Shown here: positions 1 to 33,000 of the stretch, piece after piece
Layout of the letters: each line of letters begins with the position of its first letter
Position numbering within the stretch: the stretch's first letter is position 1
DNA from: an uncultured Elusimicrobia bacterium
Lineage (GTDB): Bacteria; Elusimicrobiota; Elusimicrobia; Elusimicrobiales; Elusimicrobiaceae
Length of the DNA: 33,000 nucleotides
Assembly: GCA_945913025.1 (NCBI GenBank)
Contig: CAMECJ010000003.1
Coordinates: 167,746-200,745, forward strand
Reading direction: 5' to 3'
Translations under genes and position numbers: made by a program
Notes under the pieces: generated by a model
What the model was told of the DNA's origin: nothing
The model's input: the letters and a program-made list of their open reading frames with translations, nothing else
Database searches by the model: none

Positions 1-550
1 CTTTCGCGCCGAACAGCTCTATTTCTTTTATATGAAAGCGGGGCAATTCCGGCACGTCCGAAATTAGGTTAGAAACTTTTTCCAAGGCTTGCGGCCCCTG
101 CACAGCAATCATGCCCCAGTCCGCGCTTTCGTTACGTACGGACACGTTAAAATTGGCAGCCTGTTTTTGGAACCACGCAAAATCTTCACTGATGCAAGCG
201 GCGTTGACGACCACCAGGAATTTTTCCGGCGTCAGGCAGAAGGAAATGGCGTCATCAATAATCGTTCCCTTTTCCGTTAAAATATGGGAATACGTTCCGG
301 CCGCGGGCGCATTCTTAATGTTGTTGCAGTTGATGTACTGCAAAAAAGGCCACGCGTCTTTGCCTTCCACAAAAATCTGCCCCATATGGGAAACGTCAAA
401 CATTCCGGCGGCCTCGCGCACGGCTTTGTGTTCGGCGATAATGCCGTCAAACTGCACAGGCAAAAGCCAACCGTGAAAGTTCACCATTTTCCCGCCGGCA
501 CTCTCGCAACGGGAAGCAAGCGGCGTTTTTTTTAGTTCGCTGTGGGTCAT
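1..550 (-). CDS. gcvT: Aminomethyltransferase (glycine cleavage system T protein), N-terminal part
   Basis: The T protein takes the aminomethyl group from lipoylated H protein and, with tetrahydrofolate, yields methylene-THF and ammonia in the cytoplasm. The first 183 residues are present; the C-terminus lies beyond the left window edge. The N-terminus shows the GcvT block MVNFHGWLLPVQF, then EHKAVREAAGMFDVSHMG, and later IIDDAISFCL, all at the family's expected positions. The ATG at 548-550 is preceded by a strong GGAGGGG Shine-Dalgarno. A possible -10 (TATACA, minus strand, 577-582) has no good -35. No other gcv genes are visible; they could lie further left, as gcvT is usually first in its operon. 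The product call is confident. Confidence 0.95.
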   Translation of the reverse strand, partial: MTHSELKKTPLASRCESAGGKMVNFHGWLLPVQFDGIIAEHKAVREAAGMFDVSHMGQIFVEGKDAWPFLQYINCNNIKNAPAAGTYSHILTEKGTIIDDAISFCLTPEKFLVVVNAACISEDFAWFQKQAANFNVSVRNESADWGMIAVQGPQALEKVSNLISDVPELPRFHIKEIELFGAK

Positions 551-678
551 AACCCCTCCAAAAAGTATACGTTTATTGTATAAAATAATAGCCGGAAAAA
601 GCGGGAAAATGCTAAACCGACAGTAGATTATTTTAGGGAGAATTTTTTGGGCCGCGCAAGGCCCGTTCACCATTTAAG

Positions 679-781
679 CTGTTTTTGAAATCGCGGCGGA
701 TTTACCGCTGCATAAGCAGAGTTCAAAAACAGTCGTTTGAGGCGCAAGAGAAACGGCCTAATGACCCGTTTCTTTTGCGCC
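679..781. repeat. Two nested or adjacent inverted repeats upstream of the pilin remnant
   Basis: An 11-bp perfect inverted repeat (679-689 with 722-732, arm CTGTTTTTGAA) encloses a smaller GCGG/CCGC hairpin. It is followed by a 16-bp hairpin (741-756 with 766-781) with one G-T wobble and a 9-nt loop. Neither has a long T-tract on the plus side, so they are not obvious terminators. They sit just before, and overlap, the leader shared with the pilin at 32221. The stretch 551-904 contains no convincing gene. Confidence 0.7.
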
Positions 782-904
782 GAACGTTTATCGCCTTTTG
801 GCGGTCAACTACGGCTGTTTATTCGGGCGTTACTCTGCTTAGCCCGGGTTTGCGGCCGTTTTTTATGCGCAAATTCGGGCTCGGGCAACTATAGGAGCAA
901 AAAA
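765..904 (+). promoter_or_regulatory. Structured 5' leader of the pilin remnant (copy A)
   Basis: About 140 bp upstream of the remnant's ATG aligns with the leader of the intact pilin at 32221. Shared elements, in order, are: TTTTG(C/T)GCC; a small CGCC/GGCG hairpin (792-803); an outer stem ACGGCTG (811-817) pairing with CGGCCGT (853-859); an inner stem ATTCGGGC (821-828) pairing with GCCCGGGT (842-849) through G-U pairs; a T-run; and AGGAGC just before the start. The two copies differ by a one-base indel, so a conserved peptide is unlikely. I infer a transcribed structured leader or a mobile leader cassette. Confidence 0.6.
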
Positions 905-988
905 ATGAAGCAGGGATTTACGCTGGTTGAATTATTGGTAGTCGTATTAATTATCGGGATTTTAGCCGCCGCGCGCGAATTGCTATAA
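905..988 (+). pseudogene. Truncated type IV pilin-like remnant (27 residues)
   Basis: The ATG at 905 follows AGGAGC and opens MKQGFTLVELLVVVLIIGIL, a prepilin signal with Gly(-1), Phe(+1) and Glu(+5). After AAAREL the frame stops at 986-988. Intact paralogues at 5001 and 32221 continue into ALPQYQKAV and a body of about 130-150 residues; that body is entirely missing here. The break lies exactly where the extended -10 promoter of the next gene sits, so a deletion or insertion probably fused a pilin start to the promoter of the metallopeptidase gene. A tiny peptide could still be made, but it could not form a pilin. Confidence 0.8.
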
Positions 989-989
989 T
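981..989 (+). promoter_or_regulatory. Extended -10 promoter for the YgjP-like gene (apparently leaderless)
   Basis: TGCTATAAT matches the TGnTATAAT extended -10. The last T is 6 nt before the ATG at 996, so transcription is expected to start at or next to the start codon. No Shine-Dalgarno precedes that ATG, which fits a leaderless mRNA. No clear -35 is seen, as is usual for extended -10 promoters. Confidence 0.6.
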
Positions 990-995
990 ATAATT

Positions 996-1637
996 ATGGC
1001 AGATACGCAGAGCGTCGTAAGCGACGTAAAACTTTTTATCGAACGGTTAAAAAAAGAACTCCCCGAAGTGTTCGGCGGCGCGGAGGCGCAGAGCGGAACC
1101 GAAGGAACTCCCGCCGCGGGCGAAAACAAGGTGCTCTATAACGGGGACCTGAAAGAAGCCCGTATGTATCTTACGCCGGACCAGGAAGAAGGCGTGGCAT
1201 TTGACGGCGCCGTTTTCCATATTTATTTAAAAGAAAAAACGTCCGATCCGTCCGCGCTCGTTACCGCGTGGTTGCGGAGCAAAGCCAATGAAACCTTGAA
1301 AGCCAAAACGAAAGAATGGGCGGATAAAATCGGCGTGGAATTTAATAATATCGTGATTAAAGACCAGCGCACCTGTTGGGCCAGCTGCTCGGGCAAGAAG
1401 AACATCAATTATTCGTACCGTATCGTCAAAATGCCGCCCGCCGTACAGGATTATTTAATGGTGCACGAACTCTGCCATTTGGTGCACATGAACCACGGGC
1501 AGGAATACTGGGCGTTAGTGGCGCAATTCTGCCCCGACTACAAACACCACCGCCGATGGCTCAACGAAAACAAAGGCTCTGTATTCGCCGAAGTGGAACT
1601 GACGTATAAGGAAGAACCGCAGGAAGAAGCCGTCTAA
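996..1637 (+). CDS. YgjP-like (DUF45 / M48-type) zinc metallopeptidase domain protein
   Basis: A 213-residue cytoplasmic protein with no signal peptide. The C-terminal half carries the zincin signature HELCHLVHMNHGQEYW, that is HExxH with the third His and the aromatic typical of the YgjP/DUF45 family, followed by CPDYKHHRRWLNE. Upstream is the family block QRTCWASCSGKKNINYSYRIVKMP (shown here only as its start, QRTCWASC, and end, IVKMP). The usual YgjP hallmark is 'RWGSC', here CWASC. Physiological substrates of this family are poorly known. The first 60 residues are low complexity (Glu/Gly/Ala rich) and not recognisable. The start is the ATG at 996, which appears leaderless. A G+C-rich hairpin at 1683-1709 may end the transcript. 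Confidence 0.85.
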   Translation: MADTQSVVSDVKLFIERLKKELPEVFGGAEAQSGTEGTPAAGENKVLYNGDLKEARMYLTPDQEEGVAFDGAVFHIYLKEKTSDPSALVTAWLRSKANETLKAKTKEWADKIGVEFNNIVIKDQRTCWASCSGKKNINYSYRIVKMPPAVQDYLMVHELCHLVHMNHGQEYWALVAQFCPDYKHHRRWLNENKGSVFAEVELTYKEEPQEEAV

Positions 1638-1682
1638 GTATATTTATCTCTCTTATCAATAAAATCCCCTGCAACAGCAAAA

Positions 1683-1709
1683 AACCGCCGGTGCGAATTT
1701 CCGGCGGTT
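1683..1709. terminator. Probable bidirectional hairpin terminator
   Basis: AACCGCCGG (1683-1691) pairs perfectly with CCGGCGGTT (1701-1709). On the minus strand the hairpin is followed by six T residues, a good intrinsic terminator for the gene at 1776-2489. On the plus strand the tail TTCGTTTTC is weaker, but it lies 45 bp after the metallopeptidase stop. The duplicate hairpin at 2642-2668 has lost the minus-strand T-tract. Confidence 0.7.
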
Positions 1710-1892
1710 CGTTTTCGTATAGGAGACTGCGCTCTGCGCACCTTTGGCTCTAAAGCGGCAGAGTTACTGCTAAAGTTAAGCACGGAATACGGACAAATAA
1801 TCTTCCGAAATCTGACCGAACAAAGAAACAGGCAAATGACTGGGAACACTATTAAATAAGGCCACTACCTTACCTTTCCAAATGAAAGGTTC
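1683..1892. repeat. 210-bp perfect direct repeat, copy 1
   Basis: Positions 1683-1892 are identical base for base to 2642-2851 (offset 959). The repeat covers the last ~38 codons and stop of the minus-strand secreted protein, its 3' untranslated region and a hairpin. Identity ends abruptly on both sides, and the rest of the two genes is strongly diverged. Confidence 0.97.
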
Positions 1893-2489
1893 CCCCAACA
1901 TCAAATCGGTAGTGTGGCCACTCATTCGGGCAGTACGAGGAGAATCGACTCCGCGGGCAACTAAAAATTGTTGGAGGCTGGAGGTAAATTCTTTTCCATA
2001 GACATCTTGCAAAGAAACCCCCTCTTGCACACAACCCACTTCCATCCCGACAACTCCCTGCGTGACAGAATCTTCCACGTGAATGTGAGCAATATCCCCC
2101 TTTACACGCACTTTCCGGCCCTTTACTATTTCTTGTTTCCCATTGGAAAAAGACAGCGTAAGTTCATCCGCTACAAAACCGTCGTGATGGTGTACACAAG
2201 AGGAAGCCGTAACCACGTATCCATTATTTAACAAAACTCCTACGCACGAAGTGTTTTTATAAGAAGTGCGAAATTTGGTCTCAGCCACTGAACCACGGGA
2301 TGTACGTCTGCGCACTCTATAAGCTTCATTCTTTTTCCATTTCACTCCTATTTCTACGCGCGCCATATGGGCCAAATGCGTATTTTTTACTTCTCTTTCT
2401 ACTTGAACAGAAAGATTGGTATTGCCAAAAGCTGCTGCACACGGTAAAAACAAACAAACAGCTAATAGCATGTGATAACTATGCTTCAT
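1776..2489 (-). CDS. Secreted trypsin-fold protein, probable pseudoprotease (copy 1)
   Basis: A 237-residue exported protein with a signal peptide (MKHSYHMLLAVCLFLPCAAAFG). The middle resembles chymotrypsin-like S1 proteases: CVGVLLNNGYVVTASSCV lines up with the usual 'CxGxLIxxxxVLTAAHC', GDIAHIHV with the catalytic-Asp 'NDIALL', and LGEPFIWKGKVVAL with 'GDSGGPLVxxGxVVG'. In that alignment the catalytic His becomes Ser and the catalytic Ser becomes Leu, while Asp remains. It is therefore probably not an active protease; a binding or structural role is inferred. A good Shine-Dalgarno (AAAGGAG) precedes the ATG. It is a tandem paralogue of 2735-3442, with the last ~38 residues identical and the rest diverged. 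The fold call rests on motif spacing only. Confidence 0.7.
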   Translation of the reverse strand: MKHSYHMLLAVCLFLPCAAAFGNTNLSVQVEREVKNTHLAHMARVEIGVKWKKNEAYRVRRRTSRGSVAETKFRTSYKNTSCVGVLLNNGYVVTASSCVHHHDGFVADELTLSFSNGKQEIVKGRKVRVKGDIAHIHVEDSVTQGVVGMEVGCVQEGVSLQDVYGKEFTSSLQQFLVARGVDSPRTARMSGHTTDLMLGEPFIWKGKVVALFNSVPSHLPVSLFGQISEDYLSVFRA

Positions 2490-2641
2490 TGTTGATTTCT
2501 CCTTTATTTTTATTGATGATCTAAAATTAGTTCAACCGAATAATATGGTTTTTTGACATATAATGCCATCATAAAATCTACGCATACAACCGTATCTTTC
2601 TGCTGCCGCAGATTCATCAAACCGTTGTTCCCGTTAACGAG

Positions 2642-2851
2642 AACCGCCGGTGCGAATTTCCGGCGGTTCGTTTTCGTATAGGAGACTGCGCTCTGCGCAC
2701 CTTTGGCTCTAAAGCGGCAGAGTTACTGCTAAAGTTAAGCACGGAATACGGACAAATAATCTTCCGAAATCTGACCGAACAAAGAAACAGGCAAATGACT
2801 GGGAACACTATTAAATAAGGCCACTACCTTACCTTTCCAAATGAAAGGTTC
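2642..2851. repeat. 210-bp perfect direct repeat, copy 2
   Basis: Identical to 1683-1892. It contains the C-terminal codons of the gene at 2735-3442, its stop, and a hairpin (2642-2668). Here the minus-strand hairpin is followed by CTCGTTAACG rather than a T-run, so it is a poorer terminator than copy 1 and read-through into the downstream paralogue is possible. Confidence 0.97.
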
Positions 2852-3442
2852 TCCTTTTTCAAGCTGGGGACGGTGCCCCATTAACCGCGCTTTGCGCGTC
2901 ACAACCCCTCTGCCAGCTAAAAAGGATTGCAATTCCGTTCCGAAATCCGAACCGTATACGTCCTGAAGGGTGTTTCCATAAGGAACATAGGTTACCTCCA
3001 ATCCGCCGAGCCCTTTTGTTAAAGAAGAGGATACACGTACATAAGCGATATCGTCGTTTACGGATACAGCCCCCGCCTTACCGCTGCCCGTCTGGCCGTT
3101 AGACAAAGAAACCCGTACCTGTACCAGTTCAAAATCTTTATATTTAGCGCATTCCGAGAGCGTTGCCACGCGCAAATCCTTCAATAAAACGCCGACACAT
3201 TTTTTTTGTTTCATTTCCGTTTTAACGATTACATTGCGAAACCCGGGGCGGCGCCGGTGAACATAATCGGACAGCCAAAAATCTTTTTTATATTCAAACG
3301 TTAAATCAACGCGCGCAGATCGCGCGAACTGTGCTGCACCTACTTCCCGCTCCACTTGGTTATAGAGAGTTGTTTCCGCAAAAGAGGGAACGGCAAAAAC
3401 AAACAACAGATACAGTACCACAACTACATAACTTTTTTTCAT
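2735..3442 (-). CDS. Secreted trypsin-fold protein, probable pseudoprotease (copy 2)
   Basis: A 235-residue exported protein; the signal peptide MKKSYVVVVLYLLFVFAVPSFA has a likely cleavage after SFA. It aligns along its length with the neighbour at 1776: VEREV near residue 30, CVGVLL, a DIAYVRV block, TLQDVYG, then an identical C-terminus from GEPFIWKG onward. At the S1 catalytic positions the His is replaced by Glu (VATLSECA) and the Ser by Lys (EKGEP); the Asp of DDIA is kept. Both copies thus lack the same two triad residues with different substitutions, arguing for stable non-catalytic function rather than recent decay. It has its own promoter (3475-3503) and an AAGGAG ribosome site. Confidence 0.7.
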   Translation of the reverse strand: MKKSYVVVVLYLLFVFAVPSFAETTLYNQVEREVGAAQFARSARVDLTFEYKKDFWLSDYVHRRRPGFRNVIVKTEMKQKKCVGVLLKDLRVATLSECAKYKDFELVQVRVSLSNGQTGSGKAGAVSVNDDIAYVRVSSSLTKGLGGLEVTYVPYGNTLQDVYGSDFGTELQSFLAGRGVVTRKARLMGHRPQLEKGEPFIWKGKVVALFNSVPSHLPVSLFGQISEDYLSVFRA

Positions 3443-3474
3443 TTTTTCTCCTTAGATATTACTTGGATAGAATT

Positions 3475-3503
3475 ATTATATAAAAGTTAGATAAAACTAA
3501 CAA
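3475..3503 (-). promoter_or_regulatory. Sigma-70-type promoter of the copy 2 secreted protein
   Basis: On the minus strand, TTGTTA (3498-3503), a 17-nt spacer and a perfect TATAAT (3475-3480). The predicted start near 3468 leaves a ~25-nt leader containing AAGGAG before the ATG at 3442. Confidence 0.65.
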
Positions 3504-3519
3504 TATTATTTTTACAATA

Positions 3520-3549
3520 AATAACTCCGTCGTAAAGAACGGAGTTATT
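3520..3549 (-). terminator. Terminator after the chromate transporter operon
   Basis: AATAACTCCGT (3520-3530) and ACGGAGTTATT (3539-3549) form an 11-bp perfect stem with an 8-nt loop. It lies 28 bp downstream of the transporter stop and is followed on the minus strand by TATTGTAAAAA. It separates the transporter operon from the promoter at 3475. Confidence 0.65.
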
Positions 3550-3576
3550 ATTTTAAGATATAATTAGTCTTACCTA

Positions 3577-4101
3577 CTAATACAGCACCAATCCCAAAAT
3601 TCCCGCGCACAAAATCGCGGTTATCGGGCCGGTTTTAAATTTCCAAACCGCCATAAATGCGCCTGCGCATAAAACGAGGCTTTTCCAATCCGCAAAATTT
3701 TCCGCATTACACAGCACAAGAGCGGCCGCCGCAATCAGCCCCACCACCGCCGGACGCAACCCCGCAAATACGGCCTCTACCGGACGGGCGTGCCGGTGCT
3801 TCAAAAAATACCGGCTGGCCAAAAGCATCAACAAAAAAGAAGGCAGACATACCGCAAATGTGGCCACCGCCGAACCCCACGCGTCGCCCGCTGCGGTATA
3901 ACCCGTATACGTAGCCAAATTAATCCCAATCGGCCCTGGAGTCACTTGGCTGACGGCCACGATATCGGTAAACTCGCCTGCCGTCAGCCACGCGTTTTTA
4001 AACACGACTTCGTTTTGAATGAAAGAAATCATCGCGTACCCGCCGCCAAAGTTAAAAAGACCGATTTTAAAAAACGTTAAAAACAGTTTTAAATAAATCA
4101 T
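3577..4101 (-). CDS. Chromate transporter family, half-size subunit (downstream)
   Basis: A 174-residue membrane protein of the CHR (ChrA) family. It carries the hallmark near the N-terminus, LFNFGGGYAMISFIQNEVV, then VAVSQVTPGPIGINLATYTGY, followed by four to five hydrophobic segments. Full-length ChrA is about 400 residues with two homologous halves; this gene and its neighbour each encode one half, the known 'short-chain CHR pair' arrangement. ChrA effluxes chromate with proton exchange, but many CHR proteins are untested for substrate. The start overlaps the upstream half by ATGA (4098-4101), so translation is coupled and a heterodimer is likely. I leave the symbol blank because chromate transport is unproven here. 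Confidence 0.88.
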   Translation of the reverse strand: MIYLKLFLTFFKIGLFNFGGGYAMISFIQNEVVFKNAWLTAGEFTDIVAVSQVTPGPIGINLATYTGYTAAGDAWGSAVATFAVCLPSFLLMLLASRYFLKHRHARPVEAVFAGLRPAVVGLIAAAALVLCNAENFADWKSLVLCAGAFMAVWKFKTGPITAILCAGILGLVLY

Positions 4102-4646
4102 TTTTTACCCCGCTTGTGTGATACGCGGCCATATAAAAATCCGCCGAAGCCCGCCGCCAGAACAACATAAACGGGAGATACTTTTAGCAGCCACACTAAC
4201 AGCGCGCAGCTAACGGGGATCCACACGCTTTTCCACGTAATGCCGGCGGTTTTGGCCAAATTAAAAACGGGTACGGCAATTAGCGCGACCACCGCAGGGC
4301 GCACCCCCATAAACACGCGGCGGACGACGGGATTATCCTGAAACCCGCGGAAAAAAACGGCAATCAGCAAAATGATGATAAACGACGGAAGCGCCGCCCC
4401 CGCTGCGGCAAACAAACAGCCCCAAAATCCGCCCGCTTTGTATCCGGAGATAATGGATAAATTAATCGCCATCACCCCGGGCGCGGCCTGCGCAACGGCC
4501 ACCATATCCAAAAACTCTTTGCGGGAAAAAAGCGCGCCGCCGTCGACGATTTCACGCTCGATAAACGGCAGCATAGCGTATCCGCCGCCCAGCGTAAACA
4601 GCCCGATTTTGGCAAACGCCCAAAACAAATACAAACACGTTTTCAT
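4098..4646 (-). CDS. Chromate transporter family, half-size subunit (upstream)
   Basis: A 182-residue CHR-domain membrane protein and partner of 3577-4101. Visible hallmarks are LFTLGGGYAMLPFIEREIV near the N-terminus and VAVAQAAPGVMAINLSIISGY, followed by hydrophobic helices and a basic C-terminal tail (RVSHKRGKK). The two halves differ in sequence, as expected for subunits inserted in opposite orientation. The ATG at 4644-4646 has no clear Shine-Dalgarno and lies 12 nt after the XRE regulator's stop, so it probably depends on translation of that gene. The gene order regulator, half 1, half 2 forms one operon. Confidence 0.88.
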   Translation of the reverse strand: MKTCLYLFWAFAKIGLFTLGGGYAMLPFIEREIVDGGALFSRKEFLDMVAVAQAAPGVMAINLSIISGYKAGGFWGCLFAAAGAALPSFIIILLIAVFFRGFQDNPVVRRVFMGVRPAVVALIAVPVFNLAKTAGITWKSVWIPVSCALLVWLLKVSPVYVVLAAGFGGFLYGRVSHKRGKK

Positions 4647-4658
4647 ACGGATATTTTA

Positions 4659-4910
4659 CTATTTTGACGTTTTGGCAGGCTGCATAAATAAATCCCCTAC
4701 GCTCACCCCAAGCCCTGCGGCGATTTTGCGTAAATTAAGAACGGCCACGTTTCGTTCGCCCCGTTCCACCCCGCCCATATAGGTGCGGTCCAAGCCGATT
4801 TCAAGTGCGAAATCTTCCTGCGAATAGCCGGCGGCTTTGCGCAGTTCGCGCACCCGCGCGCCGAGGGCTTTTAAATACTTACGGTCCTTTGCGGAATATG
4901 TGTTTTGCAT
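4659..4910 (-). CDS. XRE-family regulator resembling restriction-modification controller (C) proteins
   Basis: An 83-residue single-domain HTH protein. The helix-turn-helix spans about residues 15-70: LGARVRELRKAAGYSQEDFA, then LDRTYMGGVERGERN. The LDRTYxxGxERxxRN recognition-helix block is the one I know from C proteins of restriction-modification systems such as C.Esp1396I, which are of the same length. No methylase or nuclease gene is nearby; the downstream partners are two chromate-transporter halves. A matching operator-like palindrome lies just upstream (4929-4963), which suggests autoregulation. No Shine-Dalgarno precedes the ATG at 4908-4910. The family is firm; the controller-type role is inferred. 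Confidence 0.88.
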   Translation of the reverse strand: MQNTYSAKDRKYLKALGARVRELRKAAGYSQEDFALEIGLDRTYMGGVERGERNVAVLNLRKIAAGLGVSVGDLFMQPAKTSK

Positions 4911-4928
4911 ATTCTACAGAATACCCGT

Positions 4929-4963
4929 ATGATATTTATAAGTACACGGACTATAAGTATCAT
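4929..4963. promoter_or_regulatory. Putative C-protein-type operator between the regulator and the pilin
   Basis: A 35-bp imperfect palindrome bounded by ATGATA (4929-4934) and TATCAT (4958-4963), with two ATAAGTA half-site repeats inside. Read on the minus strand its core is ACTTATAGTCCGTGTACTTA. From memory, the C.Esp1396I operator contains ACTTATAGTCCGTGT, so the match is close and in the right place. It lies 18 bp from the regulator start and over the -35 region of the pilin promoter. Confidence 0.65.
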
Positions 4964-4966
4964 TTT

Positions 4967-4975
4967 TGATATAAT
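4967..4975 (+). promoter_or_regulatory. Extended -10 promoter of the pilin at 5001
   Basis: TGATATAAT fits TGnTATAAT. The expected start near 4982 gives a short leader with GGAGG at 4991-4995, 5 nt before the ATG. The -35 region falls inside the operator-like palindrome, so the regulator could affect this promoter. Confidence 0.65.
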
Positions 4976-5000
4976 ATCTTATCTTTGATAGGAGGAAACC

Positions 5001-5456
5001 ATGAAAAAAGGTTTTACGCTTATAGAACTTTTAGTGGTAGTATTGATTATCGGCATTTTGTCGGCCGTCGCGCTGCCGCAATACCAAAAAGCGGTTGCAA
5101 AAAGCCGATTTACACAGCTGGTAACGGCAGGGAAAAGTTTAAAAGACGCCATGGAAGTTTATTACATGGCCAACGGCAACTACCCCAGCTTCTGGCACCA
5201 ATTGGATATTGAATACCCGGGATGCGAAGAAAGCCCCAGCAGCCGTTATATGCTCTGGTGCGAAAAATTTGCCGTAGACATGTTTGCCGGTGAAAGTGCA
5301 AATCTAATTTTAATCGACATGCACGGCGTCGCCGATAAAACCAACCACAACCAAGGCCAAACCCGCTATATTATTTGGCTGGACCATTCTGACTATCCCG
5401 GTAAAACGACGTGCAACAGCACCGTGCCCGGACTGTGCAAAAGTATGGGATATTGA
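5001..5456 (+). CDS. Type IV pilin-like protein (orphan)
   Basis: A 151-residue prepilin. The leader MKKG is cut before Phe by a prepilin peptidase; the mature N-terminus FTLIELLVVVLIIGILSAV has Glu(+5) and the hydrophobic alpha-1 stretch that anchors it in the membrane and packs in the pilus core. Next come ALPQYQKAVAKSR and a variable globular domain with four cysteines, the last pair (CNSTVPGLC) near the C-terminus like a disulfide D-region. No pilus assembly genes are nearby. The gene has its own promoter and terminator, so it is a single-gene unit. Unlike the other two pilin loci here, it lacks the structured leader. Whether it is a major pilin, a minor pilin or a type II secretion pseudopilin cannot be told. 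Confidence 0.9.
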   Translation: MKKGFTLIELLVVVLIIGILSAVALPQYQKAVAKSRFTQLVTAGKSLKDAMEVYYMANGNYPSFWHQLDIEYPGCEESPSSRYMLWCEKFAVDMFAGESANLILIDMHGVADKTNHNQGQTRYIIWLDHSDYPGKTTCNSTVPGLCKSMGY

Positions 5457-5460
5457 TTGC

Positions 5461-5498
5461 AAAAACGGCCGCGGACTTTTGGTTCCGCGTCCGTTTTT
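5461..5498. terminator. Bidirectional intrinsic terminator
   Basis: AAAAACGG-CGCGGA pairs with TCCGCG-CCGTTTTT across a short loop, giving a stem of about 14 bp with flanking A and T runs on both strands. It ends the plus-strand pilin (stop at 5454-5456) and the minus-strand amidase (stop at 5513). Confidence 0.85.
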
Positions 5499-5512
5499 AA
5501 TCAGACGAAATG

Positions 5513-7207
5513 CTAATTTATCCAGCCTTCTTTTTTGGCGTAATCGCGCACACCGTTCAAAATACCCTGCGCCATTTTCTTTTGCACCGCTTTTTGCGAA
5601 AGCCGCGCGCGGTCTTTGGCGCTGCTGATATACCCCATTTCCACCAAAATGGCTGGGCTATTCACCCCTTTTAACACGTAAAAGTTAGCCTGGCGCACGC
5701 TGCTGTTTTGGTTGACGGAAACACCGATACCGGGTTGTTTGTACACGGCATTACGCACGTATCCGGCCAATTTAGAGCTTTCGTTTACAAATTCATTCTT
5801 AGCCAAGGATTGCAAGAGAGCGTCCACAAAATTGTAGTGGACTTCTTCATACTGCATCGCTTCGTTTTCCATAGCGGCCACGTCGGCAGCTTCTTTGTCG
5901 GTAGCTTTTTCGGAGCGGAAATACACCTGGAACCCGTGCGCATTACGGTTTTTGGACGCGTTGGTATGCACGGAAATAAACAAATCCGCTTTAAAATTAT
6001 TGGAAATTTTAGACCGGTCGGACAGCGGAATAAACGTATCATCGTCGCGAGTCATTTTTACTTCAAATCCGGCCTTCTTTAATAACGCGGCCAATTCCTT
6101 GCCTACGGCCAGATTCCAATCTTTTTCGCGCAGACGGCTGCGTACTGCGCCCGGGTCTTTGCCGCCGTGCCCCGGGTCCACCACAATGCGCATCTTTTTA
6201 TGTGCGGAAGAAATCGCCAAAGGATGAGGCTCCTGTTTGATAACGGGCGATGTTTTTACGGGCGCAGCGGGTTTAGAATCCTGCGCGGAAGCTTCTTTGA
6301 TAACAGGCCCCTGCTCGGGAAACATTTCTACAAAATCGTCGGTCTCGGTTAAAACGGAAGGTTGTTGGCTGACGGCAGACTGTCCTTGCGGTCCCTGATT
6401 CACGTCTTGCGTTTGTACCGGAGCCGTTTCTTCCGGTTCGGGAAATAAAACGGGTTTCGGCTCCTCAAGCAAAACAGGAGCTGCTTTTGCACCCGCACGG
6501 AACACCAACCGTCCATCCGTTTCGGTAAAACTCCAGTCTTTGGCGTTTTTGCCCAAAATCACTTTTAACACGGCGTTTTCGCGCGACTGGCGGATTTCCG
6601 CCGACGCAATAAAAGGCGTTTTCAAGCGGAAAAATTCATCCCGTTTTACCGTGGAAGAAGGGAAGGAAACTTCAACGGTATGTTTATTAATCTGCTTGGC
6701 GGAAAAGGCGATATCCTTTTCCTTTTCAAACACTAAAAGCGTATCTTGCTTATTCAAACGGTTTTCCGTACGGGCGAAATCAAACGGACGCTCCACGATA
6801 AACGCACCGTCCTCAAACGAAATGCGTTTGCCCACGGCCTTTTGAAAAGAGGGAAGTTGAAAAAATTCCACGGGAGCCATTATTTTCCCGCCGTGAACCA
6901 AGACGGGTGCGGACAGCGTTTGGCCGCGGGCGTTAATAATAATGTCCGGCAGAGACGCAGTCAAAATGCCGTAAAAACCTTTGGCGGTAATTTTAGCCTG
7001 TTTAGACTGTGCAAACAACTCCACTCCCGCGCCGAATTTACGCGCGGCAACCTGCACATCTGCATACATCACGCCATTAGCTTCCAATACAGGAACCGTA
7101 CCGGCTTGCCGGCCAGAGACAAACACCTCCGCCTTTCCCTGCGCAAACGACGCACCAGAGAAAAGCATACTGGCCAAAAACCAAACAGCCGCCCATACTC
7201 GTTTCAT
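5513..7207 (-). CDS. N-acetylmuramoyl-L-alanine amidase (Amidase_3 / AmiC type)
   Basis: A secreted peptidoglycan hydrolase that cuts the amide bond between MurNAc and L-Ala. The signal peptide MKRVWAAVWFLASMLFSGASFA is followed by an N-terminal domain resembling the copper-amine-oxidase-N-like stalk (VFVSGRQAG, later SFEDGAFIVER), then an AMIN-like stretch and a Pro/Gln/Val-rich linker. The C-terminal Amidase_3 domain shows the zinc ligands and catalytic residues in DPGHGGKDPG, LREKDW, ISVHTN and AILVEMGY. I chose the ATG at 7205-7207 because the signal peptide begins there. An upstream in-frame TTG at 7246, 3 nt after the rng stop and preceded by GGAG, would add 13 residues. It is the last gene of the envelope cluster. 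Confidence 0.93.
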   Translation of the reverse strand: MKRVWAAVWFLASMLFSGASFAQGKAEVFVSGRQAGTVPVLEANGVMYADVQVAARKFGAGVELFAQSKQAKITAKGFYGILTASLPDIIINARGQTLSAPVLVHGGKIMAPVEFFQLPSFQKAVGKRISFEDGAFIVERPFDFARTENRLNKQDTLLVFEKEKDIAFSAKQINKHTVEVSFPSSTVKRDEFFRLKTPFIASAEIRQSRENAVLKVILGKNAKDWSFTETDGRLVFRAGAKAAPVLLEEPKPVLFPEPEETAPVQTQDVNQGPQGQSAVSQQPSVLTETDDFVEMFPEQGPVIKEASAQDSKPAAPVKTSPVIKQEPHPLAISSAHKKMRIVVDPGHGGKDPGAVRSRLREKDWNLAVGKELAALLKKAGFEVKMTRDDDTFIPLSDRSKISNNFKADLFISVHTNASKNRNAHGFQVYFRSEKATDKEAADVAAMENEAMQYEEVHYNFVDALLQSLAKNEFVNESSKLAGYVRNAVYKQPGIGVSVNQNSSVRQANFYVLKGVNSPAILVEMGYISSAKDRARLSQKAVQKKMAQGILNGVRDYAKKEGWIN

Positions 7208-7219
7208 AAGCAAGAGAAC

Positions 7220-7243
7220 GCGCCCGCCGTAAAAAGCGGGCGC
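7220..7243 (-). repeat. G+C-rich hairpin at the amidase start
   Basis: GCGCCCGC (7220-7227) pairs with GCGGGCGC (7236-7243) around an 8-nt loop, between the rng stop and the amidase ATG at 7207. There is no T-tract after it. It may affect mRNA processing or initiation. If the TTG at 7246 is used, the hairpin is within the coding region. Confidence 0.55.
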
Positions 7244-7249
7244 CAACGG

Positions 7250-8704
7250 TTACTCCAAAACTATTTTGTAATCTTCCCAAGCCAACTGGGGATCAGCTTG
7301 AATTTTCAGCGTGCGGTGGATATTCTGCTCGATGTCGTCCTGCCGTTGTTTAATGGCCTCGGCCAACACCGGATGAAGCACCACGCGCAAATTGCCGCCC
7401 GGGCGGCCGCTCGTGAGATCGTAAATTTCGCGCTGGATTTTAATACGCATACTCTCGGCAGACAACACGCGGCCGGATCCGTGGCACTGCGGGCATTCCT
7501 CGCTGATAAAGCTGCCGGTACTGGCGCGTTTTCTTTCGCGCGTCATTTCCACCAGACCCAGGCGCGTAATGGGCAAAATACGGATTTTGGCGCGGTCCCC
7601 GTGGACGGCTTTGGCAAGTGCCTCTACTACGCGGTGGCGGCTGGAGGCCTTGCGCATATCGATAAAGTCGATTACGATAATCCCGCCGATGTTGCGCAGA
7701 CGCAGCTGGTGGGCGATTTCGCCCGCCGCTTCGATATTGGTCTGCGTGACGGTTTCTTCCTGCGATTTATTGCCGGTAAATTTACCGGTGTTTACGTCAA
7801 TGGCGCAGAGGGATTCGGCTTCCTGGATAATAATACTTCCGCCGTTGGGTAAAGGCAGTTTGGTTTTGCGCAGATTATCAATTTCCGGCTCAATGTTATA
7901 CGCCTCAAAAATCGGTGTTTTACCTTTATAAAGTTTTACGCGGTCCGCCAAATCGGGCGAATTTTTTTCCACAAAGTCGAGCACGCGTTCGTAATCTTTT
8001 TTATTGTCAAGCAAATATACTTTTGCATTTTCGGACAGCACGTCGCGCGCAACTTGCAATACCGCGTCCATATCTTCGTGCAATAGGCGCGGAGAGCGGG
8101 ACGTTTCAAATTTTTTCAAAATAGACTGCCACTGACGGTACAGGTATTTTACTTCGCGTTCCAGTTCGTCTTTGCTGGCTTCTTCGGCTTCCGTGCGGAC
8201 GATACACCCCATTCCGTTTAAGTGTTTGGCAGCCAAATCCTGCATAATATCGTTAAGCTTATGGCGCGCTTCGGAATCTTCGATATTTTTGGAAACGCCC
8301 ACAAAACTCTGGTGCGGCGTAAGCACCAAATAACGGCCCGGAAGCGTAACGTCCATCGTCACTTTCATCCCTTTGGTGCTGATGGCGTCTTTAACCACCT
8401 GTACCATCACTTCCTGCCCTTTATGCAGCACTTTATCGATGTTTTTCTTGTCTCCGCCGATAACGTCGGAAATATACAGGTAGGCGTTTTTTTCGTAGCC
8501 GATATTCAAAAATGCGCTCGAAATACCGGGCAGCACGTTTTCCACCGTACCTTTGTAAATGTTACCTACAATGTTGAGCGCCCCGCGGCGTTCCCAAATC
8601 AGTTCGTTGACGCGGCTGTCCTCCAAAATAGCGATACGCGTTTCTTCAAACGACGTATTTACCAGCACTTCCACGCTGGGTAATTCTTCTAAATTCTTAC
8701 TCAT
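7250..8704 (-). CDS. rng: Ribonuclease E/G family endoribonuclease
   Basis: A 484-residue cytoplasmic endonuclease that processes rRNA and starts mRNA decay. The length fits RNase G, without the long RNase E scaffold tail. The N-terminus (VNTSFEETRIAILED) leads into an S1 domain (NIYKGTVENVLPGISSAFLN). The catalytic core has ESLCAIDVNTGKF and GIIVIDFIDM, which carry the two metal-binding Asp residues, and the zinc link CPQCHGSGR is present for dimerisation. GAGAGG precedes the ATG at 8704. It lies directly after the radical SAM-linked gene, as in many bacteria, and 3 nt before a possible TTG start of the amidase. Confidence 0.96.
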   Translation of the reverse strand: MSKNLEELPSVEVLVNTSFEETRIAILEDSRVNELIWERRGALNIVGNIYKGTVENVLPGISSAFLNIGYEKNAYLYISDVIGGDKKNIDKVLHKGQEVMVQVVKDAISTKGMKVTMDVTLPGRYLVLTPHQSFVGVSKNIEDSEARHKLNDIMQDLAAKHLNGMGCIVRTEAEEASKDELEREVKYLYRQWQSILKKFETSRSPRLLHEDMDAVLQVARDVLSENAKVYLLDNKKDYERVLDFVEKNSPDLADRVKLYKGKTPIFEAYNIEPEIDNLRKTKLPLPNGGSIIIQEAESLCAIDVNTGKFTGNKSQEETVTQTNIEAAGEIAHQLRLRNIGGIIVIDFIDMRKASSRHRVVEALAKAVHGDRAKIRILPITRLGLVEMTRERKRASTGSFISEECPQCHGSGRVLSAESMRIKIQREIYDLTSGRPGGNLRVVLHPVLAEAIKQRQDDIEQNIHRTLKIQADPQLAWEDYKIVLE

Positions 8705-8744
8705 ATCAAATCCTCTCTTGGGCTTTTAAAAAAAGCCTCCAAAC

Positions 8745-9440
8745 TCAAATCGGGTGGAACAAGCCTTGCGAATCTTTCCACAGCAAACATTCCCGCGTAA
8801 CGGTTACGCCGTCCACCGAAAATGCTTCTTCCTCCGCCGGCACTTCTATTCCCAGCCAAGAAGCCACAATCCACTCGGGCTTGATCCATTTGTTCTGCAC
8901 GCTTTTAAGCGTCAGAACCACTTCGTCCGGCGCGGCAGTTTCGGCCGACAGAATATACGGTTTCGCGTCCGTAATGCACGCAAGCCCGTTTTCTGCACGG
9001 CGTACAACTTCCACGCGCGTTTCGTTTACAAATTCGTCCAGCTTCCGTCCGGCTCCCAAGGAAGCGAAATCTCCCTGAATCCGGTACCGGGCCGCGGCGG
9101 CCAGATTCTGCACGGAAGGCAGCGGATACGGTACCCGCACTACACTGACGATTTCCAGCCCTATAGGAGCTGCCGCAAGCAGTATGCGGCGCACTTCTTC
9201 CGCCGCAACGGATTTACGCAGATAAACGTCCAGATACTCCTTTTCCGCACGCTGCCCCTGTGCGGGAGCGGGACCGTACGAAAGGCGCGGCCAATTTGCA
9301 TTTATTTTGGCCGGCTCAAAGGGTAAACCGGACGCGAGCACCATCTTTCTTACTGCGTTAAAAACATTACTCTGCCCGGCCGTCTTTTTGACGAACCGGA
9401 ACACTATACGCATTTTATAAATTTTTGGAAGATTTATCAT
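8745..9440 (-). CDS. TIGR03936-family (DUF2344) radical SAM-linked protein
   Basis: 231 residues. The start MRIVFRFVKK, then LPFEPAKINANWPRLSYGPA, resembles the TIGR03936 pattern 'R(F/Y)xFxK...PFxxSxGFxPxPxxSFGPA'. C-terminal FSVDGVTVTRECLLWK looks like the tail of this family. The function is unknown; the family is normally encoded with, or fused to, a B12-binding-type radical SAM protein (TIGR03960) next to RNase E/G. Here rng follows as expected, but no radical SAM gene precedes it: rodA is immediately upstream. The ATG at 9438-9440 is 6 nt after the rodA stop, but a second ATG at 9411-9413 fits the family's usual N-terminus better. Confidence 0.82.
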   Translation of the reverse strand: MINLPKIYKMRIVFRFVKKTAGQSNVFNAVRKMVLASGLPFEPAKINANWPRLSYGPAPAQGQRAEKEYLDVYLRKSVAAEEVRRILLAAAPIGLEIVSVVRVPYPLPSVQNLAAAARYRIQGDFASLGAGRKLDEFVNETRVEVVRRAENGLACITDAKPYILSAETAAPDEVVLTLKSVQNKWIKPEWIVASWLGIEVPAEEEAFSVDGVTVTRECLLWKDSQGLFHPI

Positions 9441-9446
9441 CCTTTT

Positions 9447-10787
9447 TTACGCCTTGATGCGCCGTGCATATACGGACTGCACCACTCCGAGGGCGAGTAA
9501 ACTCGCTACCAGATTCGATCCCCCGTAGGAGATAAACGGCAGCGGAATCCCCGCCACCGGTACAATGCCGATAAGCATACCAAAGTTTACCAACATATAT
9601 GTAAAGAACATTCCAAAAATGCCGGAACATACCAGATAACCATACCGATCGCTTGAGCTGTACGCCACCACAATAATGCGCCATAACATCAGCAAATAAA
9701 GCCCCAGTATTGAAAGTGTACCCCACAAACCGAGTTCTTCGCCCACAACGGCTAAAATAAAGTCCGTATGTCTTTCCGGCACAAAACCCAGACGGGACTG
9801 CGTTCCCGAAAAAAGTCCTTTTCCAAATACCCCTCCGGCCCCCATTGCAATCTGCGCCTGAAGCACGTTGTAACCCGCGCCCTTCGGGTCGGACTTGGGG
9901 GCCAAAAAGGTTTCAATGCGCTTTCTTTGGTGGTGTTTCATCTGGTGGTCCACAAAAATCCCTCCAAAAAGACCCGCCAGCACTACGAGCGTCGCCAATA
10001 CAAAATAGAAAGACGGCAAGAAAATACGCAGCTGTTTAAAAAACCACCACGCCCCGTATCCCGCCAAAACAACCAGTGCCGAAAACCCCGCCATATACCA
10101 CCCGTTATGGGATAATTCAAAAAACGCTTTAATAAGCCAATAATCAGTCAATTCGGGATGAAGATAGATATACGTCCACGTAATGGTAAAAAACCCCGTT
10201 ACGCCCGCAAATAAACCGATTAATCCTAAATAAAACACGTTTACCCCTGTGCAATACAAAAGAACCAACAGCGCGGGGAATGTAACCACTACAGACGAAA
10301 AGTCCGGCTGCATCATAATCAGGCCGAATACTGGAGCCAGCAATAAGCTAAGCCCGAACAGCGTGGACGCGTCGCGGATACGCCGTCCGCGGCGGTCCAG
10401 AAATGCGGCGGCCACCAAAATCGTACATACGCGGCAGATTTCGGACGGCTGCATGGAAAAAAACGGAAAAACAAACCACGAACGCGATCCGCGCTGATAC
10501 GACCCGAATAATAAAACGCCTACCAACAAAAAAAGAATAAACCCGTATACGGCTTTCCACTGCTCATCGTAAATTTGGTAGTTAAAACTCCACCCCGCAA
10601 AAAATGCGGCGCCGCCCACCAAAAGTGCAACCAAATGCGTACGCACCACACTGCTGGAAAGCGACAGACTGTTCACGGCAGACATCACACACATCGCGCC
10701 CACCAGCACAAGGCCGATCATCGCCCCCAACAACAAATAATCCAGCCGGCTGCGGCCGGAAGAAGCCACAAACTTAAACGCCGACAT
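9447..10787 (-). CDS. rodA: Rod-shape SEDS glycosyltransferase RodA
   Basis: A 446-residue polytopic membrane protein that polymerises lipid II glycan strands in the elongasome together with PBP2. About ten hydrophobic segments are visible. SEDS hallmarks are GSRSWFVFPFFSMQPSE, MMQPDFSSVVV, PERHTDFILAVVGEELG and GIPLPFISYGGSNLVA. I chose the ATG at 10785-10787, preceded by GGAGGAGAG; the longer open frame only runs back into mrdA. The start overlaps the end of mrdA by 14 nt, indicating coupled translation. The mreCD-mrdA context favours RodA over FtsW. Confidence 0.95.
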   Translation of the reverse strand: MSAFKFVASSGRSRLDYLLLGAMIGLVLVGAMCVMSAVNSLSLSSSVVRTHLVALLVGGAAFFAGWSFNYQIYDEQWKAVYGFILFLLVGVLLFGSYQRGSRSWFVFPFFSMQPSEICRVCTILVAAAFLDRRGRRIRDASTLFGLSLLLAPVFGLIMMQPDFSSVVVTFPALLVLLYCTGVNVFYLGLIGLFAGVTGFFTITWTYIYLHPELTDYWLIKAFFELSHNGWYMAGFSALVVLAGYGAWWFFKQLRIFLPSFYFVLATLVVLAGLFGGIFVDHQMKHHQRKRIETFLAPKSDPKGAGYNVLQAQIAMGAGGVFGKGLFSGTQSRLGFVPERHTDFILAVVGEELGLWGTLSILGLYLLMLWRIIVVAYSSSDRYGYLVCSGIFGMFFTYMLVNFGMLIGIVPVAGIPLPFISYGGSNLVASLLALGVVQSVYARRIKA

Positions 10788-12606
10788 GCACACTCTCCTC
10801 CGGTAAAAGTTCTTGATAATATTCTTCGGGGCGGGGTTTGGGCGCATATTCTCCCAAGCCAAAATAAGCTTCCAACATCGCGCGCGCAACCGGCCCCGCG
10901 GCGGAACTGCCGCCTTCGCCAAATTCCACAAATACGGCCACAGCAATAGACGGTTCCTTCCCCTCTCTGCCCGCAAACGCCATAAACCAACCGTGATCCG
11001 GCCCGTGCGGGTTTTGGGCCGTTCCTGTTTTACCGTAAACGTCGAGCCCTTTGATTTTGACGCGGCGCGCGGTGCCGTTGTCTACGGTATATTTTAAGGC
11101 TTTAAAAAGCAAATCGTATGTTTCGGGCTTTAAATCGGCTTTTTGCAGAATTTCCGGTTTGCCTATCTGCTCCGTCTTACCTGTTTGGTTGCTGACGATT
11201 TTATCCACATAATATGGACGATATACATTGCCCCTGCTGGCCACCGCCGCCGCGAACTGCGCCATTTTTAAAGGAGTAACCAGCAGTTCCCCCTGCCCGA
11301 TAGACAAGTTCAGCGTATCCCCGATAAACCAATAGGTTTTGTTGCGCGCACGGCGTGTGGGACCGTAGAGATTGCCCGCTTTTTCCCCCGGCAGGGCAAT
11401 CCCCGTTTGGCGGCCAAACATAAATTTACGCTCAATACGCTCAATGGCAGCCGAACCTATCTGCGAAGCAACGGTATAATAATAAACGTCGCAGGAATTA
11501 CTCATTCCGTCAAAAAAATCAACGGGGCCGTGCTTTCCCCAGCATTTAAACACGCGCGGACCCGAATCATAATGACCGGTGCAATTTACTTTATGCGTTA
11601 TGTCCAGATGTCCGTCCTCAAGAGCTGCGGCCGCGGTAATGATTTTAAACGTGGAAGCCGGCGGATAAATACCCTGTACGGCCAAATTGTATTCGTTGAT
11701 TTTTTTGGACTGGGCGGGATTTTCGGCATCGCTGTACGGCACAAAGATATTCGGGTCGAAGGATGGCGCGCTTGCCAAGGCAAGAACAGCCCCTGTACGC
11801 GGATCGAGCGCCACGGCTGCGCCGCGCCCTGTTTTTGAATTTTTAAGGCCTTCTTCCGCTGCATTTTGGACATTAAAATCAAGCGTTAAATAAACGTCGC
11901 TCCCCGCGGCCCATTTTTTGTCCTCGATAATGCTCTTAACGCGGCCGCGGTAGTCCACTTCCAAATAAACGCCGCCGTCTGTACCTTTAAGTTCTTTTTC
12001 AAATTTCTTTTCGATGCCGTTCTTACCCAATTTGGAGTTTAAACGGTACCCCATTTTTAAATCACGCGTACGCCAAGCGCGGTCATCCATACTGCCCAAA
12101 TAGCCTAATAGGTGGCTGGCAAACCCGCCGTACGGATAGCTGCGTTTGGTTTCTTCAATCAGATAAATCCCGGGATAATACAATTGGAGTTCCTGAAGGG
12201 AAACCATACTTTTAGTAGATAAATTTTCGGCCAGAAGCGTTGCTTTCCCGCTTTTTGCACCCGAGCGGAGTTTTTCCAATAACTGCGGGGCAGATAAGCG
12301 CAGCCGCGGGGCAAAATCGTGCGCCAACCGATCCAGATATGCGGCATCTTGGTTGCCGCCCAAATAATACAAGCTAAAAGACGGCTCGTTTGAAGCCACC
12401 GCTACGCCGTCAGCCGTAAATACGCGGCCGCGGGGTGCCGTCTGATACAACACTTGCGTACGGTTACGTTCCGCCATCTGCAAATACACATTGTGGCGAA
12501 GCACCTGAATATCCACCAAACGAAGCGCAATCACGGCTCCGGCCGCTATGGCCAGCCCCATCATCACTTTTAAACGCGCGTTAAAAAAAATCTTGGTAAC
12601 GGCCAT
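10774..12606 (-). CDS. mrdA: Penicillin-binding protein 2 (peptidoglycan transpeptidase)
   Basis: A 610-residue class B PBP that cross-links peptidoglycan during side-wall growth. One N-terminal membrane anchor (residues ~10-30: VMMGLAIAAGAVIALRLVDI) is followed by the pedestal domain (RNRTQVLYQTAPRGRVF) and the transpeptidase domain. All three active-site motifs are present: STFK with the nucleophilic Ser near residue 318, SNS in GMSNSCDVYYY, and KTG in DVYGKTGTAQNPHGPDHGWF. The gene lies 7 nt after mreD and overlaps rodA, so it belongs to the elongasome operon. Confidence 0.96.
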   Translation of the reverse strand: MAVTKIFFNARLKVMMGLAIAAGAVIALRLVDIQVLRHNVYLQMAERNRTQVLYQTAPRGRVFTADGVAVASNEPSFSLYYLGGNQDAAYLDRLAHDFAPRLRLSAPQLLEKLRSGAKSGKATLLAENLSTKSMVSLQELQLYYPGIYLIEETKRSYPYGGFASHLLGYLGSMDDRAWRTRDLKMGYRLNSKLGKNGIEKKFEKELKGTDGGVYLEVDYRGRVKSIIEDKKWAAGSDVYLTLDFNVQNAAEEGLKNSKTGRGAAVALDPRTGAVLALASAPSFDPNIFVPYSDAENPAQSKKINEYNLAVQGIYPPASTFKIITAAAALEDGHLDITHKVNCTGHYDSGPRVFKCWGKHGPVDFFDGMSNSCDVYYYTVASQIGSAAIERIERKFMFGRQTGIALPGEKAGNLYGPTRRARNKTYWFIGDTLNLSIGQGELLVTPLKMAQFAAAVASRGNVYRPYYVDKIVSNQTGKTEQIGKPEILQKADLKPETYDLLFKALKYTVDNGTARRVKIKGLDVYGKTGTAQNPHGPDHGWFMAFAGREGKEPSIAVAVFVEFGEGGSSAAGPVARAMLEAYFGLGEYAPKPRPEEYYQELLPEESVHVGV

Positions 12607-12613
12607 TTTTACC

Positions 12614-13108
12614 CTATGCCTGCCGGCAGACAGCCCCCTTCCCCAGTACGCGGCGCACCGTCCAGAACACGGCAGGAGCCAACACCGCCCCCAGCGCCGA
12701 ACCGCCCAACAGGCTCCAAAATCCGGGCCACATAGACGCGGAGATAAACCACACCAAGAGTAAGCTGTTCAGCGCGCCAACTAAAAAAGTCAGCCCAAAT
12801 ACTGCAAAAATCTGCGGGAAAATACCATCGAAATCAAACCGTTCCGCCAATGCATACACTATACACGCGGCCACGGTAAACGTAAAAGCGTTGTTGCCAA
12901 ATAATTTAGTACCGAAAAAATCCAAAAACAGCCCGCACAAAAACGCCGCAGGATACCCAAATGCAGGTTTTAACACCGTACAAAACGCCGCGGAAAATGC
13001 CAGCATAATATTCACACTCAGCCCCCATACAGAACAGACCGTCACCAAACACCAATGGCAAACCGTCGCCAATACAAATAAAAAAATGAGTTTAATAAAC
13101 GCCCGCAT
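12614..13108 (-). CDS. mreD: Rod-shape-determining membrane protein MreD
   Basis: 164 residues with about five hydrophobic helices (for example LIFLFVLATVCHWCLV and FPQIFAVFGLTFLVGAL), a length and topology normal for MreD. Sequence conservation in this family is low, so the call leans on position: it is 6 nt after mreC and 7 nt before mrdA. MreD is an inner-membrane subunit of the elongasome, thought to modulate MreC activation of PBP2. Confidence 0.88.
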   Translation of the reverse strand: MRAFIKLIFLFVLATVCHWCLVTVCSVWGLSVNIMLAFSAAFCTVLKPAFGYPAAFLCGLFLDFFGTKLFGNNAFTFTVAACIVYALAERFDFDGIFPQIFAVFGLTFLVGALNSLLLVWFISASMWPGFWSLLGGSALGAVLAPAVFWTVRRVLGKGAVCRQA

Positions 13109-13114
13109 AAACGG

Positions 13115-13969
13115 TTATTTCCTCCCGTCCGTAATCACAAAAAGTTCTTTTACCGCCGAAGCACGCACCTGCGGGTCCACCTCTACCGTAAGCGCGGTTT
13201 GGAAACTCTCATCGTTACGCACCCCGCTGACACTGCCCACTAAAATTCCGGCGGGAAAAATACTGCTGGCTGAAGAAGTATACACCTTATCGCCTTTCCG
13301 TACATCTGCCAGCAACGGAATATATTTCAAACGCACCGGCCGGCGTCCGCCGCCCGTTAACAAACCTTCCTCTCCTCCGCGTTCCAACGAAACAGCAGCC
13401 ATAAAATCCTCGTCTCGGATAAGCAACACTTTAGACGTATTTTCCGTCACTTCCGTCACTACTCCCGCCAATCCTTCCATGCCTTTTTCCAAAGACAGCA
13501 CCGCGCTGCGTTCGCGGATTCCGGCAGCGCTCCCCTTGTCAATAATCACCGAGTTCCACTGCGAAGGTTCCCGATACGCTACCTTAGCCCATACACCCTG
13601 CCAGCGGCGGGCCGGATTTAAACGTAAAATTTCCGTCAGACGTCCGTTTTCATCCAAAATGGCTTCCGCCTGCGAAGCGAGCAATTGGGTCATTTCAATT
13701 TGCTGTTTAAGTTCGCGGTTTTCGCGGTGGGCATCCAAGAGTTCCCGCACCGTTTCGTTGACGTTTTGCGCATATTTGGCCGCTCCGTGCGCCAAACGTA
13801 CCTGCGGAATAAAAATATACGACAGCACCGCCTTTACCGATGACACAAACCCTTCCAGCGGCAAAATCATCAGTAAAAAAGAAAGGAGTAAAAACACCGC
13901 AGGCAGAAGAAAGCGTCTTTTCGTCCCTGCAGCGTATTTTTTGTGTTGTTTAGTTCTGTTAGACAGCAT
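13115..13969 (-). CDS. mreC: Rod-shape-determining protein MreC
   Basis: About 284 residues. A basic N-terminus (MLSNRTKQHKKYAAG) precedes one membrane anchor (FLLPAVFLLLSFLLMILPL), a coiled coil (VNETVRELLDAHRENRELK to about ILDENGRL), and the periplasmic beta-domain with SVIIDKGSAAGIRE and TVEVDPQVRASAVKELFVI, typical of MreC. It activates PBP2 and RodA. I chose the ATG at 13967-13969; an in-frame TTG at 14023 would extend it by 18 residues but has no Shine-Dalgarno. A strong terminator lies between mreB and this gene, so mreC probably has its own promoter, which I could not pinpoint. Confidence 0.93.
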   Translation of the reverse strand: MLSNRTKQHKKYAAGTKRRFLLPAVFLLLSFLLMILPLEGFVSSVKAVLSYIFIPQVRLAHGAAKYAQNVNETVRELLDAHRENRELKQQIEMTQLLASQAEAILDENGRLTEILRLNPARRWQGVWAKVAYREPSQWNSVIIDKGSAAGIRERSAVLSLEKGMEGLAGVVTEVTENTSKVLLIRDEDFMAAVSLERGGEEGLLTGGGRRPVRLKYIPLLADVRKGDKVYTSSASSIFPAGILVGSVSGVRNDESFQTALTVEVDPQVRASAVKELFVITDGRK

Positions 13970-14090
13970 AAATTTAAAAATAGATTGGAGGCTTGGTTTT
14001 GCCCTGACAAACGGGTAACGCAAAACCAGTTGACAGCCGGCACAAATTCCGGCGAAAACCGGAGACTAAGTTCGCGCCCCCTGCGCGGAC

Positions 14091-14140
14091 CGTAAAAAAC
14101 AAAAAGCGGACACGGTCCCTTTTCAAGAACTGTGTCCGCT
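14091..14140 (-). terminator. Strong intrinsic terminator after mreB
   Basis: An 11-12-bp stem (AGCGGACACGGT at 14105-14116 with ACTGTGTCCGCT at 14129-14140, one wobble) is followed on the minus strand by TTTTTGTTTTTT. It lies 21 bp after the mreB stop and separates the ribosomal-mreB transcript from mreC. A small CCGG hairpin at 14048-14063 lies further on. Confidence 0.88.
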
Positions 14141-14160
14141 AAATAGAATCAGCAGCCAGA

Positions 14161-15204
14161 TTAGTAAGATTTACCGCGGGAACCGAAGAAGCGGGATCCT
14201 TTTTCGTTTAATTGTTCCAAGAACTTACCCGTACCCAACGCTACACAGCTAAGAGGATCTGCGGCGCGGTGGACGGGAATATCCGTTTCTTTGCGGATGA
14301 GTTCGGTAATTCCTCTCAAAAGACTGCCGCCGCCGGCCACTACAAGACCTCTGTCCACAAGGTCTGCGGCCAATTCGGGCGGAGTTTCTTCCAAAGTGCT
14401 TTTGATGACGTCGATAATCAAACGCACGGGCTCCATCAGCGCCTGGCGGATTTCTTCCGAAGTTACCGTCAGCGTGCGGGGCAGCCCTTGCGTCTGGTCG
14501 CGCCCTTTCACTTCCATAGATTTTTCTTCTTTCAAGGGATAAACGGAACCCAAGTTAATCTTGACTTCTTCGGCGGTCGTTTCACCGATAATCAGATTGT
14601 ACTTTTTGCGGAAATACTGCACGATGCACTCAGTCAGCTCATCGCCGGCCACATCAATGGATTTAGCCACGACCATCCCGCCTAGCGAGATGACGGCTAC
14701 TTCCGTCGTTCCGCCGCCAATGTCCACAATCATACTGGCGTGCGGTTCCGCAATCGGTAAATCCGCACCCATAGCCGAGGCCATAGGCTCTTCGATTAAA
14801 TATACTTCCCGTGCACCGGCCTGCCGTGCAGCGTCATCCACCGCACGGCGCTCCACACCGGTAATATCCGAAGGGATCCCAATGACGATCCGGGGACGTA
14901 ACAGACTGCTGCGGCTGTGTACTTTGCGAATAAAGTAACGAATCATTTCCTGCGTTACTTCAAAATCCGCAATGACACCGTTTTTCATCGGGCGAACGGC
15001 TATAATGTTGGCGGGAGTACGGCCCAACATCTGCTTGGCCTTGACTCCCACAGCTTTGACTTCGCCGGTCTCTCTTTCCACCGCGACCACCGAAGGTTCG
15101 CGCAGAACGATGCCCTTGTCTTTGACGTAGATAAGGCAGTTGGCCGTGCCAAGATCCATACCCAAGTCGGAAGAAAACAGGCCTCCGAGATAGTCTATTA
15201 CCAT
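14161..15204 (-). CDS. mreB: Rod-shape-determining actin homologue MreB
   Basis: 347 residues, standard for MreB. The ATPase fold shows phosphate-1 [17 protein letters not shown], phosphate-2 [18 protein letters not shown] and the adenosine motif [11 protein letters not shown], plus the MreB signature [15 protein letters not shown]. MreB filaments under the inner membrane steer the MreC/MreD/PBP2/RodA complex encoded just downstream. The start lies 14 nt after the rplQ stop, so it is probably transcribed with the alpha operon, an unusual linkage, and ends at the terminator 14091-14140. Confidence 0.97.
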
Positions 15205-15218
15205 TTCAGTCCCCTATA

Positions 15219-15563
15219 TTAATCAACCAATTTAACGATGGCTACTTCAGCATTATCCCCCTGGCGCACGCCCGCGCGGTAAATGCGGCAGAAGCCGCCG
15301 GCGCGGTTAGCGTAACGGGTGGCTAACACTTCAAACAATTTTTTAACGGCGGCCGCGTCTTTCACTGTATCTTTGGCGGCGCGTTCGTTATTGGCTTTGG
15401 CCAAGGTAATCAGGCCTTCCACCACGCGTCTTACTTCTTTGGCTTTGGGCAGCGTGGTCTTCACTTCTTCGTGAAGAATAATGCTGGTGGCCATATTGTT
15501 CAGCATAGCTTTGCGATGGGACGCAGTCTTGCCAAGTTTTCTGTATCCGGTATTCTTAATCAT
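15219..15563 (-). CDS. rplQ: 50S ribosomal protein L17
   Basis: 114 residues, a compact L17 with its signature HRKAMLNNMATSIILHEEV and the KEVRRVVEGLITLAK helix, ending in ...RAGVRQGDNAEVAIVKLVD. It is the last ribosomal gene of the alpha operon, 34 nt after rpoA. Confidence 0.97.
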   Translation of the reverse strand: MIKNTGYRKLGKTASHRKAMLNNMATSIILHEEVKTTLPKAKEVRRVVEGLITLAKANNERAAKDTVKDAAAVKKLFEVLATRYANRAGGFCRIYRAGVRQGDNAEVAIVKLVD

Positions 15564-15597
15564 ACTTTAAAACTACTCCTGTAAGGGGGCAATGCCC

Positions 15598-16596
15598 TTA
15601 AATTTTCATACCGAGGGAAAGATTCATCTCGGCAAGTCTTTCTTTAATTTCATCCATTGATTTGGCCCCGAAATTTTTGATCATTTTCAAATCATCTTCG
15701 GTCATTTTTACCAAATCGCGCACCGTATTGACGTTCTCCGACTTCAAACAATTGATAGAGCGGGAGGACAGCTCGATAAACTCAATAGACTGATTCAAAA
15801 GCTCCTCTTGTTTAGCGTTGGCACCGCCGGTTTGTGCGGAGGCCGCGGAAGAAATAGGTTCTTCTGGCACTTCGTCACTCGTGGTAGCAACGCAATCCTC
15901 TTCGCCTTCAATCGTAAAAATATGGAGCGAGTTGGAAAGCAACACAGCAGCGCGGTGCAACGCACGGGCGGGAGCCAGCGTGCCGTCGGTGGTGATTTCC
16001 AAAATCAAGCGGTCGTAGTCCGTTTTCTGGCCGACGCGCGCAGGTTCCACGTCATAGTGCACCTTCACGATCGGGGAAAACAGCGCATCTACCGGAATAA
16101 ATCCGGCCGGACGCTGGATTTTAGCCTGTTCTTCGGCGGGGCCGTAACCCTTACCGCGGGAAATTTCAATTTCCATTTCCAAGCTGCCGCCCACTTCGAG
16201 CGTAGCCAGTACCAAGTCTTTATTGACAATTTCCACACCATCGGCTTCTTCAATATCCGCAGCGGTAATTACACCGGGTTTATCAGCGTGCAGTTGCAGA
16301 TATTCGCGGTTTTTGCTTTCCATTTTTACGCGCAGGTTTTTTAGGTTAAGCAAAATGTTGATCACATCTTCCCGAACGTTAGGAACCGTGCTAAATTCAT
16401 GCACAGCCCCCGCGATTCGAACCGCAGTAACGGCGGCGCCGTCCATACCGGACAGTAAAATCCGGCGCAGGGAATTGCCCACCGTATGACCATAACCGCT
16501 TTCGTACGGTTCGGCAATAAATTTGCCGTAAAAGTCGGACGCGGTTTTTTCTTCCAGTTGAATCGCTTGGGGGAGTTTAATCTCTGTTAAAGCCAT
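15598..16596 (-). CDS. rpoA: DNA-directed RNA polymerase subunit alpha
   Basis: 332 residues. The N-terminal dimerisation domain has GYGHTVGNSLRRILLSGMDG and GPAEEQAKIQRPAGFIPVD. A low-complexity linker (roughly residues 235-265: EEPISSAASAQTGGANAKQ) leads to the C-terminal domain with SRSINCLKSENVNTVRDL and MIKNFGAKSMDEIKERL, which contacts UP elements and activators. The gene starts 15 nt after rpsD, as normal for the alpha operon. Confidence 0.97.
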   Translation of the reverse strand: MALTEIKLPQAIQLEEKTASDFYGKFIAEPYESGYGHTVGNSLRRILLSGMDGAAVTAVRIAGAVHEFSTVPNVREDVINILLNLKNLRVKMESKNREYLQLHADKPGVITAADIEEADGVEIVNKDLVLATLEVGGSLEMEIEISRGKGYGPAEEQAKIQRPAGFIPVDALFSPIVKVHYDVEPARVGQKTDYDRLILEITTDGTLAPARALHRAAVLLSNSLHIFTIEGEEDCVATTSDEVPEEPISSAASAQTGGANAKQEELLNQSIEFIELSSRSINCLKSENVNTVRDLVKMTEDDLKMIKNFGAKSMDEIKERLAEMNLSLGMKI

Positions 16597-16611
16597 TATA
16601 AGCCTCCAAAA

Positions 16612-17241
16612 CTATTTAGAATAGTATTCGACGATGAGCTGCTCGTTGACAGGGTAGGACATTTCCGCTCTGTCGGGCCATCTTAAGAGTTTTCCGGTCA
16701 TCTTTTCCGCGTCATATTCCAAAAAGCTGGGGCGTTGGTTGCGTTTTTCGGCTTCCGTAAGACCCTGTTTGACTTGGACGTTTTCCGCCAAAGCTTTATC
16801 CAGCGTTACTTTATCGCCCAAACGAAGTTGGTAAGAAGGAACGTTGACGGCTTTGCCGTTGACCGTTACATACCCGTGCAAAACAATTTGGCGGGCCGCT
16901 TTCAAAGACACCGCAAAACCGAGGCGGCGCACGATGTTATCCAAGCGGGTTTCCAGTTTGCGCAAGAAATTTTCCCCCGTCTGGCCTTCGGCTCTGGCGG
17001 CGGAATCAAACATATTGCGAAACGGAATTTCCGACATGCCGGACTGCAATTTGGCTTTCTGTTTTTCCTGCAAGCGAATGCCGTATTCGGACACTTTGGC
17101 TTTTCTGACTTTGCCGCCGCGTTTGGTAACGGCAGCCAACTTGTCAATGACGCAGTTGGTATAGCACTTAGTTCCTTTTAAGAAAAGTTTGCAATCTAAT
17201 TTTCTGCATTTTTTGCAGCTGGGTCCTGTATATCTAGACAT
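16612..17241 (-). CDS. rpsD: 30S ribosomal protein S4
   Basis: 209 residues. I chose the ATG at 17239-17241 (MSRYTGPSCKKCRK), preceded by GGAGAG; a longer frame exists but overlaps rpsK. The N-terminus is the zinc-binding type (CKKCRKLDC and a following Cys). The S4 RNA-binding domain is seen in LETRLDNIVRRLGFAVSLKA and VNGKAVNVPSYQLRLGD. S4 nucleates 16S rRNA folding and often represses the alpha operon by binding its mRNA. Confidence 0.97.
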   Translation of the reverse strand: MSRYTGPSCKKCRKLDCKLFLKGTKCYTNCVIDKLAAVTKRGGKVRKAKVSEYGIRLQEKQKAKLQSGMSEIPFRNMFDSAARAEGQTGENFLRKLETRLDNIVRRLGFAVSLKAARQIVLHGYVTVNGKAVNVPSYQLRLGDKVTLDKALAENVQVKQGLTEAEKRNQRPSFLEYDAEKMTGKLLRWPDRAEMSYPVNEQLIVEYYSK

Positions 17242-17246
17242 AAATC

Positions 17247-17669
17247 TTATACTCTCCTGGCTTTGGGCGGTCTGCATCCGTTGTGGGGGATGGGGGTAAT
17301 GTCTTTAATGGAAGACACGGTAAGTCCGGCTTGCTGTACGGCTCTGACGGCCGTTTCGCGGCCCTGCCCGGGTCCGCAAACCTTTACGGCCACTTCGCGC
17401 ATACCCATCGCCACGGCTTTTTCGGCCGCTTTATTGCTGGTAATCTGCGCGGCGAACGGGGTGCTTTTCTTGGTACCTTTAAAGCCGTGGGAACCGGCGG
17501 TGGACCAAGCAACCGTGTTGCCTTTGTCGTCCGACACCGTTACAATGGTGTTATTGAACGAGCAGTAAATATGCACCACGCCAAAAACGGGCGCTTTCGA
17601 ATTTTTCTTTTTACCTTTCGCCGCGGGCGCTTGAGCCGGCGCGGCCGTTGTCACTTTTTCTTCTGCCAT
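17247..17669 (-). CDS. rpsK: 30S ribosomal protein S11
   Basis: 140 residues. The conserved body runs from [20 protein letters not shown] through [20 protein letters not shown] to [18 protein letters not shown]. The first ~28 residues ([19 protein letters not shown]) are an Ala/Pro/Lys-rich extension beyond the usual start. S11 lines the platform near the mRNA exit. Confidence 0.97.
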
Positions 17670-17691
17670 ATGGTTAAATTCCTTCTAAAAT

Positions 17692-18066
17692 TTATTTGGT
17701 TTTGGAACCCACGGTTTTTCTTCTGCCGCGGCGGGTTCTGCTGTTGGTTTTGGTGCGCTGGCCGCGGACCGGCAGGTTGCGGCGGTGGCGCTGGCCTTTG
17801 TAAGAACCGATTTCAATGGCGCGGTGAATGTTCTGCGCCACTTCGCGGCGAAGCTCGCCTTCCACTTTATATTCTTTCTGCAAAAGCGTGTTAAGCAAAC
17901 CGGCTTGTTGTTCGGTCAAATCTTTAACGCGGGTAGCGGGGTCAATTTGGCCTTCCAGTTTGGCAAGCACTTCTTTCGCGTTTTTCTTGCCGATGCCATA
18001 AATGTATTCCAACGCGACATCTATTCTTTTATTTTTCGGTAAATCAATACCTGCGACTCTAGCCAT
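17692..18066 (-). CDS. rpsM: 30S ribosomal protein S13
   Basis: 124 residues. It has [19 protein letters not shown], the helix-hairpin-helix [16 protein letters not shown], and the C-terminal [19 protein letters not shown] that reaches the P-site tRNA. It lies between rpmJ and rpsK, the standard order. Confidence 0.98.
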
Positions 18067-18087
18067 ATTTTATCAAACTCCTGTAAA

Positions 18088-18201
18088 TTAACCTTGGCGC
18101 TGTTTGTGTTTCGCGACTTCGCAAACCACGCGGACTACGCCGTTGCGTTTAATGATTTTGCATTTTTGACATATTTTTTTAACACTGGCTCTAACTTTCA
18201 T
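18088..18201 (-). CDS. rpmJ: 50S ribosomal protein L36
   Basis: 37 residues, translated here by hand: it starts [20 protein letters not shown] and ends [12 protein letters not shown]. The zinc ligands are CxxC, a third Cys and His, as in standard L36. The ATG directly follows the infA stop (TAAATG), and its GGGAG ribosome site lies inside the last infA codons, so the two genes are translationally coupled. Confidence 0.97.
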
Positions 18202-18414
18202 TTATTTCTCCCTATAAGTTATTCTGCCGCGGGTCAAATCGTAAGGGGAAAGCTCCAATCTTACTTTATCGCCCGGGAGAATCCTTATATGATGAACTCT
18301 CATTTTGCCGGATATATGTCCCAGAATTACTTTCCCGCCCGCAATTTCAATCTTAAACATCGCATTGGGCAGCGCTTCCAAGACTTTACCTTCAATTTCG
18401 ATTTTATCGCTCAT
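18202..18414 (-). CDS. infA: Translation initiation factor IF-1
   Basis: 70 residues from the ATG at 18412-18414 ([20 protein letters not shown]), preceded by GGAG. It is an S1-type OB fold with [20 protein letters not shown] and the C-terminal [12 protein letters not shown], close to the canonical 'LTRGRITYR'. It binds the ribosomal A site during initiation. The map-infA-rpmJ-rpsM order is standard. Confidence 0.98.
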
Positions 18415-18485
18415 ACAACTCCGAGTTCGGATTAAATCACAGAACAAACGCCCTCCGCATCTATCCTTCCGACGCGCGGGGCATC

Positions 18486-19238
18486 TTATTCAAAGGCAGT
18501 AAAAATTTCGCTGCCGTTAGCCGTTACGGCCACCGTATGTTCAAAATGCGCGGCGTAACTTCCGTCACGCGTGACAACGGTCCAGCCGTCCTCCAGCTCC
18601 CTGACTCTGAAACTTCCCGCAGTAAGCATAGGCTCTATCGCAAGCACCATCCCCGCTTCTAAAACGGGGCCGGTTCCCGGCGTTCCGAAATTTGGAATAC
18701 TGGGCTCCTCGTGCATATTGCGTCCGATGCCGTGCCCGCAATAATCGCGCACGACGCCTACGTTATGCAGCTTGGCAAAAGCTTCCACCGCGTGCTGAAC
18801 GTCGCCAAGACGTCTGCCGGCTTTGACTTGCCCGATTGCCTTATATAAAGACTTTTTGGTTACGTCCATCAGTCTTTGGGCTTCATCGGAAACTTTTCCC
18901 ACGCCGAGGGTGACAGCGGCGTCTGAACAGAAGCCGTCAAGGCGGGCCCCTGTATCAATACTGATAATATCACCACTCTTTAATATTCTATCTTTTTTTG
19001 GGATTCCGTGCACAACTTCTTCATTTACCGACGCGCAAATGCTTCCCGGAAACCCGTAATACCCCAGAAAAAGCGGCGTCGCCCCAAAGGAACGAATCGT
19101 TCTTTCCGCGGCAGAATCCAACTCCAGCGTAGAAATGCCGGGACGTACCATTTCGGTCATCAGTTTAAGGACCGCTGCGGTAACTTTTCCGGCCGCACGC
19201 ATTCGTTGGAGTTCTTGTTCGTTTTTGACTTCAATCAT
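18486..19238 (-). CDS. map: Type I methionine aminopeptidase
   Basis: 250 residues; removes N-terminal Met from new proteins. Metal ligands are visible in [19 protein letters not shown] (two Asp), [13 protein letters not shown] (His), LAIEPML (Glu) and HFEHTVAVT (Glu). No N-terminal SH3-like extension. Its ATG overlaps the adk stop (ATGA, 19235-19238), so the two are coupled. Confidence 0.98.
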
Positions 19239-19873
19239 TTTACCTTCTCAAGGACTTTTGCAATGTCCTCAAAAACCTGTTCGGGGCTTTGATTCCCGTC
19301 TACTTCCACATACTTTCCGCTATTTTGGTAATAATTCTTTACCGGCAAGGTATCGCGGTGATACACCTCTAAACGGTGTTTAACGCGTTCGGGCGTATCG
19401 TCCGCACGGGAATAGAGATCCCCTCCGCACGCAGGACACACGGTCAGCGGCGCTTTTAAATCAATATGCAGAATTTTCCCGCATTTTTTGCATTGGCGGC
19501 GCGAAGAAATGCGGTTGACCACTTCACTTTCCGGCAAATCAATCATCACGACTTCGGTAATTTCGCGGTTTAAGCGTTTCATCATCGTGTCTAACGCTTC
19601 GGCCTGCGCAACGGTGCGCGGGAAACCGTCGAAAATGATACCTTTATCCGTCGCACTGACGATTTTTTCCAACATGGAAACCATCAGCTCATCGGGCACT
19701 AAGTTACCGTCATTGATAATGGCGGCAATTTGTTTGCCTAACTCCGAGCCGGAAGCGATTTCCGCCCGAAGCACATCCCCCGTGGAGATATGGTGCAAAT
19801 GAAATTTCTGCTGTAACTTGGCCGACTGGGTGCCTTTACCGGCCCCCGGGCAGCCCATTAAAACAATGTTCAC
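19235..19873 (-). CDS. adk: Adenylate kinase (zinc-type LID)
   Basis: 212 residues from a GTG start at 19871-19873 (VNIVLMG read as MNIVLMG); the frame continues upstream, but family alignment begins here and AAAAGGCAGG lies just before. The P-loop is GCPGAGKGTQ. The LID domain carries a four-Cys zinc site (CKKCGK and CPACGG), the long form. It interconverts AMP, ATP and ADP. The ~450-bp gap to secY, filled by hairpin repeats, breaks the usually tight secY-adk junction; adk may have its own promoter. Confidence 0.97.
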   Translation of the reverse strand: MNIVLMGCPGAGKGTQSAKLQQKFHLHHISTGDVLRAEIASGSELGKQIAAIINDGNLVPDELMVSMLEKIVSATDKGIIFDGFPRTVAQAEALDTMMKRLNREITEVVMIDLPESEVVNRISSRRQCKKCGKILHIDLKAPLTVCPACGGDLYSRADDTPERVKHRLEVYHRDTLPVKNYYQNSGKYVEVDGNQSPEQVFEDIAKVLEKVK

Positions 19874-19940
19874 TTCAATTAACCTGCCTTTTAAATTACA
19901 AACAACTTTGCGTTTAAACCCCGCAAGATGCAAACGCAAA

Positions 19941-19961
19941 ACAATTTGTACAAATTGTCAA
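19941..19961 (-). promoter_or_regulatory. Perfect 18-bp palindrome with TTGACA upstream of adk
   Basis: ACAATTTGTACAAATTGT (19941-19958) equals its own reverse complement. On the minus strand TTGACA (19956-19961) overlaps its edge, a consensus -35 for adk, but no good -10 follows at 16-18 nt. It may be an operator or a promoter element for the adk-map-infA segment. Confidence 0.4.
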
Positions 19962-20012
19962 AATCTTTAAGTTTAAGGAAAACTAATTTATTCCAGTAGA
20001 AATAATTTTCTA

Positions 20013-20100
20013 GGATTTTGTGGGCAATTCTAGGCATGCGCTCCTGAAGCATACTTACTTGCTAGGTAAAGGAGCTCACAACAAAGAAGTGCCCTAAAAT
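20013..20100. repeat. Imperfect-palindrome element, unit 1 of 3
   Basis: The outer stem ATTTTGTGGGCA (20015-20026) pairs with TGCCCTAAAAT (20090-20100); the inner stem is GCTCCT/AGGAGC. Between them lies the conserved GAAGCATACTTACTTGCTA loop region, and the internal-loop sequences CTAGGC and ACAACAAAG resemble those of the other units. Confidence 0.8.
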
Positions 20101-20117
20101 TTCACTCCAATAGTAAA

Positions 20118-20208
20118 GGATTTTTGTGGGGATTTCTAGGCCCCTTTAACCGAAGCATACTTACTTGCTATGCGAGGGAAAAGGAAACAACGAAATCCCC
20201 CAAAATCC
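20118..20208. repeat. Imperfect-palindrome element, unit 2 of 3
   Basis: The outer stem GGATTTTTGTGGGGATTTC (20118-20136) pairs with GAAATCCCCCAAAATCC (20192-20208). The inner stem is roughly CCTTTAACC/GGGAAAAGG, and the apical part GCATA...TATGC closes a CTTACTTGC loop. The invariant CTAGGC and AACAAC flanks are shared with unit 3. Confidence 0.85.
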
Positions 20209-20219
20209 GTAAAAAGTCC

Positions 20220-20328
20220 AGTTTTTAGAGAATTTTGCGGAGATTTCTAGGCACGCGTCCCTGAAGCATACTTGCTTGCTATGTGAAGGGATGCGTAACA
20301 ACGAAATATCCCAAAATTATCAAAAACT
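20220..20328. repeat. Imperfect-palindrome element, unit 3 of 3
   Basis: The outer stem (AGTTTTTAG...ATTTTG with CAAAATT...CAAAAACT) reaches the secY stop codon. The inner stem ACGCGTCCCT/AGGGATGCGT has 10 pairs with one G-U. The apical GCATA...TATGT closes CTTGCTTGC. Flanks GATTTCTAGGC and AACAACGAAAT match unit 2. As the first thing transcribed after secY, it may shield or end the mRNA. Confidence 0.85.
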
Positions 20329-21664
20329 ACTGTCCGACGTTGAACCAGCGGCCCTTAATCCTCTTCGAACCCTTCATCAAAGGCTCATAGTTGCGGGCCA
20401 ACAGATGCGCCTGCACCTGACCAACGGTATCCAACGCGACGCCGACGACAATCAGCAAAGCCGTACCGCCGAAGTAAAAGTCTACGTTGAACTGCGCGCG
20501 GAAGAAATCCGGCAGGACCGCGATCAAACATACAAAAATTGCCCCGCAGAACGTCAAGCGGTTCATTACCCACTCAATATAATTTTTTGTGGGTTCACCC
20601 GGGCGAATCCCGGGAATAAAACCGCCCCACTTCTTCATGTTATCGGCCAAATCGGACGGGTTAATCGTCATCGAGTTGTAGAAATAGCAGAAGAAAATAA
20701 TCAGAGCCGAGAACAACAGCATATACAGAATACTGCTATGGTTCATAGACTCCAACAGTTTCTGCGCCCAAGGGGCTTCTTGATTAAAGCTGGCAATCGT
20801 CAGCGGCAGGGAAATAACGGACGAGGCAAAGATTACCGCAATTACACCGCTCTGGTCAATCTTCAGCGGCAAATAGCTAACCTGTCCGCCATAGGTTTTA
20901 TTCCCCACTTGGCGTTTGGCATATTGCACCGGAATTTGGCGCTGAGCCGTTTCCAACCATACCACTAAAGCTGTAACCACAACCGCCGCGCCGAAGATAA
21001 CAAGCGCCATAAAGAAATCCATCTCGTCTGTCTGTACGCGTTTAATCACTTCCATAATCGCGCTGGGCAAGCGGTCCACAATACCGGCGAAAATGATGAG
21101 CGAAATACCATTGCCCACCCCTTTTTCCGTAATCTGTTCGCCGAGCCACATTACAAACATCGTGCCGGCAGCCAATGTCACCACCGTGGTAAGAAAAAAC
21201 ATAAACGACGGGTTGACTACTGCCGAAACGCCGCCTGCGCCTTCAATGCGCGTAATCGCGAACGTCATCATCGAGCCCTGCAATAACGCCAAAAACAGTG
21301 CAAAAATACGGGTGATCTGGTTTTCTTTTCTTCTGCCGGATTCCCCTTCTTTATGCATACGGTCCAGCGCAGGGAAAATATGGGCCCCGCGCACTAACCC
21401 CATAATGATGGAAGCGTTAATGTACGGCATAATACCCAAGGCCAAAATAGAAAATCTGCCCAAAGCGCCGCCCGAAAAGATATTCATAAATCCGAGAATA
21501 CCGTTTTGGTGCGCGGCAAACATTTGTTTTAAGACTTCCGTATTAATGCCGGGTATTGGGATTGCGGCCGCAATCCGGAAAACAGCCAACGCCCCGATCA
21601 AGAAGAGAAGTCTCTTCTTGAGTTCGGGGGCGTTAAAGATATTTGCAACTGTGTTGTTAGCCAT
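20327..21664 (-). CDS. secY: Preprotein translocase subunit SecY
   Basis: 445 residues with ten predicted membrane spans, the channel subunit of the Sec translocon. Visible family blocks are FRIAAAIPIPGIN (first helix and plug region), MPYINASIIMGL, GVGNGISLIIFAGIV and FFCYFYNSMTINPSDLADNM. The C-terminus RIKGRWFNVGQ is slightly atypical. The ATG overlaps the rplO stop by one base (TAATG), the usual coupling. The stop (TAG) lies inside hairpin unit 3. Confidence 0.97.
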   Translation of the reverse strand: MANNTVANIFNAPELKKRLLFLIGALAVFRIAAAIPIPGINTEVLKQMFAAHQNGILGFMNIFSGGALGRFSILALGIMPYINASIIMGLVRGAHIFPALDRMHKEGESGRRKENQITRIFALFLALLQGSMMTFAITRIEGAGGVSAVVNPSFMFFLTTVVTLAAGTMFVMWLGEQITEKGVGNGISLIIFAGIVDRLPSAIMEVIKRVQTDEMDFFMALVIFGAAVVVTALVVWLETAQRQIPVQYAKRQVGNKTYGGQVSYLPLKIDQSGVIAVIFASSVISLPLTIASFNQEAPWAQKLLESMNHSSILYMLLFSALIIFFCYFYNSMTINPSDLADNMKKWGGFIPGIRPGEPTKNYIEWVMNRLTFCGAIFVCLIAVLPDFFRAQFNVDFYFGGTALLIVVGVALDTVGQVQAHLLARNYEPLMKGSKRIKGRWFNVGQ

Positions 21665-22125
21665 TATTTGGTCTTCTGTTCAAGCACGGTTACGGTGCCG
21701 CCGGCTTTTTCAATCGCCGCTTTAGCGGTGGCGGAAAAACCGTGGGCAGACACTTTCAAAGCTTTGGTCAAAGCTCCGTTGGCCAATACTTTGACGCGGG
21801 TAACATCGTGGATGATACCGGCTTTTTTCAAAGCTTCGGGAGTTACTTCCGCACCGGCCGCAAAGGCTTTTTCCAAAGAGCCGACGTTGACATAGTCAAA
21901 ACGTCTGGCAAAATCTTTATTGGAAAAACCGCTTTTCGGCGTATGGCGGATCAAGGGCATCTGGCCGCCTTCTTTGCTTTCTTTGCGGGAGTTGCCGGAA
22001 CGGGAAGTCTGCCCTTTCATACCTTTGGTGCAGTAGTTGCCCAAACCGGAACCCGGGCCAAGACCCAAGCGTCTTTTTTCTTTTCTGGACCCGTGTTTAG
22101 GGAAAAGTTTATTTAAAGTTACCAT
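21664..22125 (-). CDS. rplO: 50S ribosomal protein L15
   Basis: 153 residues. It has the glycine-rich rRNA-binding N-terminus RRLGLGPGSGLGNYCTKGMK followed by GQTSRSGNSRKES, and the C-terminal globular domain ANGALTKALKVSAHGFSATA. It starts 18 nt after rpsE, with no room for rpmD (L30), which normally lies between them. Confidence 0.97.
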   Translation of the reverse strand: MVTLNKLFPKHGSRKEKRRLGLGPGSGLGNYCTKGMKGQTSRSGNSRKESKEGGQMPLIRHTPKSGFSNKDFARRFDYVNVGSLEKAFAAGAEVTPEALKKAGIIHDVTRVKVLANGALTKALKVSAHGFSATAKAAIEKAGGTVTVLEQKTK

Positions 22126-22143
22126 TTTTATCTCTCCACAAAA

Positions 22144-22743
22144 CTATTCGGCCTTGGCGGGTTCGGCTTTCGCTTCCGCCTTGGGGGCTTCAGCCGCAGG
22201 GGCGGCTTTGCCGCGCATCACGTTCACGGCTTCTTTGGCTTTCAGCTGTTTGAAAGCTTCCATCGTGGCGTACACCAAGTTGCAGGGATTGCTGCTGCCC
22301 AGGCTTTTGGCTAATACGTCTTTGATCCCCGCAGCTTCGAACAAGAGACGCGCGCCGGAGCCGGCAATTACACCGGTACCGGGGGCGGCGGGTTTCATCC
22401 ATACGGAAGCGGCACCAAATTTGCCGATGACTTCGTGCGGAATGGTTTCGCCCACGATCGGGAACGTGATCATGTGTTTGCGGGCGTGGGATTCAGCTTT
22501 GGCGATAGCCAGCTGAACCTGATTCGCCTTGCCAATAGCAACGCCCACTTTGCCCATGCCGTTACCGACGACAACGAGCGCGCGGAAGCCAAAGCGTTTA
22601 CCGCCTTTGACCACCTTGGCCGTTCTGGCTACGTGGATGACCGTGGTTTTACCTTCAGCCGCCGGTCTTGCTTTTTGAAACTCGGCTCTTTTGCCTTTCG
22701 CTTCTTTTCTGTTATCGCTTTTTACTAGCGTTTCATTGGACAT
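22144..22743 (-). CDS. rpsE: 30S ribosomal protein S5
   Basis: 199 residues from the ATG at 22741-22743, preceded by AGGTGA; an in-frame GTG at 22752 is less likely. The double-stranded RNA-binding domain ([20 protein letters not shown]) and the C-terminal domain ([20 protein letters not shown]) are standard. A 20-residue Ala/Glu/Pro/Lys-rich tail ([19 protein letters not shown]) extends beyond the usual end. Confidence 0.97.
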
Positions 22744-22760
22744 TAAATTCACCTGTGACC

Positions 22761-23126
22761 TTAGAATTTCAATCCTGCTTCTCTGGCGGAATCCGCAAGC
22801 GCTTTGATTCTGCCGTGGTAGACGCGTCCGCCGCGGTCAAACATCACTTCGCTGATGCCTTTTTCGAGCGCTTTCTTGGCAATTGCGGCGCCCAAAGCTT
22901 TAGCGGCTTCGATGCTCTTGGCGGAAGCTTCAAATTTGCCTTCAAATTCTTTGGACAACGTAGTCGCAGACACTAACGTGCTGTGCGTGTTGTCATCAAC
23001 GATTTGGGCGTAAATATATTTCAAGCTTCTGTAGACGGACAGTCTCGGGCGGTGCGCACCGTTTTTCAACAGGTGGCCGCGGCTGCGGTCTTTTCTGAAC
23101 TGATATCTTTCTTGTTTAGTGGCCAT
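22761..23126 (-). CDS. rplR: 50S ribosomal protein L18
   Basis: 121 residues; binds 5S rRNA. It has [20 protein letters not shown] and the C-terminal [27 protein letters not shown] (shown here for its core, [14 protein letters not shown]). Standard length and position, 2 nt after rplF. Confidence 0.97.
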
Positions 23127-23128
23127 AA

Positions 23129-23680
23129 TTATTTGCCTCCCGCCGCAGTTTTACCGGCTTTGCGAACAATATGTTCGCCCTGGTATTTAATACCGCTGCC
23201 TTTATAAGGTTCCGGAGGTCTGATTCTTCTGATTTTGGCCGCGAAATCGCCTACTTTGAACTTATCGCTGCCTTTAATCGTTACCCAGCCGGATTTCGGA
23301 TCCACCGTAACCGTAAGGCCAGCGGGGATATCCAAATTCACAGGGTGGGAAAAACCGAGTTCCAGGTTCAGTTTGGAGCCGGCCACGTTGGCGCGGTAAC
23401 CCAAACCGTTGATTTCCAGCACTTTGGAAAAACCGTTCGTCACGCCTTCAATAATGTTGAAAACATTGGCGCGGGTGGTTCCGTGCAAAGCGTTGAGTTC
23501 TTTTACCCGGTTTTCGGCGACGGAGAAGGTTAATACGCCGTCTTTCAGTTCGGGCGTAATGCCTTCCGGGATAGCGTACGACAAAGTACCCAGCGCGCCG
23601 GTGGCGGTAATGACGCTGTCTTTGATTTCCACTTTCGTTTTGGCGGGAATGTTGATAATCTTTTTACCGATTCTGCTCAT
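23129..23680 (-). CDS. rplF: 50S ribosomal protein L6
   Basis: 183 residues with [19 protein letters not shown] at the start and the signature [20 protein letters not shown] near the end. It lies near the factor-binding site of the large subunit. Confidence 0.98.
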
Positions 23681-23689
23681 ATTCCCCCC

Positions 23690-24082
23690 TTACCAGACCT
23701 GGCACAACAGTTCGCCGCCGATTTTTTCGGCTTTGGCCTGCGCGTCGGTCATCAAACCTTTAGACGTGGAAAGAATGGTGATACCGAAGGCGCCGCGAAC
23801 TTTCGGAATGTTGTTGTAGGCGCTGTAAACGCGGGACCCGGGTTTGGAAATACGTTTCAAACCTTGGATGACGCATTCGTTTTCAGGCGTATATTTCAAG
23901 AATACTCTTACCACGCCGCCTTTGGTTTCGTTATGGACGGCTTTGAAATTGGCAATGTAACCTTCTTCTTTCAGTACGCGCGCAATTTCGGTTTTGATTT
24001 TAGAAAAAGGGATATCCACTTTTTCTTTTTTCTTCATATTGGCGTTTCTTATTCTGGTTAAGAAATCTGCAATTGGATCCAT
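23690..24082 (-). CDS. rpsH: 30S ribosomal protein S8
   Basis: 130 residues from the ATG at 24080-24082 ([19 protein letters not shown]); the longer frame starts with a TTG and does not match the family. The C-terminal signature [20 protein letters not shown] is present. S8 binds the central domain of 16S rRNA and, in E. coli, represses the spc operon. The 73-nt gap to rpsN holds a TCCGTT/AACGGA hairpin and a GAGAGG 12 nt from the start. Confidence 0.96.
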
Positions 24083-24155
24083 ATATATAGGCAACCTCTC
24101 CAAACCACTTTCCGTTTAACGGAGTTGGCCCGAAAAAGGTACCTCCTCCTGTAAA

Positions 24156-24341
24156 TTACCAGCTCGATTTTCTAAGACCAGGGATGAGACCCTGATGTGC
24201 CATTTTTCTAAGGCAGATACGGCAGAGGCCGAAGTCGCGGTAGTAACCTCTCGCGCGCCCGCAGATTTGGCATCTGTTGTGATAGCGCACGGCGAACTTT
24301 TGATCCTTCGCCATTTTTGCAACCCAAGCTTTAGTAGCCAT
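24156..24341 (-). CDS. rpsN: 30S ribosomal protein S14, type Z
   Basis: 61 residues, the short zinc-binding form: [20 protein letters not shown] gives two CxxC pairs. It ends in [13 protein letters not shown], as usual for type Z S14. Located between rplE and rpsH as normal. Confidence 0.98.
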
Positions 24342-24359
24342 AAAGTTTTCTAACTCCTA

Positions 24360-24953
24360 TTATTTGGCCGATTTGCGGAACGGCAGACCCATGTAATTCA
24401 TAAGCATACGGCCGCTTTCGTCGTTTTCGGCGGTGGTAACGAACGTAATGTTCATACCGTGGGCTTTGGGAGATTTTTCAACATCAATTTCCGGAAAAAT
24501 ATAATGTTCTTTAATACCCAAGTTCAAGTTGCCTTTGCCGTCAAAGCTGGCGTTAAAGCCCTGAAAGTCGCGGATGCGGGGGCAGGCGATGCAGATGAAG
24601 CGTTCCATAAACTCATACATCTTAGCACCGCGCAGCGTCACGCGAACGCCAATCGGCATACCTTCCCTAAGTTTAAAGTTAGAGATGGATTTTTTGGCGC
24701 GGCGCACTTGGGCGGCCTGGCCGGCGATGGCGGTCAAATCTTCTTTGGCCGTTTCCAACGCTTTAATGTCTTCGCGGGCTTCTTTCACGCCGATGTTGAT
24801 GACGATTTTCGTCATTTTCGGCACGGCCATCGGGCTTTTGACGTTCATATCTTTCAGCAAGGCCGGAAGCACTTTTTCTTTGTAAAGGGCCTGCAATTTC
24901 GGCATATAGCCGGCGGGCACTTTCGTTTCGTTTTTGGTTTCTTTCTTAGTCAT
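24360..24953 (-). CDS. rplE: 50S ribosomal protein L5
   Basis: 197 residues; binds 5S rRNA and contacts the P-site tRNA. It has VPKMTKIVINIGVKEARED, REGMPIGVRVTLRGAKMYEF and RDFQGFNASFDGKGNLNLGI, all family landmarks. The N-terminal KKETKNETKVPAGYMP is a short variable extension. Confidence 0.98.
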   Translation of the reverse strand: MTKKETKNETKVPAGYMPKLQALYKEKVLPALLKDMNVKSPMAVPKMTKIVINIGVKEAREDIKALETAKEDLTAIAGQAAQVRRAKKSISNFKLREGMPIGVRVTLRGAKMYEFMERFICIACPRIRDFQGFNASFDGKGNLNLGIKEHYIFPEIDVEKSPKAHGMNITFVTTAENDESGRMLMNYMGLPFRKSAK

Positions 24954-24968
24954 TTTAACGGTACCTGA

Positions 24969-25277
24969 TTAAATGATCGGCTCGTTGCATTTGCGGCAGA
25001 CGCGCGTTTTCGTGCCGTCGGCCGAGATTTGCACTTTGGGCGTCATCGCTTTTTTGCATTTGCTGCAGACTACCGCTACGTTGGACGCGTCCAACGCGGC
25101 TTCCATCTGTATAATGCCGCCCTGCTTGTTTTGGGTTGGCTTTACGTGTTTGGAAATCATGTTCACGCCCGTTACCACTACTTTGTTTTTGGACGGGTTG
25201 ACGGATTTCACTTCGCCTTTCTTGCCTTTGTCCTTGCCGGACAACACTAAAACGGTGTCTTTTTTCTTAATGTTCAT
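24969..25277 (-). CDS. rplX: 50S ribosomal protein L24
   Basis: 102 residues with the KOW motif VLVLSGKDKGKKGEVKSV and the C-terminal zinc ribbon CSKCKKAM...CRKC. L24 initiates assembly of the large subunit. It starts just after rplN (1-nt gap). Confidence 0.97.
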   Translation of the reverse strand: MNIKKKDTVLVLSGKDKGKKGEVKSVNPSKNKVVVTGVNMISKHVKPTQNKQGGIIQMEAALDASNVAVVCSKCKKAMTPKVQISADGTKTRVCRKCNEPII

Positions 25278-25278
25278 A

Positions 25279-25647
25279 CTATACCACCTCAGGAGCCAAG
25301 GAAATAATTTTCAAGAAATTCTTTTCGCGCAGCTCTCTGGCAATCGGGCCGAATACACGGGTGCCTTTGGGTTCCCCGTTATCGTTGATGATGCAAACGG
25401 CATTGTCATCAAAACGGATATAGGAACCGTCTTTTCTTCTTCTTTCGCGGGCCACACGCACGACTACCGCGCGGACCACGTCGCCTTTTTTAATGGCGGA
25501 GGTAGGGATCGCGTCTCTGACGGAGCACATAATCACATCTCCCAAAGTCGCGATATCCCGATGGTGGCCGCCGCGCACTTTAAAGCACTGCACTTTACGC
25601 GCGCCGGAATTGTCGGCCACATTAACGATGCTTCTTAATTGAATCAT
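25279..25647 (-). CDS. rplN: 50S ribosomal protein L14
   Basis: 122 residues, the exact usual length. It begins [20 protein letters not shown] and ends [20 protein letters not shown] plus PEVV. It sits at the subunit interface. Confidence 0.98.
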
Positions 25648-25675
25648 ACTTTAATAACTCCGTAGTTTTTAAAAA

Positions 25676-25945
25676 CTAAGCTCTGGCTTTTTCCACAATT
25701 TTGGAAATGCGCCATTTCGTCGTTTTGGAAACGGGACGGGTGCTCATAATTTCCACTTTGTCGCCGATTTTGGTTTCGTTGGCCTCGTCGTGAGCGTGGA
25801 ATTTGGCCGCTCTTTTGAGCGTTTTGCCATAGCGTTCATCGTGAACTAAGCGTTCCACTTTAACGGTGCGGGTTTTGTCCATTTTGTCGGACACAACTAC
25901 GCCGCTCAGAACTTTTCTTTTGGCACGGGTTTCTTGATTTTCCAT
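25676..25945 (-). CDS. rpsQ: 30S ribosomal protein S17
   Basis: 89 residues, an OB fold: RKVLSGVVVSDKMDKTRTVK, then RAAKFHAHDEANETKIGDKV and STRPVSKTTKWRI. It lies 11 nt after rpmC in the usual order. Confidence 0.97.
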   Translation of the reverse strand: MENQETRAKRKVLSGVVVSDKMDKTRTVKVERLVHDERYGKTLKRAAKFHAHDEANETKIGDKVEIMSTRPVSKTTKWRISKIVEKARA

Positions 25946-25956
25946 TTTTCAAACCT

Positions 25957-26160
25957 CTATTTTTGCTCTTTTTTCTGGTTGATCAGCGTCTGCAAAAGAG
26001 CAATTTCGCGTCTTACAGCTCTGATTTCCATCGGGTTGGCGATGGGAGTGGTGCTGTGTTTGAAAAGAAGATTAAATTTCTTTTCCTGGGCTTTGCCGAG
26101 CGCTTCGTTCAGTTCGGCCAACGTTTTGTTCTTTAAAGCTTCTTTTTCGTTCGTTTTCAT
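25957..26160 (-). CDS. rpmC: 50S ribosomal protein L29
   Basis: 67 residues, two long helices: KTLAELNEALGKAQEKKFNL and PMEIRAVRREIALLQTLINQ, matching L29. It lies 3 nt after rplP. L29 is at the peptide exit, where trigger factor and SRP dock. Confidence 0.96.
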   Translation of the reverse strand: MKTNEKEALKNKTLAELNEALGKAQEKKFNLLFKHSTTPIANPMEIRAVRREIALLQTLINQKKEQK

Positions 26161-26163
26161 AAA

Positions 26164-26574
26164 CTACCTTCTGCTAACCAATTTTGTTTTGATCGGCAGT
26201 TTGTCGGACGCTAAGCGCATAGCTTTTTTGGTATCTTCTAACGTAGCGCCTTCCAATTCGAACAAAATTCTGCCGGGCTTCACCACAGCGGCCCAGTATT
26301 CGGGCGCGCCTTTACCTTTACCCATACGGGTTTCGGCGGGGTGTTTGGTAATGGCTTTGTCCGGAAAAATGCGGATCCAAAGTTTACCTTTTTTCTTGAT
26401 GAAGCGGGACAAGGTAATACGGGCAGCTTCAATCTGCCGGGCGGTAATCCATTTGGGTTCCAACGCTTTCAACCCAAATTCGCCGAACACCACTTCCGTG
26501 CCGCGTTTGGCGTTGCCTTTAATACGGGGCGCGCTGAAGGGTTTGCGGTATTTAACTCTTTTAGGCATCAACAT
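26164..26574 (-). CDS. rplP: 50S ribosomal protein L16
   Basis: 136 residues. It starts [20 protein letters not shown], the family's normal N-terminus, so I keep the first ATG (GAGG lies 10 nt upstream). [20 protein letters not shown] is the loop near the peptidyl-transferase centre. Confidence 0.98.
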
Positions 26575-26587
26575 AAGTCAAAGTCCT

Positions 26588-27313
26588 CTATTTGGTTTCC
26601 GCCGCGGCGACTTCCGTCGCCCCTTCGGTGGAACCGTTTTCCATGTCGCGGTGTTTCTTGAGTTCGTTCATAATCTCTTTGGGAGATTTGGCGAAGTGGG
26701 TTCTCTTGAAAATCCAGACTTTAATACCGATTTTACCGCTGATGGTGTTCGCTTCGGTAAAACCGTAATCGATATCGGCGCACAAGGTGTGCAGCGGCAC
26801 GCGGCCTTCGCGTTTCCACTCGGTGCGGGCGATTTCCGCGCCGCCGAGTCTGCCGGACACCATAATTTTGATACCAAGCGCTTTGCCGGACAAAGCCTTT
26901 TCAATCGCTTTTTTAATAGCGGCGCCGTAGTGGGCGCGTTTTTCAAGCTGCATGGCGATGTTCTGGGCTACCAGCTGGGCATCCGTTTCCGGATTCTTGA
27001 TTTCAATTACGTTCACAAAGGTTTTGCTGCCGGTAAAGGCTTCCAATTCTTTGCGAAGGGCTTCAATGTCGGCGCCTTTTTTGCCGATTACAACGCCCGG
27101 GCGGGCGGTGTGAATGTTGACGCGCAGGAACGCACCGGCTCTTTCAATACCGACGTAGCTGACGGCCGCCATTTTGAATTTGTCGTCAATAATTTTGCGG
27201 ATTTGGAAATCTTCCATAATTAACGCCGGCATATTCTTGGGGGCGAACCATCTGGAGCGCCAATCCTGAATATAACCGAGTCTGATTGACCGCGGGTGAA
27301 TCTTGTGTCCCAT
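26588..27313 (-). CDS. rpsC: 30S ribosomal protein S3
   Basis: 241 residues with the KH domain (PGVVIGKKGADIEALRKEL) and the C-terminal block AEIARTEWKREGRVPLHTLC then GKIGIKVWIFKR. The tail ENGSTEGATEVAAAETK is an extra acidic, Ala-rich stretch. S3 is at the mRNA entry channel. It lies 3 nt after rplV. Confidence 0.97.
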   Translation of the reverse strand: MGHKIHPRSIRLGYIQDWRSRWFAPKNMPALIMEDFQIRKIIDDKFKMAAVSYVGIERAGAFLRVNIHTARPGVVIGKKGADIEALRKELEAFTGSKTFVNVIEIKNPETDAQLVAQNIAMQLEKRAHYGAAIKKAIEKALSGKALGIKIMVSGRLGGAEIARTEWKREGRVPLHTLCADIDYGFTEANTISGKIGIKVWIFKRTHFAKSPKEIMNELKKHRDMENGSTEGATEVAAAETK

Positions 27314-27316
27314 AAA

Positions 27317-27676
27317 TTAGCGACCTCCCTTTTTTTCGTCGGTGACGATGACAGTCAAGTGGCACATGCTCTTTTTGTAGGGCATCGCGCGGCCTTGCGG
27401 GCCGGGCTGCACTCTTTTCAAGTGGCCGCTGGGGCCCAAGTTGGCAAACGCTTCTTTAATGAAGACTTTGCTGAAATCCAGCTTTTTGCCGGCTTTTACT
27501 TCCAGGTTGGCGGCGGCGCTGTGAAGCGTTTTGGCCACCAAATCCGAGGTGCGTTTGGCGATGAACGGAAGAACATCTTCCGCCGCTTTCACGTTTTTAC
27601 CGCGGATTTGATCGAGCACCAGGTTCACCTTGCGGCTGCCATAGCGTTGAAATTTAGCTTTTGCACAAGCTTCCAT
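27317..27676 (-). CDS. rplV: 50S ribosomal protein L22
   Basis: 119 residues; lines the exit tunnel. It has [20 protein letters not shown] and [20 protein letters not shown], with the tunnel hairpin [20 protein letters not shown]. Standard length and order. Confidence 0.97.
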
Positions 27677-27692
27677 ATCAAATCCTCAACTC

Positions 27693-27977
27693 TTATTTCA
27701 GGGCGGTGGAATCTTTTGTCATACCACCGTGACCTTTGAACAAACGGGTGAAAGAGAATTCACCGAGTTTGTAGCCTACCATTCTCTCGGATACGTAAAT
27801 GGGAAGAAATTTTCTGCCATTGTGCACGAGGAACGTGTGTCCCACAAATTCAGGCACGATGGTGCAGGCTCTTGCCCACGTCTTGATAGGTTTCTTTTCG
27901 TTGGAAGCGTTCATCGCTTGAACTTTTTCCAACAGGTTTAAATCCACAAACGGACCTTTTTTAGTTGATCTTCCCAT
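27693..27977 (-). CDS. rpsS: 30S ribosomal protein S19
   Basis: 94 residues: [19 protein letters not shown], then [20 protein letters not shown] and [14 protein letters not shown]19 is in the small-subunit head and contacts S13. It starts 2 nt after rplB. Confidence 0.98.
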
Positions 27978-27979
27978 AA

Positions 27980-28819
27980 TTACTTAACCTTGTTTTTTCT
28001 TCTGTCGCTGACAATCATCCAACCAAACGCTTTTTTGGTAGAGCGCGTTTTCAAACCGCGGGTCTGCTGGTTCCACGGAGAGCGCGGAATGTTGCCGCCT
28101 TTACCGTGGCCGCGGCCGCCGCCCATCGGGTGGTCGACAGCGTTCATCGCGCTGCCGCGGACGGTAGGTCTCTGGCCGCGGTGTCTGTTGCGGCCGGCGT
28201 TGCCGATTACAATGTTGGAGTGGTCCACATTGCCGACTTGGCCGATGGTGGCGCAGCAGGCGCTGGGCACCAAGCGGATTTCGCCGGACGGCATTTTGAT
28301 ATGGGCATAGTCCGATTCTTTGGCCATAAGCTGGGCCTGGCTGCCGGCGCTGCGGGCAAGCTGCGCGCCTTTGCCGACTTTCAGTTCAATGGCGTGGATA
28401 AAAGTACCTTCGGGAATGTTTTTAAGAGCAAGGCAGTTACCCACTTTAATATCTGCGGCCGGACCGGACATTAGTACGTCGCCCACTTGTACGCCCAGCG
28501 GGTGGAGAATATATCTCTTTTCGCCGTCGGCGTAGTTCAACAGGCAAATGCGGGCGCTGCGGTTTGGGTCGTATTCGATAGACACGACTTTGGCCGGCAC
28601 GCCGTATTTTTCCCGTTTGAAATCAATCTGTCTGTATGCGCGTCTGTGGCCTCCGCCGATGTGACGGACCATAATCATACCGGTGTTATTTCTGCCGCCG
28701 GTTTTGCGCAGACCTTTGGTTAAGCTCTTCTCCGGAGTGGTTTTGGTAATATCGGAGTAGTCCGACACCGTAATCGTTCTGCGGGAAGGGGTGTAAGGTC
28801 TAAATGACTTAATAGGCAT
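27980..28819 (-). CDS. rplB: 50S ribosomal protein L2
   Basis: 279 residues, standard length. It has [20 protein letters not shown] and [20 protein letters not shown], which holds the conserved His near the peptidyl-transferase centre. It ends [18 protein letters not shown]. Confidence 0.98.
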
Positions 28820-28841
28820 AGTTAGTAGTTTCTCCTTTCAG

Positions 28842-29135
28842 CTACTTCGAAGAGGCTTCCACCAATTCGATTTTATCGCCTTCTTTCAAGGTAACAAAGG
28901 CCTTTTTGTAATCGGGTCTTTTACCTTCGAAGCGACCCATGCGATGGGTCTTGCCCGTGACGGAAATCGTGTTAATCTTTACAACGGTTACGTTGAAAAT
29001 TTTTTCCACCGCGGTTTTAATTTCGCCTTTGGACGCGTTTTTGGCAACCACAAAACCGTAGCGGTTGTGGGTATCGCGTTCAATCAAGCTCTTTTCGGTT
29101 AAAAGGGGCTTTTTAAGCGTAGTGTAAACGGTCAT
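28842..29135 (-). CDS. rplW: 50S ribosomal protein L23
   Basis: 97 residues: LKKPLLTEKSLIERDTHNRY, FVVAKNASKGEIKTAVEKIF and GKTHRMGRFEGKRPDYKKAF. It is the docking site for trigger factor at the exit. The ATG overlaps the rplD stop (TAATG). Confidence 0.98.
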   Translation of the reverse strand: MTVYTTLKKPLLTEKSLIERDTHNRYGFVVAKNASKGEIKTAVEKIFNVTVVKINTISVTGKTHRMGRFEGKRPDYKKAFVTLKEGDKIELVEASSK

Positions 29136-29767
29136 TATTTGGCCTCCTTGGCGAACGTGTCGCTGAGTTTGGCAACGGCGTCCGTGGTCAAAATAACTTT
29201 AGAGCTGTTAAGCACCACGTAGGCATTGGCGTCCTGCGGAGCGATGTGGGTAAGACCCGCAACGTTGCGGCAGGCCAAAGCGGCGTTGGCGTCGGCAAAG
29301 TTATCCATAACCAGCGGTTTGCGGCCGGCGGCCAAGACGTCCATAATTTCGGCGAAAGCTTTGGTTTTGGGTTCTTTAAGCGTTAAAGAGTCCAACACGA
29401 CCAAGTTGCCTTCGGCGAGCTTGGCGGACAAAGCCATCGCGAGCGCGGTTCTTCTTTTGGCGGCCGGTAAATCCTGGCGGAAAGAGCGCGGCGTAGGGCC
29501 AAAAGCGATACCGCCGTGGCGGAACTGCACGGCGCGCAAGCTGCCCTGACGGGCGCGGCCGGTGCCTTTCTGTTTCCACGGTTTTTTACCGGTACCGGAA
29601 ACTTCGCTGCGGGTTTTGACGTCGGCGGTGCCGCTTCTTTGGTTAGCCAAAAAGGCGGTGATGACTTCGTGCAAGAAAGTGGGGTTGGCCTTGACGGCAA
29701 ACAAGCTGTCCGGCAGGGCGCAGGTTCCTTTCTCTTTACCTTTGATATCTAAAACTTTAGTTTCCAT
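29135..29767 (-). CDS. rplD: 50S ribosomal protein L4
   Basis: 210 residues. The tunnel loop is SGTGKKPWKQKGTGRARQGS, and RHGGIAFGPTPRSFRQDLPA follows. In E. coli L4 also represses the S10 operon by binding its leader; whether the leader here does this cannot be told. It starts 12 nt after rplC. Confidence 0.98.
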   Translation of the reverse strand: METKVLDIKGKEKGTCALPDSLFAVKANPTFLHEVITAFLANQRSGTADVKTRSEVSGTGKKPWKQKGTGRARQGSLRAVQFRHGGIAFGPTPRSFRQDLPAAKRRTALAMALSAKLAEGNLVVLDSLTLKEPKTKAFAEIMDVLAAGRKPLVMDNFADANAALACRNVAGLTHIAPQDANAYVVLNSSKVILTTDAVAKLSDTFAKEAK

Positions 29768-29779
29768 GGGTCAAAGTCC

Positions 29780-30571
29780 TTACTTCTTGTTGGCGGCTTT
29801 AGAGGCAGAAACTTTCTGCTGCTGCGGCGCCACATAGTGTTTTTTGTATTTGGAAGTTTCCAAGACGGACACAATGGAGCCTTTGGCACCCGGAACGGAA
29901 CCTTTCAGGAAGATAAGTCCGTTTTCGTTGTCCACTTTGATAACTTCAATTTTGGCTACGGTGTGGGTGGTGGTGCCATAGTGGCCGGCCATGCGCTGAC
30001 CGGAGAGCACTTTACCCAAAGAGCGGCGGGAGCCCAAAGACCCCGGAGCGCGGGATCTGTCGGACTGACCGTGGGAATCGGGCTGGCCGGCAAAGCCGTG
30101 GCGTTTCATACCGCCGGCAAAGCCGTGGCCTTTGATTTTACCCTGCACGTCCACATAGTCGCCGGGTTTGAAGATTTTTTCGAGTGAAATGACTTGACCG
30201 ATTTCGAAACCGTTTACGTCCGCGACACGGCATTCCTTCATGTGTCTGACCGGAGCGACGTTGGCTTTTTTGAAATAACCGAGTTCAGGTTTATTAAGTT
30301 TGCTTTCTTTCACTTCGCCAAAACCCACGCAAACGGCGTTGTAGCCGTCTTTTTCCTGGGTTCTGACACGCACAACCTTACACGGACCCGCTTTTACTAC
30401 GGATACGCCGTGAAGATTGCCTTTTTCATCAAAGAGCTGAGTCATACCGATTTTTTCGCCGATTACAAAGCGAAAAGTTTCGGGCGCTTCTTTGACAGTT
30501 TCTGCTTTGGCCGCTTCAGCAACGGGGGTTGCCTCTTGGGCACCAGCAGCTTGGTTAAGTTCTTCTGTCAT
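29780..30571 (-). CDS. rplC: 50S ribosomal protein L3 with terminal extensions
   Basis: 263 residues against a usual ~205-215. The core begins RFVIGEKIGMTQLFDEKGNL and includes HGFAGGMKRHGFAGQPDSHG and the central loop ...GSLGSRRSLGKVLSGQRMAG. The N-terminus has about 32 extra acidic, Ala-rich residues (EELNQAAGAQEATPVAEAA), and the C-terminus has an extra Gln/Lys/Ala tail (YVAPQQQKVSASKAANKK). The frame runs from an ATG with only a weak ribosome site; no internal ATG offers a normal-length start, so the extension seems real. L3 is near the peptidyl-transferase centre. Confidence 0.95.
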   Translation of the reverse strand: MTEELNQAAGAQEATPVAEAAKAETVKEAPETFRFVIGEKIGMTQLFDEKGNLHGVSVVKAGPCKVVRVRTQEKDGYNAVCVGFGEVKESKLNKPELGYFKKANVAPVRHMKECRVADVNGFEIGQVISLEKIFKPGDYVDVQGKIKGHGFAGGMKRHGFAGQPDSHGQSDRSRAPGSLGSRRSLGKVLSGQRMAGHYGTTTHTVAKIEVIKVDNENGLIFLKGSVPGAKGSIVSVLETSKYKKHYVAPQQQKVSASKAANKK

Positions 30572-30588
30572 ATCAGTTCAGTTTCCTA

Positions 30589-30933
30589 TTAGTTGCTTTT
30601 GATAGCCACATCTACACCGGCCGGCAAATCCAGTTTCATGAGTTCGTCGACGGTTTTAGAGGTGGGGCTTTTGAGGTCAATGAGTCTTTTGTGAATGCGC
30701 ATTTCAAATTGTTCTCTGCTCTTTTTATCGGTATGGGGAGAGCGAAGCACGGTGTACTTCTTAATCCGGACCGGTAGAAGAACAGGACCCGCCACGATGG
30801 CGCCGGTTTTTTGGGCCGTTTCCACAATGCGGGAAACGGAGGCGTCCAACATACGGTGGTCGTAAGAACGCAATTTGATGCGGATTCTTTCTTGGCTTAA
30901 TACTTTAGCCTTTTTTTCTGTTTTTTCTGCCAT
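30589..30933 (-). CDS. rpsJ: 30S ribosomal protein S10
   Basis: 114 residues: [40 protein letters not shown], then [20 protein letters not shown] short Lys/Glu N-terminal extension ([14 protein letters not shown]) precedes the usual start. It is the first gene of the S10 operon; AAGGAAA lies just upstream. S10 is also NusE, an anti-termination factor. Confidence 0.97.
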
Positions 30934-31054
30934 TTTTGGTTTCCTTAAATGTTTTTTACAAAAAAATTATTCGGCAGAAATCCCTACTCCGGTTCGTGTT
31001 CTCCGACGAGCCGGTGAGGAATTTTCCGCCTTTGCTTCCAATTCAGTACATTTT

Positions 31055-31063
31055 ATTATACCA
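31055..31063 (-). promoter_or_regulatory. Extended -10 promoter of the S10 operon
   Basis: On the minus strand, TGGTATAAT. Transcription from about 31048 gives a ~115-nt leader before rpsJ, rich in CCGG-containing inverted segments (31000-31020). A second TATAAT is at 31120-31125. The stretch 30934-31226 holds no gene that I can support, only this promoter region and leader. Confidence 0.6.
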
Positions 31064-31226
31064 AATTAGCGGGCTTTTGCGCTATACAATTTACTTGCGT
31101 TTTTCACCGTTTCGCTTTCATTATACGGCGCCTAAAATTCGCTTGGATATATTGTATAAAATCTGTCCTGTATTGTAAATAGCCGCAGCCGCGAAAAGCG
31201 ATAACAGGTCCCCATATAAACGCGAA

Positions 31227-31258
31227 AAACGCCGGACCCTGCTGCGGATCCGGCGTTT
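31227..31258 (-). terminator. Terminator of the Cys-rich lipoprotein operon
   Basis: AAACGCCGGA (31227-31236) pairs perfectly with TCCGGCGTTT (31249-31258), a 10-bp stem followed on the minus strand by five Ts. It lies 17 bp after the stop of the gene at 31275 and insulates the S10 promoter. Confidence 0.85.
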
Positions 31259-31274
31259 AGTTATCCGTCAAAAA

Positions 31275-31613
31275 CTACTCGCGGAAGCTCTCGCCCGTGC
31301 AAATCTTGTTCACACACTTAGGCGTAATTTGTACGCGGCACATTTCGCGCGTACAAGGAGCAAGAGAGCAGGCCTTATCAAACGCGGCTTTGACCGTTTC
31401 GGCTCCTTTTTGGCTGACGGCTTGATATCCGTCGCACATGCAGCAGCCTTTCTGTACGGCCACGCAGTCCGCATCCGCGGTGCAGGCTTTGTCGGCTTTT
31501 AAAATTGCTTTCGTCAGCGATTTGGGTTTGGCGTTAATGCCCACGGATTTCGGGGCGGAAGCGCACGCGGCCAAGACAGCGGCACAAACGGTTAAAAATA
31601 ATACTTTTTTCAT
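31275..31613 (-). CDS. Cys-rich lipoprotein (downstream paralogue)
   Basis: A 112-residue probable lipoprotein: signal MKKVLFLTVCAAVLAAC with lipobox LAAC. The mature part has a regular cysteine pattern: CTADADCVAVQKGCCMCDGY, then further Cys in CSLAPCTREMC and CVNKIC. It shares this layout with the upstream gene, including the KGCCMC block. Ten mature cysteines suggest a disulfide-knotted periplasmic or outer-surface domain, or metal binding. I do not recognise a named family. It lies 9 nt after its paralogue and shares its operon and terminator. Confidence 0.85.
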   Translation of the reverse strand: MKKVLFLTVCAAVLAACASAPKSVGINAKPKSLTKAILKADKACTADADCVAVQKGCCMCDGYQAVSQKGAETVKAAFDKACSLAPCTREMCRVQITPKCVNKICTGESFRE

Positions 31614-31622
31614 GCTGTTTCC

Positions 31623-31985
31623 CTATTTTACGAAATAATTTTTATACGGTTTAGGCGTACCCGCGCAAGTCCCGTTTTGGCAGGATGTTTCAATATCCAC
31701 ATAGCACATTTGCAAAGTGCACGCGGCGCGGTCGCACTCTTTCACAAAAAACGGCTGAAGCGCAGCGGCGGCTTCTTTATTTACCGCTTCTTTTCCTGCG
31801 CACATACAGCAGCCCTTATTGACCGAGGTGCAGTCCTCGTCCACTTTGCAGGACTTATCGGCCGACTGCAAGGCTTCGGCGTAATTTTTAGCTTTCATAT
31901 TGACGGGAGTTTTCACTTCCGCCGTTTTGGCGCATCCGGCAAACAACACGGCCGCGCCCAATAACCCCAACAGTTTGATATTCAT
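31623..31985 (-). CDS. Cys-rich lipoprotein (upstream paralogue)
   Basis: A 120-residue probable lipoprotein: MNIKLLGLLGAAVLFAGC with lipobox FAGC. The mature part repeats the neighbour's layout: CKVDEDCTSVNKGCCMCAGK, then CDRAACTLQMCYVD and CQNGTC. Shared features are the DxDC, KGCCMC, a Phe before the next Cys, and the (A/P)CTxxMC block. The pair arose by tandem duplication and has diverged well (roughly a third to 40 percent identical by eye). It is first in the two-gene operon; GGAGGAAC precedes the ATG. The function is unknown. The position between tuf and rpsJ is unusual. Confidence 0.85.
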   Translation of the reverse strand: MNIKLLGLLGAAVLFAGCAKTAEVKTPVNMKAKNYAEALQSADKSCKVDEDCTSVNKGCCMCAGKEAVNKEAAAALQPFFVKECDRAACTLQMCYVDIETSCQNGTCAGTPKPYKNYFVK

Positions 31986-32043
31986 TTTAGTTCCTCCGTT
32001 ATACAGGATATTATATCAAATTCTATATCCCCGCCAAATTTAT

Positions 32044-32049
32044 TATAAT
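32044..32049 (+). promoter_or_regulatory. Possible -10 box of the pilin at 32221
   Basis: A perfect TATAAT on the plus strand, with no clear -35. A start near 32056 would make a ~165-nt leader that contains the structured element at 32088-32220. Confidence 0.45.
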
Positions 32050-32087
32050 AGAACCGTAGTACACAATTTTATCTGTTTAGGGAAGTC

Positions 32088-32220
32088 ATGAGCCCTTTGT
32101 TTTGTGCCAAGTGTTTGTCGCCCTTGCGGCGGCAAACCACGGCTGTTTATTGGGCTTCGTATAGCTGGGCCCAGATAGACGGCCGTTTTTGTTTGGTTCC
32201 AAAGACAACAAGGAGCCTTT
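32088..32220 (+). promoter_or_regulatory. Structured 5' leader of the pilin (copy B)
   Basis: It aligns with copy A (765-904). It has a small hairpin CGCC/GGCG (32119-32131), an outer stem ACGGCTGT (32139-32146) with ACGGCCGT (32179-32186), and an inner stem TTGGGC (32150-32155) with GCCCAG (32169-32174), where copy A pairs with different bases. The 13-nt block ACGGCTGTTTATT is identical in both. It ends in AGGAG five nt before the ATG. A 60-residue frame runs through it but is not conserved in copy A because of an indel. Confidence 0.6.
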
Positions 32221-32703
32221 ATGAACAACAGCTATACATCAAATATCCGCCAAGGGTTTACGTTGATTGAACTTTTGGTAGTGGTACTCATCATCGGGAT
32301 TTTGGCCTCTGTAGCGTTGCCGCAATACCAAAAAGCGGTGGAAAAAAGCAGAATGGCGGAAGCGGTTATTTTGGTAAAAGCCATTGCTGAGGCCAACCAA
32401 GTCTACTATATGGCTAACGGACAATACGCCGGAATTGGAGATTTAGAGTTATTAGATATTAATATTCCGGGTGCTATTTTTGAGGACGCCGGCACTAGAA
32501 CCCAGACAAAACATTTTATTTATTCACCCCTGGGAACCCTGGGCACGGAACTAGCCGTAGCACAAAGACAGCCGTTCAAACAATCGTATTATATTTGGAT
32601 ATCCCGCGAAGAACCGAATAAAATTAAATGCACGACTTATCCTCAAGTTTCTTCTATCCAAAAACAGCTTTGCGACCAATTAAACCAAAACGGCACGTTG
32701 TAA
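32221..32703 (+). CDS. Type IV pilin-like protein (orphan, with structured leader)
   Basis: A 160-residue prepilin with a 12-residue leader (MNNSYTSNIRQG) ending in Gly(-1), then FTLIELLVVVLIIGILASVA with Glu(+5). ALPQYQKAVEKSRMAEAVI continues helix alpha-1. The globular part is unlike the pilin at 5001, but both have 'YYMANGxY' near residue 60 and a C-terminal Cys pair (CTTYPQ...LC). AGGAG lies 5 nt before the ATG at 32221. It stands alone between tuf and the lipoproteins, with no assembly genes nearby, so it is likely a minor or variable pilin using machinery encoded elsewhere. Confidence 0.9.
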   Translation: MNNSYTSNIRQGFTLIELLVVVLIIGILASVALPQYQKAVEKSRMAEAVILVKAIAEANQVYYMANGQYAGIGDLELLDINIPGAIFEDAGTRTQTKHFIYSPLGTLGTELAVAQRQPFKQSYYIWISREEPNKIKCTTYPQVSSIQKQLCDQLNQNGTL

Positions 32704-32765
32704 CTGCTGGCAGCCGTTATTCAGGTGCCGTGCAGGTTAGAATAACTTTGCATAGCATTGGCTGA

Positions 32766-32869
32766 TTTTTCAGATTTGCGCTAAATTTGCGTTGCCAGTT
32801 GCCCGAGGAAGTACTGTAAGGTACGCCGAGAGGCAAGGGAACGCAAAGTTAGCCAAATATGGAAAATGG
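32766..32869. repeat. Long imperfect palindrome downstream of the pilin
   Basis: Nested pairs: TTTGCGTT (32786-32793) with AACGCAAA (32840-32847), TTGCC (32799-32803) with GGCAA (32832-32836), and GTAC (32811-32814) with GTAC (32821-32824). The outer part GCTAA...TTAGC and TTTTTCA/GGAAAA also pairs, giving a ~100-nt hairpin with internal loops. The architecture recalls the units between adk and secY: a GAAG-flanked apical hairpin in a longer interrupted stem. A 7-bp inverted repeat (GTTATTC/GAATAAC, 32716-32746) precedes it. No gene is seen in 32704-32948. Confidence 0.7.
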
Positions 32870-32885
32870 TTGCCCGTATAACGAG

Positions 32886-32917
32886 CAAGGGATAAGAAAT
32901 TTCTTTCTTATCCCTTG
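32886..32917. terminator. Perfect 14-bp hairpin after tuf
   Basis: CAAGGGATAAGAAA (32886-32899) and TTTCTTATCCCTTG (32904-32917) pair perfectly around a 4-nt loop, 31 bp after the tuf stop. No T-run follows on either strand, so it may be a mRNA 3'-end stabiliser rather than a classical terminator. Confidence 0.6.
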
Positions 32918-32948
32918 TGCGTAAAACATCAGTTAAGTACAGTCGTTA

Positions 32949-33000
32949 CTACTCAATAATTTTGGTTACTACGCCGGCGCCTACCGTATGACCGCCTTCG
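32949..33000 (-). CDS. tuf: Elongation factor Tu, C-terminal end
   Basis: The last 16 codons and stop (TAG at 32949-32951) read EGGHTVGAGVVTKIIE, the standard C-terminus of EF-Tu. The rest lies beyond the right edge. EF-Tu delivers aminoacyl-tRNA to the ribosome. In many bacteria tuf is directly followed by rpsJ; here about 2 kb of accessory genes lie between them. Confidence 0.95.
   Translation of the reverse strand, partial: EGGHTVGAGVVTKIIE

Follow-up and report, generated by a model that had tools for sequence, protein, structure and literature searches.

A multi-copy leader RNA family upstream of pilin and other surface genes in Elusimicrobiota: a probable transcription attenuator with copy-specific pairing keys

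Two pilin loci lying 31 kb apart in the window, the whole 33,000-nucleotide stretch of uncultured Elusimicrobia DNA analyzed here, are preceded by leaders that resemble each other, which raises the question of what this shared element is and what it does for the genes behind it. An earlier note on this DNA had described a conserved structured leader at positions 765–904, ahead of the pilins that start at 905 and 32221. When the window's own genome was searched at the DNA level, the relationship was recovered, positions 740–1000 aligning with C3:199833–199935, which is the second copy, at 74% over 103 nt (E = 1.8e-8). The pairings that had been described were found in their places, namely a CGCC/GGCG hairpin (792–803), an outer stem of ACGGCTG (811–817) with CGGCCGT (853–859), and an inner stem of CGGGC (824–828) with GCCCG (842–846), for which the second copy has TGGGC (32151–32155) and GCCCA (32169–32173); the third pilin, at 5001, indeed lacks a copy. 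The observation is confirmed, but the element extends further than had been described: its start lies at approximately 679, so that 765–904 covers its 3′ half only, and the 5′ half with its putative antiterminator strand had been missed. It had also gone unnoticed that the outer and inner stems, with TTTTTT behind them, have the form of an intrinsic terminator.

Searches of the genome with either leader brought up more copies, and the full extent was seen from the 330 bases ahead of 43 pilin starts of the same genome. The leader is a structured RNA of about 185–215 nt, located at 679–864 in the window, and its elements follow one another in the order promoter, hp0, P1a, hp1, hp2, V, P1b, junction, hp3, hp4, terminator (T5′, loop L, T3′ and U-run), Shine-Dalgarno sequence and start codon. 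Within 130 nt upstream, 64 of 160 copies carry a TATAAT, where 26 would be expected; these boxes cluster at about −80 to −60 and −30 to −20. In the first window copy, on the + strand like the second copy and the pilin sequences behind both, the hairpin hp0 (GGGCC..GGCCC, 649–664) forms the leader start as read from the sequence and lies outside the covariance model; a comparable hairpin occupies the same place in most copies of the genome. In the fold computed for this copy, strand P1a (CTGTTTTTGA, 679–688), which resembles the terminator 5′ arm in sequence type, pairs with P1b (TCAAAAACAG, 723–732), a strand common to helix P1 and the predicted antiterminator helix. The copy-specific key V (TAAGCAGAGT, 713–722) is the reverse complement of loop L (832–841), with 10 of 10 pairs Watson-Crick. 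Hairpin hp3 (741–781; helices 4 and 5 of the covariance test) carries the loop CCTAATGAC (757–765), in which the palindrome of CCTAATTAC has decayed, and hp4 (785–809; helix 6), which contains the CGCC/GGCG hairpin, shows two-sided change in all ten of its pairs. The computed terminator (811–864; helices 8 and 9; ACGGCTG..CGGCCGTTTTTT) consists of T5′ (811–828), a loop (829–841) containing L, T3′ (842–859) and the U-run (859–864).

Both window loci are impaired. The first retains the full switch, but its hp3 loop has decayed (TAATGA), only a single hairpin remains inside P1, and the gene behind it, although pilin-derived as had been proposed, is a remnant of 27 codons followed by a stop (905–988); it reads MKQGFTLVELLVVVLIIGILAAARELL and matches N_methyl over 24 positions (C3:168647–168718). 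The second copy (32080–32190) has suffered a 5′ deletion in which P1, hp1, hp2, V and most of the hp3 5′ arm were lost; it keeps the 3′ part of hp3, hp4 (32113–32137) and the terminator (32139–32190), has no V:L pairing, and scores 59 bits with covariance model R1. Its leader is halved and its pilin intact (32221–32703, 160 aa). Both leaders fold far better than shuffled sequences (z = −6.4 and −3.2). Elsewhere in the window, two adjoining paralogous ORFs on the − strand (1776–2489 and 2735–3442) have an identical 117-nt 3′ end and 93 nt of identical 3′ flank and differ in the rest, pointing to a recent duplication or gene conversion.

Model R1, built from nine copies with 207 positions and 64 pairs, found 18 copies in the genome at E < 1e-12. 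Thirteen of these stand before pilins, a position for which a simple placement model gives each copy a chance of about 1.1% (binomial p ~5e-22). It is thus borne out that the leader recurs before a subset of pilins, and no more than a subset: the genome has approximately 115 N_methyl pilin starts. So many type IV pilin-like starts in 1.76 Mb are in themselves an extreme expansion. Two genera of Elusimicrobiaceae and a distant family of Elusimicrobiota yielded well over 150 further copies. The leader is present in 32 of 61 genomes searched, including all but five of the 37 genomes of the window's own genus, and the covariance-model search found it in none of 24 genomes of the sister family f2. 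A phylum-wide draw gave 57 of 199 genomes, belonging to genera g1 and g12 of family f1 and to four genera of the distant family f10. Copy numbers of 25–39 are reached in some of the genomes searched. Every named locus matching the model bears the label Elusimicrobiota or that of one of its subgroups, with the exception of L167, labelled only "uncultured bacterium". Matches to a conserved 16-mer in other phyla were dismissed as chance, those loci giving no covariance-model match.

Across 85 distinct rows of the wider alignment, 94.6% of cells were paired, compared with 38–48% when the partner strand was slid, and in helix 1 (P1) the proportion was 99.6%. Compensatory change was massive, with two-sided changes in 55 of the 64 pairs, and 0 of 500 shuffles reached any observed value. 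The alignment had been fitted to the model, which favours the model; because the effect is this large, there is nevertheless little doubt that the RNA fold is under selection. The original view of a nucleic-acid rather than a protein element is supported.

The covarying helices contain a conflict that suggests what the leader may do. P1a (CTGTTTTTGG) and T5′ (ACGGCTGTTannTTTGG) are nearly one strand type, so P1b can pair with either. V together with the strand behind it pairs with the terminator 5′ arm, giving a computed antiterminator of nearly equal energy (mean −85.6 kcal/mol, against −86.1 kcal/mol for the terminator fold); the window copy favours the terminator fold by a computed 8 kcal/mol, which, like its decayed hp3 loop and broken gene, speaks against the attenuator reading given below. 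When V:L was forced, it extended by 7–15 P1b/junction:T5′ pairs in 74 of 77 copies. Sequence variation follows this shared use: a CTAT in T5′ is accompanied nearly always by ATAG in P1b (p = 7e-8, not corrected for relatedness), and in f10 most P1a strands start ATG, leaving the final G of P1b partnerless in P1, its C being kept in T5′. A second class of unrelated sequence, represented by three leaders (L257–L259), has the same strand sharing and a private V:L, with P1a GATTATTTGTTGA and T5′ GATTATTTGTTAA or similar. The element ends in TTTT in 154 of 162 copies, and a Shine-Dalgarno sequence and start codon follow in 153 of 162, at a median distance of 45 nt. The sequence thus contains both the terminator hairpin with U-run before a gene and, in computed folds and covariation, the comparable antiterminator by which attenuator leaders are recognized, and there is good evidence that the two predicted folds are mutually exclusive.

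Taken together, these features suggest that the leaders are probably a new family of cis-acting transcription-attenuator RNAs controlling surface and contingency genes. The nascent leader would take one of two mutually exclusive folds. In the OFF fold, P1a:P1b and T5′:T3′ would form and RNA polymerase would stop on reaching the U-run, with about 45 nt still to go to the start codon; in the ON fold, V, P1b and the junction would form one long helix with L and T5′, the terminator would be blocked and the gene read. Acting in cis, V:L would serve as a toehold peculiar to its copy, confining the rearrangement to the leader concerned, and bistability may be the purpose of the design. Three other modes of action were rejected. 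Translation coupling through pairing of P1a with a CCAAAAACAG repeat near the Shine-Dalgarno sequence scored 7.9, against 7.4 in shuffles; general Shine-Dalgarno sequestration was seen in only 34 of 141 copies; and a leader peptide starting inside hp3, where some copies have ATG, is not conserved, most TAATTA-class copies having no start codon and C17 stopping after three codons.

The same two folds could instead be chosen by a metabolite, with hp1 and hp2 inside P1 forming an aptamer. P1 with two inner hairpins does stand at the usual place of an aptamer, on a terminator/antiterminator platform, but neither hp1 nor hp2 is constrained in sequence or size, the window copy manages without hp2, and no conserved unpaired core that would suggest a ligand was seen. 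The target genes are also very mixed, and there is no match in Rfam, as the earlier note had anticipated in knowing of no named riboswitch or leader with this layout: Rfam 15 (4227 families, including T-box and c-di-GMP) gave no gathering-level match in the window, and five other loci gave no cis-regulatory family near its gathering score. We therefore regard a metabolite riboswitch as very unlikely.

A feature that sets these leaders apart is the key itself. V sits just 5′ of P1b and is perfectly Watson-Crick complementary to the terminator loop L, with at least 8 contiguous pairs (8–14 nt, typically 9–12) in 147 of the 159 copies scored. Among these copies there are 136 distinct V sequences, and against the loop of another copy V matches mostly 4–6 nt. 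G-U pairs make up 2% of V:L and 5–20% of other helices, the longest-run search biasing the V:L figure downwards. No V was common to two copies of one genome in the sample; the paralogues L050 and L051, with 90% identical bodies, have unrelated V:L pairs, each perfectly matched. Cassette-like spreading, which had been suggested as an alternative to common control, finds no support here, since paralogues always differ in their key. Among cross-genome pairs of >90% identity, V was common in 7 of 11. V:L evolves faster than the RNA body, a pattern that simple compensatory drift does not explain and that counts against the attenuator reading. Mutual orthogonality of the leaders may be the reason for the diversity of keys.

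The V:L signature would look alike for a tertiary pseudoknot or for pairing in trans, and V:L might accordingly coexist with P1 and the terminator, either as a pseudoknot or in a domain-swapped homodimer of two molecules; the element would then be a stable self-recognizing small RNA with its own terminator, the gene being reached by read-through. Strict Watson-Crick keys that are never common within a genome, along with a palindromic loop, suit such homotypic recognition, and P1, the terminator and V:L occupy separate stretches of sequence. The terminator loop, however, consists of little besides L, so that a full 10-bp helix there would be sterically strained, and the sharing of strands by P1a and T5′, repeated in class 2, would be left unexplained; we consider this arrangement unlikely. 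Strict pairing, and the way V and L change in step between near-identical paralogues (L050/L051, for example), could also reflect a device at the DNA level, in which V+P1b and T5′+L are long inverted repeats around hp3 and hp4, and recombination or strand-switching rewrites both and may also flip the segment. The chimeric copy L186, whose V and L differ in origin, fits this idea, but all other helices have G-U intermediates of the RNA type, the order and orientation of hp3 and hp4 are constant in the copies read, and U-run, Shine-Dalgarno sequence and start codon keep a fixed order, making a DNA device highly improbable. In L186 itself (261–467), V agrees with L090 and L with L051, and the two do not pair; natural recombination or a chimeric assembly could account for this copy.

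A second self-complementary feature lies in the apical loop of hp3. This loop is a palindrome that has switched sequence about ten times with palindromy kept (TAATTA, TCATGA, TTATAA, TTCGAA, TTGCAA, TAGCTA, CTCGAG, CTGCAG, GATC, AGCT and GGCC). Among 33 distinct hp3 loops, 29 have a palindrome of at least 4 nt and 20 one of at least 6 nt, compared with 13.2 and 2.2 in shuffled loops; the hp4 loops, as a control, gave 6 and 0 of 75. Self-complementarity preserved through repeated change resembles the signature of a homodimeric kissing loop, by which two leaders of one loop class could kiss, the dimers probably biasing the choice of fold within the attenuator. Class 2 has no palindromic hp3-type loop by eye, and the switch would therefore be independent of that loop. 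A further tentative proposal, to which we give a limited chance of being correct, is RNA self-recognition: dozens of paralogous leaders per cell would dimerize through their palindromic loops, and private V:L keys, diversifying faster than the rest, would limit the action to transcripts of the leader's own gene. If so, RNA alone, with no protein dedicated to the task, would give each surface gene a feedback or memory of its own transcription.

The genes behind the leader show that it is not specific to pilins. A pilin N-terminus lies within 900 nt in 85 of 162 copies only, so that the prediction that all hits would precede pilins failed, and with contexts this mixed the element was rejected as a pilin-specific marker. 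The other downstream genes encode OMP_b-brl barrels, a BamE-like lipoprotein, a PMP-repeat protein, a tail-collar-like protein, GT2, GT8 and GT9 glycosyltransferases, RgpF, pyruvyl transferases, a CapD-like epimerase, a sulfatase-domain protein, DNA methylases (three N6_N4 and one EcoRI-type) and a PLD-helicase restriction-like protein. Pili, outer-membrane proteins, glycan enzymes and DNA methylases are typical contingency classes, usually phase-varying. Most leaderless pilins of the genome have upstream a promoter-like motif, TTGACCCG-T(10-13)-GATA, whose T-tract spacer varies in length between loci; the motif as defined occurs in 25 of 33 upstream regions without a leader and in 0 of 10 with one, and about 47 such sites exist in the genome (e.g., C3:149359–149382:+ and C6:8165–8188:+). 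The spacer suggests slipped-strand phase variation. The presence of two independent, stochastic-looking controls in one gene family supports the contingency reading, and the leaders may confer stochastic or locus-specific switching.

Two further structures were observed at pilin and leader loci. L057-like pilin loci of the genome (C3:82785, C6:61515, C2:26303 and C15:20657) have inserted repeats in the prepilin leader (either ..HPELVSGS.. or inverted repeats of the GGAATGACG type), which look as though palindromic elements had entered in frame ahead of the pilin core. L055 and L058 share a further conserved hairpin block (CAGCACA..CCTCCGCCAAGAGT) just behind the terminator and ahead of the gene; it corresponds to no Rfam family.

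The working principle proposed here, attenuation, is already known, and several known systems invite comparison. In gut bacteria, the NusG paralogues Bacteroides UpxY and LoaP/RfaH carry out locus-specific antitermination of surface-polysaccharide genes, and locus-specific antitermination of surface genes is what we propose for the Elusimicrobiota leader. A search of 51 genomes gave at most one NusG match per genome, hence no extra paralogue, and csrA in none, so that a NusG paralogue or CsrA was rejected as partner; unlike in UpxY/LoaP/RfaH systems, specificity would have to lie in the RNA. T-box leaders and transcriptional riboswitch platforms are likewise 5′ leaders with exclusive terminator and antiterminator helices that have one strand in common, whereas the Elusimicrobiota leader has no known aptamer or T-box sequence, no Rfam match, a hypervariable copy-specific toehold and many paralogues per genome. 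A literature search found no paper on leader RNAs of Elusimicrobia or describing this RNA, and to our knowledge no leader family of many copies that joins hypervariable locus-private keys to a palindromic loop has been described. It would be a large new regulatory RNA family, so far seen only in host-associated-looking Elusimicrobiota lineages, and a natural set of >100 sequence-programmable transcription switches on one common chassis, with which the general question of how paralogous RNAs sharing a cell escape cross-talk could be tested.

Among lineage-specific RNA families, the nearest one found is that of the Bartonella Brt RNAs, which are lineage-restricted, about 200 nt long and present in several copies per genome; they carry a putative terminator at the 3′ end and lie immediately before genes. 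The nine Brt RNAs all precede HTH regulator genes, and both leader and trans roles have been proposed (PMC5387305). Compared by description rather than by sequence, a private V:L key and a palindromic loop do not appear in the passages of the Brt account that were compared (PMC5387305). The retroviral dimer signal offers the closest likeness for the loop: HIV-1 DIS has a 6-nt palindrome in a 9-nt apical loop of the 5′ leader, coupled to alternative leader folds (PMC7357161), and in the Elusimicrobiota leader, too, a 9-nt apical loop with a 6-nt palindrome lies in a 5′ leader with alternative predicted folds, its self-complementarity having been kept through sequence change. Unlike HIV-1 DIS, the Elusimicrobiota leader is bacterial, multi-copy and placed before cellular genes, it uses many different palindromes, and its dimer is a predicted one.

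Follow-up and report, generated by a model that had tools for sequence, protein, structure and literature searches.

A predicted C-type autoregulator outside restriction-modification, with its operator facing a pilin gene, in Elusimicrobium

A small regulator, here named REG, is encoded on the chromosome of a gut bacterium of the family Elusimicrobiaceae next to an operator of the type known from restriction-modification (R-M) controller (C) proteins. Judging from the sequence, REG is probably a C-type autoregulator that acts outside R-M, activating its own gene and repressing the promoter of a divergent pilin gene. The constant unit among the related genomes is REG, its operator and the divergent pilin (12 of 13 loci), not REG and the chromate-transporter genes next to it. 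C-type self-regulating switches normally time restriction enzymes, and to our knowledge C proteins have been studied almost entirely in that role. No report of a REG-type controller in an arrangement with pilin and chromate genes, or of an orphan C switch of such a layout, was found in the open-licence literature. If the proposed function is true, a compact activator-repressor circuit has been reused for the control of a surface structure.

The host genome comprises 1.76 Mb in 27 contigs, and the window, i.e. the whole stretch of DNA analysed, covers 33,000 nucleotides of it. A Pfam scan identified an amidase, RNase E/G, cell-shape genes and a ribosomal-protein region elsewhere in the window, and the locus is therefore part of an ordinary chromosome. 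REG (83 aa; 4659..4910, minus strand) is followed, after a gap of 12 bp and in the same direction, by two half-size proteins of the chromate-transporter family, CHR1 (182 aa; 4098..4646, minus strand; Pfam PF02417, 9e-47) and CHR2 (174 aa; 3577..4101, minus strand; PF02417, 3.5e-51). On the other side, the plus strand encodes a type IV pilin-like protein of 151 aa (5001..5456), with a GFTLIE prepilin motif, a match to PF07963 (8.8e-8) and GGAGG at 4991. These gene calls and Pfam matches confirmed the positions given for REG, the CHR pair and the pilin in the original prediction. Its claim that no restriction or methylase gene stands beside REG was also upheld, as none of the 30 window proteins scanned, small open reading frames left out, matched a restriction or methylase family in Pfam. 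Since linked R-M genes are absent, REG is not filed here as an R-M controller. Control of an R-M system in trans was considered and rejected: methylases do exist elsewhere in the host genome (seven N6/N4 methylase matches; no match to the C5-methylase family PF00145), but a second operator core was not found in it at three or fewer mismatches. Near the locus, a weak match to a trypsin-like protease (3.2e-6) was seen at 1776-2489 and a YgjP-like metallopeptidase at 996-1637.

REG had been described as carrying the sequence block of C proteins, and it does so. The block LDRTY..G.ERG.RN is present, the PADLOC 'Control_protein' models match REG with a best value of 6.7e-21, and among the solved C proteins C.AhdI is the best match (1.7e-15), followed by C.BclI (8.9e-11) and C.Esp1396I (9.5e-9). 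REG has the residues aligned with R35, T36, Y37 and R46 of C.Esp1396I. R35, T36 and R46 are the base-contact residues of that protein (PMC4041747), and they are kept in all 13 REG orthologues. REG is thus a small helix-turn-helix protein with both the block and the contact residues of the C family. The C-family models do not separate R-M controllers from other proteins, because solitary relatives outside R-M score equally: the best scores of seven plasmid relatives, one of which adjoins a methylase, were 57-95 bits, while two true R-M controllers obtained 65 and 64 bits and C.Esp1396I 185 bits on its own model. A match to a C-protein model is accordingly no evidence of an R-M system. The median pN/pS of REG was 0.23 (78 pairs), indicating purifying selection, and REG likely works like a C-type autoregulatory switch.

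The operator, consisting of a left and a right site, is an element of 35 bp (4929..4963, minus strand) that shares 27 of its 35 bases with the C.Esp1396I operator. No other place in the 33-kb window agreed at more than 20 bases, and 300 shuffles of 4701-5100 gave at most 21. The reference 35-mer is present without mismatch in plasmid pEsp1396, where it immediately precedes the C gene, an endonuclease gene of the BstXI family and a methyltransferase gene. The predicted likeness of a 35-bp palindrome to this operator therefore held, the palindrome itself being imperfect with 12-nt arms that are 92 % complementary. Both operators have two TATA dyads 15 bp apart, and by its sequence a two-dyad C-box lies upstream of REG's own gene. 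The operator core ACTTATAGTCCGTGTACTTATA (4937-4958) was used as a pattern of 22 bases, 20 of them specified, in a search of 84,980 genomes. It had 13 exact matches, on every occasion just upstream of a C-type gene. Three of these places belonged to complete R-M systems of type II, found in Methylomonas, Pseudomonas putida and a genome of the Methylococcaceae, each with the C gene directly downstream, an endonuclease (PADLOC REase_II, 3/3) and a C5-methylase (Pfam PF00145, 3/3); the other ten were Elusimicrobium REG loci without adjoining R-M genes. When up to two mismatches were allowed in a scan of 340 genomes of the phylum, the core was found in 16 genomes, namely all 13 REG genomes and, at unrelated places, G084, G126 and G129, the two-mismatch cores of which had no C-type gene within the first 220 bases downstream. 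A viral origin was rejected, as the operator was found in 0 viral contigs and the 67 pattern stretches in viral contigs included no confirmed relative. Four phage records contained relatives, all of less than 60 % identity.

Intact REG was present in 13 of the 66 genomes of the genus, host included, and all 13 had the operator core, exactly in 11 and with one mismatch in two. Conservation of the palindrome, which the original prediction had set as a check, was thus found. The core was 98.6 % identical over all pairs, compared to 39 % at the four-fold sites of REG and 61 % in the 13-nt spacer beside the core. This conservation of the core and of REG shows that both operator and protein are under selection. 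C-terminal fragments of REG were observed upstream of CHR1 in two genomes, G028 (locus L072) and G079 (locus L100), where the regulator is therefore being lost. In a tree of CHR1 and CHR2 that covered 57 of 60 loci (G062, G063 and G082 dropped), at least eight changes were needed for the absence of REG under the starred branches. A single gain of the cassette was not supported. The patchy spread of REG together with the fragments speaks for repeated loss, and exchange is possible.

The divergent pilin is situated at the operator in 12 of the 13 REG loci, whereas a pilin is found upstream of CHR in 3 of 47 loci lacking REG, some of them cut by contig ends (Fisher test 4e-9, kinship ignored). 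Those three include G015, where another gene lies nearer than the pilin. Among the REG loci, the pilin frame of G072 is open for just 47 aa. The one exception, the nearest relative (G066, locus L070), has a gene for a 191-aa lipoprotein-like protein at the operator, with a TATAAT 22 nt away. At three of the 13 loci (G026, L119; G064, L103; G078, L121) REG, operator and pilin are inverted as a unit relative to CHR, and there the pilin points at CHR. The window pilin has the N-terminal motif for prepilin cleavage and methylation. Pilin-like genes are abundant in the host: the N_methyl prepilin motif matches 111 times in the 1.76 Mb, and 71 places are similar to the window pilin at E <= 1e-15, itself included. 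The pilins of the REG loci share 36-78 % identity (in pairs whose alignment covered most of both sequences) and are not clear orthologues; the window pilin has a paralogue of 72 % identity elsewhere in the host genome. Control of the pilin is the best-supported hypothesis for the target of REG.

The promoters on the two sides of the operator are predicted from conserved hexamers. On the REG side, the predicted -10 box TATTCT (4918..4923, minus strand) is separated from the operator core by 13 nt, and the start codon lies 7 nt further; in all 13 genomes the start codon is 25-26 nt from the core with a TAnnnT hexamer between them. As no ribosome-binding site fits before the start codon, a leaderless REG mRNA is predicted. 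C-gene mRNAs are commonly leaderless (PMC4824078). In pEsp1396 a candidate -10 box, CATTAT, which was assigned in this analysis, is also 13 nt from the core, with the C gene starting further downstream. On the pilin side, the predicted -10 box TATAAT (4970..4975, plus strand) is 11 nt from the core in the window and 11-13 nt from it in all 12 pilin-bearing loci, and by our own reading it is preceded by TGn in 10 of the 12. A recognisable -35 box of the pilin promoter was found in none of the pilin-bearing loci, and the operator occupies the place where it would be. The position relative to TATAAT thus bears out the predicted overlap of the palindrome with the pilin -35 region. From these spacings, the strong left site would be centred near -42 for REG, a position from which activators such as lambda cI work, and near -30 for the pilin, a position at which bound REG would block the promoter. 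The promoter geometry is compatible with autogenous activation followed by repression.

We propose that REG binds as a dimer to the strong left site TGATACTTATAGTCC. The dyad of this site is some 42 bp before the predicted start point of REG, and from there the dimer would activate REG's own weak promoter, which has no -35 box. The same dimer would cover the -35 region of the divergent pilin promoter, the stronger of the two, which has the left-site dyad near -30 and mostly an extended -10 box, and the pilin would be repressed. As REG builds up, the weaker right site at a distance of 15 bp would take up a second dimer, which would turn off REG as well. Such a switch would be self-limiting, with the pilin ON at low and OFF at high REG levels. 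No environmental signal for it was evident. C.Kpn2I offers a precedent for repression of the pilin: it acts as a repressor of a strong divergent promoter, probably by obstructing the -35 box, and thereby raises its own transcription (PMC6237814). C.Kpn2I differs in that the divergent gene encodes a methyltransferase and a binding site is also located inside its own gene, and its sequence is distant. REG could also activate the pilin in place of repressing it.

It is rather unlikely, although it deserves consideration, that REG regulates itself alone and that the pilin and CHR genes are merely neighbours with promoters that are close by chance. The REG core is the sole site in the host genome at up to three mismatches, and the left half-site occurred, with at most one mismatch, at 15 places (one exact, 14 with one mismatch) compared to 25 for the reversed-pattern control. 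As its near matches are not above this control, no wider REG regulon is claimed. The -10 box that CHR usually has of its own, the variable identity of the locus pilins and the single locus without a pilin also agree with autoregulation only. Such a reading does not, however, account for the much higher frequency of a divergent pilin at REG loci than at REG-less loci, nor for the distance between TATAAT and core staying within 11-13 nt. Combined autoregulation and pilin repression is preferred. A more far-reaching version of it, which we regard as unlikely, is that a restriction-type switch has been domesticated on the chromosome and provides a bistable ON/OFF control of one exchangeable pilin slot among more than 100 pilin genes. 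In this version the switch and operator are constant, while the adjoining pilin differs between species and the cassette as a whole undergoes inversion or loss.

CHR1 and CHR2 are tandem proteins with a single PF02417 domain each, as in half-size (SCHR) pairs, and did not reach the NCBIfam ChrA/ChrB equivalog cut-offs. By sequence family they are putative half-size chromate transporters. The original prediction emphasised a REG-CHR operon, and it would be consistent with REG being mainly the regulator of the transporter pair that REG and CHR1 are co-directional and 12 bp apart and that REG points at CHR in 10 of the 13 loci. This view is weak and its main claim improbable, because CHR is near-universal (CHR2 in 60 of 61 genus genomes, mostly without REG, as opposed to intact REG in 13 of 66), REG faces away from CHR in the three inverted loci and CHR1 has a -10 box of its own. 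The predicted box, TAAAAT (4653..4658, minus strand), lies directly after the REG stop codon and 6 nt from the CHR1 start codon. A similar element is found 4-8 nt 5' of the start in 47 of 59 genus loci, with or without REG, by a pattern that was broadened after the sequences had been seen; the background of the pattern is 0.33 % of all ATG/GTG/TTG codons. Its position suggests leaderless CHR1 transcripts in the genus. Where CHR lies downstream, in 10 of the 13 genomes, the REG transcript may continue into it, but a separate promoter for CHR is most likely also present. In addition, ChrS, known to regulate the half-size CHR pair ywrBA of Bacillus subtilis, is dedicated to that pair and of the Lrp type, not XRE (PMC8940164). 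Of the prediction that the switch controls transport and possibly piliation, the tie to the pilin (12 of 13) became the stronger part and the tie to transport the weaker. Likewise, of the suggested co-occurrence of regulator, transporter and operator, that of operator and REG was complete, while CHR mostly occurs without REG.

In a tree of 30 rows, which contained 12 of the 13 REG sequences (G030 entered from an inner start), a branch with 99/99 support separated REG from the Esp1396I-type controllers although the core is common to both; the tree came with long-branch warnings. REG did not cluster with the Esp1396I subgroup but grouped with AhdI-like and solitary C-like proteins. Plasmids contained 116 records matching REG, the best-ranked with 53 % identity, and of nine relatives sampled one had an annotated restriction-type methylase within 3 kb, in gene tables that are incomplete. 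Upstream sites resembling a C-box were found for solitary plasmid relatives of Aeromonas (17/20 core bases), Paraburkholderia (17/20) and Abditibacteriota (15/20), the other five sampled scoring 10-14/20 and the opposite-strand control of the same stretches 9-12. The C-box may therefore be an old property of the wider C-like family. The original suggestion that a C-type switch was captured from an R-M system found no support, as REG is on the AhdI/solitary side of the 99/99 branch and solitary plasmid genes also have C-box-like sites; such capture is possible. That REG and its operator are instead the drifting remnant of a lost R-M system, with R and M deleted, is highly improbable. Its placement away from Esp1396I, the median pN/pS and the near-invariant operator in 13 species all oppose such a remnant, even though the fragments in G028 and G079 show decay in some species and genuine R-M systems use an identical core. 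Furthermore, a search by length and motif only revealed no R or M gene among the open reading frames listed upstream in the genus loci.

Several known systems resemble REG in part. C.Esp1396I, from a type II R-M system, has the same dyad spacing, predicted -10 distance and base-contact residues and a largely identical operator, but controls an endonuclease gene, whereas REG has no R-M neighbours, faces a pilin and lies across the well-supported branch. C.AhdI is the closest solved relative of REG, yet it is an R-M controller; it and the solitary plasmid proteins, several of which have C-box-like upstream sites, differ from REG in the operator centre and have unrelated neighbours. HsdC of Mycoplasma gallisepticum is a C-protein homologue that gave gel shifts on the non-R-M promoters of clpB and a tRNA operon, but is still linked to an R-M operon and has another motif (PMC5282649). 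BswR of Pseudomonas aeruginosa, an XRE protein structurally close to C.Csp231I, controls motility and biofilm (PMC3985676); it acts via rsmZ and has another palindrome and no C-box. REG adds a chromosomal case in which a near-unchanged, experimentally known operator type faces a pilin in a host whose repertoire of pilins is very large, and the REG/pilin intergenic region provides a ready-made promoter pair. A further protein with a prepilin motif is encoded at 32221-32703 of the window, with a weak match to a ComP-type DNA-uptake pilin that is under the family cut-off.
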